Shown: positions 1-64,000 of the stretch, piece by piece
Position numbering within the stretch: position 1 is the first letter of the stretch
How the letters are laid out: every line of letters begins with the position of its first letter
NCBI RefSeq assembly: GCF_000526375.1
Contig: NZ_JAFY01000005.1
Span: forward strand, 186,001-250,000
Reading direction: 5' to 3'
DNA from: Aminiphilus circumscriptus DSM 16581
Lineage (GTDB): Bacteria > Synergistota > Synergistia > Synergistales > Aminiphilaceae
DNA length: 64,000 nucleotides
The notes under the pieces: generated by a model
The model's input: the letters and a program-made list of their open reading frames with translations, nothing else
The model's database searches: none
What the model was told of the DNA's origin: nothing
Made by a program: the position numbers and the translations under genes

Positions 1-1640
1 TTTGCCAGAACGAGGCGAACAGCCTGACCGAGGAGAAGGCGTCCCTCCTGCAGCGGCGACTCCTCGCCGAGAATCCGGTGCGCGTTGTAGAAGGCGTGGA
101 AGGCCGTGGCGAGGTCGTGGATGTAGTAGACGATCCGGTGAGGAGCGAACTCCCGGGCCGCCTTATCCACCTCCTCTGGAAAGAGCGCGAGCTTGCGCAG
201 AACCTGGTCCTCTTCGGGGGTCGCGAGGATGTTCACGTCGAACTCCTCCGGCCTCGGCAGAACCACTCCCCTGGACTCGGCTTCCCGGAAGATGCTGCAG
301 ATCCGCGCATGGGCGTACTGGACGTAGTAGACGGGATTTTCGGCACGGGCGCTCCGGGCGAGCTGGAGGTCGAAATCCAGGTGACTGTCGCTCCGGCGCA
401 TGAGGAAGAAATAGCGCGTGGCATCCACGCCAACTTCCTCGAGAATCTCGCTGAGCGTGACGAACTGCCCAGAACGCTTGGACATGGTGACCTGCTCGCC
501 GCCGCTCAGAAGGTTCACCATCTGGATGAGCAGCACCTGCAGGTCGTTGGGATCACGTCCGAGAGCCTCCACGGCGGCGCGCATGCGGGGAATGTACCCG
601 TGGTGATCGGCACCCCAGACATTGATGACGAGGTCAAATCCTCGGTCGTATTTGTCCTTGTGATAGGCCACGTCCGAGGCGAAATAAGTGGGTGCGCCGT
701 TGCTCCGGATGAGGACGCGGTCCTTTTCGTCTCCGAAGGCCGTGGCACGGAACCACACCGCTCCGTCCGCGTCGTAGGCGAATCCCCGCTCACGAAGACG
801 TTCGATCATACGGGGCACGGCATCGTTGGTGTAGAGGCTCTTCTCGGAGAACCACACGTCAAAACGCACCCCGAACTCTTCGAGACAGGCCCGAATAGAG
901 TCGAGGATCACTCGACAGGCATATTCCCGAAAAAAGGCGAGGCTCTCGTCGAGAGGAACGGAAAGAAAACGTGCCCCTTCTTCCTCGACGATCCTCGCCG
1001 CAAGCTCCTTGACGTACTCGCCGTGGTAGCCGTCCTCGGGAAAAGGTGCGAGATCGCCCCTGCCGAGGAGTTCGAAATACCTGGACTGAGCGGAACGTCC
1101 GAGGTTGTCCACCTGGAGCCCCGCGTCGTTGATGTAGTATTCGCGCTCCACGGTCCAGCCGGAAAACTCGAGAATGGCCGCCATGGCATCTCCCACGGCG
1201 GCGCCGCGGCCATGCCCCACATGGAGCGGTCCCGTTGGGTTGGCGCTGACAAACTCCACCTGGACCCTTTTCCCCATTCCACGCTGGTTTCTTCCGTAGT
1301 TCTCGTTTTTCTCGAAGATCTCCACCAGGACATCCTTCTGCCACCGCCGGTTGAGAAAAAAGTTCACGAAACCGGGACCGGCGACCTCGGCCCGCTCCAC
1401 GTAACTGTTTTCTTCCTCGGCCAGGGTGTCCACAAGGCGCTGCGCAAGATCACGAGGCTTTTCACCAAAGAGCTTCGCCGCCTGCATGGCCGCGTTGGTC
1501 GCCCAATCCCCCTGCCCTTCCCGTTTCGGGCGTTCGAGGGCGACCCGAGGCAAGTCCTCGGGAGAAACTCCTTTTTCGCCGGCGAGCCGACACAGCGCCT
1601 CGGTGATCTGTTCCGCAAGTACCTGGGATAGTTCCTTCAC
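1..1640 (-). CDS. argS: Arginyl-tRNA synthetase, C-terminus cut by window edge
   Basis: Class I aminoacyl-tRNA synthetase that charges tRNA-Arg in the cytoplasm. About 546 codons are present and the frame is still open at base 1. The family is usually 550-580 residues, so only the last few residues (after the helix ending LVLA) lie outside. The class I signature reads SANPTGPLHVGHGRGA near residue 135, followed by the typical DAGLQ and YFELLG segments. I chose a GTG start at 1640 because GGAGGT lies 9 bases upstream and the N-terminus (KELSQVLAEQIT) fits the family. The gene lies 54 bp after the DUF3857-like gene and is probably the last or a late gene of the secA transcript. Confidence 0.95.
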   Translation of the reverse strand, partial: MKELSQVLAEQITEALCRLAGEKGVSPEDLPRVALERPKREGQGDWATNAAMQAAKLFGEKPRDLAQRLVDTLAEEENSYVERAEVAGPGFVNFFLNRRWQKDVLVEIFEKNENYGRNQRGMGKRVQVEFVSANPTGPLHVGHGRGAAVGDAMAAILEFSGWTVEREYYINDAGLQVDNLGRSAQSRYFELLGRGDLAPFPEDGYHGEYVKELAARIVEEEGARFLSVPLDESLAFFREYACRVILDSIRACLEEFGVRFDVWFSEKSLYTNDAVPRMIERLRERGFAYDADGAVWFRATAFGDEKDRVLIRSNGAPTYFASDVAYHKDKYDRGFDLVINVWGADHHGYIPRMRAAVEALGRDPNDLQVLLIQMVNLLSGGEQVTMSKRSGQFVTLSEILEEVGVDATRYFFLMRRSDSHLDFDLQLARSARAENPVYYVQYAHARICSIFREAESRGVVLPRPEEFDVNILATPEEDQVLRKLALFPEEVDKAAREFAPHRIVYYIHDLATAFHAFYNAHRILGEESPLQEGRLLLGQAVRLVLA

Positions 1641-1694
1641 GTGTTCGCCACCTCCACCACGCGACGTGCGCGTCTCTTTTCTATGGTTTCGACA

Positions 1695-3581
1695 TCATCT
1701 GGCCCGAACGGGAAGCGTCTTGTTCCCCCACGAGGCCCACGCCGCGACAAGCTGCCTCAACGTCTCGCCCATGGAGGCATCTATCTGTTCGGCCTTCACC
1801 ACAAGCTTCGTCTCCCCCAGCACGGCATTACGCTTCTCGGAGAAACGGAGCGTTTCCCTCAGGGCGATCCGTCCCTCCCCTTCCCGGCTCGGAGGAAAGG
1901 AAAGCACCCGGTATCCCTCCGGAAGGGAGAGATCCAGCTTCTGCTCCACCACGAAGGGGAAACGAATCCGCTGGGGAAATTGCTCCTGCTCCAGGGCGCG
2001 GAGCCAGGGCAGTTCCACCGACGGCATGCGGACAAGCACCTGTCCAGGCGCCGAAATCCCCACGGCGGCCTGCACAGGAAAGGAGGCGCGATAACCGTAG
2101 GGATAGGTCCGAAGCGACGGCGCACCGAACACAAAGGCACTCCCCGCAGAACGCGGCAACAGGGAAAGAATCTGCGCACCGTCAGGGACTCCGCCGGGTG
2201 AAAAAAGGTCCACCCATCCTCCCCGGACCGTCACGTCGAAGGTCCCCTGGCTCATGCCGGTCTGATCCATGGAGAGAATCCATTCAAGGGAAAGGCGGTG
2301 CTCCTCCATGGCTCCGCCCGGAACAGTCCGGCTTTCCACGCCGAGTCCCTCCGCACGATAGAGGGTTTTTCCCCGGAGGGACGGCGGCACGTTCCCCGCG
2401 GCCACGTTCTGGCCCAGATCGCAATAGAAGCTTCCTCCGTTCGGAGGAGCGCATTCCAGGACGGGACGCAGCCATGCCCGGGACGTGGCGGGGGCGTCCT
2501 CCGCCAGCGGAAGCGCGGGAAGCCACCACACCACAGCCTTCCATCCCGCGTTTCGGAGCCAGGCCTTGAGCACCAGAACACGCTCCCAGGGAGTCCAGGG
2601 CCCCTCGCCCGGAATCTCCTCCGCGGAGCGAACCCAGTCCCAGGGAACGCCGAAAAGGAGCGTTTCCCCGGTGTTCATTGCGGCAAGAAGCGATTCCCCC
2701 GCCCGTGTCCTGTTGTTCATCGTCGCGGCACGGGCGAAGACTCCCTCGGGAGAAGGAATGGCGATCGTTTCCAGCTCCGCCAGAGGGCGAAGCGATTCGA
2801 AACGTCCCTTGCGGAGGCTGAAGGCCAGGGCTGGACGCTCCTTCGCGAGAAGACTGGTGCCTTTCCAGGCGGTTCTGTTCATGATGAGCCAGGAATAACA
2901 ATCCCTCGCCCCCGCTTCGCTTTTGCTCGGTTCGGGAACTCCCTCGCCTCCCCAGAGGAACGAGGCGTTCCGGGGCACTTCAACCACGTAGCGCTGTTCC
3001 CACTGGGGAAGGTCGAGTTCGAGCCAGATCAGGTCGTCCACGTTGACTCTTCTCGGATACACCTGTGTGTAGGCAAGGGTGAGAGCTGTCTGTTCTTCCA
3101 AGGGGGGAATGCGGACCTCGACGATGCGGACACCCTTCCGATCCTGTTCCTGAGGAAGCAGCGGTGACACGAGACGCCCCAGCGGAACGCTGTAGAGCGC
3201 GGCCTCGGACACCGACGCGTCGCCCCCCTCGGGAACGGGAATCTGCCAAGTGCGCCATTCCTCGGACACACCAGGCCCAAGGAGCACGACCCAACGGGAT
3301 TCGCGCACCATGTCACCGTTGGCCTCCAGACGATACCGCATTTCCCGAAGCCAGACCATGCCGGGAGCATCGCCGAAGGCACTCGTCGCCGGCGCCTCTC
3401 GGGCGAGGCGCATCACTTCCAATGCGCCGTTCCAGGCGAAGCTCCGGCCCGGAAGAAACAGCATTCCGAGGAAGAGCACCCCCAGCAAAAACGGTCGCAC
3501 TCTTTCCAGTGAACGCGCGTTCGTCGCCGCAAAAGCGGTTGAGGAACTCCTCGCGGTGCTGCCGCACATCTCCGTCGTCAT
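1695..3581 (-). CDS. Exported DUF3857-like protein
   Basis: Unassigned 628-residue protein. The N-terminus carries a signal peptide: a basic stretch (SLERVRP), a hydrophobic core (FLLGVLFLGMLFLPG) and a likely cleavage after RSFA. The rest looks like a soluble, beta-rich periplasmic protein with many Trp and Pro residues. The overall pattern recalls proteins with an N-terminal DUF3857 domain and a transglutaminase-like fold, but I cannot point to a Cys-His-Asp triad. I chose the start at 3581 because a GGGGGAGG Shine-Dalgarno site precedes it; the frame is open further upstream into the 3' end of secA. It lies 68 bp downstream of secA and 54 bp upstream of argS. The family assignment is tentative; export is well supported. 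Confidence 0.7.
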   Translation of the reverse strand: MTTEMCGSTARSSSTAFAATNARSLERVRPFLLGVLFLGMLFLPGRSFAWNGALEVMRLAREAPATSAFGDAPGMVWLREMRYRLEANGDMVRESRWVVLLGPGVSEEWRTWQIPVPEGGDASVSEAALYSVPLGRLVSPLLPQEQDRKGVRIVEVRIPPLEEQTALTLAYTQVYPRRVNVDDLIWLELDLPQWEQRYVVEVPRNASFLWGGEGVPEPSKSEAGARDCYSWLIMNRTAWKGTSLLAKERPALAFSLRKGRFESLRPLAELETIAIPSPEGVFARAATMNNRTRAGESLLAAMNTGETLLFGVPWDWVRSAEEIPGEGPWTPWERVLVLKAWLRNAGWKAVVWWLPALPLAEDAPATSRAWLRPVLECAPPNGGSFYCDLGQNVAAGNVPPSLRGKTLYRAEGLGVESRTVPGGAMEEHRLSLEWILSMDQTGMSQGTFDVTVRGGWVDLFSPGGVPDGAQILSLLPRSAGSAFVFGAPSLRTYPYGYRASFPVQAAVGISAPGQVLVRMPSVELPWLRALEQEQFPQRIRFPFVVEQKLDLSLPEGYRVLSFPPSREGEGRIALRETLRFSEKRNAVLGETKLVVKAEQIDASMGETLRQLVAAWASWGNKTLPVRAR

Positions 3582-3649
3582 GGACTTCGCCTCCCCCTGG
3601 ATCTCTTCTGAAAAACCGCCTCCTCCGAAACACATGCGCCCCCTCCGCA

Positions 3650-6337
<2,688 letters not shown>

Positions 6338-6486
6338 TTCCTCACCTCTACTGTTGTAGGAAGCATTCCTCCGACCTTCGGAAATTCCGGCTCTCCTCCG
6401 TAGCACACAGGAGACTCCGGAAAAGGACGGACGGAAAGCACTTCTCCAAGGTTATCCTCCCGGAAGATCCCTCCGGAGGACGAACC

Positions 6487-6516
6487 ATTATATGCTTCTC
6501 TGTTCGGACCCGTCAA
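6487..6516 (-). promoter_or_regulatory. Sigma-70-type promoter of secA
   Basis: On the minus strand TTGACG (6511-6516) and a perfect TATAAT (6487-6492) are separated by 18 bp. The -35 box overlaps the T-tract of the terminator of the upstream lyase gene, so termination and initiation are packed into the same bases. No other good promoter was seen before secA. Confidence 0.85.
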
Positions 6517-6550
6517 AAAAAGGGAGATACCCGAAAGGGGCATCTCCCTG
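6514..6550 (-). terminator. Rho-independent terminator of the beta-eliminating lyase gene
   Basis: On the minus strand, AGGGAGAT pairs with ATCTCCCT (plus three inner G-C pairs, one mismatch and a short loop). A run of seven T follows. It lies about 80 bp after the stop codon at 6631. Confidence 0.85.
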
Positions 6551-6630
6551 GAAGCAGGCACCACCGAACACAGCGCTCCATCCGTTTTCCCCTCTGTTCC
6601 CGCTCTTGCCCGGGGCACCTCTTTCCGACA

Positions 6631-8025
6631 CTACAATGTGTAGGGTTTCAGGTGGGCCAGGAAATGGTGGAGTCCTTTCACGGGAGGAGCATACTCCACT
6701 TTCAGGCCGTAACGAATCTTCTCCCGGCGCTTGTAGACGTTGACGATGCTTTCCGCCACGTATTCCATATGGCTGTTCGTGTAAGTGCGACGGTTGATGG
6801 CGAGACGGTAGAGTTCGAGTTTGGGGAGAATGAGCTTTCCTGTCTTCTCGTCCTCGATGGCGAAGGCGAGGGCGCCGAGGCCGATGCCGCGAATGGCTCC
6901 TTCGCGGTAGATTTCGATGGAGAGAACATCCGCCGGATAGGCCGTCTGGGGGATATGGGGCAGGAACGCCGCGGCATCGATGAAGATGGCGTGTCCTCCC
7001 GTTGGCTTCACGAAGGGGACGCCTCCCTCTTCGAGCAGATCGCCGAGATATTTCACCTGCGCCACCCGATGGGCCATGTACTGCTCGTCGGTCATCTCCC
7101 GCAATCCCTGGGCGAGCGCCTCAAGATCCCGTCCAGCGAGGCCGCCGTAGGTGGCGAACCCTTCAAAGAGAATGACCCGAGGAAGCAGCGCCTGGTAGAG
7201 CGCTTCCGTGCGACAGCAGATCATGCCACCGATGTTCACGAGAGGGTCTTTCTTGGCGGAACAGGTGATGGCGTCCGCCGTGTCCATACAGGCTCGCAGG
7301 ATCGCCGCGAGGGACATGTTCCGACACGATTCCTCCCGCATCTTGATGAACCAGGCGTTCTCCGCCATGCGGGCCGCGTCGAGAAAAAGAGGAATGCCGT
7401 GCTTTTTCGCCACCCCTGAGACAGCGCGGAGGTTTTCGAGACTCACGGGCTGGCCGCCTCCGGAATTGTTGGTGACGGTGATCATAATGAGGGGAATACG
7501 CTCCCTGCCGTACTCGGCGATGGCGCGCTCGAGTTTCGCCACATCCACGTTTCCCTTGAAGGGATGCTGTACCTCGGGCTCGAAGGCCTCGTCAATGACG
7601 CAATCCACGGGCTCGGCCTCGACGTTGAAGATATGCGCCCGAGTCGTGTCAAAGGGCATGTTGAAGGGGATGATGTCGCCCTTCTTCGCGAGGGTGCCGA
7701 AGACCACGTTCTCCGCCGCTCTGCCTTGGTGGGTGGGGATCACGTAGTCGAAGCCGAGCACGTCCTTCACCGCGTTCTTGAGGGCGAAGAAACTGTCCGC
7801 TCCGGCATAGGCCTCGTCTCCTCGCATGAGGGCGGCCCACTGCTGCTTGCTCATCGCCCCCGTGCCGGAATCGGTGAGCAGGTCAATGTAAATGTCCTCG
7901 GAGCGCAAGCCGAACATGTTGCAATGTCCAATTTCAAGGGCTTTTTCCCGCTGCGCTCCGTCCGGAACGCGGACGGGCTCCACCATTTTGATGCGGAACG
8001 GTTCGGGCATAATACGTTCTACCAT
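6631..8025 (-). CDS. PLP-dependent beta-eliminating lyase (tryptophanase / tyrosine phenol-lyase family)
   Basis: The family cleaves tryptophan to indole, or tyrosine to phenol, with release of pyruvate and ammonia; this suits amino-acid fermentation. The 464 residues match the family. PEPFRIKMVEPV, LLTDSGTGAMS, MRGDEAYAG, IPTHQGRAAE and DAARMAENAWFIK are family blocks. The PLP lysine is the second K of SAKKD near residue 259. Substrate is ambiguous. Some blocks resemble tyrosine phenol-lyase (AMSKQQWA, YGGLAGRDLEA), yet the arginine expected in the MERG segment of tyrosine phenol-lyase is absent: here the segment reads GAIRGIGLGAL, closer to tryptophanase. I chose the start at 8025 for GGAGGG upstream; an in-frame ATG at 8073 is less likely. 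It is monocistronic with its own promoter and terminator. Confidence 0.93.
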   Translation of the reverse strand: MVERIMPEPFRIKMVEPVRVPDGAQREKALEIGHCNMFGLRSEDIYIDLLTDSGTGAMSKQQWAALMRGDEAYAGADSFFALKNAVKDVLGFDYVIPTHQGRAAENVVFGTLAKKGDIIPFNMPFDTTRAHIFNVEAEPVDCVIDEAFEPEVQHPFKGNVDVAKLERAIAEYGRERIPLIMITVTNNSGGGQPVSLENLRAVSGVAKKHGIPLFLDAARMAENAWFIKMREESCRNMSLAAILRACMDTADAITCSAKKDPLVNIGGMICCRTEALYQALLPRVILFEGFATYGGLAGRDLEALAQGLREMTDEQYMAHRVAQVKYLGDLLEEGGVPFVKPTGGHAIFIDAAAFLPHIPQTAYPADVLSIEIYREGAIRGIGLGALAFAIEDEKTGKLILPKLELYRLAINRRTYTNSHMEYVAESIVNVYKRREKIRYGLKVEYAPPVKGLHHFLAHLKPYTL

Positions 8026-8129
8026 ACGACATCCCTCCACAGTGCTGTCTTTCGCTCGACTTTGGAGGCTCATCTATGATGGGGATGCGTCTCTGCTCGG
8101 TCTTGGAACAACGTGTGTTCCCTTCGCCG

Positions 8130-8158
8130 ATTGTAGGAGTAACCTTCCGTTTTGTCGA
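8130..8158 (-). promoter_or_regulatory. Promoter of the beta-eliminating lyase gene
   Basis: TCGACA (8153-8158) and TACAAT (8130-8135) are separated by exactly 17 bp on the minus strand; each box matches the consensus at 5 of 6 bases. The predicted leader is about 100 nt. It has a small GGAACA/TGTTCC hairpin but no TnaC-like Trp-containing leader peptide. Confidence 0.75.
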
Positions 8159-8198
8159 TGGAGCAAATCCGCCTCCCGGGAAACGAGTTTCTCCCGGA

Positions 8199-9437
8199 TC
8201 ACGCCTCCGCCATGAGAAGGGCGAAGACCAGGGCTTCGTCGAGCATATGGGAGATCTCCGCGTATTCGTCGGGTTGGTGGGCGTTGTCGGCCTCCCGGGC
8301 CCAGACAACGGCGGGGATACCCCGAGCCCGAAAGTATGCGGCGCATGTTCCGCCCCCGATACCACCGATCCGAGGTTCCACGTTCAGCACCACCCGCAGG
8401 GCATCCTCCATGCGCCGGACGATAGGCGCTTCCCGGGACGTCGGCATCGCGGCCTGTTCTTTTTGAAGAAATTCCGTCCGCACGGACACACCGTAGCGTT
8501 CTTCGATCCTGCGGCGCACCTCGTCCACGACGGACAGAACCGACTCAAGTGGAACCGAAGGGAGCACACGGCAGTCGAAGCAGAACACTTCCCGACCGGG
8601 AACGGTGTTCACGTTGGGGACATTCGCGCTTCTTTTCGTGGGTTCGAAGGTCGAGACCGGCGGATTGAAGAGGATGTCTTCCTCGGGAAACGCCGCGTGG
8701 AGCGCTTCGTCGAGGGCGACGGAAAAGGCGTTTGCGGCGCGGCAGGCGTTTTTGCCGAGCTGGGGCATGCTGGCGTGCACCTGGACACCCTGAACGGTAA
8801 ACTGCATCCAGAGAATGGATTTCTCGGCGATCTCGATGAAATCGCCCCGCTCGTTGCCTCCGTCGGGGACGACGAGCAGATCCTCCGAGGAAAAGAGATT
8901 CCTGTCGAGAAGGTGTCGAATGCCGTGGACACTTCCCATTTCCTCGTCCGCCACGAAACAGAGGCAAACCTCCCTGCGGGGCGTCAGACCCAACCGCTTC
9001 AGTGCCACTGCGGCATAGAGACTCGCCGCCAATTCCTGACCGTTGTCGTTGCTGCCTCTGCCGTAGACGCGCTCCTCCGTGATCCTCGGGACGAAGGGAT
9101 CTCCGCTCCAGAGCCCCCGATCCCCCTCGGGAACGACGTCGAGATGCGTGACAAACCAGAGCCTCCCCGGCTCGCGTCCTGGAATGCGCACCACCAAATT
9201 GGGACGCATCACCGAGGGATTCACCTCATCGGGAAGATCGTACCGCTCGCAGGAACCGAAACCGAGTTCGGCGATTTTCTTCTCGAGCCACGCGGCCTTT
9301 TCCATCTCTCCCGTTCCGCCATCCCCGGGCGAGACGGCAGGACGAGACACGAGGGCACAGAGGGTCTCCACCATCTCCGCCCGAAGCTTCTGTACTTCTC
9401 CACGCAGCGGCGCGCACAGGCGCTGCATTTCCTCCAC
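8199..9437 (-). CDS. M20-family metallopeptidase / amidohydrolase
   Basis: Cytoplasmic di-zinc hydrolase of the M20 (ArgE/DapE/CPG2) superfamily; substrates are dipeptides or N-acyl amino acids and cannot be fixed from sequence. Metal ligands are visible: H98-x-D100 in THLDVVPEGD, D131 in GRGSNDNGQ, the catalytic Glu pair in DEEMGS (165-166) and the later Asp in VPDGGNERGD. The lid domain is in the middle (residues 190-300). Length 412. It starts with GTG at 9437, with GGGAGG 9 bases upstream. It follows pgsA by 40 bp and probably lies on the liv transcript. Proximity to an amino-acid importer fits a role in peptide or amino-acid catabolism (inference). Confidence 0.88.
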   Translation of the reverse strand: MEEMQRLCAPLRGEVQKLRAEMVETLCALVSRPAVSPGDGGTGEMEKAAWLEKKIAELGFGSCERYDLPDEVNPSVMRPNLVVRIPGREPGRLWFVTHLDVVPEGDRGLWSGDPFVPRITEERVYGRGSNDNGQELAASLYAAVALKRLGLTPRREVCLCFVADEEMGSVHGIRHLLDRNLFSSEDLLVVPDGGNERGDFIEIAEKSILWMQFTVQGVQVHASMPQLGKNACRAANAFSVALDEALHAAFPEEDILFNPPVSTFEPTKRSANVPNVNTVPGREVFCFDCRVLPSVPLESVLSVVDEVRRRIEERYGVSVRTEFLQKEQAAMPTSREAPIVRRMEDALRVVLNVEPRIGGIGGGTCAAYFRARGIPAVVWAREADNAHQPDEYAEISHMLDEALVFALLMAEA

Positions 9438-9477
9438 GCGAACATACCTCCCTTTTTCTGAACGGGTTTGTCGCTCA

Positions 9478-10056
9478 TCAGGCTCGGATGAGAAATTCCT
9501 TTCCCTTGACCAGGTAGTCCATGCCGGACCAGACGGTGAGAATCATGGCAATCCACATGGCGACGAGACCGCCGGGGAGGTTGAAGATCATGAGGCTGAT
9601 GGCGACGATCTGGCTCACCGTCTTCGCCTTGCCGCCACCGGAGGCGGCGATGACCACGCCCTCCGCGGCGGCGAGCATGCGCAGTCCGGTGACGATGAAT
9701 TCCCTGGAGACGATGACCACCACGATCCACGAGGGAAGGCGTTGCAGTTCCACGAGAGCCACCAGCGCCGCCGTGACAAGTATTTTATCCGCCAGAGGGT
9801 CGATGAACTTCCCCAGATTCGTGACAATCCCTTTTTTTCTCGCAATGTATCCGTCCGCCGTGTCGGTGAGGGCCGCGGCAATGAAGACGATCCCCGCGAG
9901 AAGGTCGCCGTAGCTCACGTCCACGCCGAGGGCGTCGAGAGACGTGACCTGCACGTTGATCTTCATGGTGAGAAAGACCATCACCAGGGGTGCGAGAAAC
10001 ACCCTGGAGAGACTCAGCAGATTCGGCAGATTCAGTGCGTTGCCGGAAGGCACCAT
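9478..10056 (-). CDS. pgsA: CDP-diacylglycerol-glycerol-3-phosphate 3-phosphatidyltransferase
   Basis: Inner-membrane enzyme that makes phosphatidylglycerol phosphate, the first committed step to phosphatidylglycerol and cardiolipin. The CDP-alcohol phosphatidyltransferase signature DG-x2-AR-x8-G-x3-D-x3-D is complete (DGYIARKKG, then GKFIDPLADK). Four or more hydrophobic segments and 192 residues fit PgsA. A GAGGAGG site lies 8 bases before the ATG. It starts 13 bp after livF ends, so it appears coupled to the liv genes although unrelated in function. Confidence 0.93.
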   Translation of the reverse strand: MVPSGNALNLPNLLSLSRVFLAPLVMVFLTMKINVQVTSLDALGVDVSYGDLLAGIVFIAAALTDTADGYIARKKGIVTNLGKFIDPLADKILVTAALVALVELQRLPSWIVVVIVSREFIVTGLRMLAAAEGVVIAASGGGKAKTVSQIVAISLMIFNLPGGLVAMWIAMILTVWSGMDYLVKGKEFLIRA

Positions 10057-10069
10057 CGCGTTTTCCTCC

Positions 10070-10774
10070 TCATCCTCCCAGATAGGCCTCGCGCACTCTG
10101 GGATCGGCGATGAGCTGCTCCCCCGTTCCTTCGAGAACGACGCTCCCTACTTCGAGGACATAGGCATAGTGGGCGATTTTGAGTGCCGCGTAGGCATTCT
10201 GCTCCACCAGGAGCACCGTCTTGCCCTCGCCGTTGATGGCGGCGATGATCTCGAAGACTTCGCGGACCAGAAGCGGTGCCAGCCCCAGAGAGGGTTCGTC
10301 CATCATGATGAGTTCAGGCCTGCTCATGAGCGCCCGCCCAAGGGCGAGCATCTGCTGCTCGCCTCCCGAGAGCGTTCCGCCTTTCTGCCAGGCACGCTCG
10401 CGAAGACGAGGAAATAGTTCGAAAACCCAGTCCATGTCGGAGCGGATACCCGCCGCATCGGTCCTCGCGTAGGCCCCCAGCTTCAGGTTCTCCTCCACGC
10501 TGAGCTGCGGAAAGATGCGCCGCCCCTCGGGAACCATGGCGATTCCGGCGCGGACGATGTGCTCCGGCGAACGATGGAGAATGTCCTCCTCCTTGTAGAG
10601 GATTCTTCCTTTCTTTTGACGTACGAGCCCCGCAATGGCCCGGAGAGTGCTGCTCTTGCCCGCGCCGTTGGCACCGATGAGCGTGACGATCTTCCCCTGG
10701 GGGACCTCGATGGAAATACCCTTGATGGCATGGATGCCCCCGTAATGGACGTGCAGATTCTCAATTCTAAGCAT
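10070..10774 (-). CDS. livF: Branched-chain amino-acid ABC transporter ATPase LivF
   Basis: One of two ATPases energising the LivHM permease. The 234-residue protein has Walker A GANGAGKSS, a Q-loop, the signature LSGGEQQML and Walker B ELIMMDEPSLGL, then the H-loop. The motif VLEVGSVVLEGTGEQL near the C-terminus is typical of LivF. Its ATG at 10774 lies inside the end of livG (8-nt overlap), indicating translational coupling. Confidence 0.95.
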   Translation of the reverse strand: MLRIENLHVHYGGIHAIKGISIEVPQGKIVTLIGANGAGKSSTLRAIAGLVRQKKGRILYKEEDILHRSPEHIVRAGIAMVPEGRRIFPQLSVEENLKLGAYARTDAAGIRSDMDWVFELFPRLRERAWQKGGTLSGGEQQMLALGRALMSRPELIMMDEPSLGLAPLLVREVFEIIAAINGEGKTVLLVEQNAYAALKIAHYAYVLEVGSVVLEGTGEQLIADPRVREAYLGG

Positions 10775-11552
10775 GGACGGGGGTCTCCTCTCCGAGATAG
10801 GCTTCGATGACCTTCGGATTCGACCGAATGGCTGCGGGCTCTCCCTCGGCGATGCAGACGCCGTAGTCGAGAACCCAGATGTGCTCGCACACGCCCATGA
10901 CAACTTTCATGTCATGCTCGATGAGAAGGATCGTAAGGGAAAAACGGTCCCGAATGTTCCGAATAAACGCCATGAGCGCTTCGGATTCCTGAGGATTCAT
11001 GCCTGCCGCAGGCTCGTCGAGGAGAAGGAATCTGGGGTTCGTGGCAAGGGCCCGGGCGATCTCCAGACGGCGCTGTGCCCCGTAGGGAAGGCTGTCCGCC
11101 TGCTCCGAAGCGAGATGAACAAGTCCAACCGCATCCAAGAGAGAGAGGGAGCGCTCCCGAAGGTCCCGTTCCTCCCGAATCGCCGAGGGGAGTCCCAGGG
11201 CTTTCCCCCACCACGGGGAAGTCTGACGGACATGTCCGGCGATCATCACGTTCTGCAGAACCGTCTCGTTTTTGAAGAGGCGGATGTTCTGAAACGTGCG
11301 GGCAATCCCCCTGACGCAGACTTTGTGCGGCGGCAAGCCGGTGATGTCCACTCCCTGAAAGAGCACCTGTCCCTCCGTGGGAACGTAGAAGCCCGTGATC
11401 ATGTTGAAACAGGTGGTCTTGCCCGCACCGTTGGGACCGATGAGCCCCACGATGCGTCCTTCCTGGACGCGGGCGGAGAACTTCTGCACGGCGGTGAGGC
11501 CGCCGAAGCGCATGGTAAGATTCTTCGTCTCCAGCACGACGCCGTTGCTCAC
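10767..11552 (-). CDS. livG: Branched-chain amino-acid ABC transporter ATPase LivG
   Basis: Second ATPase of the importer. The 261 residues include Walker A GPNGAGKTTC, Walker B RFLLLDEPAAGMNP and IEHDMKVVMGVCEHIWVLD, which is characteristic of LivG. The signature motif is degenerate (LPYGAQRRLE), as is common in LivG proteins. The start overlaps the livM stop by ATGA. Confidence 0.95.
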   Translation of the reverse strand: MSNGVVLETKNLTMRFGGLTAVQKFSARVQEGRIVGLIGPNGAGKTTCFNMITGFYVPTEGQVLFQGVDITGLPPHKVCVRGIARTFQNIRLFKNETVLQNVMIAGHVRQTSPWWGKALGLPSAIREERDLRERSLSLLDAVGLVHLASEQADSLPYGAQRRLEIARALATNPRFLLLDEPAAGMNPQESEALMAFIRNIRDRFSLTILLIEHDMKVVMGVCEHIWVLDYGVCIAEGEPAAIRSNPKVIEAYLGEETPVHA

Positions 11553-12595
11553 CGTGCCTCACCTCCCCTGGCTCTGTCGCGGAAAAACATGTCCCAGCTC
11601 CATTCCCGCATGCCCATGATGCCTTCCCTGCGGAAAAGAATGATGCAGAGGAGCGCGAGAGAGAAAACCACCATGCGCATTCCCGGCACGCCGGGTATCG
11701 TAAAGCCACCGATGGTGACGGGGTTTTCCACAAAACGCAGCCATTCCAAGAGCACCGTGATGACCGCGCCGGAAAGCACCGAGCCGGTAATGGACCCGAG
11801 ACCACCGGCCACGACGATCATGAGAACGTTGAAGGTGAGCATGAAGGTGAACATCTTCGGGTCGATGGTGGTGAGAAGGCTTGCAAGAAGGGCGCCGCCG
11901 ATGCCGGCGAAGAATCCCCCCACGGTGAAGGAGATGACCTTGTACTTGAAAACATTGATTCCCATCGCCTTGGCGGCTACCTCGTCGTCCCGAATGGCCT
12001 TGAGGACGTTTCCCGTATTGCTCTGCACAAGACGGGCAATGAAAATCACCGCCAGAGCGCACCAGCCGTAGGTCCACCAGAGATTCGCGTAGGAAGGGAT
12101 ACCCTTGAGCCCGAGGGCTCCGTTCGTGATGGGTACGATGTTGTTCGCCACAACTCGGATGATTTCCGCGAACCCGAGGGTGGCGATGCCGAGGTAATCG
12201 CCGCCGAGCCGCAGCACGGGAACGGAAATGAGAATGGCGAAGAGCGCCGCCGCGAGTCCTCCCAAGAGAACCGCAACGAAGAAGGGCGCCTGCAGAACCG
12301 AAAAGGGCCAGATCAAGGGTTTGAGAATGTAGATCGTCTGTTTCTGCGCCTGGGGAAGAATCAGAAGGGAGCTGACGTAGGCCCCTACGGCCATGAAACC
12401 CGCGTGTCCGAGGGAGAACATCCCCGTGAATCCGTAGATCAGGTTCAGACTCAGAGCGAGAATGGTGTTGATGGCGATGAGATTGAGCACCTGCACCACA
12501 TAGCGATCGAACGTGCGATCCGCCCACAGAAGCAATGCCGCTCCGACAGCAAGGAGCAGGAGGTTGCACAGCGTGTTTCTCGTCGTCCGTTTCAT
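11549..12595 (-). CDS. livM: Branched-chain amino-acid ABC transporter permease LivM
   Basis: Inner-membrane permease of 348 residues with about nine hydrophobic segments and the LivM landmark SLNLIYGFTGMFSLGHAGF near the N-terminus. I chose the start at 12595 (MKRTTRN): GGAGG precedes it and the codon overlaps the livH stop; a longer upstream frame is antisense noise over livH. It is coupled to livG by ATGA. Confidence 0.95.
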   Translation of the reverse strand: MKRTTRNTLCNLLLLAVGAALLLWADRTFDRYVVQVLNLIAINTILALSLNLIYGFTGMFSLGHAGFMAVGAYVSSLLILPQAQKQTIYILKPLIWPFSVLQAPFFVAVLLGGLAAALFAILISVPVLRLGGDYLGIATLGFAEIIRVVANNIVPITNGALGLKGIPSYANLWWTYGWCALAVIFIARLVQSNTGNVLKAIRDDEVAAKAMGINVFKYKVISFTVGGFFAGIGGALLASLLTTIDPKMFTFMLTFNVLMIVVAGGLGSITGSVLSGAVITVLLEWLRFVENPVTIGGFTIPGVPGMRMVVFSLALLCIILFRREGIMGMREWSWDMFFRDRARGGEAR

Positions 12596-13488
12596 CAGAC
12601 CTTTTCCTCCAGCTTCTCGCCCATCAGCCCCGTGGGCTTGACGAGCAGGATGATGATGAGCAGCACGAATGCGAAGGCATCCTTGTACCCTGAAAGGGCG
12701 GGAAGAAAGGCGACGATCATGATCTCGATGAACCCCAGAAGCAACCCCCCAACCATGGCTCCCTGGATGGAGCCGATTCCTCCCAGCACGGCGGCGATGA
12801 ACGCCTTGAATCCAGGGAAACTCCCCATGAGAGGGTGTACCTGGGGATATCGAAGAGCCCACATGATACCCGACGCGGCGGCCAGGGCCGACCCCAGCCC
12901 GAAGGTGAGGGCGATGATCTTGTCCACGGAGACTCCCATGAGACGGGTGGTCTCGATGTCCTTGGAAATGGCCCGCATGGCGAGTCCCGGTTTCGTCTTG
13001 TTGACGATCCAGAGCAGTCCCAGCACGAGAACAAAGGAGATGATGGGCACGACCAACGTCAGGGGAAGAATACGCACCGCTCCGAACTCCATGATTCTCG
13101 TGAGGACCTTGGGCTGTTGTACGGGACGCGGAATGCCCGTGAACAGCACGATGGCCAGGTTCTGGATGAAGAAGGAGACACCGATGGAACTGATGAGCGC
13201 GGAAATGCGCGGCGCGTCACGCAACGGGCGATAGGCGATGCGGTCCACGAGGATTCCGGCGAAGGAGCTGGCTGCGACGGCCAGGAACACTGCGGGAAGC
13301 CAGGGCAGTTTGAACGCGATGGTGCCGAAGAAGACGAAATAAGCTCCGAGCATGAAGATGTCCCCGTGGGCAAAGTTGATGAGCCGAAGAATACCGTACA
13401 CCATGGTGTACCCGATGGCGATGAGAGAGTAGAGGCTGCCGAGGGTCAGGGCGTTGAAAAAGTGCTGCACGAACATGGCAAGGCTCAT
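12595..13488 (-). CDS. livH: Branched-chain amino-acid ABC transporter permease LivH
   Basis: Permease partner of LivM, 297 residues. Landmarks are the N-terminal GSLYSLIAIGYTMVYGILRL and NFAHGDIFMLGA, and AVLGGIGSIQGAMVGG in the second half. It is hydrophobic throughout, with about eight membrane segments. It is the first gene after the livK-livH intercistronic hairpin. Confidence 0.96.
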   Translation of the reverse strand: MSLAMFVQHFFNALTLGSLYSLIAIGYTMVYGILRLINFAHGDIFMLGAYFVFFGTIAFKLPWLPAVFLAVAASSFAGILVDRIAYRPLRDAPRISALISSIGVSFFIQNLAIVLFTGIPRPVQQPKVLTRIMEFGAVRILPLTLVVPIISFVLVLGLLWIVNKTKPGLAMRAISKDIETTRLMGVSVDKIIALTFGLGSALAAASGIMWALRYPQVHPLMGSFPGFKAFIAAVLGGIGSIQGAMVGGLLLGFIEIMIVAFLPALSGYKDAFAFVLLIIILLVKPTGLMGEKLEEKV

Positions 13489-13513
13489 ACGAGCTCCCCC
13501 TTGTTACAGAAAG

Positions 13514-13541
13514 AGAGAGGGGGAGGGACCTCCCCCTCTCT
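13514..13541 (-). other. Intercistronic hairpin between livK and livH
   Basis: A perfect 13-bp inverted repeat (arms 13514-13526 and 13529-13541, nearly all G-A against T-C) lies between livK and livH. It is followed on the minus strand by only a short T-rich stretch (TTTCTGT). Such hairpins after a binding-protein gene commonly stabilise its mRNA or partly terminate, so that livK is made in excess over the membrane parts; this role is inferred. Confidence 0.6.
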
Positions 13542-13585
13542 TTGCGACCGGAACCTGCTCTGTCCGGGCAGGTGTGAAGGAGCGC

Positions 13586-14719
13586 CTACAGATTGGGCAT
13601 GACCGTGCCGACGAAGACCTGCTTGCCGCCCTCGATCTTCTTGATGCCCACGGGTTTCTCCGCATCGTGCGTGGCGTTCATGGTGGTGCTCCCCGTCACG
13701 CCGGGGAAGTCCTTCGTCTCGGCGAGCGCTTTCGTGATCGCCTCGGGGTCGGCGGAGCCGGCGCGCTTTATGGCGTCGATAACGAGCATGTAGGAGTCAT
13801 ATCCGAGAGCGCTGTTCGCATTGGGCTCCTTGTCGGGATACTTTGCCTTCCAAGCCTCGGTGAACTGAACCTGAAGCTCGCTCATCTCCGGCATGGAGGG
13901 ATCGTAGGGGAAGGTGGTGAAAGCAAAACCTTCAATGGCCTCTCCGCCGATCTTCACCATCTCGGGGTTGTCCATGGCGTCGCCGCCCATGATCATGAAC
14001 TTGGCCCCCAGTTCCCTTGCCTGCTTGATGATGATGGCCCCCTCGGCGAAGTAGGAGGGAATGAAGAGCACGTCGGGATTCTTGCTGATGATCTCCGTGA
14101 GCTGCGCCGTGAAATCCTGGTCTCCGGACTGGTAGTTCAGCGTGGCGACGAGTTCCCCACCGAGTTTCTTGAACTGATCTTCGAAGAATTTACCGAGGCC
14201 AACGCAGTAGTCGGAGGCGACGTCCAGGAGCATGGCGGCCTTCTTGGCACCGTTGTCGAAGACGTACTGAGCAGCGGCGGCACCCTGGAAAGGGTCGATG
14301 AAGCAAGCCCGGAAGTAGTACTTCTTGCCCTGGGTCACGAGAGGATTCGTGCAGGAGGTCCCCATGACGGGGATACCCGCCTTCTCGGAGATCTCGCCGC
14401 CCGCCATGGCGAGGGAGGAACCGTAGGTGCCGATGACGGCGTGGACCTTTTCCTTCTCAATGAGACGCTGCATCGCATTGGCCGCTTCCACCTTGTCGGA
14501 CTTGTTGTCGATGACGATGAGTTCGACCTTCTTTCCGAGCACCTCGGGAACGGCCTCGTGGGCCATTTTCACGCCGTCGAGTTCGAGCTGGCCGCCGAAG
14601 GCCATCTGCCCCGTCAGGGGAAGATAGACGCCGATGCGGATCACGTCCTCACTCGCAAATGCCGTTCCAGCCAGAATGCACACGAGCAACACACCAAGAA
14701 TCAATCTGCCGTACTTCAT
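13586..14719 (-). CDS. livK: Branched-chain amino-acid ABC transporter substrate-binding protein
   Basis: Periplasmic binding protein of the Leu/Ile/Val (type I) family, 377 residues. The signal peptide runs to about AFA (MKYGRLILGVLLVCILAGTA then FAS). The mature part opens with IRIGVYLPLTGQMAFGGQ and contains VIGTYGSSLAMAGG, typical of the family. No lipobox Cys is evident at the cleavage site. Its substrate could be another amino acid; LivK-like proteins vary. It heads the liv operon, with AAGGAGG before the ATG and a strong promoter 50 bp upstream. Confidence 0.94.
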   Translation of the reverse strand: MKYGRLILGVLLVCILAGTAFASEDVIRIGVYLPLTGQMAFGGQLELDGVKMAHEAVPEVLGKKVELIVIDNKSDKVEAANAMQRLIEKEKVHAVIGTYGSSLAMAGGEISEKAGIPVMGTSCTNPLVTQGKKYYFRACFIDPFQGAAAAQYVFDNGAKKAAMLLDVASDYCVGLGKFFEDQFKKLGGELVATLNYQSGDQDFTAQLTEIISKNPDVLFIPSYFAEGAIIIKQARELGAKFMIMGGDAMDNPEMVKIGGEAIEGFAFTTFPYDPSMPEMSELQVQFTEAWKAKYPDKEPNANSALGYDSYMLVIDAIKRAGSADPEAITKALAETKDFPGVTGSTTMNATHDAEKPVGIKKIEGGKQVFVGTVMPNL

Positions 14720-14768
14720 GAACGCACCCCTCCTTATTCGTTTTGGCCGTCTCCGACCCTTCTTCTAG

Positions 14769-14797
14769 ATTATACGCCATGCGTTCCATCCTGTGAA
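14769..14797 (-). promoter_or_regulatory. Promoter of livKHMGF
   Basis: TTCACA (14792-14797) and a perfect TATAAT (14769-14774) with a 17-bp spacer on the minus strand. The -35 differs from consensus at one base. The predicted leader is about 40 nt. Confidence 0.85.
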
Positions 14798-14833
14798 CGG
14801 GAATTACACGCAAAACATTCGGCAATTCGACGG

Positions 14834-15502
14834 TCATTCACGGATGCCGACGCCGGGAAGGGCTTCCCGAAGGCACTCCGGAGACGGTTCCGGCAAAAGG
14901 GAAAGGTTCGCGTCGAGAATTTCCGTCCTCCGGAAACGCTGCACAATCCAGCGCGGATCATTCTTCAGCTGGTTTCGGACCTCCACCAGATCCTCCAGAG
15001 AAAGAAGCGCCGGAACGAAGGTCGTCCGAAACACAACGTCGAGAGCAGACCGTCGTAGCAATTTCCAGGAGCGGATCACCGCCGCCACATCCACGGAGAC
15101 TCCGCACACACGGGAATATTTTTCCCAGGGAGCTTTCACGTCCATGGCGACTCCCGCGAGAAGTTCCTCCGCGAGGAGTTCCTCCAGAATCTCCGGGGTC
15201 GATCCGTTTGTGTCGAGGCGGACGGGAAGTCCCGTTGCAATCCGCAGTTCCCGGAGAAAACCGGGAAGTTCGGACTGCATCGTGGGCTCCCCGCCGGAAA
15301 GAACGATGCCGTCGAGAAAGGTGCGTCGCTCGGAAAGGCGGGCGAAGACATCCTCCACAGGAATCGGCTCCATCCTTTCCAGTACGAGATCCGGATTGTG
15401 GCAATAGGGGCAGCGGAACGGACACCCCAGAGTGAAGAGGACGGCCGCCACCCGTCCTTTCCAGTCGAGGAACGAGGCGGGAAGACATCCTCCGATCCGC
15501 AC
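14834..15502 (-). CDS. nrdG: Anaerobic ribonucleotide reductase activating protein
   Basis: Radical-SAM activase that installs the glycyl radical on NrdD. The CxxxCxxC cluster is C27-x3-C31-x2-C34 (GCPFRCPYCHNP), and the N-terminus MRIGG-x-LPASFLDWKG matches the NrdG pattern. LSGGEPT is the SAM-binding GGE motif. Length 222. It starts with GTG at 15502, 6 bp after nrdD stops, so it is translationally coupled. It is the last gene of nrdR-nrdD-nrdG. Confidence 0.95.
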   Translation of the reverse strand: MRIGGCLPASFLDWKGRVAAVLFTLGCPFRCPYCHNPDLVLERMEPIPVEDVFARLSERRTFLDGIVLSGGEPTMQSELPGFLRELRIATGLPVRLDTNGSTPEILEELLAEELLAGVAMDVKAPWEKYSRVCGVSVDVAAVIRSWKLLRRSALDVVFRTTFVPALLSLEDLVEVRNQLKNDPRWIVQRFRRTEILDANLSLLPEPSPECLREALPGVGIRE

Positions 15503-15508
15503 GAGTCT

Positions 15509-17632
15509 TTATGCCCCCACGGGGGTCCGACGACGATCCCGCAGTTCCGCCCGTTTTCCCGCGTTCCACGAGGACGTTCGAGTGAAGTAGCCGGTGATCC
15601 GGGTGATGCCGTCCACGGAAGAAGAGCCGCAGGAGGAACAGCACTCCTTCAACCCACGGACCACCCTGCCGCAGTCGTTACAAACGGTAAACTCCGGACT
15701 GAAGGCGAGCTGGGCGCTCTCTGTCCCGTCGAAGGTCTTTCGGACAAAGGACGCCAGCGCCCCCGGGTCGGGGCGATGTTCCCCCATCCAGACGTGGGTG
15801 ATGGCTCCCGCGTTGATCATGGGGTGAAACCGCCCCTCCTCCAGAACACGGGTGATCGGATCCATAGGGAGTTCGTAAGGGAAATGAGTGCTGTTGGTGT
15901 AGTACACGTCCCCTTTCGCCGGATTTCCCCGTACCGTTCCTGCGGCAAGCTCCGCAAAATCCCGCAGGTCGAGGCGGGCCATGCGGTGAGCGGTACTTTC
16001 CGCGGGAGTCTGCTCCAGGACAATCTTCAATCCGTATCTCTCGGCGAGCTGATCGCACTTGAGCTGCATGTAGCGAACCACCGCCAGGCCAAGTTCCATG
16101 GCCTCGGAAGCTTCGTGCAGCTCCTTGCCCGTGAGAAAACGCACCATCTCGTTCACACCGAGGATCCCGACGAGGAAGGCGCTCTTGCGCAAGCGCAGGT
16201 AGGCTTCTCCGTCGTGGTCCACGCAGAGGACCGCCAGAGGCCCCTTTGCCCCGAGGGCGAGAATTTCCTCGATGAAACGACGCTTCTGGAGATGCGCCTT
16301 GCCCGCGAGTTCCATCACCTCGTCCAAAAGGCCGAAGAGGAGCGTCGCGTCTCCGCCGCTCCGATAGGCAAGACGGGGAAGGTTGATCGTCACGTTCTGC
16401 ATGGCGCAGAAACGCATTTTCCACGGAGTGGCCGCCTCGACGAGGTCCTCGGACGTGAGTTCGAAGCTGAGACGGCAACACTCGCTCAGTTTCGCCACGC
16501 CCCCCCGGTCGAAGACGAAGTAGGTGTTGCCCTTCTCCGACGCGACGAGACAGGCCAGGTGGAGCATCTCCTCCCATCCGGGCTCCCGGAAGAAGGCGTC
16601 GGTGACGTGAAAGAGGGGTTTGGGGAAGAAGAAGGGCTGCCCTCGACTGTCGCCCTCCAGATAGACCGAAAAGAGCGCGCGGAGAAAGCGTTTGGAGAGG
16701 TCCGCGTACTCCCCATAGGTTTTTCCCGTGGGAACACCTCCGGGGCCGATGGCGGCGACGTTCCGGAAATGCTCGGGAATTTCGTAGTAGAGGTTGATGT
16801 CGGTGAAGGCGACCTGTCCTCCCCGCCCTCCCGCAAGCTGATTGAACTCGAAAATGAGCATCTGAGCCAACTGCTTTATTTTCGCGTCGTCGCATTTCTC
16901 CAGATATGGAGCGAAGAAAACGTTCACCGCATCCCAACCGATGGCCCCGGCAAAGTTGTTCTGCAGCACCGATGTCATCTTGAGGAGATGGGCGAGCAAT
17001 ACCTCGGGATGTTTCGCCGGACCGGAGACACTCGTGATGGAAGGAAGGTCCAGTCCGTATTTCGCCACGTAGGCGAGACTCTGACCAGAGCAATAGGGTC
17101 TGTTCACCATGCCCAGGTCGTGAAGATGCATGTCCCCTGCGAGGTGGGCCGCCGCCACGTCGGACGAAAAGACTTTGGACAGCGCGTACTCCTTGAGAAC
17201 CATTTCGGCGATGGTGAGGTTGATGGACTCGGGATTGTGGGTCGTGTTGCTGTTCTCCCTGTTGGGAGAAAGCATCATGGTCTCCAGATCGTAGAGAGGA
17301 AGGCCGATTCGGCTGTGGTCCCGCAGCTTCGCCCCGAGCCCGCGTTGGAACAGCTTGACGTTCACCATCTCCCGAATGATCGTGGTGGTGACGCGATCAC
17401 GCCCCCACCGCTGGAGGTCTTCCTCCACCTCGAGGGCAATCTCCCCCGCCATTCCGGGCTCGACTCCGGCCTCCACCACGAGAGCCTGCTGTATGCGCCC
17501 GGCGTTCCAAGGAGATCGTTCCTCCTGAGCCAACGCATCCACCATGAGCGCAAGATCGGTGGCCTCCGTAAAAAGGGGTATCTGTCTCCGCTTCGGCGTC
17601 TCCGCCTCAATCAGTTTTTCCAAGGGGCTCAC
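15509..17632 (-). CDS. nrdD: Anaerobic (class III) ribonucleoside-triphosphate reductase
   Basis: Glycyl-radical enzyme that makes dNTPs from NTPs without oxygen. The 707 residues include NRPYCSGQSL, GRGGQVAFTDINLYYE and MQNVTINLPRLAYRSGG, blocks found in NrdD. The C-terminus has a zinc site of two Cys pairs (CNDC and CSSC) and the glycyl-radical loop RITGYFTRTSSWNAGK, in which G of TGY is the radical site. The N-terminal ATP-cone-like region is short. It begins 7 bp after nrdR ends. Its presence implies strictly or facultatively anaerobic DNA synthesis. Confidence 0.97.
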   Translation of the reverse strand: MSPLEKLIEAETPKRRQIPLFTEATDLALMVDALAQEERSPWNAGRIQQALVVEAGVEPGMAGEIALEVEEDLQRWGRDRVTTTIIREMVNVKLFQRGLGAKLRDHSRIGLPLYDLETMMLSPNRENSNTTHNPESINLTIAEMVLKEYALSKVFSSDVAAAHLAGDMHLHDLGMVNRPYCSGQSLAYVAKYGLDLPSITSVSGPAKHPEVLLAHLLKMTSVLQNNFAGAIGWDAVNVFFAPYLEKCDDAKIKQLAQMLIFEFNQLAGGRGGQVAFTDINLYYEIPEHFRNVAAIGPGGVPTGKTYGEYADLSKRFLRALFSVYLEGDSRGQPFFFPKPLFHVTDAFFREPGWEEMLHLACLVASEKGNTYFVFDRGGVAKLSECCRLSFELTSEDLVEAATPWKMRFCAMQNVTINLPRLAYRSGGDATLLFGLLDEVMELAGKAHLQKRRFIEEILALGAKGPLAVLCVDHDGEAYLRLRKSAFLVGILGVNEMVRFLTGKELHEASEAMELGLAVVRYMQLKCDQLAERYGLKIVLEQTPAESTAHRMARLDLRDFAELAAGTVRGNPAKGDVYYTNSTHFPYELPMDPITRVLEEGRFHPMINAGAITHVWMGEHRPDPGALASFVRKTFDGTESAQLAFSPEFTVCNDCGRVVRGLKECCSSCGSSSVDGITRITGYFTRTSSWNAGKRAELRDRRRTPVGA

Positions 17633-17639
17633 GATCGCA

Positions 17640-18098
17640 TCATCTCTTCTCGTCGAGTTTTTTCACAAAATCGGCAAAGGCCGAGACGTCGGCGAATTCC
17701 CGATAGACCGAGGCAAACCGGACATAGGCCACCTTGTCCAGGCAGCGCAACTCTTCCATGGCAAGCTCTCCCACGAGCGTACTCGGGATCTCCCCCTGCC
17801 CGCGATTTTTCATCGCACGTTCGATACGCGCCGCGATATCCTGGAGTCCCTCCAAGGAAACGGGGCGCTTCTCACAGGCCTTGACAAGTCCTCTCAAAAG
17901 TTTCTGACGATCGAACGCTTCCCGCCGCCCGTCCTTCTTGACCACGAGAACAAGGCGGGATTCCTCCACGCGTTCGTAGGTGGTGAAACGATTTCCGCAG
18001 AAGGGGCATTCCCTTCGACGCCGAATGACCCGCCCCTCCTCGGTGGTGCGGGTCTCGATGACACGCGTCTCCGAAGCGTCGCAACGCACACAATGCAT
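17640..18098 (-). CDS. nrdR: Transcriptional repressor NrdR
   Basis: Nucleotide-sensing repressor of ribonucleotide reductase genes, 152 residues. The zinc ribbon has C3, C6, C31 and C34 (MHCVRC and RECPFCGNRF). An ATP-cone domain follows from about residue 48 (VVKKDGRREAFDRQKL). It is first in the operon with nrdD and nrdG. Two NrdR-like boxes lie in its promoter, so autoregulation together with nrdDG is likely. TGGAGGTG lies 7 bases before the ATG. Confidence 0.97.
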   Translation of the reverse strand: MHCVRCDASETRVIETRTTEEGRVIRRRRECPFCGNRFTTYERVEESRLVLVVKKDGRREAFDRQKLLRGLVKACEKRPVSLEGLQDIAARIERAMKNRGQGEIPSTLVGELAMEELRCLDKVAYVRFASVYREFADVSAFADFVKKLDEKR

Positions 18099-18103
18099 GC
18101 GCG

Positions 18104-18119
18104 CACCTCCATATAGTGT
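18104..18119 (-). promoter_or_regulatory. NrdR box, start-proximal
   Basis: 16-bp site reading ACACTATATGGAGGTG on the minus strand; the left half matches the NrdR-box consensus (acaCwATATwTwGtgt) well. It overlaps the Shine-Dalgarno region of nrdR, so it may matter for DNA binding and be constrained by translation. It is paired with the box at 18136-18151 across exactly 16 bp. Confidence 0.65.
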
Positions 18120-18130
18120 CGTTGACGGTA

Positions 18131-18159
18131 ATTATACATTACATGTGGTGTTTTGCGAA
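18131..18159 (-). promoter_or_regulatory. Promoter of nrdR-nrdD-nrdG
   Basis: TTCGCA (18154-18159) and a perfect TATAAT (18131-18136) separated by 17 bp on the minus strand. The distal NrdR box fills the spacer between -35 and -10, so bound repressor would block RNA polymerase. Confidence 0.8.
18136..18151 (-). promoter_or_regulatory. NrdR box, promoter-distal
   Basis: ACACCACATGTAATGT on the minus strand matches about 12 of 16 positions of the NrdR consensus. It lies between the -35 and -10 elements. The 16-bp gap to the second box matches the tandem arrangement known for NrdR operators, which is stronger evidence than either box alone. Confidence 0.75.
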
Positions 18160-18235
18160 GCTGAAAAGATGAGCCATTCTTCCCTTTGACATGAGGATAT
18201 TCCGGGTCTTCGGACTCAACACGAGAGGGAAACGG

Positions 18236-18275
18236 GGAAAAAGAAACGAGGACGGATTCGCGATCCGTCCTCATT
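18236..18275 (-). terminator. Terminator after rpsU
   Basis: A perfect 10-bp stem (arms 18248-18257 and 18263-18272, loop of 5) followed on the minus strand by GTTTCTTTTTCC. It lies about 60 bp after the rpsU stop and would end the long hrcA-to-rpsU operon. Confidence 0.85.
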
Positions 18276-18331
18276 CACTCGTCGTACAAAGGTGTCATCG
18301 AAAGAACACGGGGGAAACTGCCCCGAAAACG

Positions 18332-18514
18332 CTACGCCTTGGGGCTCTTGCGCGTCGCCGCAGCGCGTTTGCGCTTCTTGATCTCGCTCGGCTTCTCATA
18401 ATGTTCATGCTTACGGGCTTCACGAAGGACTCCGACTTTCTGCACCTCGCGCTTGAAGCGCCTCAGTGCATCATCAATGGATTCGTTTTCCCGACGAACA
18501 ACATGTGCTGCCAT
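18332..18514 (-). CDS. rpsU: 30S ribosomal protein S21
   Basis: Small basic ribosomal protein involved in initiation on natural mRNAs. The 60-residue protein reads [20 protein letters not shown] at the start, then [10 protein letters not shown], and ends with a Lys/Arg/Ala-rich tail. The frame is open further upstream, but AAGGGGGG before the ATG at 18514 and family length fix the start. It is the last gene before a strong terminator, 34 bp after the HIT-protein gene. Confidence 0.96.
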
Positions 18515-18548
18515 TCCCGTTCCCCCCCTTCTCCACCGCCACCAACAC

Positions 18549-18890
18549 TCAACCCGGAGGCCAGGAAAAACGACGCCCCGATAAAAGATGAACGTGAAGG
18601 TGGGGAATGGTCTGGCACGCCTCTTCGCCGCAATTGACGACGAGACGGTACCCCCTTTCCTCGAATCCGACCGCCCGCGCCGTCTCCACAACGGCACACA
18701 TGAGATGCCCCCACATTTCAGGGTCGTCACACTGCGCAGCGGAAGGAACGTGTTTTCTGGGAACCACGAGAACATGCCCGGGAGCGACAGGGTTGATGTC
18801 CCGAAAGGAAACGGTCCACTCGTCCTGGCGAATCACCTGCGCCGCAACCGCTCCTCGACAGATGCCGCAGAAGAGGCACATCTCGTTCAT
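18549..18890 (-). CDS. HIT-family nucleotide-binding protein
   Basis: Histidine-triad protein of 113 residues, HinT/Fhit-like, probably hydrolysing adenosine phosphoramidates or dinucleoside phosphates. The triad is H97-x-H99-x-H101 in PHLHVHLL. The N-terminal CLFCGICRG resembles the zinc knuckle of HinT-like proteins. [11 protein letters not shown] is a family block. I chose the start at 18890 (MNEMCLFC). It lies 34 bp after the J-domain gene and before rpsU. Confidence 0.93.
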
Positions 18891-18924
18891 TTTTTTTCCC
18901 CTCTCCTTCTGTAGCCCGTCCATT

Positions 18925-20037
18925 CTAACGGCAGAAAGCCCGCTCGACAAGAGCTTTTGCCCAGACCCGAACGGACGATGAGGGATGTTCTCTGAGCAAG
19001 CGTCGAAGCGCCGTCAGCACAAGAGGCGAAAGGGGACGTTCCGTACCGCTTCCGTTCTCTCCGGAACGCTTGAGAAGACGCAGAAGCGGCACGAGTACCT
19101 GTTCCTCGGAACGCCGGAGAAGCCTGAGCACCAAGCCTTCATCGAGGAGACAGGCGGTTTCCCGGGACCACACGACAAGAGCCTCTCCCACAACCATGGA
19201 AGAAGCGTGCGACAGAAAGGTACACAGAAACTCATTCCGCTCCGGCAGAACGTGCAGCCACTTGAGTGTATAAAGAGCCTGGCTCTCTCCGAGAGAGCGC
19301 GCCCTGGCCGACAGGACTGAAGCGAAACGCCTTCCCGGAGATGATTCGGGAGGAATTGCGTCGAGCAGGCGTCGTAGCTCCTCGTCCGAAAGAGTCGCGT
19401 CCGCGAGGAGCGCCTCGAAGGCTTCACAGACTCCCTTCGTCGCGATTTCCGGAAGAAGTGCGTCCACCGCAAGAGCCCGGACAAGAGGGTGGCGGCTCCG
19501 AAGCCGTTCCAAGTGAAGCGCGAGAACCGCGCCTTCCTCTTCCTCGTGCCTGGCGGCGCAAAACTCGCGCACCCGCTCCTCCGCCTCGGCGATGATTCCT
19601 GAGATCCGTCGTTCTCGCTGCTTCTCCCGGCGTTCCTCCCGCCGCAGCCGCTCCTGTTCTTCCGCGACGCGTTCCTCGGCTCGCTTTTTTCTGCTCTTTC
19701 GCCAGCTCTCCCAAGATTCCGCAGCCCTGGCCCAAAAAGAGGAATTTCCGGGATGGTTCTGGGTGGATGACCTTCCTTGGCCCGCTCCGTAGGTTCCCCC
19801 GGATCGTCGTCCTCCGCCTTGGGGGACAGCCGCTCCGTCGCGAGAGGCAATCTGCGTTTTCAACGTCATATAGGCGGAGGTGATCTCCTGAAAACGACGG
19901 GCGCTTTGAGGCCCCGCGACGTCGGGATGACAGGAACGGGCAAGATGCCGGAAAGCGGACTTCACCTCATCCCAGGAAGCATCCGGACGGAGCCCGAGCT
20001 TACGGAAGCTCGCGTGCAGTTCCACTCCGGAGTTCAT
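18925..20037 (-). CDS. J-domain protein with helical-repeat C-terminus
   Basis: Protein of 370 residues with an N-terminal J domain: helix II, HPD at 37-39 (SCHPDV) and helix III. It lacks the Gly/Phe and zinc regions of DnaJ. The middle (residues 95-150) is a highly charged Arg/Glu helix, probably coiled coil. The C-terminal 200 residues are Leu/Ala-rich helical repeats that resemble HEAT repeats. It overlaps the Hsp70-like gene by ATGA, so it is probably the dedicated co-chaperone of that protein. The client is unknown. Confidence 0.85.
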   Translation of the reverse strand: MNSGVELHASFRKLGLRPDASWDEVKSAFRHLARSCHPDVAGPQSARRFQEITSAYMTLKTQIASRDGAAVPQGGGRRSGGTYGAGQGRSSTQNHPGNSSFWARAAESWESWRKSRKKRAEERVAEEQERLRREERREKQRERRISGIIAEAEERVREFCAARHEEEEGAVLALHLERLRSRHPLVRALAVDALLPEIATKGVCEAFEALLADATLSDEELRRLLDAIPPESSPGRRFASVLSARARSLGESQALYTLKWLHVLPERNEFLCTFLSHASSMVVGEALVVWSRETACLLDEGLVLRLLRRSEEQVLVPLLRLLKRSGENGSGTERPLSPLVLTALRRLLREHPSSSVRVWAKALVERAFCR

Positions 20038-21614
20038 TCGTGCACCACCTTTTCCAGATCCTCAACCATATGTCGTAAAATGAGCAGGGCATCTTCGGAA
20101 ATTGCTCTCTCGTTCTTGAGAATCCGAACTTTGCCGAGAAGCACGGAGATCCGCCCCTGCTGCTCGGGGGAAAGCGCCAGGGAAAGACGCGCCAAGCGCC
20201 TTTCCAACGCAGGCAGATCCTCCCGGCAACGCGCATCCGCCGCCGCTCCTCCGGTGATGTCGAGCACCTCCGAGGTAATGATCCCCCCGCCCCGGCGAAA
20301 GACCTCCACCCGGAGGACACCTCCGGAGTCCACCAGGAAGTGCACTTCCACTTCCGCGCCCTTGACGTCCGCATCGACGTGCACGCTTCCGAGAAATCTG
20401 CGGGACCTTCCGCGCCGCTCCGTCTGTACCACCGAGACGGTGAATCCTCCCGATCCAATGGTCGCGAATCGTCTCGATGCGGACGCCGGAAGAGGCATTC
20501 CCTGTTCGAGGAGAACCACCACGCTTCCATCGGCAACTTCGACGCCGAGGTTGCCCGAGAGCACGTCGATGAGAAGGCGTTCTCCGCTCTGATAGGCACA
20601 CAAAGCAGCGCCGATGGCCACGGCTTCGTCGGGACACATGCGGAGATGATCCGGTTCGGCGACACCGGCGGCAAGGGCACGGCGCAAAAGGGGAATCCGA
20701 CTGCTCCCTCCCACGAGAAGCAATTTTTCCGGAGCATGACGCCGCCAAAGCTTCCGAACGAGCCCCACCACCTCCGCGATGGGAGGCTGTATAAGCGCTT
20801 CGAGCTGCTCCCGATCCACTTCACGGCAGACAGACTCTCCGGGGAAAAGCCCTCCCGGAGGATACCAGACAGCACGAAACGCATCGGAGAGAGTGATCTT
20901 CATCTGTTCCGCCTCGGCGAGAAGAACCGCCCAGCGGGGATCATCCCTGTCGGGTTTCTCCCCGGAGACGGAACTCCAGAGCCATTCGGCGAGGAGCACG
21001 TCGAGATCGGCGCCACCGAGGTCCCCACGACCGATGGAATCGATGACCTGCCACACCTGTCCTTCCCGCTCCACAACAGTGACATCCACCGTGCCCGCAC
21101 CAAAATCGAGCACGAGAAAACGGCCATCACCTCCAACGGCGAGAGCTGCGGCGGTGGGTTCGTTGACGATCTTCACCTCGGTAAATCCGGAGGTTTTGGC
21201 GACGCGCATCATGGCCGCCCTCTCGGGAAAGCTGAAATGCGCCGGAACGGCAAGGACACAGGACGTGACATACTCGCAGAGAAACGCCTCGGCATCCTCC
21301 CGGAGAAGCGTGAGAAGAGGCACCAAGAGTTCTTCCGCGCCGTACTCCTTGCGTCCGAGACGAACCCGCCACGTGGAGTCTCCCACGTGACGCTTCACGT
21401 TCCACCAGGCTTTCCTCGGCTCCCGGAGCGCAATCCTCGCGGCATCCTCGCCGGCGATCCAGCCCTGTGGGTCCGTCCGAGCCACGTAGGAGGGCGTACG
21501 AACATTGCCCCACCGGTTCGGGACGAGCACGGGCGCATTCGGTCTTTCGGGACGCGCCACCGCCGAAAGCGCGTATCGGGTTCCAAGGTCAATGCCCAGA
21601 ATCGGCGAACTCAT
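20034..21614 (-). CDS. Divergent Hsp70-like chaperone
   Basis: Actin-fold ATPase of 526 residues, distinct from the dnaK at 25.8-27.7 kb. Nucleotide-binding motifs are GIDLGTRYALSAV (DnaK has GTTNS), VLDFGAGTVDVTVVE (DnaK has GGGT) and LLVGGSSRIPLLR. The conserved Lys of the WNVKRHVGD segment is kept. [12 protein letters not shown] is intact. The substrate domain is shortened (residues 370-470) and the lid is a brief helical tail, without the acidic end of DnaK. I chose the start at 21614 for AGGAGG upstream. It is coupled to the J-protein gene and sits inside the hrcA operon, so it is likely heat-inducible (inference). Confidence 0.88.
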   Translation of the reverse strand: MSSPILGIDLGTRYALSAVARPERPNAPVLVPNRWGNVRTPSYVARTDPQGWIAGEDAARIALREPRKAWWNVKRHVGDSTWRVRLGRKEYGAEELLVPLLTLLREDAEAFLCEYVTSCVLAVPAHFSFPERAAMMRVAKTSGFTEVKIVNEPTAAALAVGGDGRFLVLDFGAGTVDVTVVEREGQVWQVIDSIGRGDLGGADLDVLLAEWLWSSVSGEKPDRDDPRWAVLLAEAEQMKITLSDAFRAVWYPPGGLFPGESVCREVDREQLEALIQPPIAEVVGLVRKLWRRHAPEKLLLVGGSSRIPLLRRALAAGVAEPDHLRMCPDEAVAIGAALCAYQSGERLLIDVLSGNLGVEVADGSVVVLLEQGMPLPASASRRFATIGSGGFTVSVVQTERRGRSRRFLGSVHVDADVKGAEVEVHFLVDSGGVLRVEVFRRGGGIITSEVLDITGGAAADARCREDLPALERRLARLSLALSPEQQGRISVLLGKVRILKNERAISEDALLILRHMVEDLEKVVHE

Positions 21615-21628
21615 GGGATCTCGCCTCC

Positions 21629-22996
21629 TCATTCGCCCCGTCTCGAAGGAAAACCACATTCCAAAACATCATTGTGAAGCAAATCCGCACGGATGGCAAT
21701 CTCCGAGCCGGGAAGCACGCCGGAAGGACACGAGGCGGCAAGAAAGTGTTCCGTAAGGCCCGAGGCGCGAAGGCCATCGTCGTCCTCCACGAGAATCCGA
21801 ACATTTCTCCCCACCCATTTCGCCATGGTACGCCGCAAAAGCTCTTTTCCCAACGCGAGTGTCTCCTCGCACCGTTCTCTCAGGACTGTCGGGGGAACTC
21901 TTCCGGGAAAGCGAGCCGCAGCGGTCCCCTCCCGGGGCGAAAAGGGAAACACATGCAGGCGGCCAAAGCGCATCTCCTCGAGAAAGCTCAGGGTTCTTCG
22001 AAACGCACCTTCGTCCTCTCCGGGAAATCCCACGAGGACATCCGTGCTGATGTGTACATCCTCTCCGAGGATGCGACGGATTCTTTCGACGATCCTGGCG
22101 AAGTTCTCCGGTGAGTATCCCCTCGCCATGCGCCACAGCACCTCCGCATCCCCACTCTGAAGCGGTATGTGCAGGTGAGGACAGAACGCAGGAATGTCCG
22201 CAAGCATTCGAAGCAATTCTTCGCTCGCGGAGAACGGTTCCAGGGAGCCGAAACGAATCCTCGAAATCCCCGTAATCCGGGCGAGCCTCCGTACCAGACC
22301 TCCCAATGCGAAAAGATCGGCGACGTCTCCGGAAGCACCGTATCGCCCGAGATGAACGCCAGTGAGGACAACCTCACGACATCCCGCTTCCGCAACGCTC
22401 GAGACCTCGCTCACGATGTCCGCCTCGGGGCGGCTTACCGGCTTGCCTCTCACGAAGGGAACGATACAGTAGCTGCAGAAATGATCGCATCCGTCCTGAA
22501 TCTTGACGAATGCTCTGGTGTGGGCAGTGGGGGCGGGAAGAAACAGGGAGTCCCAGGACTCGTCGGAACGAAGGTCGTCCACAAAAATCCGCGGCCATGC
22601 GGCAGCCACGACATGCTTTCCTCTACGCCGTCGGGCCAGTTCCTCTTCCACCAGGTCCGGAACGAGGTGCTTGCGCCGGTTTCCGACAAGGAGATCCGCT
22701 CCAAGTGCCTTCGCTCCTGCCGCGTCGCCCAGGCGCTGGGCCAAACATCCGCAGAGAACGAGACAGGCTTCGGGATTCTCCCGGCGGAGACGCCGGAGAA
22801 GCTGCTTCACCTTTCTATCCGCCTCGGCAGTGACAGTGCAGGAGACCACGATCGCCGCATCCAGCGGAGCCTCCTCGACCAACCGCGCTCCCCGGGCAAG
22901 AAACGCCGCAGCGAGGGCCTCTCCCTCGTACTGGTTGGTGCGGCAGCCGAGGGAACGCACCAGGATTCTCGGCCGTTCAGAGAGACAGGGCATCAT
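21629..22996 (-). CDS. mtaB: tRNA methylthiotransferase, MtaB type
   Basis: Radical-SAM methylthiotransferase that converts t6A37 to ms2t6A37 in tRNAs reading ANN codons. It has an N-terminal UPF0004 domain (SLGCRTNQYEGEAL, CTVT, CGCLAQR), a radical-SAM cluster in DGCDHFCSYCIVP, and a C-terminal TRAM domain. The block GVHLGRYG is characteristic of MtaB rather than MiaB or RimO. Length 455. The start overlaps the end of rsmE by 20 nt. Confidence 0.92.
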   Translation of the reverse strand: MMPCLSERPRILVRSLGCRTNQYEGEALAAAFLARGARLVEEAPLDAAIVVSCTVTAEADRKVKQLLRRLRRENPEACLVLCGCLAQRLGDAAGAKALGADLLVGNRRKHLVPDLVEEELARRRRGKHVVAAAWPRIFVDDLRSDESWDSLFLPAPTAHTRAFVKIQDGCDHFCSYCIVPFVRGKPVSRPEADIVSEVSSVAEAGCREVVLTGVHLGRYGASGDVADLFALGGLVRRLARITGISRIRFGSLEPFSASEELLRMLADIPAFCPHLHIPLQSGDAEVLWRMARGYSPENFARIVERIRRILGEDVHISTDVLVGFPGEDEGAFRRTLSFLEEMRFGRLHVFPFSPREGTAAARFPGRVPPTVLRERCEETLALGKELLRRTMAKWVGRNVRILVEDDDGLRASGLTEHFLAASCPSGVLPGSEIAIRADLLHNDVLECGFPSRRGE

Positions 22997-23726
22997 CGGT
23001 CCGACACAGCCCCTCTCTCGTCAGAGAAAACCAGGAACACCCCACGGTCACCGCCGTAGGAGCACGCAAAATCCTCGGACCGAGCGAAACAGGCACAAAA
23101 CCCATTTCCCTGAAACGCTCCTTTTCTCGCGGGGAGAAATCGCCCTCGGGGCCCACCGCAAAAGCGACGTCCGGGCCGCACTGCACACTCCCCAGGGGGC
23201 GGGCACCTCCGTCGAGAATCGCCGCGTAGCATTCGGGAGGAAGCGTGACCGGGTCGATTTCCTCGACCTCCAAAGGAGAGAAGAGGTGGGGCGGTGACGA
23301 TGCACCGCACTGCTTAGTAGCCTCAAGGAGAATTCGCTGCCACCGCTCCATCCGTCGCGGCGCGGAAAGTACCGCGCCCTTGGGAACACTCCGTTCGCAG
23401 CGAAGAGGCAGGATCTGTGCCACGCCCACCTCGACGGCGTTCCGAAGAAGCGCGTTCCAGGCATCCTCCTTGAGGATTCCCGCAAGGAGGAGAAGATGGA
23501 GCGAGGTTTCCGGAGAGGGAATCCGCTCGCATTCGACACCTTCCCATCGCTCCTGGTTCTTCTCAAGGGAAAGAATCACCCGCCATCCCGGAAGCAGCCC
23601 CTCCACCCTGTCACCGACGACACACCGGCGAACCCGAACGAGATGGTGTACTTCATCGGCATCGAGAATCCACCGCCCTTCAGGCGTTCGCAGACTCGTT
23701 TCGAGTCGAAGGCGCGGCAGCGACAC
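22977..23726 (-). CDS. rsmE: 16S rRNA (uracil-1498-N3)-methyltransferase
   Basis: SPOUT methyltransferase modifying U1498 of 16S rRNA. AVGPEGDFSPREKERF and LGPRILRAPTAV are the RsmE signatures; DEVHHLVRVRR is the N-terminal block. I chose a GTG start at 23726 (MSLPRLRLETS), giving 249 residues, the usual length, with AGGAG 9 bases upstream. An upstream continuation of the frame is antisense to prmA and not used. It overlaps the prmA 3' end by 47 nt. The prmA-rsmE-mtaB order after dnaJ is common in bacteria. Confidence 0.93.
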   Translation of the reverse strand: MSLPRLRLETSLRTPEGRWILDADEVHHLVRVRRCVVGDRVEGLLPGWRVILSLEKNQERWEGVECERIPSPETSLHLLLLAGILKEDAWNALLRNAVEVGVAQILPLRCERSVPKGAVLSAPRRMERWQRILLEATKQCGASSPPHLFSPLEVEEIDPVTLPPECYAAILDGGARPLGSVQCGPDVAFAVGPEGDFSPREKERFREMGFVPVSLGPRILRAPTAVTVGCSWFSLTREGLCRTDDALSL

Positions 23727-24576
23727 CCCACCAGTCTCCTTTCTCAAGTTCCTGCAGGGGAACGAGCCCGGCCCGATCGAGCGCGGCGAGGAACTGTTCC
23801 CGTTCCCGCACCACAAGACCGGAAAACAGGGCGACCCCCTTTTCCCGTAGAAGAGAACACACGGATGGGAGCATCTCCAGAAGAGGTTCGAGCACGATGT
23901 TCGCCAGCAGGCAATCCACGGAAGAGACAAATCCACGAAGCAGATCTCCCGTTTCCACCCGAACCTTTCCGACGGGAAGATCGTTGAGGCGGCAATTCTC
24001 CTCGATCTCCGGAATCACCGCGGGGTCAAGATCTCTGGCCGTCACGTCCGCTGCACCGAGTTTGACCGCTGCAATGGAGAGAATGCCCGATCCGGAGCCG
24101 ATATCCACGGCGGTCATGCCTGGAAATGCATGGGACTCCAAAAGTTCCAGCATGATCTGGGTACTCTCGTGGTAGCCTGTTCCGAAAGCACTCCCGGGAT
24201 AGATGTACAGAGGAATCCGGCCCACGGGTTCCTTGCCGCGGTGCCACGGGGCGAGAACGACGAAGCTGCGCCCCACGTCGAGAGGCGGAAAGGCGTCCTT
24301 CCATGCGGTGTGCCACTGTCGATTTTCGATTTTTCCCATATCGACGATGGAAATGTTCGGCCACGGCTCAAGGGCCTCTCCCAAGCGCCCGAGCCAGAAT
24401 CCGAGATCGTGGGAATTCCGGAAATAAGCCCGGAGTCGAATCCGCTCCGCTCCCTGCTGCTGTTCCGCGCCGATGCTGCCGGAGAGTTCCGCCAGAGAGG
24501 CGAGAACATCCTCATCCCCGTCTTTTCCCTCGAGGATCACGTACCACCAGAAACCGTCTCCGCCCGTCATCGACAT
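23680..24576 (-). CDS. prmA: Ribosomal protein L11 methyltransferase
   Basis: SAM-dependent enzyme trimethylating L11. The SAM site VDIGSGSGILSIAAVKLGA and the LLANIVLEPLLEML block identify PrmA, and FGTGYHESTQIML precedes them. Length 298 from the ATG at 24576, which has GGAGG 8 bases upstream. It lies 104 bp after dnaJ, across a strong hairpin. Confidence 0.94.
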   Translation of the reverse strand: MSMTGGDGFWWYVILEGKDGDEDVLASLAELSGSIGAEQQQGAERIRLRAYFRNSHDLGFWLGRLGEALEPWPNISIVDMGKIENRQWHTAWKDAFPPLDVGRSFVVLAPWHRGKEPVGRIPLYIYPGSAFGTGYHESTQIMLELLESHAFPGMTAVDIGSGSGILSIAAVKLGAADVTARDLDPAVIPEIEENCRLNDLPVGKVRVETGDLLRGFVSSVDCLLANIVLEPLLEMLPSVCSLLREKGVALFSGLVVREREQFLAALDRAGLVPLQELEKGDWWGVAAAPSTRNESANA

Positions 24577-24596
24577 GACATCAACCTCCACAAACC

Positions 24597-24635
24597 GCAA
24601 GAGGGAGGCCAAGCCTCCCTCTTGCCTCTTTTTTC
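24597..24635 (+). terminator. 13-bp hairpin with T-tract on the plus strand, between dnaJ and prmA
   Basis: Perfect stem (24597-24609 with 24613-24625, loop CAA) followed on the plus strand by CTCTTTTTT. It therefore looks like a terminator of antisense transcription. On the minus strand, the sense of dnaJ and prmA, the T-tract is missing, so it may act as a processing or attenuation hairpin between the chaperone genes and prmA. Confidence 0.55.
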
Positions 24636-24680
24636 AAGTGTACCACAATTTCAACGGTACGCCACCAGAGTGTTGTTTGC

Positions 24681-25814
24681 CTATCCAAAAAAAGATTTCA
24701 GTTTGTCGAGGAAGCTTTCATTTTCCTTGACAGAGACATCCATTTCCTGGGCAAGCGCCTGGAGGAGCGCTCGCTGACGATCCGTCAAATCCCGAGGAAC
24801 TTCCACCGAGAGATGAACGACAAGATCGCCTCGTCCCTTGCCGCGCAGCCTCGGCATTCCCTTGCCGCGCAGCCGGAAGGTCTCTCCGGGCTGACTTCCC
24901 GGCGGAATGTCGAGCACTTCCTCACCGTCGAGGGTCTCGATGGGAATTTCGCACCCTAGGGCGGCCTGGGGAAACAGGACGGAAACCTTGGTGTGCAGCC
25001 TGTCCCCGTCGCGTTCGAAGCGGGGGTGTTCCCGCACACGTATCAGAAGGTAAAGGTCTCCGGGAGGTCCACCGTTGACTCCCGCCTCTCCCTCTCCAGT
25101 AATACGAAGCCTGAGTCCCGTATCCGCCCCGGGAGGAATGCGCACATCCAGCCGGTGGGACTGCCGGAGCACGCCGCTGCCGCTACAGGATTTGCACGGT
25201 GACGAAATGATTTTCCCCTTTCCTGCACACCGGGCGCAAGGTGTCACGGACGAGAATTGCCCGAAGGGGGTTCTCTGGACGTGCTCCACCTGGCCCCGTC
25301 CTCCGCAGGCGGGACACGTCTCTGGGGAAGTTCCCGGCTCCGCACCACTTCCTCCGCACCGTTTGCATCCCTCCCACCGGGGAATCGACACCTCTCTGAC
25401 CGCACCGGAAAAGGCTTCCTCCAGCGTGCATTCCAATTCCATCTCCAGATCGGAACCTCTCCGGGGAGCGGTGGAGGAGCGGCCCCGCCGCCCTCCACCA
25501 CCGAAGAAGCTGTCGAAGATATCTCCAAAGATGTCACCGAAGGGGCTCGTTCCGTCGAAGGGACTACCACCCTGGGGAATGTCGCCCACAAAACCGAACT
25601 GATCGTACTGAGCCCGCTTCTGGGGGTCGCTCAGGACCTCATAGGCCTCGTTGATTTCCTTGAATCGCTCCTCCGCCTCCCGATTTCCAGGGTTCGCATC
25701 GGGGTGAAACTTGCGGACGAACTTGCGGTAGGCCTTTTTGATGTCCTCAGTACTCGCCTCCCGGGGCACGTCCAATATCTTGTAGTAATCCTTGGTCTGT
25801 ACAGGCCCCGGCAT
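24681..25814 (-). CDS. dnaJ: Chaperone protein DnaJ
   Basis: Type I J-protein partner of DnaK, 377 residues. J domain with HPD at 37-39, Gly/Phe region at about 76-110, four CxxCxGxG zinc repeats ([32 protein letters not shown]), then the C-terminal substrate domains. It follows dnaK by 13 bp in the hrcA operon. Confidence 0.98.
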
Positions 25815-25827
25815 CTTTCGTCACTCC

Positions 25828-27657
25828 CTACGCCTCGCCCTTGTCCGAGAACTCCGCGTCCACCGTATCCCCCTGAGACTCGGAGGCACCCTGTCCCGGC
25901 GCCGCCTTCGCCGCATCGCCCTGAGGAGATTCCTGAGCATACAGCCGCTGCGCCAGAGGGTGCACCTCCGCAGTGAGTGCACTCAGCGCCTTCCGGATCG
26001 CCTCGGGATCGCTTCCCGAAGCGGCATTCTTGAGTGCCTCCAGGCCGGTTTGTATTTTGCCTTTCTCCTCGGGCGTGACCTTATCGCCCAGATCGCGGAG
26101 GAGCTTCTCCGTGTTGTACACGGTGCTGTCCGCCTCGTTCCTGGCTTCGGCAAGTTCCTTCTTTTTCCTGTCCGCGTCCTCGTTGCTCTCCGCCTCGTTC
26201 TTCATCCGCTCGATCTCTTCCTCGGAGAGCCGAGAGGACTGGATGGTGATGTGCTGACTTTTACCCGTGGCCTTGTCCTTGGCAGTGACGTTGAGGATGC
26301 CGTTCACGTCGATGTTGAAAGTCACCTCAATTTGAGGAACTCCCCTTGGTGCAGGGGGAATTCCGTCGAGGAAGAAACGCCCGAGACTCACGTTGTCCGC
26401 GGCCATGGCGCGCTCGCCCTGCAGGACATGCACCTCCACCTGCGTCTGGTTGTCCCCGGCGGTGGTGAAGATCTGGCTCTTGGAGACCGGAATGGCCGTG
26501 TTTCGTTCGATGATCTTCGTGAAGACCCCGCCCAATGTCTCGAGACCAAGCGAGAGAGGCGTCACATCCACGAGAACGATGTCCTTGTGCTCTCCCGCCA
26601 AAATCGCCGCCTGAATCGCGGCGCCCACGGCGACGCACTCGTCGGGGTTGATTCCCTTCGTAGGCTCCTTGCCGAGAAGTTCCCGAATCTTTTTCTGCAC
26701 CATGGGCATGCGCGTGGCACCTCCCACGAGGAGCACCTTGTCGATCTCCTGTGCAGTGAGCCCGGCATCGGAGAGCGCTCTGCGGGTAGGCTCCACGACA
26801 CGCTCCAGAAGACCCGCGGTCATCTCCTCGAAACGGGCCCGAGTGAGCGTCAGTTCCAGGTGCTTGGGACCGTTCTGATCCGCCGTAATGAACGGGAGAG
26901 AAATCGAGGTCTCGGGCATGGAGGACAGCTCTATCTTCGCTTTTTCCGCAGCCTCCCGAAGGCGTTGCATGGCCATCTTGTCCTTGCGGAGATCGATGCC
27001 GTCACTCTTGCGGAACTCCTCCACCATCCAGTCCACGATCTTCATGTCCCAGTCATCGCCGCCGAGGAGGTTGTCCCCCGATGTGGCGAGGACTTCGAAG
27101 ACTCCTTCTCCTACATCGAGGACGGACACGTCGAAGGTACCGCCGCCGAGATCGAAGACCAGGAGCTTGTGCTCCCCTTCCTTGTTCGCACCATAGGCAA
27201 GGGCCGCCGCCGTGGGTTCGTTGATGATGCGGAGCACTTCGAGCCCGGCGATGGCGCCGGCGTCCTTTGTCGCCTGGCGCTGGGCGTCCGTGAAATAGGC
27301 GGGAACAGTGATGACCGCCTTCGTGACGGGCTCGCCCAGATACTCCTCGGCATCGCGCTTCATTTTCTGGAGAATCATGGAGGAAATCTCCTGCGGCGTG
27401 TAGTACTTGTCATCAATGCGCACTTTGTAATCGGTACCCATTTTCCGCTTGATGGAGATCACCGTGCGCTCGGGGTTGACGATGGCCTGCCGCTTGGCGA
27501 GTTGCCCAACAAGCCGTTCCCCTTCTTTTGTGAACGCCACGACGGAAGGAGTGGTACGCATGCCCTCCGCATTGGCGATCACCGTTATGGCATCGCCTTC
27601 CTTAACTGCGATACAGCTGTTCGTGGTTCCCAGGTCTATTCCTACAACCTTTGCCAT
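25828..27657 (-). CDS. dnaK: Chaperone protein DnaK (Hsp70)
   Basis: Canonical Hsp70, 609 residues: [29 protein letters not shown], the [12 protein letters not shown] hinge, then the substrate domain ([19 protein letters not shown]) and a helical lid ending in the acidic [19 protein letters not shown] lies before the ATG. It comes 86 bp after grpE, across a hairpin, and is controlled by HrcA through the operon promoter. Confidence 0.99.
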
Positions 27658-27697
27658 TTCGGATCACCTCGTCGTCCTTTGAAATGAACTTCCAAGA

Positions 27698-27724
27698 GAA
27701 CGCAGCCATTCCGGATCTGCGTTC
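27698..27724 (-). other. Intercistronic hairpin between grpE and dnaK
   Basis: Inverted repeat GAACGCAG/CTGCGTTC with an 11-nt loop in the 86-bp gap between grpE and dnaK; no T-tract follows. It could be an mRNA processing or stabilising element that sets dnaK above grpE. The function is inferred. Confidence 0.45.
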
Positions 27725-27743
27725 CCGCCTTTCTCGTTTTGTC

Positions 27744-28439
27744 TCACTCTTCCTCCGAATCGGAATCCGCCTGGAAGCGCCCCACGTGGACCTGCGCGGC
27801 CCGCAGGACTTTTCCGCCGAGAAGATATCCCTTCTGGAGTTCCTGCACAATCTGTCCATCCCTCGCGGGATCCTGCACGGGGACGAGCGCGACCGCTTCG
27901 TGCACGGCGGGATCGAATGCACCGTCGCAGGTGATGGCACTCACTCCCAATTCCTGGAGAGCGCCGAAAAACTGCTTCCGCACCATGGAAACGCCCTTCA
28001 GAAGGGGGTCGTCCGCCTGAGCGGCGGCAATCGCCCTGTCAAGATTATCGAGCACCGGGATGAGAAGCGTCACCGCACGCTCCGCCGCGAGTTCCCGAAG
28101 ACGTGCCGCATCGCGCTCCGTCCGTTGCCTGAAATTGTGAAAATCGGCGCGGAAACGGGCACTTTCCTCATTTTTTTCGGCAAGCTCCTTTTCCATCTCC
28201 TCCAGGAGCTTCTTGCGTGATTCCGCAAGGGCCTCCGCCTCATCGAGACGTCGCCGCAACACCTCCATTTCTTCCTGAAGCCCAGCCACACAGGCAGCCA
28301 GCTCCGCCCTGGTGGGGCCGCCACCCCGTCTTCCATGGACGTCCGTTCCTTCTCTGAGCTTTCCTTCCCCCCGCTCTTCCCCGGGAGAACGACATTCCCG
28401 AAGAAGAGCTTCGTCGCGCATTTTCGCGTCAGTAAACAT
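27744..28439 (-). CDS. grpE: Nucleotide-exchange factor GrpE
   Basis: DnaK nucleotide-exchange factor. A long N-terminal coiled coil (LQEEMEVLRRRLDEAEALAE onward) leads to FRADFHNFRQRTERD and a C-terminal beta domain with LLGGKVLRAAQVHVG (usually LLGDRVLRPA-x-V-x-V). Length 231 from the ATG at 28439, which has GAGGAGG upstream and overlaps the end of hrcA. Confidence 0.95.
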   Translation of the reverse strand: MFTDAKMRDEALLRECRSPGEERGEGKLREGTDVHGRRGGGPTRAELAACVAGLQEEMEVLRRRLDEAEALAESRKKLLEEMEKELAEKNEESARFRADFHNFRQRTERDAARLRELAAERAVTLLIPVLDNLDRAIAAAQADDPLLKGVSMVRKQFFGALQELGVSAITCDGAFDPAVHEAVALVPVQDPARDGQIVQELQKGYLLGGKVLRAAQVHVGRFQADSDSEEE

Positions 28440-29469
28440 GTCGTTGTTCCTCCTCACTTCCATCGTCGTCGCGCAGGCCTTCCAGAACCGTTTCAAGCAC
28501 GGCGATGGAGCTTTCGTAATTCATCCGAACCGGACCGATGAGACCGAGGATCGCCTTCCGTCCTCCCGTATTTGCCGTGGCAAGGACCACCGAACAGTCG
28601 TGCATGCGCTCCTCGGGATTTTCCTCCCCGATGGTGACCGTGAGCGTCCCGTTCAGCGCGCAATTATCCACGAGTTCCACGAGGGCCGACTCCTCTTCGA
28701 GAAGAGAAAATACCGCATGGAGTTTCCCCAGATCCTTGAAATCCGGCATTGCGAGCAAATGATGGGCGCCTCCACGGTAGAAACGAAAGGGTTGAGCCGA
28801 CAGGAGCCCATCCATCTCGGAAATGGCGGCGCGACAGTTTTCCTCTTTTTCCCGGAGTTCGTTCATCACATATTGGAGAAGGTCATTCCTGGCCTCATTC
28901 CATGTCCGCCCCGCCATGACCGTATTGATTCTCCTTGAAAGCGTTTCGAGTTCCTCCTGCCGAACCTCGCAGGGAAAGGAAATCATTTTGTGGTGCACAA
29001 GCCCGCCCTCGACGACGACAATGGCGAGCGCATGTGTACTGTCCATGCGCAGAAAATCCACCCGGAGCAGGCGAATCTCCTGAAAAGGCGCGAGGGCGGC
29101 GACGCTCACATATTGCGTCACTCTGGTCAGGAGTTGGGAAATGTAGGCGAGAGCCCCTTCCACGTCGCGTCGTTGCTCCCGCAAATCCGCAATCCACCGC
29201 TCCGCCTCGGGATGAGGCACACGACGGCGCTGAAGGATGGTGTCCACATACAACCTGTAGGCTCTGGATGTGGGGATTCTTCCCGCCGACGTATGCGGTT
29301 GGACCAGATACCCCAGCTCCTCGAGATCGGACATTTCATTCCTGATTGTCGCCGCGCTCCGCCCCGTGAGATACTTTTTCGAAAGCGTCCGGGAACCGAC
29401 AGGCTCTCCTGTCTGGATATAATCGTAGACGACGGCGAGGACAACCTCCAGTTGGCGTTCGGACAGCAT
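28429..29469 (-). CDS. hrcA: Heat-inducible transcription repressor HrcA
   Basis: Winged-helix repressor that binds CIRCE and depends on GroEL for folding. The N-terminal block reads LSERQLEVVLAVVYDYIQTG then EPVGSRTLSKKYL, and TIRNEMSDLEELGYLVQPHTSAGRIPT is the diagnostic region. Length 346. A CIRCE element lies 28 bp upstream of the start. First gene of a long operon. Confidence 0.98.
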   Translation of the reverse strand: MLSERQLEVVLAVVYDYIQTGEPVGSRTLSKKYLTGRSAATIRNEMSDLEELGYLVQPHTSAGRIPTSRAYRLYVDTILQRRRVPHPEAERWIADLREQRRDVEGALAYISQLLTRVTQYVSVAALAPFQEIRLLRVDFLRMDSTHALAIVVVEGGLVHHKMISFPCEVRQEELETLSRRINTVMAGRTWNEARNDLLQYVMNELREKEENCRAAISEMDGLLSAQPFRFYRGGAHHLLAMPDFKDLGKLHAVFSLLEEESALVELVDNCALNGTLTVTIGEENPEERMHDCSVVLATANTGGRKAILGLIGPVRMNYESSIAVLETVLEGLRDDDGSEEEQRHVY

Positions 29470-29496
29470 TCCTCCACCCCCCTTCCGATCGAATTG

Positions 29497-29523
29497 CTAG
29501 CACTCATTGGAGACGAGTGCCAG
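29497..29523 (-). promoter_or_regulatory. CIRCE operator (HrcA binding site)
   Basis: Plus strand CTAGCACTC-N9-GAGTGCCAG, an inverted repeat with 9-bp arms that matches the consensus TTAGCACTC-N9-GAGTGCTAA apart from its outer bases. It lies between the promoter and the hrcA start, as expected for autoregulation. Confidence 0.95.
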
Positions 29524-29546
29524 CTCTCCGTCATCATCCGCACCGT

Positions 29547-29575
29547 AGCGTACCAACGTAACTCGGGATTGTCAA
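29547..29575 (-). promoter_or_regulatory. Probable promoter of the hrcA operon
   Basis: Perfect TTGACA (29570-29575) with TACGCT (29547-29552) 17 bp downstream on the minus strand; the -10 is poor. The CIRCE element lies about 25 bp further downstream. Confidence 0.6.
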
Positions 29576-29809
29576 GACTGGTCAAACAATCTCGCAAAAA
29601 AACATACCGTTTCACGCACTCCCGCATGTTTCCCAATAAGCGTGATCTCCTGCACTCGTCTTTGTGGCAACCATCCTCCGGATCCCGTGATAGAATGCAG
29701 GAAACGCCCGGAAGGATCCGCTCGCCGAGCGACAAAGGAGCAACCGGCAAAAAGGAGAATCGTCCGCGTATCCGTCACAATTCCATCAGGTTCAGGAGGC
29801 TGAACGCTC

Positions 29810-30457
29810 GTGAAAGAACAGAAAGGCCACACGACAATCATTCTGATCCGCCACGGAGAATGCGCCGGAAACCGGGAGGGGCTCTTCCGGGGAAGAAGGG
29901 ATTTCCCTCTGAACGAAACTGGGCAAGCACAGGCAAAAGCGCTTGCCCGAGAGATGATGTCCTTCGCTCCAAAGTACATCTACACCAGCCCGCTCTCTCG
30001 GGCGACGGAAACCGCCGAAGCCATAGCTCACTCCTGCGGGGCTCTCGTAGACGTGCGGGAGGGGTTCAACAACATGGCTCTCGGACCGTGGGAGGGTGCC
30101 CCCAAGGAAACCATCCGCGAGAACTTCCCTGTCGAATGGGAATTGTGGCTGACAAACCCCGAACGGCTTCGCATTACCGGCGCGGAACGCCTTGCGGATG
30201 TGCAGAGGAGAGCCTTTTCCAACCTGGAACACCTGGTGCACCTGCATAAGGGAGACACCATCGCCATCGTCACCCACCGAGCGGTCCTTAAACCACTTCT
30301 CGCCGCAGCGCTTGGAATCGCCGAGCCTTATTTCTGGAGAATTCATACGGATACCGCCTCGTACAGTCTCCTCACTCACGACCTTCGGAGGGGATATTGC
30401 TGCACCCTACTCAATCAAACCAGACATCTCGCGGAGTATATCTCCGAATGGGTGTGA
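29810..30457 (+). CDS. Histidine phosphatase (phosphoglycerate mutase-like) family protein
   Basis: Cytoplasmic phosphatase of 215 residues. The catalytic RHGE is at 14-17 (ILIRHGECAG), the second histidine is in THRAVLKPLL, and TSPLSRATETAEAI is the family block. Candidates are CobC-like alpha-ribazole phosphatase or a broad-specificity phosphatase; the sequence does not decide. The start is GTG at 29810 with AGGAGG upstream. It is divergent from hrcA with a 340-bp gap that holds the hrcA control region. Confidence 0.88.
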   Translation: MKEQKGHTTIILIRHGECAGNREGLFRGRRDFPLNETGQAQAKALAREMMSFAPKYIYTSPLSRATETAEAIAHSCGALVDVREGFNNMALGPWEGAPKETIRENFPVEWELWLTNPERLRITGAERLADVQRRAFSNLEHLVHLHKGDTIAIVTHRAVLKPLLAAALGIAEPYFWRIHTDTASYSLLTHDLRRGYCCTLLNQTRHLAEYISEWV

Positions 30458-30603
30458 GCGCGAACGCATCATCGATGCATCCCAAATCACCCGTCCCCCG
30501 CAAGCGATCCGTCTCCGCCCCGACCGGTCCCGTTCCGCGGCCCCTGGTGTTTTGGGTCGATGCTTCACTCTTGACCTTGCCCAGCGCACCGACTAAGATG
30601 AAC

Positions 30604-30651
30604 CGGGCGCGCCGCTGCCCCTCATCTTTCGACAGAAATTCTGTCGCCCGG
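30604..30651. other. Nested inverted repeat in a 252-bp intergenic gap
   Basis: CGACAGAA-A-TTCTGTCG (30630-30646) is an almost perfect palindrome, nested inside an outer CCGGG/CCCGG pair. It could be an operator for an unknown dimeric regulator or a structured RNA. No T-tract follows (GAGTTTTGG). I found no gene in 30458-30709. Confidence 0.4.
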
Positions 30652-30709
30652 GAGTTTTGGTCATGATCCGTAGGACAGTAGTTTCGCGCTTCCGGCGCCC
30701 TTTTGTGCC

Positions 30710-31144
30710 GTGTTAGAGTGGGTCGTGTTTTTGGAAGCGACTTCGGGAAACCGTCTCGGCTCGCTGAGGAGCGCTCGAGATCTTCTGGTGGCCTCGGGTT
30801 TTGAAATTCAGAAGACGAGCGGTGTCTACGAGATAGATTTCTCTGAAACGCCCCGCCTTTTGGCATTGGGTGTGTGTCTTCTCGTAACCGCCCCGGAGGA
30901 AGCAGAAGCACATTTTTCCGCTCTCGACCGGGCAGTCCGCGGTTTGCCCTGCGCCCCGAAATGTTCCATTTTGGCCTCGTCGGACAGGGAAGGCTTCTTG
31001 ATCCGTTCCGCCGGAAAGGGCTCTTTTCCACGTATCCCCTTCCTTGAGGTTCTTCCCGAATGGTTGCCGACAGCGGACGTTCCGGAACGAAGTCCCGGCA
31101 ATCCCCCCGAACCGGAAGATCCCGTTTTCATCTCGTTTCTCTGA
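30710..31144 (+). CDS. Hypothetical protein, unrecognised
   Basis: Predicted 144-residue soluble protein with no family I recognise. It alternates hydrophobic and charged segments (LLALGVCLLVTAPEEAEAHF) like a folded alpha/beta domain and ends in a Pro/Glu-rich tail. The GTG start at 30710 lacks a good Shine-Dalgarno site; a second GTG at codon 6 is possible. It lies 37 bp before the secreted protein gene on the same strand. Codon composition resembles its neighbours, which is the main support. Confidence 0.5.
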   Translation: MLEWVVFLEATSGNRLGSLRSARDLLVASGFEIQKTSGVYEIDFSETPRLLALGVCLLVTAPEEAEAHFSALDRAVRGLPCAPKCSILASSDREGFLIRSAGKGSFPRIPFLEVLPEWLPTADVPERSPGNPPEPEDPVFISFL

Positions 31145-31181
31145 CGGCGACAAAAGCCTGCGATCCTTCAGGGGGTATGTC

Positions 31182-31937
31182 ATGCAGCAGTGTATCCGTC
31201 GTTTCACCACGGCACTTCTCGTTTTTCTCGGAACATTCCTCTCCGTGCTTCCCGCATATGCCGTGGGAAGCACGACACGAGTTCTCTCAATTCCGGAGTA
31301 TCCCTTCAGGATCGTCTTCACCGAGAAGGACGGACGCATTGTAAAAGCCTTTTTCCGAGCACCGGGCCACCTCAGGCGTCTTCCTGAGGTGGAAGGACTT
31401 CGTTATTCCGCCCAGCATCTGACCGTGTGGCACGCAGACCTGGACTGGAGACGGGATGTCTTGTGGCGTTTGAGCTTCGTCGATCCGGAAAACCAGGCGA
31501 AAGGACAGTTCCTGTGGTTCGGCGCGCTCTCCGGCTCCTCTCAATTCTGGCTCGTCGCGAGCCCCGCAGGAACGAGCCTGTGGGACACTCTTCCATTGAA
31601 AATCATGGCACCACTGGGAACATCCCTCTACGTCTCTCCCTCCACACCGGCCTATCAGGCCACCGGCGAAAGCACGGAAGGCCCATCCCTTTCCTTCATC
31701 TACACGATCTCACTTACCGAGAACGGCCCCTGTTTCGTCAACGTACCCGATGTGTACCAGCAACTCCTTCCCGTGACAACCCTCGTCGCATCCCATGAGA
31801 CCGACAAGAGCAGACGGAAGGCCTATTCGCTTCTTCTCCAGGATTTCGAAGCACTGGCAAAGAGCGAACAAGTCTCTTTGGAAAGCATCATGAACCTCTC
31901 CTGGAAGCAGCTTCTCACCGGACGATGGAATCCTTGA
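31182..31937 (+). CDS. Secreted protein of unknown function
   Basis: Protein of 251 residues with a clear signal peptide (basic CIRRF, then TALLVFLGTFLSVLP, cleavage after AYA). The mature part is mostly beta-strand-like, with aromatic pairs (LTVWHADLDW, FLWFGALSGS) and no catalytic motif I recognise. I chose the start at 31182 for AGGGGG 7 bases upstream. It probably shares a transcript with the gene before it. It is convergent with rlmN. Confidence 0.7.
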   Translation: MQQCIRRFTTALLVFLGTFLSVLPAYAVGSTTRVLSIPEYPFRIVFTEKDGRIVKAFFRAPGHLRRLPEVEGLRYSAQHLTVWHADLDWRRDVLWRLSFVDPENQAKGQFLWFGALSGSSQFWLVASPAGTSLWDTLPLKIMAPLGTSLYVSPSTPAYQATGESTEGPSLSFIYTISLTENGPCFVNVPDVYQQLLPVTTLVASHETDKSRRKAYSLLLQDFEALAKSEQVSLESIMNLSWKQLLTGRWNP

Positions 31938-31945
31938 ATCACATC

Positions 31946-31978
31946 TGCCCCTGCCCGATCCTGTAAGGGGTAGGGGCA
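31946..31978. terminator. Convergent hairpin between the secreted-protein gene and rlmN
   Basis: An 11-bp stem (31946-31956 with 31968-31978, one G-U) sits in the 99-bp gap between convergent genes. No T-tract follows on either strand, so it is a terminator only by position. Confidence 0.45.
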
Positions 31979-32036
31979 CCCTGCCTCCACGCCGGTTGCG
32001 TTTGCATCGACAATCCAGGCCGTGAAAAACAAGGGC

Positions 32037-33803
32037 TCACGCGTTTCGCTCGTTACGTCTCCGGCTCGGACGTTCATTCTCCCGGGAAGTCCGCTTCGAT
32101 GTTCCCGAGCCACGGGACATGTACCCCCGATCCTGACGCCGCTCCCCGCCTTCGGAAGATCTCGGCCCACTCTTCCGGATGTCCCCCGACTCGAAACGAC
32201 CGCGCTCGCCCGGGGCGTGCTTCTCGCCCCTCCGGGAAACACCCTCTTCGGTCCGTTTCATTCCTCTCGCTTTAAATTCAGAAGGACCACGGTTTTCTTT
32301 CCGCTCCGGCAGACCACTTCCCGAATCGGCACGAGGAGCGCGCGAAGAAAAATCCTTCCGCGAGGACCTCTCCGCACCGCTTCTTTCTTTCGCAAAACTC
32401 TCGCCCTCGCGAGGCTGCCTTCCGAATCGGGACGAAGTCCTTTCCTCCCGGGCATCTTTTTCAGCAGAGGACATTCCTCCGGACCGCCCGCCCGAACGAT
32501 TCCGGGGGGAAAATCGACCGGACACCCCAGACCTTTCCCGTTCCGTCTTTCCAAATTTGCCCGATTCGCCGCGAAAACGCCCCTCAATCGCACGTCTTTC
32601 GCCTTTCTCGGACATCTCTTCCACATCCCGCCGCCTACCCTGCGGCGCTTCGGCGGAATTTCTCACTTCCCGGCGTCCCGAACGCCGGTTTCCCACACTG
32701 TCGAGGGAGACACGAGGAGCGCCACCGTGCTGTTTTACGGGGGGCATCTCGCGGGAAGTTCCTGCCGGAGAAGGAGTACTTTCCCGCCCCCGCAGCTGAC
32801 CACACGCACCACGAACATCTCCTCCGCGTTCGCGGCGTAGTTCCGCGTTGACTCCCCAGGCGCGCAGGTGATCCCTGAAACGCTCCGCCCGCTCGCGAGG
32901 AGGGCGTTCGAAATTGCCCGCTCCGGAATTGTAGGGAATAAGGTTCACATAGACCTTGAGATCGCCGATCCACGCCGCCAGCTCCTCCGCGTGGGCGGGA
33001 GAATCGTTCACGTCCCGGAGCAACATGTATTCGAGGGTAATGCGATCCCCTAAAACTCGCTGATAACGGAGCAGTGCCTTTCGCAACAATGCAAGAGGAT
33101 ACTTTTGGTTCAGCGGCATCAGGCGGGAGCGAAGGGAATCGTTCGCCGCATGCAGAGACACGGAGAGTCCGACTCCGAGTGATTCCGACGCAAGGGCGTC
33201 GATACCTGGAACGACACCGGCGGTGGAAATGGTGATGTGCCGCTGCCCCAGTCCCCGCATATGAGGATCCCTGAGCATGCGGATACTTCGAAAAACCTGC
33301 TCTGTATTGAGAAGCGGCTCACCCATGCCCATGTACACCACGTTCTGAATCGGCCCTTTCTGATGCGCCTCGATGGCAAGGACCTGGGTGAGCATTTCTC
33401 CTGCGGAAAGGTTCCGCACGAATCCTTCCTGGCCGGTAACGCAGAAGCTGCAGGCCAAAGGACATCCCACCTGAGAGGAAAGGCAGGCCGTAGTGTGTTG
33501 AGGATGCCGCAGGAAGACCGACTCGATTCGCTCCCCATCCTCAAGCCGCCACAGATATTTCAGAGTTCCGTCAAGAGGGGACATCTCCGCTTTTTCCAGC
33601 ACGGGCATGGTGAAACGAACGAGAGCGTTCAGCTTTCCCCGCAATTCCTTCGAGAGATTCGTCATTTCCTCAAAGGTGAACACGCGCTTTTTGTAGATCC
33701 AGTCGCAAATTTGCCCCGCCCGATAGTCGGGCTCGCCCATTTCGTCCCGCAGGAGCGAAACCCATTCCTCGAAATCCAGTTCCAGGGCATGCAGACGGTC
33801 CAT
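32037..33803 (-). CDS. rlmN: RlmN-type rRNA/tRNA adenine-C2 methyltransferase with long basic tail
   Basis: Radical-SAM enzyme making m2A2503 in 23S rRNA (and m2A37 in some tRNAs). The catalytic core covers residues 1-337: methyl-carrying and mechanistic cysteines are in TACLSS (C107) and GACGQL (C334), and the 4Fe-4S cluster is C114-x3-C118-x2-C121 (GCPLACSFC). YMGMGEPLLN and STAGVVPGID are family blocks. The protein should end there but continues to 588 residues. The extra 250 are low-complexity Arg/Gly/Ser/Glu with repeated RRE, RGE and SGR patterns, likely disordered and RNA-binding. The frame stays open with no frameshift visible. I chose the start at 33803 for GGGAGGAA upstream. Confidence 0.93.
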   Translation of the reverse strand: MDRLHALELDFEEWVSLLRDEMGEPDYRAGQICDWIYKKRVFTFEEMTNLSKELRGKLNALVRFTMPVLEKAEMSPLDGTLKYLWRLEDGERIESVFLRHPQHTTACLSSQVGCPLACSFCVTGQEGFVRNLSAGEMLTQVLAIEAHQKGPIQNVVYMGMGEPLLNTEQVFRSIRMLRDPHMRGLGQRHITISTAGVVPGIDALASESLGVGLSVSLHAANDSLRSRLMPLNQKYPLALLRKALLRYQRVLGDRITLEYMLLRDVNDSPAHAEELAAWIGDLKVYVNLIPYNSGAGNFERPPRERAERFRDHLRAWGVNAELRRERGGDVRGACGQLRGRESTPSPAGTSREMPPVKQHGGAPRVSLDSVGNRRSGRREVRNSAEAPQGRRRDVEEMSEKGERRAIEGRFRGESGKFGKTERERSGVSGRFSPRNRSGGRSGGMSSAEKDAREERTSSRFGRQPREGESFAKERSGAERSSRKDFSSRAPRADSGSGLPERKENRGPSEFKARGMKRTEEGVSRRGEKHAPGERGRFESGDIRKSGPRSSEGGERRQDRGYMSRGSGTSKRTSRENERPSRRRNERNA

Positions 33804-33828
33804 AACACATTCCTCCCTCATTTTTCGA

Positions 33829-33860
33829 CGAAAGAAGGACCCTCTGAGGGTCCCTCTTTC
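33829..33860 (-). terminator. Terminator between glyA and rlmN
   Basis: Stem of 5 bp, one mismatch and 7 bp (AAAGAGGGACCCT against AGGGTCCTTCTTT on the minus strand) with a 3-base loop. The T-rich end of the arm supplies a weak U-tract. It lies about 40 bp after the glyA stop. Confidence 0.65.
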
Positions 33861-33897
33861 GTCCACTCTCGTTCCGTGTTTCGGGCCACCTTGTCCG

Positions 33898-35211
33898 TCA
33901 GGAGTTTCTCGGCAATGGCGACAAAGCGGCACGAACTCCCGAAGGAGTCTGCAAAAGCTCCGGATACAACGGAAATGCCTCGCTCAGCTCCTTGATCTCT
34001 TTCCGGACGGCGATTCGCAATGATTCATCTTCGGGAGCGGAAAGCACCCTGTCGACGATCTCCGCGATCCGTTCCATCTCCGCCTCACCCATACCCCGAG
34101 TGGTCACCGCCGCCGTTCCAAGACGAACACCACTCGTCACGAAGGGTTTTTCCTTATCGAAGGGGATCATGTTCTTGTTCACCGTGATGCCTGCATCTTC
34201 CAAAAGCTTCTCCGCATCCCTTCCCGTCACATTTCGGGAACCTTTGACATCAACGAGAATAAGGTGATTGTCGGTGCCGCCGGAGACGATGCGGAACCCT
34301 CGCTCGCCAAGGGCGGCGCAAAGCTTCTTCGCGTTTGCCACGACACCGGCCGCATACGTTCGGAATTCGTCGGTGGCTGCCATTTTGAAGCAAAGGGCTT
34401 TCGCCGCGATGGCGTGCATGAAAGGACCGCCCTGCGTCCCTGGAAAGACGGAACGATCCAGCTCTTGAGCGTATTTTGTCTTGCAGAGGATGAGTGCTCC
34501 CCGAGGTCCCCGGAGTGTTTTATGGGTCGTCGTGGTGACGAAATCCGCGTGGGGCACCGGACTCGGATGAACTTTTCCCGCGACAAGACCGGCGATGTGA
34601 GCCATGTCAACCATGAAGACCGCTCCCACTTCGGCGGCAATGGTCGCAAAGCGGGAAAAATCGATGAAGCGGGGATAGGCGCTCGCTCCGGCGACGATCA
34701 CCCGAGGGCGATGTTCCTTCGCGAGACGTTCCACCGCTTCGTAGTCAATGGTCTCCGTCTCTGGAGAAACGCCATATCCGACGATACGATAGAGCTTCCC
34801 AGTGAAGTTCAACGGGTGTCCATGAGACAGATGCCCGCCCTGATCCAGACTCATGGCCAGCATGGTGTCTCCGGGGTTCATGAAGGTAAAAAAGGCGGAC
34901 ATGTTCGCCTGCGTCCCCGAATGGGGTTGCACGTTCGCATGTTCGGCGCCGAAGAGATCACAGGCCCTGCGTATGGCCACCTCTTCGACGGTTTCCACGA
35001 ACTCGCAGCCACCGTAATATTTCTTGTGCGGATATCCTTCTGCATATTTGTTCGTCAGTATCGATCCCTGGGCTTCGAGAATCGCCAACGGAACAAAATT
35101 CTCCGACGCAATGAGTTCAATGCCATCCCGCTGTCGAGCGAATTCCGACGACACCAGACCGTAGATCTCAGGGTCCACCTCCGCCATTCCGGCTCTCATG
35201 AACCACTCCAC
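33898..35211 (-). CDS. glyA: Serine hydroxymethyltransferase
   Basis: PLP enzyme interconverting serine and glycine with tetrahydrofolate; the main one-carbon source. [26 protein letters not shown] and the PLP-lysine block [13 protein letters not shown] are diagnostic. Length 437. I chose GTG at 35211 because AAGGAGGG lies 6 bases upstream; the longer frame from 35265 has no such site. A 17-bp tandem repeat lies just upstream. Confidence 0.97.
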
Positions 35212-35241
35212 GTCGTTCCCTCCTTCATGTTTTCCGATTTT

Positions 35242-35286
35242 CCGACATCTTTTTCGGTCCGACATCTTTTTCGGTCCGACCTCTTT
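35242..35286 (-). repeat. 17-bp tandem repeat in the glyA leader/promoter region
   Basis: The plus-strand unit CCGACATCTTTTTCGGT is present twice exactly (35242-35258, 35259-35275) and a third, partial copy follows (35276-35286). Each unit can fold by CCGA/TCGG. It lies 31 bp upstream of the glyA start, in the expected 5' leader. Confidence 0.8.
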
Positions 35287-35352
35287 CCCCTTGAATCATA
35301 CCCTAAAATGAACCAAAGGGAGTAGATCAGGACAGCCTTCTCCACAGACACG

Positions 35353-35376
35353 CCCCCGAAACATCTCTTTCGGGGG
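35353..35376. other. 9-bp hairpin between the tRNA-Ala unit and glyA
   Basis: Inverted repeat CCCCCGAAA / TTTCGGGGG with a 6-base loop and no T-tract. It may be a second stop after tRNA-Ala or part of the glyA upstream region; undecided. Confidence 0.4.
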
Positions 35377-35433
35377 ACTCGAAGGGCGAAGAATGCAAAG
35401 GGGGGAGCGTGCCCTTCGTGACCGCTTCCCTAC

Positions 35434-35467
35434 AAAAAAAGAGCTCCGGCCGGAATCGCCGAAGCTC
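35434..35467 (-). terminator. Terminator of tRNA-Ala
   Basis: Minus-strand stem GAGCT and CGGC pairs separated by one mismatch (35441-35467), followed by seven T. It lies 14 bp after the CCA end of the tRNA. Confidence 0.85.
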
Positions 35468-35480
35468 CTTGTGTACCAAG

Positions 35481-35555
35481 TGGTGGAGCTGAGGGGAATT
35501 GAACCCCTGACCTCTTCCATGCCAAGGAAGCGCGCTCCCGCTGCGCCACAGCCCC
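35481..35555 (-). tRNA. tRNA-Ala (anticodon GGC)
   Basis: 75-nt cloverleaf on the minus strand. The acceptor GGGGCTG pairs with CAGCTCC and shows the G3-U70 wobble that identifies alanine tRNA. The anticodon loop TTGGCAT sits between CTTCC and GGAAG. GGTTCAATTCC is the T arm. The CCA end is encoded. It reads GCC and GCU codons. Confidence 0.97.
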
Positions 35556-35573
35556 ACTCGCGGAACGAAGCAC

Positions 35574-35602
35574 ATTATAGGGAGCCCGAGGAATTCTGTC
35601 AA
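35574..35602 (-). promoter_or_regulatory. Consensus promoter of tRNA-Ala
   Basis: Perfect TTGACA (35597-35602), 17-bp spacer and perfect TATAAT (35574-35579) on the minus strand, 18 bp before the tRNA. Confidence 0.92.
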
Positions 35603-35753
35603 CCGGCACTTGTTTCAAAGCAACCGCCGGCCGTCGCCGGAAAGCCGAACGTCTTGACAGACCCGGATCTTTCCTCTTACCTCTCCCCGGAAGGGGAAAG
35701 ACACGCTATACTCGCAGCAGGAACGATTTTCTTTTCGAAAGGGGACATGGGGC

Positions 35754-37505
35754 ATGCCACGGGGACAGACGCAGAAAATCACGTGCTTCTTTTTTCTTGC
35801 ACTGACCGGTCTTTTTCTTTCCCCGACTTGCTGCGCCGCAGTCACGAGAGGTGACGTGGTACAGATTGTCGTGGATGCCTTGGGGCTCCCCCTCTGGGGA
35901 GGGAAAGAACGTTTCGCCGATGTCCCCTCTACCCACCCCCGGGCAAAGGCCATCGAAACGGCGTCGGCCCTGGGTATTCTTTTACCGGGGGACCGATTTC
36001 ACCCCGACATCGAAGCGACACGAGCGGAAGCGCTGGGCTTCGCCTTTCTCGCCATGGGATGGCGCCGGGAGGGTGAACTCGTCCGCACCTTCGCCACCGA
36101 TCTCGACGCCGAACTCCCTCCGCACTTTGCCGCTTTCGTCAAGATCGGCCGCTCCATGACCGTTCCTCCACCGGAAGAGTTCCTTTCCGAGGCAAAGAAA
36201 AACTGTACTCCCGGCGACGCAGACCTTCTCGCCGCATGGCTCCGAGAGTGCAAGCGCCGTCGTGTCGTCTGGCAAGAGACCTTTCCCGGAGAGACGGGGG
36301 ATCTTGTCGTGCATCGGGAAAATGTGGGGTCTCCTCCCGGCGCGTGGGCCGTTGCCGTGGAAGAGTTTCCTGAGAAGGGCCCCGCCGAGGCGTGCGCCAG
36401 AGAGCTTCGTTCCGCAGGCCATACCGCTCTGATAGTGGAGAACGCCTCGTCCTGGTCGGTTCGGACCGGTCCCTACACCCATTATCTTCAGGCATGGAAG
36501 GCCGCCGTCTCCCTGCCGAAACGATTCAACCCCACGGTGATTCCCCACGGCGGCAGCGCGAGCAATGCCCTGTTCTGGGCAGCCATCGTCGGATCTCCGG
36601 AACGTCTCGCCCCTCGCATTGTTCCGGCTCCGCTTCTCGGGGCAAAACGGCTTCCCCTTTCGCGCCTCGCCGACGGTTTTGGCGGCGAAGGTGGCATCAA
36701 TGGAGGCTATTTCGACGGCTCCGTTCCCATAGGGAGTCTCCTCGTGGAAGGAGTCCCTGTCGCACTTGCCCACGGAAACAGATCCGCCGTGGGGTGGAAC
36801 CGTTCCGGTGATGTGCATTTCGGAAACGGGGCCTACCGGGCATGGGTCCTCGCGGGAGCGCAGTCTCTTCCCGTGAGCAAGCTCAACGGCGAGGTACCGC
36901 CGGAAAGTGCCGGCCTTTTCACGGCACCTTCCGGCGCTTTCGCGAACGTGGGGGACGGGCTGAAGATCCACATACGAAATGGTGTCATGACCTGGCGTTC
37001 CTTCGCCCAGGGAATACACCCCGTTCCGGGGGACGGTTTTCTTCTTGTGGTGCGAGGGGCACTTCAAAAACGCATGATGGAGTTTCCTCTCCAAACACCC
37101 GCGGAACTCCAGATCACGTGGCAGGATGGTACGATGGAAAGGATGGATTTCGTCCTCCAGGCCGGACCACTGTTGCTCCTGGAGGGACAACCGGCTCTCG
37201 GCAATGAAGGACTCCCGCCATCCCTCACCGCACTCCGTCATCCCAGAACCCTCGTGGGTTACGACGGCAAACACATGTGGTGGATGGTCGTGGATGGAAG
37301 AAACTCCTGGAGAAGCACCGGAGTGACTCTCGAAGAGGCAAAACGCCTGGCTGCCGCTGCCGGCCTGACCCACGCGTTGAATCTGGACGGAGGCGGCTCA
37401 AGCACCCTCTGGTGGCGGGGCAAGCTCATCAACACGCCTTCGGATGGACAGGAACGCTCTCTGCCTTACGCTGTCGTTCTCGGATCGAACATGCCCTACC
37501 GCTAG
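35754..37505 (+). CDS. Exported SLH-SPOR-phosphodiester glycosidase (NAGPA-like) protein
   Basis: 583-residue envelope protein. The signal peptide ends near residue 28 (FFFLALTGLFLSPTCCA). Residues about 29-100 form an SLH domain (RFADVPSTHPRAKAIETASA, LGILLPG). Residues about 190-255 resemble a SPOR domain, which binds peptidoglycan with denuded glycan. Residues about 290-580 are a NAGPA-type phosphodiester glycosidase domain, with GGINGGYFDG and the signature HALNLDGGGSSTLWW. Family members cleave sugar-phosphodiester bonds; an envelope glycan is the likely substrate (inference). A TATACT about 45 bp upstream is the only promoter hint. The stop overlaps that of the convergent gene. Confidence 0.88.
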   Translation: MPRGQTQKITCFFFLALTGLFLSPTCCAAVTRGDVVQIVVDALGLPLWGGKERFADVPSTHPRAKAIETASALGILLPGDRFHPDIEATRAEALGFAFLAMGWRREGELVRTFATDLDAELPPHFAAFVKIGRSMTVPPPEEFLSEAKKNCTPGDADLLAAWLRECKRRRVVWQETFPGETGDLVVHRENVGSPPGAWAVAVEEFPEKGPAEACARELRSAGHTALIVENASSWSVRTGPYTHYLQAWKAAVSLPKRFNPTVIPHGGSASNALFWAAIVGSPERLAPRIVPAPLLGAKRLPLSRLADGFGGEGGINGGYFDGSVPIGSLLVEGVPVALAHGNRSAVGWNRSGDVHFGNGAYRAWVLAGAQSLPVSKLNGEVPPESAGLFTAPSGAFANVGDGLKIHIRNGVMTWRSFAQGIHPVPGDGFLLVVRGALQKRMMEFPLQTPAELQITWQDGTMERMDFVLQAGPLLLLEGQPALGNEGLPPSLTALRHPRTLVGYDGKHMWWMVVDGRNSWRSTGVTLEEAKRLAAAAGLTHALNLDGGGSSTLWWRGKLINTPSDGQERSLPYAVVLGSNMPYR

Positions 37506-37948
37506 GAAAGGGTATTCACTTCCACCGTCGGGCAATATGTCTCCAGGATGTTCCGAATCACGCACTCCTGGTCGCGATCGAAGAGAACCTTGATGCCCGT
37601 TACACTCTCCCTGCGTTCAAAGAAACACATCATCTGGTTTCTCCGAAACGCCAATGTGACATGGGCAACATCCTTCCATGCGAGAATCTGGGAATTGCTT
37701 CCCATCCAGGATTTGCTTTCCCGCACAAGCCCCTCGGGAGAGAGGAATATCCTTTTTTTGAAACCGCTGAAATAAAGAAGCGCTCCACCCACTATAAGGT
37801 AGGGGAAAAACCGATTGAATCCCGTTTCCAGCGTGGCACTGAGATAGAGACGCAACCCGTCGGCGAGCAGAAAAAGCCCGACCGCGAAGGAAACCACACG
37901 CATCCACCTAGGATGTTGCCCCGTCTTCGAAAGACAGAGAATCTCCAT
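37502..37948 (-). CDS. Small membrane protein, two TM segments and a PH-like tail
   Basis: 148-residue protein. Two hydrophobic segments (VVSFAVGLFLLADG and FFPYLIVGGALLYFSGF, residues 17-62) are followed by a soluble beta-rich domain (IFLSPEGLVRES, ILAWKDVAHVTLAF) that resembles YcxB/bacterial PH-like tails. I know no function for it. I chose the start at 37948 for GGAGGTG upstream; the longer frame is antisense to nhaC. Its stop codon overlaps the stop of the convergent glycosidase gene. Confidence 0.75.
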   Translation of the reverse strand: MEILCLSKTGQHPRWMRVVSFAVGLFLLADGLRLYLSATLETGFNRFFPYLIVGGALLYFSGFKKRIFLSPEGLVRESKSWMGSNSQILAWKDVAHVTLAFRRNQMMCFFERRESVTGIKVLFDRDQECVIRNILETYCPTVEVNTLS

Positions 37949-37975
37949 TCCATCCACACCTCCGACGAAACGACA

Positions 37976-38011
37976 GGGAGGAGCGAACGTTCTTCGCTCC
38001 TCCCACTTTTT
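37976..38011 (+). terminator. 12-bp hairpin between nhaC and the small membrane protein
   Basis: Perfect stem GGGAGGAGCGAA / TTCGCTCCTCCC (37976-37987 with 37993-38004). On the plus strand a CTTTTT run follows; on the minus strand there is only GTCGTTTCG. It may stop plus-strand transcripts that read past the glycosidase gene, and act as a weak nhaC terminator in the other direction. Confidence 0.55.
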
Positions 38012-38031
38012 CGATCTATCGCCCGGTTCCG

Positions 38032-39531
38032 TTATGACGCGGCTTTTTCTTCCTCTTTTTTCCAGAACACACCGATGCCCATATAGGTCATGGCGATCGC
38101 CACGAGGGGATTGATGTAGTTCAAGAACGCATAGGGAGCGTACTCGAGGGTGGGAACGCCAAGCACACCGCTGTTGTAAGCACCGCAGGTATTCCACGGA
38201 ATGAGGACCGACACGAGGGTTCCTGCATCCTCCAGGGAACGGGAGAGCATACGCGGATGTAGTCCTTTTTCCTCGAAGGCCGTCTTGAACATCCGTCCCG
38301 GCATAACGATGGAAAGATACTGGTCGCCGAGAAAGAGGTTCGAGATGAAGCAGGAGATGATAACGGAGGTAACCAGTCCCCCCACGCTCTTGACGCTCTT
38401 CAAGATGGCGTGGAGAAGAACCTCGAGAAAACCGCAGCGTTCCATGATACCACCGAAGGAAAGCGCCGCGAGAATGAGGGAGATGGTCCACATCATGGAA
38501 TCCAATCCACCCCGGGTGAGCAGCTCCGAGAGCATGCTTCCCGCATCTTTCACGAGTTCCGGCGTCATTCCCGCTATGCTGTGATCCGCCATAAGCTGCG
38601 CCACCGCTTCGAAAGCCTCCGTTCCGGCGATTTCCGCGGAGAGCGTCGCTTCATAGCCATAGTGCAGCGCACCAACGATGTCGGCAAGACCGAATCCCTG
38701 AGAGAAAGACATACCGCAGGCAAAGATGATTCCGGCGAAGAGACCCGGAAGAGCGGGAATCTTGGCAACGGCCATACCGATGACGATGAGAGGCGGAACG
38801 AGACCGAGAAGACTGATGGAGAACTCACTCTTCATGACCGCCTGAATGGCGTCGATTTTGCCCGCATCGAGACTGCCACCCGCGTATTTCATGCCGAACA
38901 AGATCGTGATGACCGTGACGATAAGATAGGTGGGACCGGTGGTCCAGACCATGGCCCGGATGTGACTGAATAGGTCCGTTCCGGCAACTGCGGGAGCAAG
39001 GTTTGTCGTGTCCGAAAGAGGGGACATTTTGTCCCCGAAATAGGCACCGGAGATGACCACGCCGGCGGTAAGGGGAGCAGGAATGCCGAGCCCCGCACCG
39101 ACTCCCATGAGGGCGATACCCACGGTGCCGGACGTTCCCCAGGAGGTTCCCGTGGCAAGACTTACCACAGAACAGATGAGCAGCGTAGCGAAGAGAAAGA
39201 CTTTTGGAGAGAGGATGTCGAGACCGTAATAAATGAGACTCGGGACAACGCCGCTTTGGATCCAGGAACCGATGACGAGGCCCACCATCATGAGGATCAC
39301 AATTGCCTGAAGGGCCATGGTAATCCCCTGAAGCATTCCTTCTTCAATGATCTTCCAGGGATATTTGAGTCCGAAACATCCCCAGAGAGCAACGAGAACG
39401 CCTGAGGTGATGATGGGGATATGCGCATCCACGCCGAGCTTAAGAACACCGTAACTGATGATGCCCGCACAAACAAGAAGGATGATCAATGCTTCTGCAA
39501 ACGTGGGTTTGCGACCTTCCTGAGATGTCAT
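38032..39531 (-). CDS. nhaC: Na+/H+ antiporter, NhaC family
   Basis: Inner-membrane antiporter of 499 residues with about 11-12 hydrophobic segments. GTSWGTSGTVGIALMGVG and GAYFGDKMSPLSDTTNLAP are NhaC-family landmarks. It expels Na+ in exchange for H+; related proteins exchange malate/lactate or other amino- or organic acids, so the substrate is likely but not certain. I chose ATG at 39531 (MTSQEGRK). It has its own promoter and follows the PpiC terminator. Confidence 0.9.
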   Translation of the reverse strand: MTSQEGRKPTFAEALIILLVCAGIISYGVLKLGVDAHIPIITSGVLVALWGCFGLKYPWKIIEEGMLQGITMALQAIVILMMVGLVIGSWIQSGVVPSLIYYGLDILSPKVFLFATLLICSVVSLATGTSWGTSGTVGIALMGVGAGLGIPAPLTAGVVISGAYFGDKMSPLSDTTNLAPAVAGTDLFSHIRAMVWTTGPTYLIVTVITILFGMKYAGGSLDAGKIDAIQAVMKSEFSISLLGLVPPLIVIGMAVAKIPALPGLFAGIIFACGMSFSQGFGLADIVGALHYGYEATLSAEIAGTEAFEAVAQLMADHSIAGMTPELVKDAGSMLSELLTRGGLDSMMWTISLILAALSFGGIMERCGFLEVLLHAILKSVKSVGGLVTSVIISCFISNLFLGDQYLSIVMPGRMFKTAFEEKGLHPRMLSRSLEDAGTLVSVLIPWNTCGAYNSGVLGVPTLEYAPYAFLNYINPLVAIAMTYMGIGVFWKKEEEKAAS

Positions 39532-39657
39532 TGGAGCAGATTCCCCCTTCCGTCTCAAGAACTACACCCAAAGAACGCCCGTCTTTCCGTTCCTTTTCAA
39601 CTTCAACTCCGCCCCGGATACCACCTCCATTCCACCTTTTCCGACATTTCAATCAAA

Positions 39658-39685
39658 AGTATACGCGGTTCTCCAAACCTGTCCA
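39658..39685 (-). promoter_or_regulatory. Promoter of nhaC
   Basis: TGGACA (39680-39685) and TATACT (39658-39663) with a 16-bp spacer on the minus strand; each is one base from consensus. The leader is about 120 nt. No sodium riboswitch was recognised in it. Confidence 0.75.
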
Positions 39686-39729
39686 GCAATTTCTGGTTCC
39701 ATTTCATGCTCATGCCTTTACTTAAGTAC

Positions 39730-39754
39730 AAAAAAGGGGGCCTTTTCGGCCCCC
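39730..39754 (-). terminator. Terminator after the PpiC-like gene
   Basis: Minus-strand stem GGGGGCC/GGCCCCC with loop GAAAA, followed by six T. It lies 11 bp after the stop at 39765. Confidence 0.92.
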
Positions 39755-39764
39755 GACTTATTTC

Positions 39765-40616
39765 TCACCGTGCTGGAATATTGCCCAAGTCCATAAGCAC
39801 CATCTCATCCATGGAAATATTAGCCTTCTGTCGAACACGTTCCATTTCTCTCTGAAGATAAACGTCCCGGAGATCCTCTCGCACCCGATCCTCCGCTTCC
39901 TCGAAAGAGAGAAGGTGCCCCTCTCTTCGCTGGAGAAGACGAAAAACCACATACCCTTCTTCGGTGGAAATCGGCCCGCCAGTTGTTCCAGGCGAGGCAC
40001 GGAAAATCTCTTCGACGATCCCCTGCGGCAACGCATCCCTCCGGAGCCAATCGGTGTCCACGCAGCACACTCCACTGGAATTGTCTTCTCCTCGCGGAAG
40101 AGACGGAAGCGACTCACCGAGAAGATCCAGGAGCATCCGGTTCGCCCTGTTCTCGTCGGGAGCGACGCACCAGCGGAGCCGCACGGCATCTTCCTCCGCA
40201 TAACGCTTCGCATGCGCTTCGTACTGGGCTCGGAGCGCCGCCTCGGAAAAATCCCACTCTTTCCGGAGTTCCGCCAGATACGCCTGACCGAGAATACCAA
40301 TGGCACTCCACTTGAGAAACACCGCCACATCGGGACGCAAACGCAACCCCCGGAGTGTCGCCTCTCGGGCCAGCAAAAGCCAGTCCGCGAGACTTTCGAT
40401 GTACGCCCTTCTCTCTTCCGCGGACATGCGAGAGAGAAGGACCCCCGAGAGGGCATCGCTTCCCTCGGTGTGCTGACGGAGAAGTGCAAGGACCTCCTCT
40501 TCCTCGATGGTCTCGTCTCCAACCACGGCAACGGTCCGACCCCAGGCCATTCCTGCGAAGACAAGACACCCGACCAACAGGACGAATCCCAACGACAGCC
40601 GAACCTTTCCCCCCAC
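39765..40616 (-). CDS. Exported PpiC/SurA-like peptidyl-prolyl isomerase
   Basis: Periplasmic folding factor of 283 residues. The signal peptide (KVRLSLGFVLLVGCLVF then AGMAWG) is followed by a SurA-like helical N-domain (VAVVGDETIEEEEVLALL) and a divergent parvulin domain (LRWCVAPDENRANRML to VVFRLLQRREG). The parvulin core is degenerate, so it may act as a holdase. I chose GTG at 40616 because AAGGGGG lies upstream; an ATG at 40643 has no such site. It may share the clpC transcript. Confidence 0.82.
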   Translation of the reverse strand: MGGKVRLSLGFVLLVGCLVFAGMAWGRTVAVVGDETIEEEEVLALLRQHTEGSDALSGVLLSRMSAEERRAYIESLADWLLLAREATLRGLRLRPDVAVFLKWSAIGILGQAYLAELRKEWDFSEAALRAQYEAHAKRYAEEDAVRLRWCVAPDENRANRMLLDLLGESLPSLPRGEDNSSGVCCVDTDWLRRDALPQGIVEEIFRASPGTTGGPISTEEGYVVFRLLQRREGHLLSFEEAEDRVREDLRDVYLQREMERVRQKANISMDEMVLMDLGNIPAR

Positions 40617-40767
40617 GCGAGTTCCCCCTTCTGCTTCGGACATGGAGCAAGGCCGCTTCCGGAAACAGGCGGAAACGACACTGTGCCGCGGTCATGCTAA
40701 CAGAACTCGGAAGAAAAGTCACGGCATTCCCGCTCTTTTCGCGAACCGGACCGACTCCTTTTCCGTG

Positions 40768-43272
40768 TCACCTCCGGAGTTCCGCCGCCTCCTGATCCGA
40801 AGGGAAAAACACGTCGTTTTCCTCTCCGAAAGAAAAACGGAGTTCCTTTTCGTGAATGTGTACTGAGACCTCGCTTCCCTGCTCGATGCGCCCCTCCAAA
40901 AGCAAGTCCGCCAGGTGATCCTCCACCATGCGCTGAATGGTTCTGCGCAGAGGACGAGCACCAAACTTGGGGTCGAATCCCTTCTCCAGAAGGAGGGACT
41001 TCGCCTCCTCTGAAACGACGAGTGACACACCCTGTTCTTTGAGCCGGCTGTGGAGATCCTGGAGCATGATTCCAACGATCTGCAGAAGCTCCTCCTTCTC
41101 GAGGGGACGAAAGACCACCATCTCGTCCACGCGATTGAGGAATTCGGGCCGGAAGGTTCGTTTCACCGCATCGAGAATCTGCCCTCGGGTTCGAGTCCAG
41201 TCAGCGGCAGCCTCCATGTCCGGAGCGGCAAAACCGAGTCCTTTTCCTTTGACGACGTTCTCGGCCCCCACATTGCTGGTCATGATGACCACAGCGTTGC
41301 GGAAATCCACACTGTGCCCCTGACCATCCGTGAGCCGTCCATCCTCCATGATCTGGAGCAGAATGTTGAACACGTCGTGATGCGCCTTTTCGATCTCGTC
41401 GAAAAGGACCACCGAATAGGGACGACGCCGGATGGCCTCGCTGAGTTTGCCCCCCTCCTCGAAACCCACGTATCCGGGAGGAGCTCCGATGAGTTTCGCC
41501 ACCTCGTGACGTTCCATGAACTCGCTCATGTCAAGACGAATCATGGCATCCTCGCTGCCGAAGAGGAATTCCGCCAGAGCCCGGGCCAGTTCGGTCTTTC
41601 CCACTCCCGTGGGGCCAAGAAAGAGAAAACTGCCCACGGGGCGCCTCGGATCCTTCAAGCCGCTTCGAGCCCTGCGAATTGCCCTTGCGATGGCGCTCAC
41701 GGCCTCGCTTTGATTGATGAGACGTCGGTGGATCTCTTCCTCCATGCGGAGCAGCCGGGCCGCTTCTTCCTCGGTCATCTGCACGACGGGGATTCCCGTC
41801 CACTCCGAGACGATCTGGGCGATCTCGTTCGCGTCGACCACGGGCTCCTCCTGGTTTCGGGAGACCTGCCAGTTCTTCCGGGCTGTCTCGAGTTCCTCCG
41901 AGAGCATCCGCTCCTCATCCCGAAGCCGGGCGGCCTTTTCGAATTCCTGACCAACCACGGCGGCCTCCTTTTCTTTTCGGATCGTTTCGAAGCGGCGCTC
42001 CAGTTCCTTGATCGCCTCAGGAGCTTCCATGGTCCTCAGGCGAGCCTTCGCCGCGGCTTCGTCGATGCAGTCGATGGCCTTGTCGGGAAGAAACCGGTCC
42101 GTGATGTACCGTGCGGAGAGCCTGGCCGCCGCCTCGATGGCCCCATCGGTGATCTTCGCCCGATGATGTGCCTCGTAACGATCCCGGAGGCCCTTGAGAA
42201 TGGCGATGGCATCCTCGAGACCAGGCTCGTCGACGAGAACCGATTGGAAACGGCGTTCCAGGGCGGCATCCTTCTCGATGTGCTTTCGATATTCGTTGAG
42301 CGTCGTGGCACCGATGACCTGAAATTCCCCCCGGGCGAGACTCGGCTTGAGGATGTTCGCCGCATCCACCGCACCTTCCGCCCCTCCCGCACCGACGAGG
42401 GTGTGTACCTCGTCGATGAAGAGGATCACGTCCTTGACTTCCCGGAGTTCCTTCACGAGTTTGCGCATGCGTTCCTCGAACTCTCCCCGGTACTTCGTTC
42501 CCGCCACCAGATTGGCTACGTTGAGGAGAACCACTCGCTTGTCCCGCAGCACTTCGGGAACGTCCCCGGAAGCGATCTTCTGGGCAAGCCCCTCCACGAT
42601 GGCGGTCTTGCCCACTCCGGGATCACCGATGAGAACAGGATTGTTCTTCGTTCGACGCGAGAGGATCTGGATGACCCTTCGAATCTCCTTGCTCCTGCCG
42701 ATGACCGGATCCAGTTCACCACGGACGGCCATTTCACTGAGATCGATCCCTAACTGATCGAGCGTAGGCGCCTTCGAGCGACCGCGTTTCTGTCCGGTCG
42801 CCTGTCCCTCGCCGCCGCTCTCCTGGCCAGTATCGTTTCCGGAAACGGCACCGATCACCTCCTGCTGGAGTTTCGCAAGATCGACTCCCATGCTCGTCAG
42901 AACCTGGGCGGCAATCCCCTCGCCTTCGGAGATGAGTCCCAAAAGAATGTGCTCGGTCCCGACGTAGTTCACGCCCATGTTCCTGGCCTCACGCATGGCG
43001 AGGTCGAGCACCCTCTTCCCCCGAGGGCTCAGCGGGAGGTCCACCGGCCTGTTTTTGGGAATACCCCTCCCCACCACATCCTCGATGCGCCGACGTACCT
43101 CATCGAGTTCAACTCCGAAAGCGTGCAGCACCTGGGCCGCAACTCCTTCTCCCTCCACAAGCAATCCGAGCAGAACATGTTCCGTACCGATGACGTCATG
43201 CCCCATGCTCAGCGCCTCGCGGTGGGCCAATTGCACAACTTTTTTCCCACGTTCCGTGAAGAACTGCCACAT
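40768..43272 (-). CDS. clpC: ATP-dependent Clp protease ATPase subunit ClpC
   Basis: Hsp100 unfoldase, partner of ClpP. From the ATG at 43272 it has 834 residues: two Clp-N repeats (MWQFFTERGKKVVQ and LSPRGKRVLDLAMREA), first AAA+ module with GDPGVGKTAI, a UVR-like coiled coil (FEKAARLRDEERMLSEEL), second AAA+ module with GPTGVGKTEL, and a C-terminal D2-small domain. GAGGAGG lies 7 bases before this ATG. There is no stop codon between it and the upstream zinc-finger segment, so a 915-residue fused form is also possible. It is controlled by CtsR. Confidence 0.97.
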   Translation of the reverse strand: MWQFFTERGKKVVQLAHREALSMGHDVIGTEHVLLGLLVEGEGVAAQVLHAFGVELDEVRRRIEDVVGRGIPKNRPVDLPLSPRGKRVLDLAMREARNMGVNYVGTEHILLGLISEGEGIAAQVLTSMGVDLAKLQQEVIGAVSGNDTGQESGGEGQATGQKRGRSKAPTLDQLGIDLSEMAVRGELDPVIGRSKEIRRVIQILSRRTKNNPVLIGDPGVGKTAIVEGLAQKIASGDVPEVLRDKRVVLLNVANLVAGTKYRGEFEERMRKLVKELREVKDVILFIDEVHTLVGAGGAEGAVDAANILKPSLARGEFQVIGATTLNEYRKHIEKDAALERRFQSVLVDEPGLEDAIAILKGLRDRYEAHHRAKITDGAIEAAARLSARYITDRFLPDKAIDCIDEAAAKARLRTMEAPEAIKELERRFETIRKEKEAAVVGQEFEKAARLRDEERMLSEELETARKNWQVSRNQEEPVVDANEIAQIVSEWTGIPVVQMTEEEAARLLRMEEEIHRRLINQSEAVSAIARAIRRARSGLKDPRRPVGSFLFLGPTGVGKTELARALAEFLFGSEDAMIRLDMSEFMERHEVAKLIGAPPGYVGFEEGGKLSEAIRRRPYSVVLFDEIEKAHHDVFNILLQIMEDGRLTDGQGHSVDFRNAVVIMTSNVGAENVVKGKGLGFAAPDMEAAADWTRTRGQILDAVKRTFRPEFLNRVDEMVVFRPLEKEELLQIVGIMLQDLHSRLKEQGVSLVVSEEAKSLLLEKGFDPKFGARPLRRTIQRMVEDHLADLLLEGRIEQGSEVSVHIHEKELRFSFGEENDVFFPSDQEAAELRR

Positions 43273-43515
43273 GGATGGTTTCCTCCTCTGTCCCCGCAAT
43301 GGCTGCGATTCCTGTGCCATATTTCGCAACCGAACGGTCAATTCAAGCCGGGGAACGCTTCCCGCAGACATGTCAAGGATAAACTCCGGGAGCAATTTAT
43401 CCTCGGCCATACGCCGAACACACTCCCTACAGAAATGATACTCCCGGACTTCCTCCCTCCGCATTTCGCGGATGTGGATCTCCGCCTCGTTTCCGCCGCA
43501 ATGTTCACACAACAC
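43273..43515 (-). CDS. McsA-like zinc-finger segment, in frame with clpC (no stop codon)
   Basis: From a GTG at 43515, just after the ctsR stop, 81 codons encode MLCEHCGGNEAEIHIREM, then EYHFCRECVRRMAEDK and a short linker. The CxxC...CxxC pair and spacing match the N-terminal zinc domain of McsA, the CtsR/ClpC modulator. The UVR part of McsA and a separate mcsB are missing. The reading frame runs directly into ClpC, so this may be an N-terminal extension of ClpC rather than a free protein. The predicted start is weak (AGGTAGGG upstream); the internal ClpC start is strong. Confidence 0.7.
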
Positions 43516-43532
43516 GGGACAATTCCCTACCT

Positions 43533-44012
43533 TCAGGCCAAAACGAGACCTCGGATCATTCGCTTGAGCAGTTCCGCCTGCATCACGTCGCGCTTGTAGG
43601 GGGACACATCGAAAGGTGTTCGGCAAACTTCGTCGAGGTACCGAAGTGCAACCTCGATAAGAAGCCGTTCTCTTGGGGTGAGGAGACCACGTTCCTGAAG
43701 ACTTGTGAGCAGCCTTCGGGCATCCTGCTCGCCGATGGCGTTTCCCACGAGCTCGTCCAGATGGGAGATGCGCTCTTCCGCGTTCGCGAAACGGATCTTC
43801 ATGATGCGGATGTACCCGTGTCCGCCTCTCTGACTCTCCACAAGATATCCCCGCTCCGGCGTGAACCGACTGGCGAGAACATAATTGATCTGACTGGGAA
43901 CGCAACCGAAACGTTCCGCCAACTCTTTCCGCCTCAAGGACAACTGATGTTCCTGGGCTTCCTCGAACAATTCCCTGATGTAGCTTTCGATATCGCGCGT
44001 CAGACTCGACAC
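43533..44012 (-). CDS. ctsR: Transcriptional repressor CtsR
   Basis: Winged-helix repressor of class III heat-shock genes. SSLTRDIESYIRELFEEA, the DNA-binding CVPSQINYVLASRF and the arginine-glycine wing block ESQRGGHGYIRI are diagnostic. Length 159 from GTG at 44012, which has AAAGGAGG 7 bases upstream. It is first in ctsR-(mcsA')-clpC; the McsB kinase that normally inactivates CtsR is absent here. Confidence 0.96.
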   Translation of the reverse strand: MSSLTRDIESYIRELFEEAQEHQLSLRRKELAERFGCVPSQINYVLASRFTPERGYLVESQRGGHGYIRIMKIRFANAEERISHLDELVGNAIGEQDARRLLTSLQERGLLTPRERLLIEVALRYLDEVCRTPFDVSPYKRDVMQAELLKRMIRGLVLA

Positions 44013-44047
44013 AGGAGGCCCTCCTTTGACCATTATTGTTTAGGACC

Positions 44048-44076
44048 ATTATATCCATATGGTCAAAATACGTCAA
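44048..44076 (-). promoter_or_regulatory. Promoter of ctsR-clpC
   Basis: TTGACG (44071-44076), 17-bp spacer and perfect TATAAT (44048-44053) on the minus strand. Confidence 0.88.
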
Positions 44077-44077
44077 G
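44061..44077 (-). promoter_or_regulatory. CtsR operator
   Basis: Plus-strand GGTCAAAATACGTCAAG matches the CtsR heptad repeat RGTCAAANANRGTCAAA at 15 of 17 positions. It covers the -35 element of the ctsR promoter, so bound CtsR would block polymerase. A third GGTCAAA heptad lies on the minus strand just upstream of the start codon (44023-44029). Confidence 0.85.
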
Positions 44078-44115
44078 AAACAGCCTCCTCCGTCGGCGCT
44101 CCGATTTCCTCGCGC

Positions 44116-44772
44116 TCAGGGCTTGCGCCCCACCTTGTTCTCCGTTCCTGCAAGGAGTCTGGCAATGTTGGCGCGATGGCGGAAGACCGTAAGGAGCCCC
44201 AGAGCACCTCCGAGAAGCATCGTCGCCGGAGATGTGCCGAAAAGAAACCGTGCCGTTTCGGGAGAGAGTGTTCCTGCCCGGACAAGGGCACTTCCAGCGG
44301 CATCGACGAGCCACATGATCAAAGGCATGGTACAGAGGGAGACCATGGACGCCACGGAGACATATCCGGTTCCTTTCATGAGGACGAACCAGAGAATTCC
44401 ACCTACGGGCGCGACAACAGGGGTAATGAAGAACACCACGCCGAAGGACGTGGCGACCCCCTTGCCTCCCTTGAACCCGAGCCAGACGGGAAAGTTGTGC
44501 CCACACACGCCGCAGAAGGCGATGCCTGAAAGCAGCCATGGGTCGTGCACCCCTGCGAGACGAGCAGCGGCAACGGCCACACCGCCTTTGACCATGTCCA
44601 GAAGAGCCACGGCGACAGCCCAGGATTTCCCGAGAACGCGCCCCACATTGGTGGCCCCTATATTTCCGGAACCGTACGTCCGTATGTCCACACCCTTCAC
44701 CATGCGCACCACGAGAAGCCCCGTGGGAATGGATCCGCACAGATACCCCACCAGGAGCCACATCGAATTCAC
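44116..44772 (-). CDS. plsY: Acyl-phosphate:glycerol-3-phosphate acyltransferase PlsY
   Basis: Inner-membrane enzyme making lysophosphatidic acid from acyl phosphate. Five membrane segments; the three active-site loops are visible as GSIPTGLLV, YGSGNIGATNVGR and GFKGGKGVATSFG. Length 218. Its ATG overlaps the stop of the acyl-CoA synthetase gene by ATGA. Confidence 0.96.
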   Translation of the reverse strand: MNSMWLLVGYLCGSIPTGLLVVRMVKGVDIRTYGSGNIGATNVGRVLGKSWAVAVALLDMVKGGVAVAAARLAGVHDPWLLSGIAFCGVCGHNFPVWLGFKGGKGVATSFGVVFFITPVVAPVGGILWFVLMKGTGYVSVASMVSLCTMPLIMWLVDAAGSALVRAGTLSPETARFLFGTSPATMLLGGALGLLTVFRHRANIARLLAGTENKVGRKP

Positions 44773-46901
44773 GATATCCCTCCTCTCCGAAGCACCAGCG
44801 CGTCCGCCGCAACGACACCTTCACCCTCGGCGCGCACGAAGACCGGGTTCACATCAAGCTCAAGGAGATCGGGCTCCGCGCAGGCAAACTCGGAAACAAT
44901 CCGGAGAAGGCGTGCCAATGCGGCGATATCACGCTTTTTCTGTCCCCTCGCTCCCGCCAGGAGTGGGTAGCCCTTGAGCTGTTCTATCATGTTCAGCGCG
45001 GTGGGCTCGTCCACGGGAGCCTTCCGAAGAACGAGATCCCTGAGTACCTCCACATAGACTCCACCGAGCCCCACCGCCACGATGGGCCCAAAAAGGGGAT
45101 CCCGCTTCACGCCCACGAGACATTCGAGCCCGCTCTCGATCATCTCCTGCACGAGAACGCCCTGGATGTGTGCATGAGGAGCAAAGGCGCGTGCACGCTC
45201 GAGGAGTCTTCCGTAGGCATTCCGGAGTTCTTCCTCGCCGCGTAGATGAAGGGCAACCACTCCGGCTTCGGTCTTGTGAAGGATATCGCCTGACATGACC
45301 TTGAGTGCAACGGGATATCCAATGTTTTCCGCGGCATCCCTGGCTTCGCTCAGGGACGTGCAGAGCACTTCTCTCGTGATGGGAACTCCGTAGGCTTGCA
45401 GAAGTCTCTTGGCATCGTACTCGGTGAGAGTCCCGGAGAACGATGGAAGGAGGGGGGACGGCCATGCGCTTTCCCTCTCCCCGTCAGAACCTTCCGCCAG
45501 GAACGTCTTTCCCGGCGCGGCGCTTTCCCATTGGGCCAACGCCGCCAGGGAACGAACACATTCCCGGGGGCTCTGAAAGAGCGGAACTCCCCGTTCGCGG
45601 AGAAACTTCCGGAAGAGTCCGCCGTGCTCCTCGTCGATGAGCCAGCAGCACGCGAGGGGCTTGGTACTCTCTCCCCAGGCATCTGCGAGACTTCGGGCCA
45701 TGCTCCATCCAGCCTCCCCAGTGATCATGGAGTGGACGGAGACAACCATGTCCACCTCCGGGGAATCAAGAACAGCCCGCAGACATTTTGGAAATCCCTC
45801 GGGATCATTAATGATCTGAGCTGTCATGTCCACAGGATTGAGCGAGGAACCGAAAGGCGGAATGTGGCGTCGTACCTCCTCTTGCGTCGCTTCGGAGAGG
45901 GTTGGGACGGAAAGTTCCATGTCGTTGCAGCGATCCGCGGTAACGATTCCGGCACCTCCGGAGGTCGTGAGAATGGCTACCCTTTTTCCATTCGGGCGCT
46001 GGGGTGCTCCGAAGGCGAGCCCCAGATTCACGATATCCTCTGCGTCCTCCATGGGGATGATACTGTACTGCCGAAATACCGCGTCCCACACCGCCTCGTC
46101 CCCGGTCAGCGCCGCCGTGTGGCTTCGCACCGCAGCCTTGGACGAAGGACTTTTCCCGACCTTGAGAACCCCCACGGGGATGCGCCGCTCATGCGCTTCC
46201 CGGATCATGCGAAGGAAGCGCTCGCCATCGTTCACTCCCTCCAGATACATGAGAAGCAATCGCACCTCGGGATCCTGTAGGACATAGCGCCCCACGTCGA
46301 TAGCGTCGAGATCGGCCTGATTTCCCGTTGTGACCACGTAACGAAACCGGACACCGCGGTCGTTTCCCATGGCAAAGGTCGCAAAGCCGAAGGCGCCGCT
46401 TTGGGAGACGTAGGCCACGTGCCCAGGGAGAATGCGCCCGCCCTCCAGAGATGCGGAGAAGGAAAGAGGGACCCGGGACACGAGATTCACCATACCCTGA
46501 CAGTTCGGTCCCAGGATGCGCACTCCACCCTCGCGGGCAATGGCAAGGATCCGCTCTTGAGCATCACGGTCTTCGCTCTCGGCGAATCCGGAACTGAAAA
46601 TGACGGCAAAGGGAACGCTCCGAGCAGCACAACTTTCCATCACCGAGGGGACCAACGAAGCCCGAACTCCGACAAGCACCACATCCGGAGTCTCCGGCAG
46701 AGAGGCCACATCGGGGTAGCATGGGTACTCCGCCACCGTTCGATATTTCGGATTGACGGGGAAGACATTCCCGGAAAAACCGAACTCTCTCAGAAGTTTG
46801 AGGGGTCTTCCCGAAATGGTGTCCGACGCGGGAGACGCCCCGACTACAGCCACGGAACGCGGAAGGAAGAGTTTTTCGAGTTGCGGCATAGTCTCTCTCA
46901 T
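44769..46901 (-). CDS. ADP-forming acyl-CoA synthetase (acetate-CoA ligase family)
   Basis: Converts acyl-CoA, ADP and Pi to acid, CoA and ATP; in amino-acid fermenters this is a substrate-level phosphorylation step. It is 710 residues with fused alpha and beta parts: CoA-binding domain (FLPRSVAVVGASP, GPNCQGMVNL), succinyl-CoA ligase-like domain with the catalytic His region (VRSHTAALTGDEAVW), then an ATP-grasp domain (LLQAYGVPITREVL, VALKVMSGDILHKTEAGVV). The substrate is not fixed by sequence; acetate, branched-chain or aryl acids are possible. It is coupled to plsY. Confidence 0.9.
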   Translation of the reverse strand: MRETMPQLEKLFLPRSVAVVGASPASDTISGRPLKLLREFGFSGNVFPVNPKYRTVAEYPCYPDVASLPETPDVVLVGVRASLVPSVMESCAARSVPFAVIFSSGFAESEDRDAQERILAIAREGGVRILGPNCQGMVNLVSRVPLSFSASLEGGRILPGHVAYVSQSGAFGFATFAMGNDRGVRFRYVVTTGNQADLDAIDVGRYVLQDPEVRLLLMYLEGVNDGERFLRMIREAHERRIPVGVLKVGKSPSSKAAVRSHTAALTGDEAVWDAVFRQYSIIPMEDAEDIVNLGLAFGAPQRPNGKRVAILTTSGGAGIVTADRCNDMELSVPTLSEATQEEVRRHIPPFGSSLNPVDMTAQIINDPEGFPKCLRAVLDSPEVDMVVSVHSMITGEAGWSMARSLADAWGESTKPLACCWLIDEEHGGLFRKFLRERGVPLFQSPRECVRSLAALAQWESAAPGKTFLAEGSDGERESAWPSPLLPSFSGTLTEYDAKRLLQAYGVPITREVLCTSLSEARDAAENIGYPVALKVMSGDILHKTEAGVVALHLRGEEELRNAYGRLLERARAFAPHAHIQGVLVQEMIESGLECLVGVKRDPLFGPIVAVGLGGVYVEVLRDLVLRKAPVDEPTALNMIEQLKGYPLLAGARGQKKRDIAALARLLRIVSEFACAEPDLLELDVNPVFVRAEGEGVVAADALVLRRGGIS

Positions 46902-46923
46902 ATTCGCACCTCGTCTGTGCAGT

Positions 46924-48129
46924 TCAATTGTACCGAGAGGTCACTCGCATCGCCAAAGCGCGTCGCCAGACCGCAGGAGTCGCACAGCACGTCACGCCCA
47001 TCACCCAATCGGCGGAGCCTCCACCTTTTGCCCTCACGCTCTCGTCCCGTATCAGTTCGCGGCAATCGACGGAACATGCGCTCCCCCGGGCAAGGATGAA
47101 AGGAAAGGGGGCATCGCTCCCCGAAGGAAGCAGGGCAAGAACGAGACTGTCCGGGCGTTCCGTCACCAGACGCTTCACGGGCGCAGTGGCGAGATCCCTT
47201 GGAAGTGCGGGAACAACGACATGGCAGAAGGGAACTCCCTGGAGCGACTCCTCTTCCCAGGGAAAATTCAGATAGGGTTTGACTTTGTCGAGCACCTTTG
47301 CCAAAGCTCCCCGTTCCTCCTGGACTCTGTCATACACCTTCTCAATTTCACCGACGGGGCAGCCGATCCGACGGGAAAGTCTCCGAAGAACCTTTCCACA
47401 CTCGGCCAGTCGGGACTCTCCGTGAACAGTGAAGGTAAACTCCCATTCGGGCGCACTTCCTCCGTATCCGGTGACAAAGAGCCGCCCCACTTGATCCGTG
47501 TGCTCCACATGGGTACCCGAACAGGCAATGACGTCCACATCAGGGATGGAGACGACCCGGATACGATCATCCTCCAACCGATCCCAGTTTGCCTTGAGTC
47601 TCGGAAGAGAACGGGCCTCCTCCCTCGTCAGTTCGGAAATTTCGACGGCAAGTCCCGACGCGACAAGCCCATTCGCTCGTTCCTCCGCCGCAAAGAGCAT
47701 CTCCCAGTCCACAATTCCGTCGTAGTGCACATATACAGTGGACTCCTCCTCTCCGATGGCGACCTTGTAGATGTGAAGTCCCTCCCGGGAATCCTCGAGC
47801 ACTCTAGAAAGGAGATGTTCCCCCGTGTGCATTCTCGAAAGGAGATACCGTCGCTCCATGTCGATCTCGGTTTCAACGGACATGCCTTCCCGTGGAATTC
47901 CCGCTTCGATACACACGGGAGCGACGAGAAATCCGTTCTCGCGATGGCAATCGACAACGCGGGCGAGGAAATTCTCCCCCCGAAGCGTTCCCGAATCTCC
48001 CGGCTGTCCGCCTCCGGAAGGTCGAAAGGCGGCTCCCTCAAGGACAAGGACCGCTTTCTCCTTGCGCATCTCACGCACCGCAACAACACGTGCAGTTTTT
48101 CCGGAAGCTGCCTGGCCTCCGTGCTCCAT
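46924..48129 (-). CDS. AlaX-type alanyl-tRNA editing hydrolase
   Basis: Free-standing editing protein that deacylates Ser-tRNA-Ala (or Gly-tRNA-Ala). GGGQPGDSG is the glycine-rich motif. The zinc site is H101-x3-H105 (MHTGEHLL) and C203-x3-H207 (ACSGTHVEH). The C-terminal 150 residues carry a DHHA1-like nucleic-acid domain (GGGSADWVMG), as in long AlaX. Length 401 from the ATG at 48129, which has GGGAGGAG upstream. It lies 22 bp before the acyl-CoA synthetase and probably on the same transcript. Confidence 0.9.
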   Translation of the reverse strand: MEHGGQAASGKTARVVAVREMRKEKAVLVLEGAAFRPSGGGQPGDSGTLRGENFLARVVDCHRENGFLVAPVCIEAGIPREGMSVETEIDMERRYLLSRMHTGEHLLSRVLEDSREGLHIYKVAIGEEESTVYVHYDGIVDWEMLFAAEERANGLVASGLAVEISELTREEARSLPRLKANWDRLEDDRIRVVSIPDVDVIACSGTHVEHTDQVGRLFVTGYGGSAPEWEFTFTVHGESRLAECGKVLRRLSRRIGCPVGEIEKVYDRVQEERGALAKVLDKVKPYLNFPWEEESLQGVPFCHVVVPALPRDLATAPVKRLVTERPDSLVLALLPSGSDAPFPFILARGSACSVDCRELIRDESVRAKGGGSADWVMGVTCCATPAVWRRALAMRVTSRYN

Positions 48130-48160
48130 AAAAACTCCTCCCCGCATTGGATCGATTCGT

Positions 48161-48195
48161 AAAAAAAAACGAGGGAGAGAAGACTCTCACCCTCG
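48161..48195 (-). terminator. Terminator after the RelA/SpoT-domain gene
   Basis: Minus-strand CGAGGG and AGAG arms with a 2-nt bulge (48170-48195), followed by nine T. It lies 36 bp after the stop at 48231. Confidence 0.9.
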
Positions 48196-48230
48196 ATATG
48201 TACCTTTGCGTTCCTCCTTCCGGAGGAAGG

Positions 48231-49394
48231 TCACTCCACACCCTTGATCCGATCCGTAGCACCCTTGATGCCAAGCTGCACGAGGTCTTTCTTCTGCAGC
48301 ACATCCCATTTGGCATTGAGAACCAGAAGGAAAAACAAGGAATAGATATCGATTCTCCAGTGAGGGATTTCTTTTTCGAAGGAGCGAAAAATCGTACGCA
48401 GATGTTGCCGTCCGACTCCGCCGTTTTCCATCTCTCCCAGAAAGGCTTCAAAATCCTCCATAGAGGTGATGTCCGCCGCAGAAAGGATCGCCACGAGGTT
48501 TTCCAAGCTTTTCTCCTCGTATTCCTCGGAGCGTGAACTTGTCGGATAGCCGATTTCCATGGCTATGGCAGTCCATTCCCGAAGCTTCTGCGCGTGGGTT
48601 TCAAAATAAAGGCGAAGCGTCTGTACGGAAATTTCATCCCCTCCGGAACGATTCTGCGCAAATCGGAGAGAAGCTCCGGTAGTGCGAGGTATTTCTCCCC
48701 CCGCTCCTCCGGAAGGTTTCGGCCCCTTTGGAGACTGGAACACCCCCGCACCTCCCGAATCGGGAGGAAGAGGCCCCTGGCGAACGAAATCCCACACGGA
48801 GAGAAAGCCCTCGTCGGCCTCTTCGAGAAGGGCACTCATGCGGAGCAGTTTACGTTTCAGCAGGCTTTTCGACTGAACGACCTCATCGTAAGGAAGTTTT
48901 TTCGTGATGGCCGACCAGGCATTCTGGAGAATCGTCCGAACCTGGATCTCCGCCTTCAGATCTCCGTAACGGCGCCATTCCCGCAGTGTCGCCCTGTGTG
49001 GAGCGAGGGACACCGCATAGTGAATCGATCGGTATCCGTAGGCATCGGGATCCTGAAGGGCATCGTAGGGAACGGAGAAATCTTTGTGGACGGTGAATTC
49101 CTCCTCCACCATGCGAGCGATCTTCTCCAGATCCTCCGCGAAATACAAAACCACCCGGACGCCGGAGAGGTCGTACATTTCGTTGACAGGATCCCGAAAG
49201 GACGCCGAAGGATTCGTGATGCGCTGCATGAACCTCTCGATGCTCTTGGTTCGGCTCTCCAGATGAAACAGTTCAATTCCCACCTGTTCCAGGAGATCCT
49301 GTACAAGATGCTCCAATCGCTCGGTAAAACCCTGGTAGAGGCTGTGCTCTCGAATATAGAGATCTTTCCATTCCTCGACGCTTCGGACATCCAT
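48231..49394 (-). CDS. RelA/SpoT-domain (p)ppGpp synthetase, no hydrolase domain
   Basis: Stand-alone alarmone synthetase of 387 residues. Catalytic blocks are RTKSIERFMQRI, DLSGVRVVLYF, GYRSIHYAV and AEIQVRTILQNAW, so the ATP- and GDP/GTP-binding residues appear intact. There is no HD hydrolase domain, TGS or ACT domain. After the synthetase fold (to about residue 210) comes a Gly/Pro/Ser-rich linker and a helical C-terminal domain (about 290-380) that I do not recognise. Typical small alarmone synthetases are only about 210-260 residues. I chose ATG at 49394; in-frame upstream codons lack a good ribosome site. Confidence 0.9.
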   Translation of the reverse strand: MDVRSVEEWKDLYIREHSLYQGFTERLEHLVQDLLEQVGIELFHLESRTKSIERFMQRITNPSASFRDPVNEMYDLSGVRVVLYFAEDLEKIARMVEEEFTVHKDFSVPYDALQDPDAYGYRSIHYAVSLAPHRATLREWRRYGDLKAEIQVRTILQNAWSAITKKLPYDEVVQSKSLLKRKLLRMSALLEEADEGFLSVWDFVRQGPLPPDSGGAGVFQSPKGPKPSGGAGGEIPRTTGASLRFAQNRSGGDEISVQTLRLYFETHAQKLREWTAIAMEIGYPTSSRSEEYEEKSLENLVAILSAADITSMEDFEAFLGEMENGGVGRQHLRTIFRSFEKEIPHWRIDIYSLFFLLVLNAKWDVLQKKDLVQLGIKGATDRIKGVE

Positions 49395-49468
49395 GCACGA
49401 ATCACCACCCGTGATCGAGTTTGGCCCTCCATTCCTCCATGACCCCACGCACACCCCACCAAGAAGTA

Positions 49469-49497
49469 AGTGTACCCAAAAATGCGCACACCATCAA
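49469..49497 (-). promoter_or_regulatory. Probable promoter of the RelA/SpoT-domain gene
   Basis: TTGATG (49492-49497) and TACACT (49469-49474), 17-bp spacer, on the minus strand; 4 of 6 matches in each box. The leader of about 65 nt contains a 12-codon open frame (49402-49440). Confidence 0.55.
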
Positions 49498-49548
49498 CTG
49501 GACGTAAATACCCGCCGGTTTCCCGCAGAGCCTCGAAAGAAGGTTTCT

Positions 49549-52500
49549 CTAACGGGACAGTCCGGAAAGAGCGCGCTTCGCCTGGTCATTTTCGGGATCG
49601 AAGAGAAGAGCGTTTTTGTATGCTTCCAGCGCCAGAGCTTTCTGCCCCTTTCGAAGTGCCGCGTACCCAAGAAGGGTATAGGCAGTGCTGTCGAAAGGAT
49701 TGATTCTCAGCGCTTCCTCAAGTTGTTCCATCGCGGAATCGACCATGCCCTTGCGAAGAAGGGCGTGCCCGAGGAGAACACGGGGAAAAGCGTCTTCCCT
49801 CGCAACTCCGACGACGGGAGCAATACGGTCCGCGGGGTTCACTCTCCCGCGTCCCACATACGAAGAAGCCACCGCGGCGTTTCCGTAGAGCGCTTTCATT
49901 TGCGGATCAAGGCGAATGGCCCGCTGTAGCATCTCCGAAAAAGGTTCCCCGGGCAGACTTTCCCGAGGCAAGGCAAGGTGCCAGAGGCCGGAGAATCCGG
50001 CAGAAGAGACGCCCGCTCCCGCCGGGGACGGAAGCCAGAAGGGAGTTTCCCGAGGAAGAGAAAGCCATCCTTCCGTTATCATCGTATTGCCTCCGACGGA
50101 AGACCTGTTCGACTCCCACAGGGGTCCCATCTCCCGATATTCCGTCGGGCGCGAGGCTTCAGGTTGACGCAGAGATTTTTCGAAAGCACGGAGCGCCTGG
50201 TCGAACTCCCCCCTCCGGAAATAGAGATATCCCTCGTTCTCCAAGAGAACCGCATTCTCCGGCGCCTTGTTTCGAGCCGAAAGCAGAACCTGCAACGCCT
50301 CGTCGTACTGTCCGAGTTTAGCATAGGACCACGCGAGACTGTTCAGCACGTCCACCCGTTCCGGGCTTTTTCGAAGCACGTAGGCATATTCTCCCGCGGC
50401 CTCTCTGTACATACCGAGATCACTCAGCGCCTCGGCAAAGAGAAAGCGGAGCTCCGGATCTTCCGGAACCAGCAACACCGCCTCCCGCAGTTGCACAGCC
50501 CCCTCGTACGTCCGTCCGGAAGCAACGAGTTTTTTCCCTTTTTCGGCCAACACAGCCGCTTCTCTTCGCTTCCGCTGGGCTTCGAGCCGAGAACGCACAC
50601 CGGAGAGAAGTCGCTTGGCTTCGGCATCCTTGCCGGGAGACGTTCGGATCGCTTCGACAAGAATGTTCTCCGCTTCCTGCAGCAGACCGGAAACAGCGAG
50701 CACCCTCCCCAATCCGGTCAAAATCTCTCCCTGCTCGACGCTGGATTCCGTTCCGGCCTCTCTCGAAAGAGCAAGAGCAGCTCGATAGGTCTTCACTGCA
50801 TCCTGGAAGTGACCCTGACGTTCCTCATCTCCGGCTTTCCGGAGCAACTGCTCCATCCGTTGCTTCCTTTCGGCTTTTTCCACGGCTTTTCGCGCCGTCT
50901 CCACACGTCGGGCTATCTCCCGATCTCCCGGTACGGATTTCAGTGCCCGTTCATACGCATGCAGCGCCTCCGCCTCTTTTCCCGCAGCAAAGAACAATTC
51001 CCCCTGGCGGACGAAAAGAAGCGGATCCATGCGCTCTTCCGCGACTTCTCCGTAAAGGGTGGCCGCTTGAAGGTTCTCCCCGGCGGCAGCCAGGGCATCG
51101 GCTCGCCCAAGCTTCTCCCGGAGAGCCAGATCCTTCTTCTGTTGCTCTTCCGACACGTTTTTCGCGGTCAGACATCGTTCAAGTGCCGCCTTTGCCTCCA
51201 GGTCGCCCGAGGAGAGAGAGAGCAGTTCTTCGTAGACGCGCACAGCCTCGTCAACCCGCCCCAGAGCCGCATAGGAATCCCCCAGTCCCCTCAGAGAGAG
51301 CAGATTTTCGGCATCGAGGTCAAGGACCCGGCGAAACACCACAGAGGCATCCTCGTACCTGCCCTGGTCCTGCAAGGATTTTCCCTCTGCCAGAAGCGCC
51401 TTTGTCTCCTCGGTGACGTGGCGTTCCCGCTCCAGGGAAACCAGACGGGCCGCTTCTTTTCTGGCTTCATCCAAAGCGGCAAGGAGTCGGGAATCATCGG
51501 GGTTCAAAGTCAATGCCCGTTCGTAAAGAGCAATGGCCTTCGCAGGTTCCCCCGAACGGCGGTACACATCTGCAAGCATGTCGAGAACCGAGGGATCCGC
51601 CTGATCGGTTCCAAGCACCTTCTCCAGGACGCTTTTCGCCTCGTCGTCGCGTCCCAGACACAGAAGCGCGGCACCCAATCCCTTCTGGGCATCGGGAAGA
51701 AGCGCAACCCTGGCGAGAGCCTTTCCGAAAGCATCCACCGCCTCTTCGCACGCTCCGAGGTGGAGATAGGCATCTCCCAAGCCTAAATACACTAGCGCAT
51801 CTCCGGAATCGATGCTTTCACTCCTGCGATAGGCTGCTACGGCTTCATCAAAGCGACCAAGCGCGCGCAGTGTTTCACCGAGGAGAAAATATTCCCCCCC
51901 ATTTCCATCGTTTCCGGAAAGTCCCCTTTGGAGATACTCCAATGCTCCCGCATAATCCCCCTGCCGAAAGAGACGTTCACCCGAGGCGATAAGGCGGGCC
52001 GGGCGCTGCAAATAGGACCACACGCCGAAGAGTAGAACTCCCACCGCCAGAAACGATGCACCGACGAGAAGCCATTTACCCGCCGGAATCCGCCCTCGCT
52101 CACTCGTCTTCTCCTTCGGGGAAGACAACGCGTCGGCTCCGAGGGGCGAGTGAAATGATTCTTCAGGCTTCGAGTCCGCATCTCCGGCCACGGAAAAGGG
52201 TTTCGGAGAGGCATCCCCGGGAGCGGAGGGTTCGCCCAAAAGCACGACTTCTTCGGCATTCGTTTCGGCCTCGAAAGAATTTTTTCCCAGGGCAGCAATC
52301 GAAGGCTCCGGATTTTTCTCCGAAACAGGGGCGAGATTTTCGCCGAGACGAGGTTCACGAAGAAAGGCGGCAGGGCCAGTATCGTTCACGGTGGGCTCCT
52401 CCAGCGTTTCCTCCGTCGGTTTCGCCGCCACTTCCGGAATACCGCCCAAAAAGGTCAAGAGGGCTGAACCGGCCTCGGCCTCGACAGAGGCGGATGACCG

Positions 52501-53097
52501 CGGTCCCTCCGACATGGGCATAACGAACGACTCCGGTTGAACCAAGGGTTCCCGCGCCGCACGAAGCGGAGAGGGTGCTTCGAAAAAGGTCACCAGTCCC
52601 TGCGGCAAAGAACGTGCTTCGGCTTCCGGGGAAACCGGAACCGAAGGCGCGGCGAGAAAGTTCGCCAACTCCGTCGGAATCGGTTTTTCTTCAGGCAAAG
52701 ATGCAGAACCGGTTTGTCCGTCCATCGCCCTGGTTGCCGCATAACCGAACACATCCGCCCAGGGTGGCATCGTCCCTTCCGTACCCGGAGAGACACGCAA
52801 CGGGGCAAGGTATTCCCGGGCTTTTTCCCATGCATCCATAGCCCACAGGGCAAGCTCCCGCGAATTCTCGATCTCCTCCCGGAAACGGCGTAGAAACGTC
52901 TCCCGCTCCGCTTCGTCCCCCGAAGCGACAAGCGAAACAAGTCCGTACTCCAGGGCACGGACAAGCACGTCGACTTCTTCGGGAAAATTCGAACATTCCT
53001 CGAGCAGGAGAAGACGAAGACGTCCCGGTTCACGGAGCAGTTCGGCCCCTTGCCGGGAAAGAAGATCATACAGCTTCGCCTGTGGCACGTCGTTCAT
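49549..53097 (-). CDS. Large membrane-anchored TPR protein
   Basis: 1182-residue scaffold. The first 120 residues are soluble and helical. Residues about 125-340 are acidic, Pro/Glu/Ser-rich and probably disordered. One membrane segment (WLLVGASFLAVGVLLFGVW, about residue 350) precedes about 800 residues of tetratricopeptide repeats (for example RFDEAVAAYRRSESIDSGDA and YEEAL-type helices) and a Lys/Arg-rich coiled coil. With the topology suggested by charge, the N-terminus is cytoplasmic and the TPRs periplasmic. Such proteins organise complexes; the partner is unknown. It is probably monocistronic (GGAGGTG before the ATG). Confidence 0.85.
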   Translation of the reverse strand: MNDVPQAKLYDLLSRQGAELLREPGRLRLLLLEECSNFPEEVDVLVRALEYGLVSLVASGDEAERETFLRRFREEIENSRELALWAMDAWEKAREYLAPLRVSPGTEGTMPPWADVFGYAATRAMDGQTGSASLPEEKPIPTELANFLAAPSVPVSPEAEARSLPQGLVTFFEAPSPLRAAREPLVQPESFVMPMSEGPRSSASVEAEAGSALLTFLGGIPEVAAKPTEETLEEPTVNDTGPAAFLREPRLGENLAPVSEKNPEPSIAALGKNSFEAETNAEEVVLLGEPSAPGDASPKPFSVAGDADSKPEESFHSPLGADALSSPKEKTSERGRIPAGKWLLVGASFLAVGVLLFGVWSYLQRPARLIASGERLFRQGDYAGALEYLQRGLSGNDGNGGEYFLLGETLRALGRFDEAVAAYRRSESIDSGDALVYLGLGDAYLHLGACEEAVDAFGKALARVALLPDAQKGLGAALLCLGRDDEAKSVLEKVLGTDQADPSVLDMLADVYRRSGEPAKAIALYERALTLNPDDSRLLAALDEARKEAARLVSLERERHVTEETKALLAEGKSLQDQGRYEDASVVFRRVLDLDAENLLSLRGLGDSYAALGRVDEAVRVYEELLSLSSGDLEAKAALERCLTAKNVSEEQQKKDLALREKLGRADALAAAGENLQAATLYGEVAEERMDPLLFVRQGELFFAAGKEAEALHAYERALKSVPGDREIARRVETARKAVEKAERKQRMEQLLRKAGDEERQGHFQDAVKTYRAALALSREAGTESSVEQGEILTGLGRVLAVSGLLQEAENILVEAIRTSPGKDAEAKRLLSGVRSRLEAQRKRREAAVLAEKGKKLVASGRTYEGAVQLREAVLLVPEDPELRFLFAEALSDLGMYREAAGEYAYVLRKSPERVDVLNSLAWSYAKLGQYDEALQVLLSARNKAPENAVLLENEGYLYFRRGEFDQALRAFEKSLRQPEASRPTEYREMGPLWESNRSSVGGNTMITEGWLSLPRETPFWLPSPAGAGVSSAGFSGLWHLALPRESLPGEPFSEMLQRAIRLDPQMKALYGNAAVASSYVGRGRVNPADRIAPVVGVAREDAFPRVLLGHALLRKGMVDSAMEQLEEALRINPFDSTAYTLLGYAALRKGQKALALEAYKNALLFDPENDQAKRALSGLSR

Positions 53098-53243
53098 GGG
53101 TGCACACCTCCAGGAGCCCTTTGTGCAGACCGCACGGAATGTATTCCATCATAGCAGAACGTGGAGAAAATGGGAGACTTTGGAAACACCACAATGAAAA
53201 TCGGACTATCTCTTCGAAAAACGGTTGAGAGAGAAACGGTCCG

Positions 53244-53284
53244 AAAAAGAAAATCCCCCTTCCTTCTCTTCGAAGAAAGGGGGA
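53244..53284 (-). terminator. Terminator of tRNA-Leu
   Basis: On the minus strand TCCCCCTT pairs with AAGGGGGA around an inner CTTC/GAAG helix; TTTTCTTTTT follows. It lies about 20 bp after the tRNA. Confidence 0.85.
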
Positions 53285-53301
53285 CGAGGGTTTACGGAGA
53301 A

Positions 53302-53386
53302 TGGTGCCGGGGACGAGACTTGAACTCGTACGGGTCTCCCCACACGCCCCTCAAACGTGCGTGTCTACCTATTCCACCACCCCGGC
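53302..53386 (-). tRNA. tRNA-Leu (anticodon GAG)
   Basis: 85-nt class II tRNA on the minus strand. Acceptor GCCGGGG pairs with CCCCGGC. The anticodon stem CACGT/GCGTG encloses loop TTGAGGG (anticodon GAG). A long variable arm (TGGGGAGACCCGT) is typical of leucine tRNA. GAGTTCAAGTCTC is the T arm. The CCA end is encoded. Confidence 0.97.
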
Positions 53387-53398
53387 AACGCGAGGCAC

Positions 53399-53427
53399 AT
53401 TATACTGAGCCTTTCTCTTTCCGTCAA
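53399..53427 (-). promoter_or_regulatory. Promoter of tRNA-Leu
   Basis: TTGACG (53422-53427), 17-bp spacer and perfect TATAAT (53399-53404) on the minus strand, 12 bp before the tRNA. Confidence 0.9.
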
Positions 53428-53503
53428 CTGCGTTTTTGTTTTTCTCGTCCTTCCGTTTTGTCTTTCATCCCGCCGGAAGTCGGTTTCGAAAGCCCTTGGG
53501 AAG

Positions 53504-53593
53504 CTCTGAATAACGACCTTTGGCTTTCCCTTGACTCGGGTCACATCAAGCTCTGCGAGGCGCCCTGCTGGGCTGTCGCAGCCTTATTCAGAG
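53504..53593. repeat. 90-bp interspersed element, copy A
   Basis: Bounded by the inverted repeat CTCTGAATAA / TTATTCAGAG. It matches copy B (59565-59654) over the full 90 bp without gaps and with about ten differences. It starts 30 bp after the rplS stop. No open frame of its own is convincing; the inside can fold into short hairpins. The gaps on each side (53428-53503, 53594-53623) hold nothing else I recognise. Confidence 0.85.
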
Positions 53594-53623
53594 ATTCCCT
53601 TGCAGCATCAGGAAAGATCTGGC

Positions 53624-53971
53624 CTACTGACGGCGCTCCTTGATACGGGCAGCCTTGCCACTGAGGCGTCGCAGGTAATAGAGTTTCGCCCTGCGAACCT
53701 TACCGAGGCGCACGACTTCGATTTTTTCCACGCTGGGACAATGGAGAGGGAAAATACGCTCCACACCCACGCCGTTGGAAATTTTTCGAACCGTGAACAT
53801 CTCCTTCAGTCCTCCATGTTTCCTGGCGATAACAACGCCTTCGAAAACCTGAATCCTCTCCCTGTTCCCTTCCTTGACTTTCACATGGACCTGCACCGTA
53901 TCCCCTGCACGAAACGTGGGGATCTCCTGTTTGCAGTACTTCCTTTCCACCAATGCAATCTTGGGGTCCAT
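53624..53971 (-). CDS. rplS: 50S ribosomal protein L19
   Basis: 115 residues. [22 protein letters not shown] and [13 protein letters not shown], then [20 protein letters not shown], are the L19 core. It follows trmD by 90 bp and is the last gene of the ylxM-ffh operon, directly before repeat copy A. I saw no hairpin with a T-tract after it. Confidence 0.98.
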
Positions 53972-54061
53972 CTCATTCCCTCCTCAGGATCTCGCGTACA
54001 TCCTCTTTCCAGGCGAACGGCCCGATATTCCAGGCCTTGTGTCTCCGTCGTCGTCTTTCCG

Positions 54062-55318
54062 CTACCTCCAGCCGAAAAATCGGTCGAGGAGCACCGAAAC
54101 GGCACTCCGCACCGAAAGGTGATTGTAAGCACCCTCACCTCCGCGAATCGGCTGCAGCTGTACGTCGCACGAAGCGAGCACACTCTCGTCGAGCCCCCAT
54201 CCCGTGCCGAACAGAAAAACCACCGGGCGGGCATCCTCGACAATCCGTCTCTTCAGTTCCAACCAGTGCACCGCGCCTTTTCTGGAACGAGCACTGGTCC
54301 CTACAACCAATGGAACATTCCGTTCCTTTTTCTCGACCCACCGGAGCATGCCGCGAAACTCCGGAAAAACCTTTATTCGTCGGAGCGCCTCTCCGCGTTT
54401 GGGATTGAAGGTCGCCCCATATCCTTCGGTCCAATGGGCCACGATGGTTCTCACCATCTCCCTCTGCCCCTCGAGAGGCGTGACGACGCAGAAACGCCGC
54501 ACGCCGAACGTAGTGCACGTCCTGGAGATGTCGTGAAGATCGAGCCCTGTCACCGCAGTGGTGGTGACGTTTCCCAACCTGTCCAGGACAGGATGATGCA
54601 GCAAGGCCACATAGGCTCCGCAGGGCAGGTAAGGCTGCACGTTCGCCCGGCTGAGAACGTCCGGGCGTCGCCGAAGCGTCCGAAGAACCGCCTGGCGTCG
54701 CCGCCAGGACCGGACAACCTCGTGGTCACCCGACAGAAGTGCCTCGGGGACGGACTCTCCACGCCACACCGAAGGGCGGGTGAAATGCGGCGTATCGAGA
54801 AATCCTCGAAAGAACGAGTCCTCTTCGACAGCACTTTCCTTGCCCACCACGCCGGGAATTCTTCGGGCCACTGCGTCGATGAGCACCATGGCGGGCAGTT
54901 CGCCCCCCGTGAGCACATAGTCGCCGATGGAGACTTCCATATCCACGAAACGGCGCGTAAAGCGCTCGTCCAATCCCTCGTAATGCCCGCAGACAATGAA
55001 AAGATGCTCCTGCGCGGCGAGTGATTCCACCATTTCCTGGGTCAGAACGGCCCCCTGGGGGCTCGTGCCAAGGACGAAAGGACGTGCGCCGTCCCCTGCG
55101 GCCTTTTCCAGCGCTTTAGCCAACGGTTCGGCCATGAGCACCATGCCGCCTCCTCCGAAGGCATAATCGTCCACCTGACGATAGGCGCCATCGGCGAAGT
55201 CGCGAAGGTCAAGCACATCCACCACGAGTCGTTCCGCCGCCACCCCTCTCCCCACGATGCTCGTGGAGAGAAAGGACTTCAGAAAATCGGGGAACGCCGT
55301 GACAACGGTGATTCTCAT
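54062..55318 (-). CDS. trmD: TrmD tRNA (guanine-N1)-methyltransferase fused to a second SAM-dependent RNA methyltransferase domain
   Basis: 418 residues, far longer than the usual 240-250. The first 240 are TrmD (m1G37 in tRNA): GGGGMVLMAEPL, CGHYEGLDERF and SIGDYVLTGGELPAMV form the trefoil-knot SAM site. The last 180 (PCGAYVALLHHPVLDRLGN, RRFCVVTPLEGQREM, VFLFGTGWGLDESVLASCD) look like the SAM-dependent RNA methyltransferase family Methyltrn_RNA_4, which in other genomes is a separate gene next to trmD. No stop codon or frame change separates the two. The start overlaps the rimM stop by ATGA. Confidence 0.94.
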   Translation of the reverse strand: MRITVVTAFPDFLKSFLSTSIVGRGVAAERLVVDVLDLRDFADGAYRQVDDYAFGGGGMVLMAEPLAKALEKAAGDGARPFVLGTSPQGAVLTQEMVESLAAQEHLFIVCGHYEGLDERFTRRFVDMEVSIGDYVLTGGELPAMVLIDAVARRIPGVVGKESAVEEDSFFRGFLDTPHFTRPSVWRGESVPEALLSGDHEVVRSWRRRQAVLRTLRRRPDVLSRANVQPYLPCGAYVALLHHPVLDRLGNVTTTAVTGLDLHDISRTCTTFGVRRFCVVTPLEGQREMVRTIVAHWTEGYGATFNPKRGEALRRIKVFPEFRGMLRWVEKKERNVPLVVGTSARSRKGAVHWLELKRRIVEDARPVVFLFGTGWGLDESVLASCDVQLQPIRGGEGAYNHLSVRSAVSVLLDRFFGWR

Positions 55319-55896
55319 TCTTCCCAAAGTCCCTCGGGAATGCGGACCTCCATGATCCGCCTCTCACCGTCCACACGGAGCACCACCTCGCGAACGGCGG
55401 GAAACATACGTTCCTTTCCCTCGGGATCCTCCAGGACATAGATGTCATGAGCTCCCGTCTGCAACACGTTTTTCAAGATGCCGCGCATTGTGCCGTCGTC
55501 CGCGTCCCGGACTTCCATTCCAAGCAGATCTTCCACCCAGAACGCTCCGTCCGGAAGAGGCATGCGCTCTTCTTTGCGAACCTTCACGAGAGCACCCCGA
55601 AGATTTTCCGCCTCATCGCGGTCCGCAATTTCCTCGGTGGAAACGATGAATTGTCCCTTTCCCTCAAGAACTGCCACATTCGTCACCGTCACCGTGCGGA
55701 GATAGGCCCCGGAGGGACGGAAGAGCCGCATCTTTTTCATGGAGAAAAAACGCTCGGGAAAATCCGTGAGCGGGAACACCTTCAACGCTCCGGCGATACC
55801 GTGAGCACCAACCAGGCGCCCCACCGTCACCGAAGGCGCTTCTCCTCCTTTTTCTTCGGGAAGAACGTTCTTCTTCGGCATGCTCGAAGCAGCCAC
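55315..55896 (-). CDS. rimM: 16S rRNA processing protein RimM
   Basis: Ribosome maturation factor that binds S19. VTVGRLVGAHGIAGALKVFP starts the N-terminal barrel; the C-terminal PRC barrel has PDGAFWVEDLLGMEV and GAHDIYVLE. Length 193. Start is GTG at 55896, directly after the khpA stop, with GGAGGA 6-7 bases upstream; an internal ATG five codons in is possible. Confidence 0.94.
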   Translation of the reverse strand: MAASSMPKKNVLPEEKGGEAPSVTVGRLVGAHGIAGALKVFPLTDFPERFFSMKKMRLFRPSGAYLRTVTVTNVAVLEGKGQFIVSTEEIADRDEAENLRGALVKVRKEERMPLPDGAFWVEDLLGMEVRDADDGTMRGILKNVLQTGAHDIYVLEDPEGKERMFPAVREVVLRVDGERRIMEVRIPEGLWEE

Positions 55897-56142
55897 CTAG
55901 GACTCCTCCACATCAACGTCCACGCGCTCTCCCGCTTTGGAGGCGGCGGCACGCACAACCTGGCGAACCGCGTTGATGGTCGCCCCTTTCTTGCCTATGA
56001 TGCGGCCCACATCCTCCTGAGCCACGGAGATGCGCACCAGAAAGGACCCATCGTCCTTCTCCTCGCTCGCCACACGCACTGTTTCGGGATCCGTGACAAG
56101 CTGCCGCACGATATGATCCACCAATTCGCGATAGTCCGGCAT
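55897..56142 (-). CDS. khpA: KH-domain RNA-binding protein KhpA
   Basis: 81-residue single KH domain protein. The GRIIGKKGATINAVR segment holds the RNA-binding GxxG loop (GKKG). It sits between rpsP and rimM as in many Gram-positive genomes. In other species it pairs with KhpB/Jag and affects cell-wall and translation control. Confidence 0.95.
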   Translation of the reverse strand: MPDYRELVDHIVRQLVTDPETVRVASEEKDDGSFLVRISVAQEDVGRIIGKKGATINAVRQVVRAAASKAGERVDVDVEES

Positions 56143-56152
56143 CGTCTTCAGG

Positions 56153-56422
56153 CTACTGCTTTCTGTTCTCCACGAACTTGTCCCACACTCCGGCCTTTTT
56201 GAGGATGGAGCGGGCCGTCTCGGAGGGCTGTGCCCCCTGCTGAAGCCAATGAAGCGCTCTCTCTTCGTTCACGAGAAGCTCCGCGGGATCCTTCATCACA
56301 TCGTAGGTACCAAGCATCTCGATGAAACGTCCGTCGCGGGGAGACCGCGAATCCGCCACCACGAGACGATAGAAGGGGTTCTTCTTGCGCCCGTGCCGAG
56401 CCAATCGAATGCGTACTGCCAT
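56153..56422 (-). CDS. rpsP: 30S ribosomal protein S16
   Basis: 89 residues starting [19 protein letters not shown], then [20 protein letters not shown], the S16 signature. I chose ATG at 56422 with GGAGGTG upstream. It lies 25 bp after ffh. Confidence 0.98.
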
Positions 56423-56447
56423 ATGTCCCACACCTCCAGATGTAAGT

Positions 56448-57788
56448 TCAGAAAGGGAGAAGGTTCCGTAGGGAACGGAGCCCTCCCTTGCCGCCACCTT
56501 TGCCGAATTTCTTCCATAGATCACGCATCTGCTCGTACTGCTTGAGCACCTGATTCACCATCTGCACGCTCGTTCCAGAGCCCTGGGCGATACGCCTGCG
56601 CCGACTTCCCTTGATGATCTCCGGACGTTGCCGCTCTTTCTTCGTCATGGACTGGATCACCGCTTTCGTGTGCCGCAGACGCGACGGATCCAAGTCGGCA
56701 TCCCGAAAGCCCTTCATTCCTCCGGGAATGGGAAGCATTTCCAGAACCTTGTCGAGAGGACCGAGCTTTTCTATCTGATCCAGTTGCACGAGGAGGTCCT
56801 CCATGGTGAGGCGGTTCTTCTTCAGGGCATCCGCCATGCGCTCCGCATCCGCTTCGGTGGTGACCTGCTGGACCCGTTCCATAAGTCCCATAACGTCGCC
56901 CATACCGAGAATGCGGCTCGTCATCCGCTTGGCGTCGAAAATCTCCAGATCCTCAATGCGTTCCCCCACCCCGGCGAGCTTCACGGGCACTCCCACAGCG
57001 GCTCGTATGGCAAGCGCCGCACCGCCTCTGGCGTCTCCGTCGAGCTTGGAGAGGATGACTCCCGTCAGCGAAAGCAGACCGTGGAATTTCTCCGCCACGT
57101 TCACCGCTTCCTGCCCCGTCATGGCATCCACCACGAGAAGAATTTCATGGGGCGCCACGAGATCCTTCACGGCGGAGAGTTCCGCCATGAGAGACTCGTC
57201 CACGTGGAGACGTCCCGCCGTATCGAAGAGAATCGTGTCGAACAGGTGATCCTCGGCGAAACGCAACGCCGCCTCGGCGACACGAAGAGGATTGCGCTCT
57301 CCCTCGGGAGGGCCGAAAAAACCCACCCGGGCCTGCTCCGCAAGAACACGGAGCTGTTCTACCGCGGCGGGACGCTGGAGATCGCAGGCGACGACCAGCG
57401 GCTTGTGCCCCTTGGAAATGCGCTTGGCGAGCTTCACACAGGTGGTCGTTTTTCCCGAGCCTTGCAAGCCCACAAGCAAGTAGCGCGTCGGAGGTTTGGA
57501 CGAGACGACGAGGGGCGACGGCTCGCCACCCATGAGAGCCACGAGTTCGTCCACAACAATGGAGACCACGTGCTGCGCCGGTGTGATGGAGGCCAGAACT
57601 TCCTGTCCTACCGCCCGGGTCTGTATCCTGGCGACAAAGTCCTTGACCACCTTGTAGTTCACGTCCGCTTCGAGAAGCGCTCTTCGCACCTCCCGAAGCG
57701 CATCGGCCACGTCCGTCTCGGTGAGCTTGCCCTTTCCGCGAAGTCCCTTGAAGATTCCTTCGAGACGTTCTTTCAGGGAATCAAACAT
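56448..57788 (-). CDS. ffh: Signal recognition particle protein Ffh
   Basis: SRP54 GTPase that targets nascent membrane proteins. N-domain at 1-95, G-domain with [14 protein letters not shown] (107-120), [10 protein letters not shown] and [13 protein letters not shown], then a Met-rich M-domain ([33 protein letters not shown]). Length 446. It overlaps ylxM by 16 nt. Confidence 0.98.
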
Positions 57789-58189
57789 GGTCGTCCATCC
57801 TTCCCGCCTCCGGAGGAATCCGGCACACGAAATCCGTCCTCAAGCTCGGCAAGCAACGATTCCACTCGCTCTGTGAACTCGCTGGGCAGTTTTTCCGCGA
57901 ATTCCTCGAGAAGTTTCTTCAGCGAATGCACACCCTCACTCCAAAGAGCCTCCCGAGCGTCGATTCGAAGAGTTCTCTCCGCCGTCGCGAGCCGCTCCTT
58001 TCCACGCTGGAGCAGATCATGGGCTCCTTGCCTGCTTACGCCGAGCAACTCCGCGATTTCCGAGAGAGAAAGATCCTCCATGTCGTGCAATTCAAAGGCT
58101 CTTCTCTGTTTTTCCGTAAGGAGTGTTCCGTAGAGATCATACAGACGAGCATAATGCATCCGCTCGGAAAGAAACTCTTCTCCTCCCAC
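57773..58189 (-). CDS. ylxM: YlxM-like helix-turn-helix protein
   Basis: 138-residue protein of the YlxM/p13 family, which is encoded with ffh and may modulate SRP. The core RMHYARLYDLYGTLLTEKQR and the helix-turn-helix LSLSEIAELLGVSRQGAHDL match the family. I chose GTG at 58189 because it yields the usual short leader before RMHYARLYDLY and has a GGGGGGTG site upstream; the ATG at 58159 is the alternative. It has a C-terminal extension compared with short YlxM proteins. Confidence 0.88.
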   Translation of the reverse strand: MGGEEFLSERMHYARLYDLYGTLLTEKQRRAFELHDMEDLSLSEIAELLGVSRQGAHDLLQRGKERLATAERTLRIDAREALWSEGVHSLKKLLEEFAEKLPSEFTERVESLLAELEDGFRVPDSSGGGKDGRPCLIP

Positions 58190-58241
58190 GGAAGAAACAC
58201 CCCCCAGAAAAACGCCGACGGCCCTCGGCGTGACGGAAGGG

Positions 58242-58270
58242 ATTATAGGGACATTCCTTGCGTGCGTCAA
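58242..58270 (-). promoter_or_regulatory. Promoter of ylxM-ffh-rpsP-khpA-rimM-trmD-rplS
   Basis: TTGACG (58265-58270), 17-bp spacer and perfect TATAAT (58242-58247) on the minus strand. Confidence 0.88.
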
Positions 58271-58300
58271 GGCCTGGGCCTTTACACACAAAACCACAGC

Positions 58301-58333
58301 AAAAAATGGAGCGGAAACCCCGCTCCATTTTTT
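58301..58333 (-). terminator. Terminator after the His-rich protein gene
   Basis: 14-bp stem (58301-58314 with 58320-58333) whose ends are runs of A and T, so it can terminate in both directions. It lies 45 bp after the stop at 58378 and before the ylxM promoter. Confidence 0.9.
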
Positions 58334-58377
58334 GCTGCCTGTGAAAGCACAAAAAGCGTTTCCCGGGCCGGAGAGAC

Positions 58378-58710
58378 TCACTCGTGGGTATGGACGTGAG
58401 AATGGCCGTGGGAGTGTGGCACCGCATGATCGTGACAGTGATGCCCGGCGTCATCCTCGAAGGCGCGTTCCTCAACCTCGGCGAGAGCGCTCCAAAGCTC
58501 CGCCATCGCTCTTCGTTTGTAGCCGATGACGTGGCAGAGAGAGCGCTTTGTCTCCTCGTCGTCGATGAGGTGCCACCGAGCGGCAAGATCGTTCAGGGAA
58601 CGCAACTCCTCCGCAAGCGTCTCCCGAAGGAGTTCCGCCACCTCCATCGGATGAGAGACGTGCACGTGTTCCGCATGTTCTTCTCCGCCAGGAGTGATGA
58701 CTCTGCACAT
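58378..58710 (-). CDS. Small protein with a His-rich metal-binding tail
   Basis: 110 residues. The body is helical (VAELLRETLAEELRSLNDLA and LWSALAEVEERAF). The last 20 residues contain about ten His among Cys, Asp and Ser (HHCHDHAVPHSHGHSHVH), a likely Ni, Zn or Co store, as in UreE, HypB or SlyD tails. The N-terminal part (GEEHAEHVHVSHP) is also His-rich. I know no family. I chose ATG at 58710 with AAGGAGG upstream. Confidence 0.75.
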   Translation of the reverse strand: MCRVITPGGEEHAEHVHVSHPMEVAELLRETLAEELRSLNDLAARWHLIDDEETKRSLCHVIGYKRRAMAELWSALAEVEERAFEDDAGHHCHDHAVPHSHGHSHVHTHE

Positions 58711-58886
58711 GGCTATCCAACCTCCTTCATCACGGATCGCCGCAAAACGGAAAATCGTCGATCCGGTATGTCTTTTCCTCTCCGCTTCGGCTCTTTTCAC
58801 CTAAAACAGATATGAGACAATGATCCCAGCAGGGGTATGATACTCCAAAACACATCCCATCGCCACGTTGCGAAGGAGGGAGTTCC

Positions 58887-59552
58887 ATGAACATCATGAA
58901 GGAACCTTGGGACAGTTTCCGCAAAGAGCATTACCGGAACCTCGGAGAGACCGTGGCAAAACGCTGTTCCGAAAAGGGCTTCATCGGCCATTACGCCGAG
59001 GATGCCACACAAGCGCTCCAGCTCGTTCTCGATCTCATTCCCGACGGAGCGAAGGTGGGTGTTCCCGGCAGCGTAACCATACGGGAGATCGGTGCCTTTG
59101 ACGCCCTCGAACGCAAGGGATGCACCGTCGTGCAGCACTGGGATCCGTCCCTGACCACTTCCGTGGCAAAGGCGGAACGCCTCAGAGAAGAATTCCTTTG
59201 CGACGTTCTTCTCAGCAGCACCAATGCCCTGACTCACGACGGAACCCTCGTCAACATCGACGGCACGGGAAACCGCGTGGCCGCCATGGCCTGGGGAACG
59301 AGCAAGGTCATCCTCGTGGCGGGAATCAACAAGATCGCCCGAAATATGGAACAGGCCCTTATCAAGATACGCGACTGGGCCACGCCGATCAATGCCCTTC
59401 GTCTTGCCATGGACATCCCCTGCGCGAAAGTCGGGTACTGTGTGGACTGCAATCATCCCCAGCGGGCATGCCGAGCGGTTCTCACCATGGAACGGGCGCC
59501 CTTCGGAAGAGAGATCCATGTGATCATCGTGGGGGAGCATCTGGGGTTCTAA
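58887..59552 (+). CDS. LUD-domain protein (LutC/YkgG-like)
   Basis: 221-residue protein with the LUD fold. PDGAKVGVPGSVTIREIGAF, LSSTNALTHDGTLVNIDGTGNRVA and VILVAGINKIARNMEQAL are typical. LutC takes part in lactate oxidation with LutA and LutB, but neither is present here, and the Cys-rich end (YCVDCNHPQRAC) resembles a group of LUD proteins of unknown role. GGAGGG lies 6 bases before the ATG. Repeat copy B begins 12 bp after its stop. Confidence 0.88.
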   Translation: MNIMKEPWDSFRKEHYRNLGETVAKRCSEKGFIGHYAEDATQALQLVLDLIPDGAKVGVPGSVTIREIGAFDALERKGCTVVQHWDPSLTTSVAKAERLREEFLCDVLLSSTNALTHDGTLVNIDGTGNRVAAMAWGTSKVILVAGINKIARNMEQALIKIRDWATPINALRLAMDIPCAKVGYCVDCNHPQRACRAVLTMERAPFGREIHVIIVGEHLGF

Positions 59553-59564
59553 ATCTCGAGGAAA

Positions 59565-59654
59565 CCCTGAATAAAGACCTTTCGCTTTCCCTTGACTCGG
59601 GTCGCATCAGGCTCTTCGAGGCGCCCTGCGGGGCTGACGTAGCCTTATTCAGAG
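59565..59654. repeat. 90-bp interspersed element, copy B
   Basis: Full-length match to copy A at 53504-53593, with no gaps. Terminal inverted repeats CTGAATAA / TTATTCAG. It begins 12 bp after the LUD-gene stop. Most of the differences are single substitutions in the inner part; the ends and the GGCTTTCCCTTGACTCGGGTC-like core are retained. The 160 bp that follow (59655-59816) contain no gene I can support. Confidence 0.85.
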
Positions 59655-59816
59655 GTCCCTCGACTTTTTCCCTGTTTCGGCCCACGTGCGGAGCATAATC
59701 CAGTTCTCCAGTCGTTCGATGCACGCACAGAACATCCTCTCCGTAAAACAGAGTGATGCGTTCCCTGGGCCAAGCCACACGGAAGCTGTTACGTTACAAT
59801 CCTTGGGAGCTGGAAA

Positions 59817-59866
59817 CCGGCCAGTGGAAATGCGGTTTACCGCGCCTCCCCTGGCCGGCGTTTTTC
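59817..59866 (+). terminator. Likely terminator of the LUD gene
   Basis: Outer stem CCGGCCAG/CTGGCCGG around an inner GCGGT/ACCGC hairpin, followed by CG and five T on the plus strand. It sits 265 bp after the LUD stop and abuts the convergent trkH stop. Confidence 0.6.
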
Positions 59867-61317
59867 TATCTTCGCCACGTTCCGGGAAGGAAGAGCATGA
59901 GAACCGTATAGATCTCGAGCCGCCCGAGCAGCATGAACAATGCAAGCGCCCACTTCCCGAGGGGAGGGATGGCACTGTAGTTGTCCATCGGTCCCACTCC
60001 GCCGATGCCGGGACCGATGTTGCCGAGCGTGGCGGCAACACTCCCTATGGCGGTGAGCACATCCAATCCGAGAGCCGTCATGATGAGGGTCCCTCCGGCG
60101 AAAAGCGCCATATAAAGCAGAAAAAACGCTGTGATCGATCCCACCACGTCGCGAGGCACAACCTTGTCTCCAACACGAATGGGAAAGATTCCCTGGGGAT
60201 GAAGAAGTGCATGCATTTCCGCCTTGGCATGGCGCAACATGACCATGACACGGATATTTTTCAGCCCGCCCCCCGTGGATCCGGCGCATCCACCGATGAA
60301 CATGAGAAGAAGAAGAAGCATCTGCGGAAAGAAAGGCCACATCTCGTAATCCGCCGTGACGAATCCCGTGGTGGTGAGAATGCTCACCACTTGAAAAGCC
60401 GCGTGGCGGAGAGCCGTCAGCGGATTCTCACGGGAATCTCCGAAGACGAGAAAAAAGGTGACGAGGACCGTCGCCCCGAGAACGAGCCGCGTGTAAAAAC
60501 GAAACTCAGGGTCTCGCCAGAAGACTCTCCGATTTCCCTTGAGGAAGAGAAAATGCAGGACGAAGTTCGCCCCCGCGAGAAACATGAAGAGGGTGATGAC
60601 CCAGTCGAAATACGCGTTGTCATACTGCCCGATGCTCCCGTTGAGCGGTGAAAACCCCCCCGTGGCCATGGTTCCGAAGGCGTGCGTGAGTGCTTCGAAG
60701 AGGGGCATGCCCCCCAGGAGAAGCGCGAGTGTCTCCGCCAGCGAAAGCAGCATGTAGACAACCCACAGAAGAAGCGCCGTCTGTTGCACCCTGGGAGTGA
60801 GCTTCTCCGGAATGGGGCCGGGAACTTCCGCCTTGTACAGTTGCATTCCTCCCACCCCGAGAAAGGGCAGCACCGCGAGGCTCAGCACGATGATGCCCAT
60901 CCCCCCCAGCCAATGCGTGAGACTTCTCCAGAAGAGGATTCCCCTCGGATTGGACTGGATATCCGTCAAAACCGAGGCCCCGGTGGTGGTGAACCCCGAC
61001 ATGGCCTCGAAAAAACCGTCCGTGTAGGTCGTCACCGTTCCGGAAAACAAGAAGGGGAGACCTCCGATGGCGGAGGCGACGATCCACGAAAGGGACACGA
61101 CAGCAAAAGCCTCTTTCGGCCCGAGTTCCGCAGTTGCGGCATTTTTCCCCAAGGTGAAGAGAATGCCCGACAGGAGAAGACCGACGCAAAAAGACAAGAA
61201 CAGCGACGCCAGGTCGGCGCTCCGATCTTTGACGGCCCAGAGCATGGGCCAGATCATGAAAAGAGAGACCACGGCACCGACAAGGGCAAGTACCTTGCAG
61301 ACGATGGAGAAGCGCAT
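59866..61317 (-). CDS. trkH: Trk-type potassium uptake protein TrkH
   Basis: Inner-membrane K+ channel-like subunit, 483 residues, ten or so TM segments. Four selectivity-filter loops are visible: SGFTTTGASVLTD, TMATGGFSPLNGS, SILTTTGFVTADYE and ATLGNIGPGIGGV. WLGGMGIIVLSLAVLP is a family block. It starts at the base after the trkA stop. Confidence 0.96.
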   Translation of the reverse strand: MRFSIVCKVLALVGAVVSLFMIWPMLWAVKDRSADLASLFLSFCVGLLLSGILFTLGKNAATAELGPKEAFAVVSLSWIVASAIGGLPFLFSGTVTTYTDGFFEAMSGFTTTGASVLTDIQSNPRGILFWRSLTHWLGGMGIIVLSLAVLPFLGVGGMQLYKAEVPGPIPEKLTPRVQQTALLLWVVYMLLSLAETLALLLGGMPLFEALTHAFGTMATGGFSPLNGSIGQYDNAYFDWVITLFMFLAGANFVLHFLFLKGNRRVFWRDPEFRFYTRLVLGATVLVTFFLVFGDSRENPLTALRHAAFQVVSILTTTGFVTADYEMWPFFPQMLLLLLMFIGGCAGSTGGGLKNIRVMVMLRHAKAEMHALLHPQGIFPIRVGDKVVPRDVVGSITAFFLLYMALFAGGTLIMTALGLDVLTAIGSVAATLGNIGPGIGGVGPMDNYSAIPPLGKWALALFMLLGRLEIYTVLMLFLPGTWRR

Positions 61318-62682
61318 CTATTCCACCCCCAGGACCTCAAGGGCTCTGGGCATGAGTTCATTGGAGGCGAAAAGGATAATCCGGTCGCCCTCCCGAAGAA
61401 CCGTGTCCCCCGAAGGAACGAAGGCCTCTCTCCCCCGCTCCACGAGAGCGAGGACGATTCCCTTGGGCAATCCCAATTTCTGCACTTCCTCTCCTACGGC
61501 GGAACTCGATGCGGGGATGGTGGTCTCCAGCATCTCCGCACCGATGGACTCAAGGAGAGAGAGTTGCCCCGAGGCCCTGGGGAAACGGACATGCCGCATG
61601 ATGATGGATGCCAGGGCCTGGTTTGGATTCACCATGGCATCCACTTCCACATGCCGTTCCATCTGGAGGAAAGACTTCCGCCGCACCACGGCGACGCTTT
61701 TCGCCGCACCCAGGCTCTTCCCCAGAATGCCGATGAGAATGTTCGCCTCGTCGCTCGCCGTGGTGGTGACGAATCCGTCCGCCTCGGCCACGCCTTCGTA
61801 CTGGAGCAGTTCCTTGTCGGTACCTTCGCCGCAGAGCACGATGGTGCGTTCCAGCTCTCCGGCAAGCCGGTCACACTTCTCTCGATCCTGGTCGATGAGG
61901 CGGATGTCCACTCCGGAAACCCGGAGTTCCAATCTTCGGGCAACCTGGTATCCTATCTTTCCTCCACCCACGATGAGAACCCGGCGGAGCGGACGACTTT
62001 TTCGCAGGCCGAACAGCTCTTCCAGTCGCCAGACCTGATCTCTGGCGCAGACCACATAGCAAAGATCACCCGCAAGGAGCGCGTCCTCTCCGGAGGGAAC
62101 AAATCCCTCTTCACCTCTGTTCACATAGATGACGACCGAGACAAGAGTCGGGAAGGATTTCCTTAATTCTTTCAAGGGCGTCGCAACAAGAGGGGACCTC
62201 TCGGCGATGCGGAAAGCATAGACTCCCGCCTTTCCTCCGGCGATCTCCACGGTCCGGACAGCGGAGGAGACGGCGAGCAGTTCCTCGATCTCCCGGGCGA
62301 CGGAACGTTCGGGGGAGATGAGCATGTCGATGCCGAGTTCCCGGGACCAGTTTTCGTTGTCCGTGAATTCCAGGCTCCTGGCCCGCCCCATCACCTTGGG
62401 CGTTCCCGCCCGTTTCGCGATCCAGCATGCGAGGATGTTCACCTCGTCGTGATTCGTACAGGCAATGAGCAGATCCGTAGCACAGGGAATACAGATGCCA
62501 GCCCGTTCGAGGACATGAGGACGGGCTCCGTTCCCCCGGACCACCATTACGTCGAGTTCGTTTTCAACCTTGGTGGCCTTGGCCTCGTCCGCCTCGACCA
62601 CCGTGACGTCATGCCCCTCCTGGGAGAGCTGCGACGCAACGGCAAATCCCACTTCCCCCGCTCCGACGATCACTATGCGCAC
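61318..62682 (-). CDS. trkA: Trk potassium uptake regulatory protein TrkA
   Basis: Cytosolic NAD-binding gating subunit of TrkH, 454 residues with two RCK modules. First Rossmann motif IVIVGAGEVGFAVAS at the N-terminus, second VLIVGGGKIGYQVARRL near residue 230; each is followed by a TrkA-C domain. GAGGTG lies upstream of the ATG. Confidence 0.96.
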   Translation of the reverse strand: MRIVIVGAGEVGFAVASQLSQEGHDVTVVEADEAKATKVENELDVMVVRGNGARPHVLERAGICIPCATDLLIACTNHDEVNILACWIAKRAGTPKVMGRARSLEFTDNENWSRELGIDMLISPERSVAREIEELLAVSSAVRTVEIAGGKAGVYAFRIAERSPLVATPLKELRKSFPTLVSVVIYVNRGEEGFVPSGEDALLAGDLCYVVCARDQVWRLEELFGLRKSRPLRRVLIVGGGKIGYQVARRLELRVSGVDIRLIDQDREKCDRLAGELERTIVLCGEGTDKELLQYEGVAEADGFVTTTASDEANILIGILGKSLGAAKSVAVVRRKSFLQMERHVEVDAMVNPNQALASIIMRHVRFPRASGQLSLLESIGAEMLETTIPASSSAVGEEVQKLGLPKGIVLALVERGREAFVPSGDTVLREGDRIILFASNELMPRALEVLGVE

Positions 62683-62773
62683 GATCTCTCACCTCTTCAC
62701 AAACCAATGAACGTTTCCTCATCCCCGCTTTGGTGGTACACTCTTCCGGGAATTTTCAAGGAGGTGTCATCTC

Positions 62774-63757
62774 TTGCCCAGACGTGGTACGTTCGCCCTC
62801 GTCATCGCCGGCGGTCCAGCCCTGCCATCTTCCCCAAAAAAAGGGGAAGAGAACGGCAAAGAACATCCTCTTTGCGACCTTTCCATCTTTCCAGACTTGA
62901 GAGAACTGGACGTGGAGCTCGTGGAATGGAGCCGCCAACCCACGAGCCACTATACCATACGGATGGCGACGGATCTGGTTGAACTCCTGCGAAAACTCGT
63001 CGAAGACGGTGTTTCCGGCATCGTCGTCTCCTCCGGCACTGACCTTCTGGAGGAAGTAGCCTACCTCACGGACCTCCTTTGGGTCTACCCGCAACCATTG
63101 GTCTTCACCGGAGCACTCGTCCAGTGGGAAAACCTCGGCTCCGATGCGCCGGTCAATCTGTATCAGTCCTTCCTCGCCGCTACGTCGGAAGCCGTGTGGG
63201 GACTCGGCGTCGTGGTGTGCATGCAGGACCAGATCTTCAGCGCCTCGGAAGTGACAAGAGACGTGAGTCATCGGAGAGATGCCTTCGCCGCCCCTGGAAG
63301 AGGCCCCATCGGTGAAATCGTGGGAGAACGGCTCCTCATCAACCGGCGCCCCACACGCCCCACCGCACTGGGAGAATCGGTCATTCCCGCCAGGGAAGTC
63401 GAACTGATCACCGCGTCTCTGGGAAGCGGAGACCGCCTTCTCGCCTGCCTGAGCCAGACATCGGACCTGGATGGACTCGTCATCGCCGGATTCGGCATGG
63501 GCAATGTCCCCCCCTCGTGGCTGCCCCACCTGAAAAACCTCGTGCGTAAGGAAATTCCCGTGGTCATCACCTCCCGGTGCAATCAGGGGAGAGTCGTCAA
63601 GAACCGATCCTACGAGGGAAGCGCCACCAGGCTCATGGAAATGGGCGTCCTCGACGGAGGCGCCCTCCGCCCTCAACAGGCACGTCTTCGCCTCGCCGTC
63701 GGCCTCGGCGCCGGACTCGCCGGGAAAGACCTCCAGCGTTACCTCCTAGAGGGCTGA
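62774..63757 (+). CDS. Asparaginase-like protein with altered active site
   Basis: 327-residue protein of the asparaginase/glutaminase fold. The second catalytic block is kept (SSGTDLLEEVAYL), as are TGALVQWENLGSDAPVNLYQ and GVVVCMQDQIFSASEVTR. The first catalytic block, normally TGGT, is here AGGP, so the nucleophilic Thr is missing. The catalytic Lys of the VTKT segment is Arg. The start is TTG at 62774, with AAGGAGG 9 bases upstream. It is divergent from trkA and possibly coupled to the MFS gene that follows by 22 bp. It may be inactive or have changed specificity. Confidence 0.85.
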   Translation: MPRRGTFALVIAGGPALPSSPKKGEENGKEHPLCDLSIFPDLRELDVELVEWSRQPTSHYTIRMATDLVELLRKLVEDGVSGIVVSSGTDLLEEVAYLTDLLWVYPQPLVFTGALVQWENLGSDAPVNLYQSFLAATSEAVWGLGVVVCMQDQIFSASEVTRDVSHRRDAFAAPGRGPIGEIVGERLLINRRPTRPTALGESVIPAREVELITASLGSGDRLLACLSQTSDLDGLVIAGFGMGNVPPSWLPHLKNLVRKEIPVVITSRCNQGRVVKNRSYEGSATRLMEMGVLDGGALRPQQARLRLAVGLGAGLAGKDLQRYLLEG

Positions 63758-63779
63758 GAGCACGCGCCCTTCCGAACCC

Positions 63780-64000
63780 ATGACCTGGAAAAGGGACTAT
63801 CTCCTTCTGTGGAGCACGGCGTTTCTCCACCTGTGCGTCGCCATGACGTTCTTCGCCTTCCCCATCCAATTGGTCCGATGGGGGTTTTCAACCATGGACG
63901 TGGCCTGGCTCGCTTTTTCCATGGATTGCGCGCTCGTCCTCGCTCGTCCCGCCGTCAAATGGGTTCTCGATCACATGGGACCTAAATCGACCCTCATACT
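63780..64000 (+). CDS. MFS-type transporter, N-terminal fragment
   Basis: 73 codons to the window edge, frame open. MTWKRDYLLLWSTAFLHL starts like a major-facilitator transporter: TM1, then MDVAWLAFSMDCALVLARPA and the loop KWVLDHMGPKSTLI, which resembles the motif-A loop (G-x-x-D-x-x-G). The substrate is unknown. An in-frame TAG at 63747 limits upstream starts to this ATG; the ribosome site is weak. Confidence 0.7.
   Translation, partial: MTWKRDYLLLWSTAFLHLCVAMTFFAFPIQLVRWGFSTMDVAWLAFSMDCALVLARPAVKWVLDHMGPKSTLI

Follow-up and report, generated by a model that had tools for sequence, protein, structure and literature searches.

A Divergent Hsp70 and J-Domain Protein Encoded in the Heat-Shock Operon of Aminiphilus circumscriptus: An Apparently Specialised Pair Conserved in Synergistota

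Reviews count three kinds of prokaryotic Hsp70, namely DnaK, HscA and HscC, and give loss of the GrpE signature as a mark of HscA and HscC, both of which work without GrpE (PMC8215388, available portion). HscA, a specialised Hsp70 lacking the GrpE signature, acts with a dedicated class C J-protein, HscB (PMC8215388, same portion), and HscC is a short Hsp70, also without the signature, that has the partner J-proteins DjlB and DjlC and is paired with a J partner in Paracoccus too. A different arrangement occurs in GAP1-N2 conflict systems, where an Hsp70 consisting only of the nucleotide-binding domain stands beside an Hsp70-GrpE pair (PMC7159879, available portion). Two or more dnaK genes were reported for 17.4% of 23 Synergistetes genomes, in a survey whose accessible part does not describe the gene pair considered here (PMC11019930), and no published description of the pair was found in the open-licence literature. 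Herein, we report an Hsp70-like gene (H) and an adjoining J-protein gene (J) that constitute a real, conserved and apparently specialised Hsp70/J-domain-protein pair, to all appearances undescribed so far.

The pair lies in a 64,000-nucleotide stretch of the Aminiphilus circumscriptus DSM 16581 genome (3.2 Mb, 7 contigs; G000:C5:186001-250000), referred to below as the window, and all positions are those of the window. Labels such as f1 and g16 are our working codes for families and genera. On the minus strand, the genes follow one another as hrcA (28429..29469), grpE (27744..28496, start uncertain), dnaK (25828..27657), dnaJ (24681..25814), prmA, rsmE and mtaB (21629..22996), then H (20034-21614, 526 aa), J (18925-20037, 370 aa), a HIT-domain gene (18549..18893; PF01230, 85.3 bits) and rpsU (S21; 18332..18520, recognised from its sequence and as a conserved neighbour). 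We named dnaK, dnaJ and mtaB above NCBIfam cut-offs (TIGR02350, 907.6 bits against 822.55; TIGR02349, 433.5 against 377.2; TIGR01579, 367.5 against 357.05) and prmA and rsmE above Pfam cut-offs, while hrcA and grpE, both open frames, were named from their own sequence and syntenic matches rather than by a family search. An earlier sequence-only reading of this DNA had placed the pair directly downstream of this gene series, and the order is borne out by family cut-offs, sequence and synteny; the ATGA overlap of the H stop with the J start (20034..20037, minus strand), which it had also pointed out, agrees with the frames and coordinates. H starts at 21614, 14 nt past the mtaB stop (21629). In the host genome, DnaK is the sole other full-length Hsp70, and J-domain matches total three.

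Pfam HSP70 matched H with 202.8 bits over residues 5-445. From Pfam, the structure model and the alignment, a nucleotide-binding domain with the motifs GTRYA and DFGAGT (residues 1-345, 20580..21614) was delimited; the model and alignment placed after it a linker (LLIDV) with a beta-sandwich substrate-binding domain (SBD; residues 346-452, 20259..20579) and a short C-terminus of three helices that replaces the DnaK lid (residues 453-526 plus stop, 20034..20258), all on the minus strand. Neither H nor J received an above-cut-off NCBIfam name. As a DnaK, H scored 187.8 bits with TIGR02350 against the required 822.55 and 188 with PRK00290 against 648; as an HscA, it reached 177.8 bits with the curated model, whose cut-off is 708.55, and its neighbours are mtaB and the HIT-domain gene, with no isc genes. 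H shares domain order, catalytic residues, linker and fold with the DnaK of the same operon, but the two proteins are about 33% identical, and in H the GrpE signature is missing together with the lid's first half, the phosphate loops are altered and the substrate cleft is not conserved.

Residues were compared in E. coli DnaK numbering across 31 intact H relatives, which are the sequences of our intact-H model (A1) less one f9 row (L113). D8, T11, K70, E171, D194 and D201 were kept in 31/31, as were the adenine-site residues, and T199 in 29/31. The GTRYA motif represents the changes T12 to R and S14 to A, and the GAGT motif the change G197 to A. These had been singled out before as changed nucleotide motifs of an Hsp70-like ATPase, and because T12R is present in 29/31 and G197A in 26/31 relatives, they are family traits and not local noise. 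In the J-contact region, D393 and the linker residue L391 were kept in all 31 sequences, R167 is matched by R or K in 30, and two changes prevail, E217 to Q (28) and V389 to R (27). Positions 290-293 of the GrpE signature were gapped in 26-29 of the 31, and G292-P293-K294-H295 was kept in 15/15 Synergistota DnaKs compared. Judged by these residues, H is apparently a competent Hsp70 motor and would be expected to hydrolyse ATP, to bind J and, by analogy with HscA and HscC, to work independently of GrpE.

The substrate-binding domain of H had been described as short. In the structure model (pLDDT 87.8), the beta-sandwich is complete, with its strands at residues 347-450, and the shortened part is instead the lid: the alphaA-alphaB stretch, its first half, is missing from the alignment, and three short helices were modelled. 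Compared by hhalign, the H C-terminus showed no significant similarity to the lid bundle of DnaK (probability 0.8%, E 0.07). The model superimposed on ATP-bound DnaK (4b9q) with a Z of 41.4 and an rmsd of 2.6 A over 446 residues, and on Sse1/Hsp110 with a Z of 40.3 and an rmsd of 4.1. The resemblance to Sse1/Hsp110 and the docked ATP form of the model, the unconserved arch residues of the substrate cleft (M404 and A429), and the retention of the nucleotide-binding fold in reduced H forms that have dropped the substrate domain would all suit an Hsp110-like H, acting as a nucleotide-exchange factor or regulator of DnaK and not as a client-binding chaperone. We regard such a role as decidedly improbable, since the DnaK match is the closer one, the operon already holds GrpE, and linkage joins H with a J-protein instead of grpE, with an H-dnaK partial correlation of 0.10 in the mirror-tree analysis given below.

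J carries a J domain with HPD at residues 37-39 (PF00226, 44.6 bits over residues 13-61), and the HPD is intact in 74/74 aligned J sequences. Pfam found no zinc-finger or DnaJ_C match in J, so that J, with HPD and no G/F, zinc or DnaJ_C region, is a class C J-domain protein; the HPD and the missing G/F and zinc regions had been indicated by the sequence-only reading. The DnaJ of the operon differs in having these regions. The structure model (pLDDT 89.0, pTM 0.61) consists of the J domain (residues 3-68, 19834..20031), a disordered stretch, an 80-residue helix (residues 99-179, 19501..19743) and an ARM/HEAT-like solenoid of paired helices (residues 184-370 plus stop, 18925..19488), all on the minus strand, and the helical-repeat C-terminus proposed earlier is supported by this model. 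The closest solved folds were armadillo proteins, with beta-catenin the best (Z 14.5, rmsd 6.5, 201 residues), matches that show the general solenoid arrangement only, since models of this type commonly reach a Z of about 14. Foldseek returned no match for J at an E of 0.001 or better, and Pfam HEAT_2 scored 11.3 bits, under its cut-off of 27.7. H and J resemble HscA and HscB in joining a specialised Hsp70 without the GrpE signature to a dedicated class C J-protein (PMC8215388, available portion), but adjacent isc genes are missing and J is not HscB-like. They likewise resemble HscC with DjlB and DjlC in the short Hsp70, the lost GrpE signature and the partner J-protein, whereas J is a soluble solenoid protein and H forms its own clade without the HscC loop insertion, as described below.

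Model A1 was run over 389 genomes, 185 from Synergistota and 204 from outside the phylum. It reached at least 600 bits in 66 Synergistota genomes; in G110 and G037, H is truncated by contig ends, and two f9 genomes (G173, G174) scored 530-571 bits. The best score outside the phylum was 333 bits, which is at DnaK level, and H is therefore counted in 0/204 of the sampled outside genomes. Model A3, built for reduced H, added 45 Synergistota genomes (39/43 of g16, 4/4 of g17, G100 and G102), bringing some form of H to 115/185; J was present in 114/185 (model A2, E at most 1e-20). Both proteins occurred together in 107 of the 185 genomes, H only in 8, J only in 7 and neither in 63, for which the Fisher p is tiny, although this value ignores kinship among genomes. 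In at least three H-only genomes (G035, G097, G110), the H gene is truncated or stops where the contig does. J occurs without any H in G043, G046, G055, G103 and G104, and in g16 it is still present in genomes whose H is ATPase-dead by sequence. Plasmids from outside the phylum, searched with the window H, yielded nothing beyond proteins of DnaK or HscC type, at 33% identity or less, and with the window J one J domain. A J-HEAT model built from f11 gave no joint J and HEAT match in the 204 outside genomes, which is weak evidence of absence because the model misses most Synergistota J, the window's included. The pair is thus present in close relatives and across the phylum, a distribution on which the earlier reading had left its case to depend, and to judge from these searches it seems confined to Synergistota.

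The position of H was followed in 81 loci. In 73 of these mtaB lies directly upstream, in 6 (f3, f9) about 1.0-1.1 kb upstream, and in 2 it was not found (L098, and L120, whose contig ends inside H). The gene between mtaB and H, read in 3 of the 6 loci, encodes a branched-polyamine synthase of BpsA type (303.6 and 319.8 bits in the 2 loci tested). As a side feature, genes of this type thus stand inside the chaperone operon of f3 and f9 (L107, L110, L113, between mtaB and H) and of f11 (L121:6310-7365, L122:9589-10656). In G116, both members of the pair are cleanly missing, and mtaB is followed directly by the HIT-domain gene and rpsU. SBD-bearing H had J adjacent in 61/63 loci (exceptions L098 and L099) and SBD-less H in 0/11, a count that omits the 7/81 loci lacking flanking room and in which L115 was labelled full by score though it has no substrate domain, and L120 was labelled '?'. 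The 61 linked loci include two f9 loci with a dead H and a J-domain-only partner of 140 aa. Since the tree requires only that the SBD was lost at least twice, the association of SBD loss with J unlinking rests on few events. The neighbours of J in unlinked genomes vary, and no client candidate emerged from them. Elsewhere in g16 (L129:9528-10199, L174:5584-6210), J is followed by a conserved protein of 208-223 aa that looks secreted; the one tested had no Pfam match.

Reduced H proteins of g16, g17, g23 and g25 have 292-436 aa, with the nucleotide-binding fold fused directly to the C-terminal helices and no beta-sandwich. They are still placed after mtaB, and 0/14 rows keep all seven catalytic positions checked, as is also the case for the full-length f9 row. 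At the level of single loci, g16 (L177-L184) and g17 (L124, L126, L185, L186) have an Hsp70 remnant of 290-390 aa after mtaB with a broken ATPase site, and f9 L113 has a full-length H (8241-9821) with catalytic residues lost and its 140 aa partner at 9793-10215. The GAP1-N2 systems (PMC7159879, available portion) are similar in holding an Hsp70 without a peptide-binding domain beside chaperone genes, but their neighbourhood is another one, their GTPase is absent here, and the form lacking the SBD in g16 and g17 is derived from a complete H.

Selection was estimated against a congener (G017) whose H is 95% identical to the window H, giving dN/dS values of 0.085 for H, 0.115 for J, 0.052 for dnaK and 0.173 for mtaB. 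Phylum-wide presence together with the values for H and J puts the pair far beyond chance. The reduced forms gave 0.19-0.22 (three of g16) and 0.22-0.31 (three of g17), and f9 H gave 0.22, which indicates that they remain under purifying selection. These values bear on a reading in which J serves DnaK as a client adaptor, H being a dnaK duplicate in decay that does little or nothing. The HPD that J retains even in genomes with H absent or ATPase-dead, and the lost catalytic residues of g16, g17, g23, g25 and f9, would fit such decay; we nevertheless find it unlikely, for most lineages retain every catalytic residue of H (31/31) under the low dN/dS seen in the window, SBD-less H still evolves at about 0.19-0.31 and persists in 39/43 g16 genomes, and H and J disappear together. 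In a mirror-tree of 37/41 loci (L080, L083, L105 and L149 left out), the H-J distance correlation given four neighbour genes had a partial r of 0.615, close to the 0.65 of dnaK-dnaJ, but H-prmA reached 0.57 despite no expected interaction, making the H-J rate correlation weak evidence.

A palindrome resembling the HrcA operator CIRCE, whose consensus we take to be TTAGCACTC-N9-GAGTGCTAA, lies just upstream of hrcA at 29497..29523, with 3 mismatches to that consensus and an exact inner core. One CIRCE-like site was found here against 0 in 100 shuffles; exact cores also occur at C7:233302 of the same genome and in 37 loci retrieved from other genomes. Intergenic gaps in the operon are short, and the only terminator-like hairpin, with a T-run, follows rpsU (18244..18276, minus strand) and probably marks the operon end, such sites in the region being near the shuffled mean. 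Between dnaJ and prmA, a 13-bp inverted repeat without mismatches (24597..24625) forms a hairpin that lacks an evident U-run on the minus strand; it is a possible processing or partial termination site and might separate H-J from transcription begun at the CIRCE promoter. The suggestion that HrcA co-regulates the pair is accordingly supported in an indirect way by the operator at hrcA, the exact cores in other genomes, the short gaps and the single terminator, and is tempered by this repeat: co-regulation with the heat-shock operon is likely from the layout of the DNA, and H and J would then be heat-induced.

In phylogenetic analysis, H formed a single, long-branched clade (100/100), apart from DnaK and HscC, and so does not fall within a known subgroup of those compared. 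The final tree leaves out EcYegD, EcHscA, L194 and L195, and hence HscA; an earlier tree with EcYegD, on a very long branch, and a gapped window row likewise recovered H as monophyletic. One weakly supported branch (80/55) puts HscC on the same side as H, so that the two may be sisters. As candidate relatives, H and HscC occupied separate clades in the tree, and the loop L1,2 insertion of 4-8 residues that is present in EcHscC was absent from the four H rows examined. That H/J is a diverged HscC/DjlC-type system would be compatible with the weak branch, with the GrpE signature missing from both and with the J partners of HscC. It is very improbable, however, in view of the separate H clade, the missing insertion, and the position and J partner of H, which match a DnaK-like copy in the deeper Synergistota branch f11.

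In f11, the order bpsA-Hsp70-J-HIT-rpsU was found at L121 and L122, and Hsp70-J-HIT-rpsU was seen at L123; at L121 the slot is followed by hsp20 and an HtrA-like protease. The f11 slot Hsp70, of 570 aa, shares 58-59% identity with the window DnaK and retains most of the lid and, in the one row examined, the GrpE loop. DnaK N13 is Y in all three f11 slot proteins and in 19/31 H. The adjoining f11 J is a clear J-HEAT protein (HEAT_2, 90.5 bits against a cut-off of 27.7), and its alignment with Synergistales J profiles extends past the J domain (probability 99.2). We infer from position that H and the f11 slot Hsp70 are the same gene. Because the f11 slot holds a DnaK-like Hsp70 (58%) beside a J-HEAT protein, H probably descends from a diverged dnaK copy, which the trees neither prove nor reject: a constraint joining H with the f11 copy was neither rejected nor favoured (p 0.296), and one adding Synergistota DnaK gave p 0.173. 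One more DnaK paralogue (627-635 aa), separate from H, was observed in f10 (L187, L188) and f5 (L189, L190), adjoining a DnaJ-like gene in L187 and L188.

Taken together, we favour, with rather more belief than doubt, a dedicated, Synergistota-specific Hsp70/J-domain-protein machine that is GrpE-independent, has the J solenoid as its client adaptor and derives H from a dnaK copy. H and J would be made together with the heat-shock operon; the ARM/HEAT-like solenoid would bind a particular client or site and hand the client to H, and the J domain would trigger ATP hydrolysis. H may then engage the client through its lid-poor beta-sandwich with weak clamping and reset without GrpE, both as for HscA and HscC. 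Specialisation of H/J is supported by the GrpE-signature loss, the co-occurrence and the SBD loss where J is unlinked, and a divergent pair kept together upholds the dedicated machine proposed from the sequence; a client distinct from misfolded protein in general, the second half of that proposal, is what such a machine may be expected to serve. An ancestral dnaK copy beside a J-HEAT gene would have specialised into H from the phylum's ancestor onward. As J persists in five genomes without H and in g16 with an ATPase-dead H, it may work with DnaK, and its retained HPD suggests that DnaK takes over from H in those lineages. More tentatively, and with the balance tilting against it, H/J may be a fourth, phylum-specific Hsp70 kind in which the conserved activity resides in the J solenoid and H is a replaceable motor, part of the full machine in most lineages and exchanged for DnaK in others, where H would be a selected nucleotide-fold scaffold without substrate domain or catalytic site.

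Synergistota offer living intermediates: a DnaK-like form in f11, a lid-poor form in most of the phylum and a form without the substrate domain on at least two branches. With this series one could test by what steps an Hsp70 comes to serve one J-protein exclusively, at what stage GrpE becomes dispensable, and which of the two partners, J-protein or Hsp70, bears the specific function.

Follow-up and report, generated by a model that had tools for sequence, protein, structure and literature searches.

RlmN, a compact radical-SAM enzyme of the textbooks, is a dual-specificity methyltransferase that modifies C2 of A2503 in 23S rRNA and of A37 in tRNA. In Escherichia coli the methyl-carrying cysteine is C355, and the activity of RlmN promotes 50S assembly (PMC11194073). 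The relative of this enzyme, Cfr, methylates C8 of the same nucleotide of 23S rRNA with a related radical-SAM fold and mechanism, and its structures are without even the C-terminal helix found in E. coli RlmN (PMC13001441). The substrate of the RlmN/Cfr pair is naked, protein-free 23S rRNA, and the contacts of Cfr are mostly with phosphate and sugar (PMC13001441). In the literature that we searched, which covered few subscription papers, there was no description of a C-terminal extension of RlmN or of disorder in this region.

The window, i.e., the whole stretch of 64,000 nucleotides of Aminiphilus circumscriptus DSM 16581 analysed here, encodes an RlmN that shares with the known enzymes (TIGR00048; PDB 3RFA, 5HR7, 6FZ6) the core, the catalytic cysteines, the fold and the gene size up to the CGQL motif, but has 251 additional C-terminal residues. 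The comparisons presented below show an ordinary RlmN with a selectively maintained tail, a trait that recurs in several families of one phylum. The features of the gene are the following:

32037..33803, minus strand: rlmN coding sequence, 588 aa, with the ATG at 33803 and the stop at 32037-32039
32793..33803, minus strand: catalytic core, residues 1-337, with the RlmN_N domain and the radical-SAM barrel (Pfam PF21016, PF04055)
33441..33464, minus strand: CxxxCxxC iron-sulfur motif, C114-C118-C121, in invariant columns of alignment A1
32802..32804, minus strand: C334, the methyl-carrying cysteine of GACGQL (equivalent to E. coli C355), in an invariant column of A1
32040..32792, minus strand: charged tail, residues 338-588 (251 aa), predicted to be disordered (from composition, dN/dS and pLDDT)

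The core is complete through CGQL (residue 337) and keeps all catalytic cysteines, including the second, proton-abstracting one (C107, equivalent to E. coli C118), which is invariant in alignment A1. The protein passed the RlmN equivalog model TIGR00048 (357.6 bits for a cut-off of 290), and its sequence matched RlmN of the PDB with E-values down to 2.7e-81. AlphaFold2 modelled residues 1-324 confidently, and the best PDB folds retrieved by Foldseek for the predicted structure were all RlmN (TM of 0.82-0.89, normalised by the target). The protein is not a Cfr, since it scored far under the cut-offs of both Cfr equivalogs (236 vs 530 bits and 233 vs 550 bits). The initial annotation was right about the open frame, the end of the core at C334 in GACGQL and the tail of about 250 residues. 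The interval that it gave for the tail (32037-33050) does contain it, but also about 86 residues of the core.

The start methionine of rlmN is the one at which the alignment with a congener begins, and we read a GGGAGG resembling a ribosome-binding site just upstream of it (33813-33818). The gene glyA (SHMT) is also upstream, in the orientation of rlmN. Downstream, a convergent ORF ends at 31937, so that the tail is not a read-through into the neighbour. This ORF (31044-31937, plus strand, 297 aa) had no Pfam or NCBIfam match.

The tail contains 53 R, 37 S, 36 G, 32 E and 13 K. With 66 K+R and 39 D+E, it has a net charge of +27 over its 251 residues (FCR 0.42, NCPR +0.11). Order-promoting residues make up 10% of it, and aromatics are few. 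AlphaFold2 assigned a pLDDT below 50 to residues 325-588, mostly 27-42 from residue 331 on, in a model built from an alignment of six sequences with only one other tail and whose low-confidence stretch takes in the C334 loop. The whole tail of the window's protein is thereby predicted to be disordered, as the initial annotation had supposed; the model supports this without proving it. We retained no hidden domain in the tail, which had no Pfam or NCBIfam match and no confident fold, and we found no tandem repeats in it. The tail had also been likened to RG-rich regions, with recurring RRE, RGE and SGR patterns. The comparison with shuffled tails contradicts both descriptions: RG occurs 8 times vs 7.5 in the shuffles, RGG is absent vs 1.05, and RRE, RGE and SGR occur 1, 2 and 2 times vs 1.4, 1.0 and 1.1, i.e., at the level expected from composition. 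An RGG/RG domain was therefore rejected. The tail has a biased composition without an enriched motif, and the term net-positive polyampholyte suits it better. It is not shared generally by the RNA-modifying enzymes of this genome: a search for tails in the genome returned rlmN only, and tails of the RlmN type were absent from the pseudouridine synthases.

The translation of the tail is strongly implied by its open frame under purifying selection. The congener (G001, same genus, independent assembly) shares the full-length frame, with a tail that is 78% identical, has no stops and differs by a single indel of 27 nt, which is in frame. The changes in the tail are in excess at the third codon position (31/26/61), and its dN/dS is 0.31, vs 0.13 for the core. 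This conservation excludes that the RlmN frame is open by chance. Four of the other five frames over the tail had dN/dS of 1.1-1.3. The remaining one had 0.34, but has its wobble positions in common with the RlmN frame and contains stops in both genomes. In families f5 and f6, dN/dS was 0.13-0.43 over twelve further pairs of tails.

Selection on the tail keeps its charge. Between the window and the congener, 64 of the 66 K/R sites of the tail are retained, vs a neutral expectation of 52.5 (sd 3.0, max 62) obtained by placing the observed nucleotide changes randomly over the window's tail in 2000 simulations. Two pairs of f5 (L087/L093, L101/L102) retained both K/R and D/E at levels that exceed the simulated range or lie close to its top, and in two others (L019/L089, L016/L099) the retention was high within the range. 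Glycine and most other residues were near the neutral value. The initial annotation had proposed to align relatives to see if the composition of the tail is conserved, and the relatives show that it is. Long bacterial low-complexity tails can thus be selected for charge and not for sequence. Tails of this kind would escape ordinary homology searches and family models, as does the present one when searched alone.

We surveyed 61 relatives and 188 genomes of the phylum. Long RlmN frames are concentrated in three families (f1, f5 and f6), all of the order Synergistales, with tails of roughly 50-340 aa. The other tails examined were all net positive (NCPR +0.08 to +0.21), including those of low-GC genomes (L054, L103). 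In f1, the family of the window, the tail is present in both genomes of genus g1 and extends for at least 85 residues, up to the contig end, in G002 (genus g2), whereas the RlmN of G003 (genus g3) ends short. In f6, all four genomes have tails, with RRDDRPRSDGP as an example of the tandem repeats that compose them. A tail is present in most genomes of f5, and several members have lost it. In the members examined of f2, f3, f4, f7, f8, f9 and f11, RlmN ends at most about 21 residues past CGQL. G078 owes its long frame to a run of N. Outside the phylum our sample was small (four outgroup loci and ten records of a plasmid collection): ten RlmN of Bacillota, Pseudomonadota, Fusobacteriota and Actinomycetota extend 4-32 residues beyond CG.L, and those of the outgroup (L032-L035) 2-9 residues.

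The tail is lineage-specific, since RlmN ends after CGQL in more distant families and also in G003, a member of the window's own family. The initial annotation had thought that relatives ending there would speak against the tail; such relatives do exist, but the congener keeps the tail. In a maximum-likelihood tree of 96 cores, from which G002 was left out, the distribution of tails of at least 40 aa requires 8 changes, and well-supported branches impose no fewer than 5 of these. Most RlmN, including that of G003, are tailless, which argues that the tail is dispensable for the reaction. The tailed RlmN and the related tailless enzymes beside them provide a natural experiment on how disorder could tune an rRNA/tRNA modification enzyme with two substrates. 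The cores of L042 and L044 (G017 and G025) are the same to the nucleotide, yet their tandem arrays, of type RRDDRPRSD[GA]P, show differences at 41 nt and of 11 residues. They are a hypervariable repeat in a housekeeping enzyme.

We propose, with a probability of about one half, that the RlmN tail is a disordered, polyampholytic, net-positive arm acting as an RNA tether on an ordinary core, itself predicted to make m2A in 23S rRNA and tRNA. The arm begins four residues past the methyl-carrying C334, and would adjoin the RNA entry to the active site. It would most likely be an electrostatic tether without sequence specificity. Its interspersed arginines and lysines could make transient contacts with RNA phosphates and keep a long or folding RNA (the protein-free domain V of the pre-23S rRNA, or a tRNA) close to the core. 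The interspersed acidic residues, together with serine and glycine, would leave the arm soluble and extended. For such an arm we infer RNA binding, a better capture of the substrate, and rRNA over tRNA as the main target.

RNA tethering is our leading explanation because the extension is very probably translated, compositionally conserved, predicted to be disordered, and basic. In the DEAD-box proteins Dbp2, Mss116 and CsdA, the C-terminal tails are RNA-binding and tether the RNA to the core (PMC10193013). These tails are likewise of low complexity, often Arg-rich, and placed on a core that acts on RNA, and the RlmN tail has the predicted disorder and the net positive charge of basic RNA-tethering tails of the CsdA and Dbp2 type. 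However, the enzymes are different, no sequence homology between the tails is shown, and the RlmN tail is strongly polyampholytic and without RGG. More generally, low-complexity regions enriched in Arg show an association, in prokaryotes, with proteins that bind RNA or process rRNA (PMC6821194). The 39 acidic residues, the modest net charge and the lack of RGG count against a tether, as do the many RlmN that work without a tail and the conserved motifs of f5 described below.

A serious alternative, above all in f5, is that the tail is mainly a protein-interaction arm. Short linear motifs in a disordered linker would recruit a specific partner, which could be the RNA polymerase, an RNase, a helicase or a ribosomal protein, and in this way deliver RlmN to ribosomes under assembly. 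We regard this as possible but doubtful. The 22 tails of f5 are mostly unalignable outside two motifs, found once in each tail that has them: SGGF[VI] in 17 tails, and ERYRSGKMKExRPxYR, with one-residue variants allowed, in 18 (regular expression [ED]RYR[SG]G[KR][ML]KxxRPx[YF]). When both were searched against eleven genomes, significant matches occurred in RlmN only. They match nothing known and are candidate docking motifs (e.g., in L088, L090 and L099), and their strong conservation points to the binding of a specific partner at least in f5. Yet, they were not detectable in the genus of the window, where the best score of the longer motif (RYRSGKMK) was at chance (L001, L002) and where the window's tail, read by eye, has no SGGF. 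In addition, 10 of the 38 tails of f5 and f6 carry, close to their C-terminus, an F-x-[KRSA]-F box with a basic end after it, vs 0.3 (max 2) in shuffles, but its regular expression was chosen after inspecting the sequences and the tails are related, not independent. Its carriers are f6 and several lineages of f5, which hints at a shared ancestry of the tails of the two families, with losses between them. A bolder reading would derive the tails of Synergistota RlmN from an old, fast-evolving docking arm, whose motifs and charge recruit RlmN to the assembling 50S via a dedicated partner. This we find unlikely; were it true, A2503 methylation would be part of a tethered assembly complex and not a diffusive modification step.

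The tail might instead be a weakly constrained lineage-specific extension, arisen by stop-codon loss and repeat slippage, and tolerated without a dedicated function because it is soluble. Its fast turnover would fit, as seen in the arrays of G017 and G025, in the five or more gains or losses on the tree, and in the several members of f5 that lost it. Nevertheless, dN/dS is well below 1 in all pairs measured, charged residues are specifically retained relative to the neutral expectation, and the motifs of f5 are conserved; we think this reading less likely still than a general docking arm. Lower again we place a role in condensation, where the tail would promote or modulate a co-condensation with RNA and helicases and be a scaffold or a client of an RNA-rich condensate in the bacterium. 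A low-complexity Arg-rich polyampholyte, with near-perfect tandem repeats in f6, could behave in this way, and basic C-terminal tails are present as well in the DEAD-box helicases of G153 and G025, but these arguments are of composition, and the tail has few aromatics and no RGG. Finally, an artefact of sequencing or assembly, or a fusion to another gene, antisense or overlapping, can practically be dismissed. There is a 272-aa ORF antisense to the tail (plus strand, 32022-32840), so that the earlier description of the tail as antisense to no known gene passed over an open frame. This frame is not a gene: it has no family match, its dN/dS is ~1.09 and it has a stop in the congener. The independent assembly of the congener shows the same open frame, which refutes an artefact, including the removal by frameshift of a stop near codon 340 that the initial annotation had contemplated. 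A tail produced by high GC was rejected as well, since basic tails are present at core GC3 of 0.28-0.39.

The survey of the phylum gave some additional observations on RlmN. The enzyme was not found in nine genomes from five genera of family f10 (G012, G021, G028, G035, G041, G046, G050, G054 and G058), which gave only weak partial radical-SAM matches (best E-value 0.003) and of which several are at least 93% complete. This looks like a loss of RlmN across the whole family, and hence probably of m2A too. The RlmN match at L055 (G038) has five internal stops near its C-terminal part, and its frame is apparently broken in the genome or in the assembly. The f5 tail at L103 (G155) changes abruptly from a basic low-complexity region to a non-basic C-terminal stretch (...IVLVTVTLQNPEKLMNHVV...), perhaps by a frameshift within the tail.
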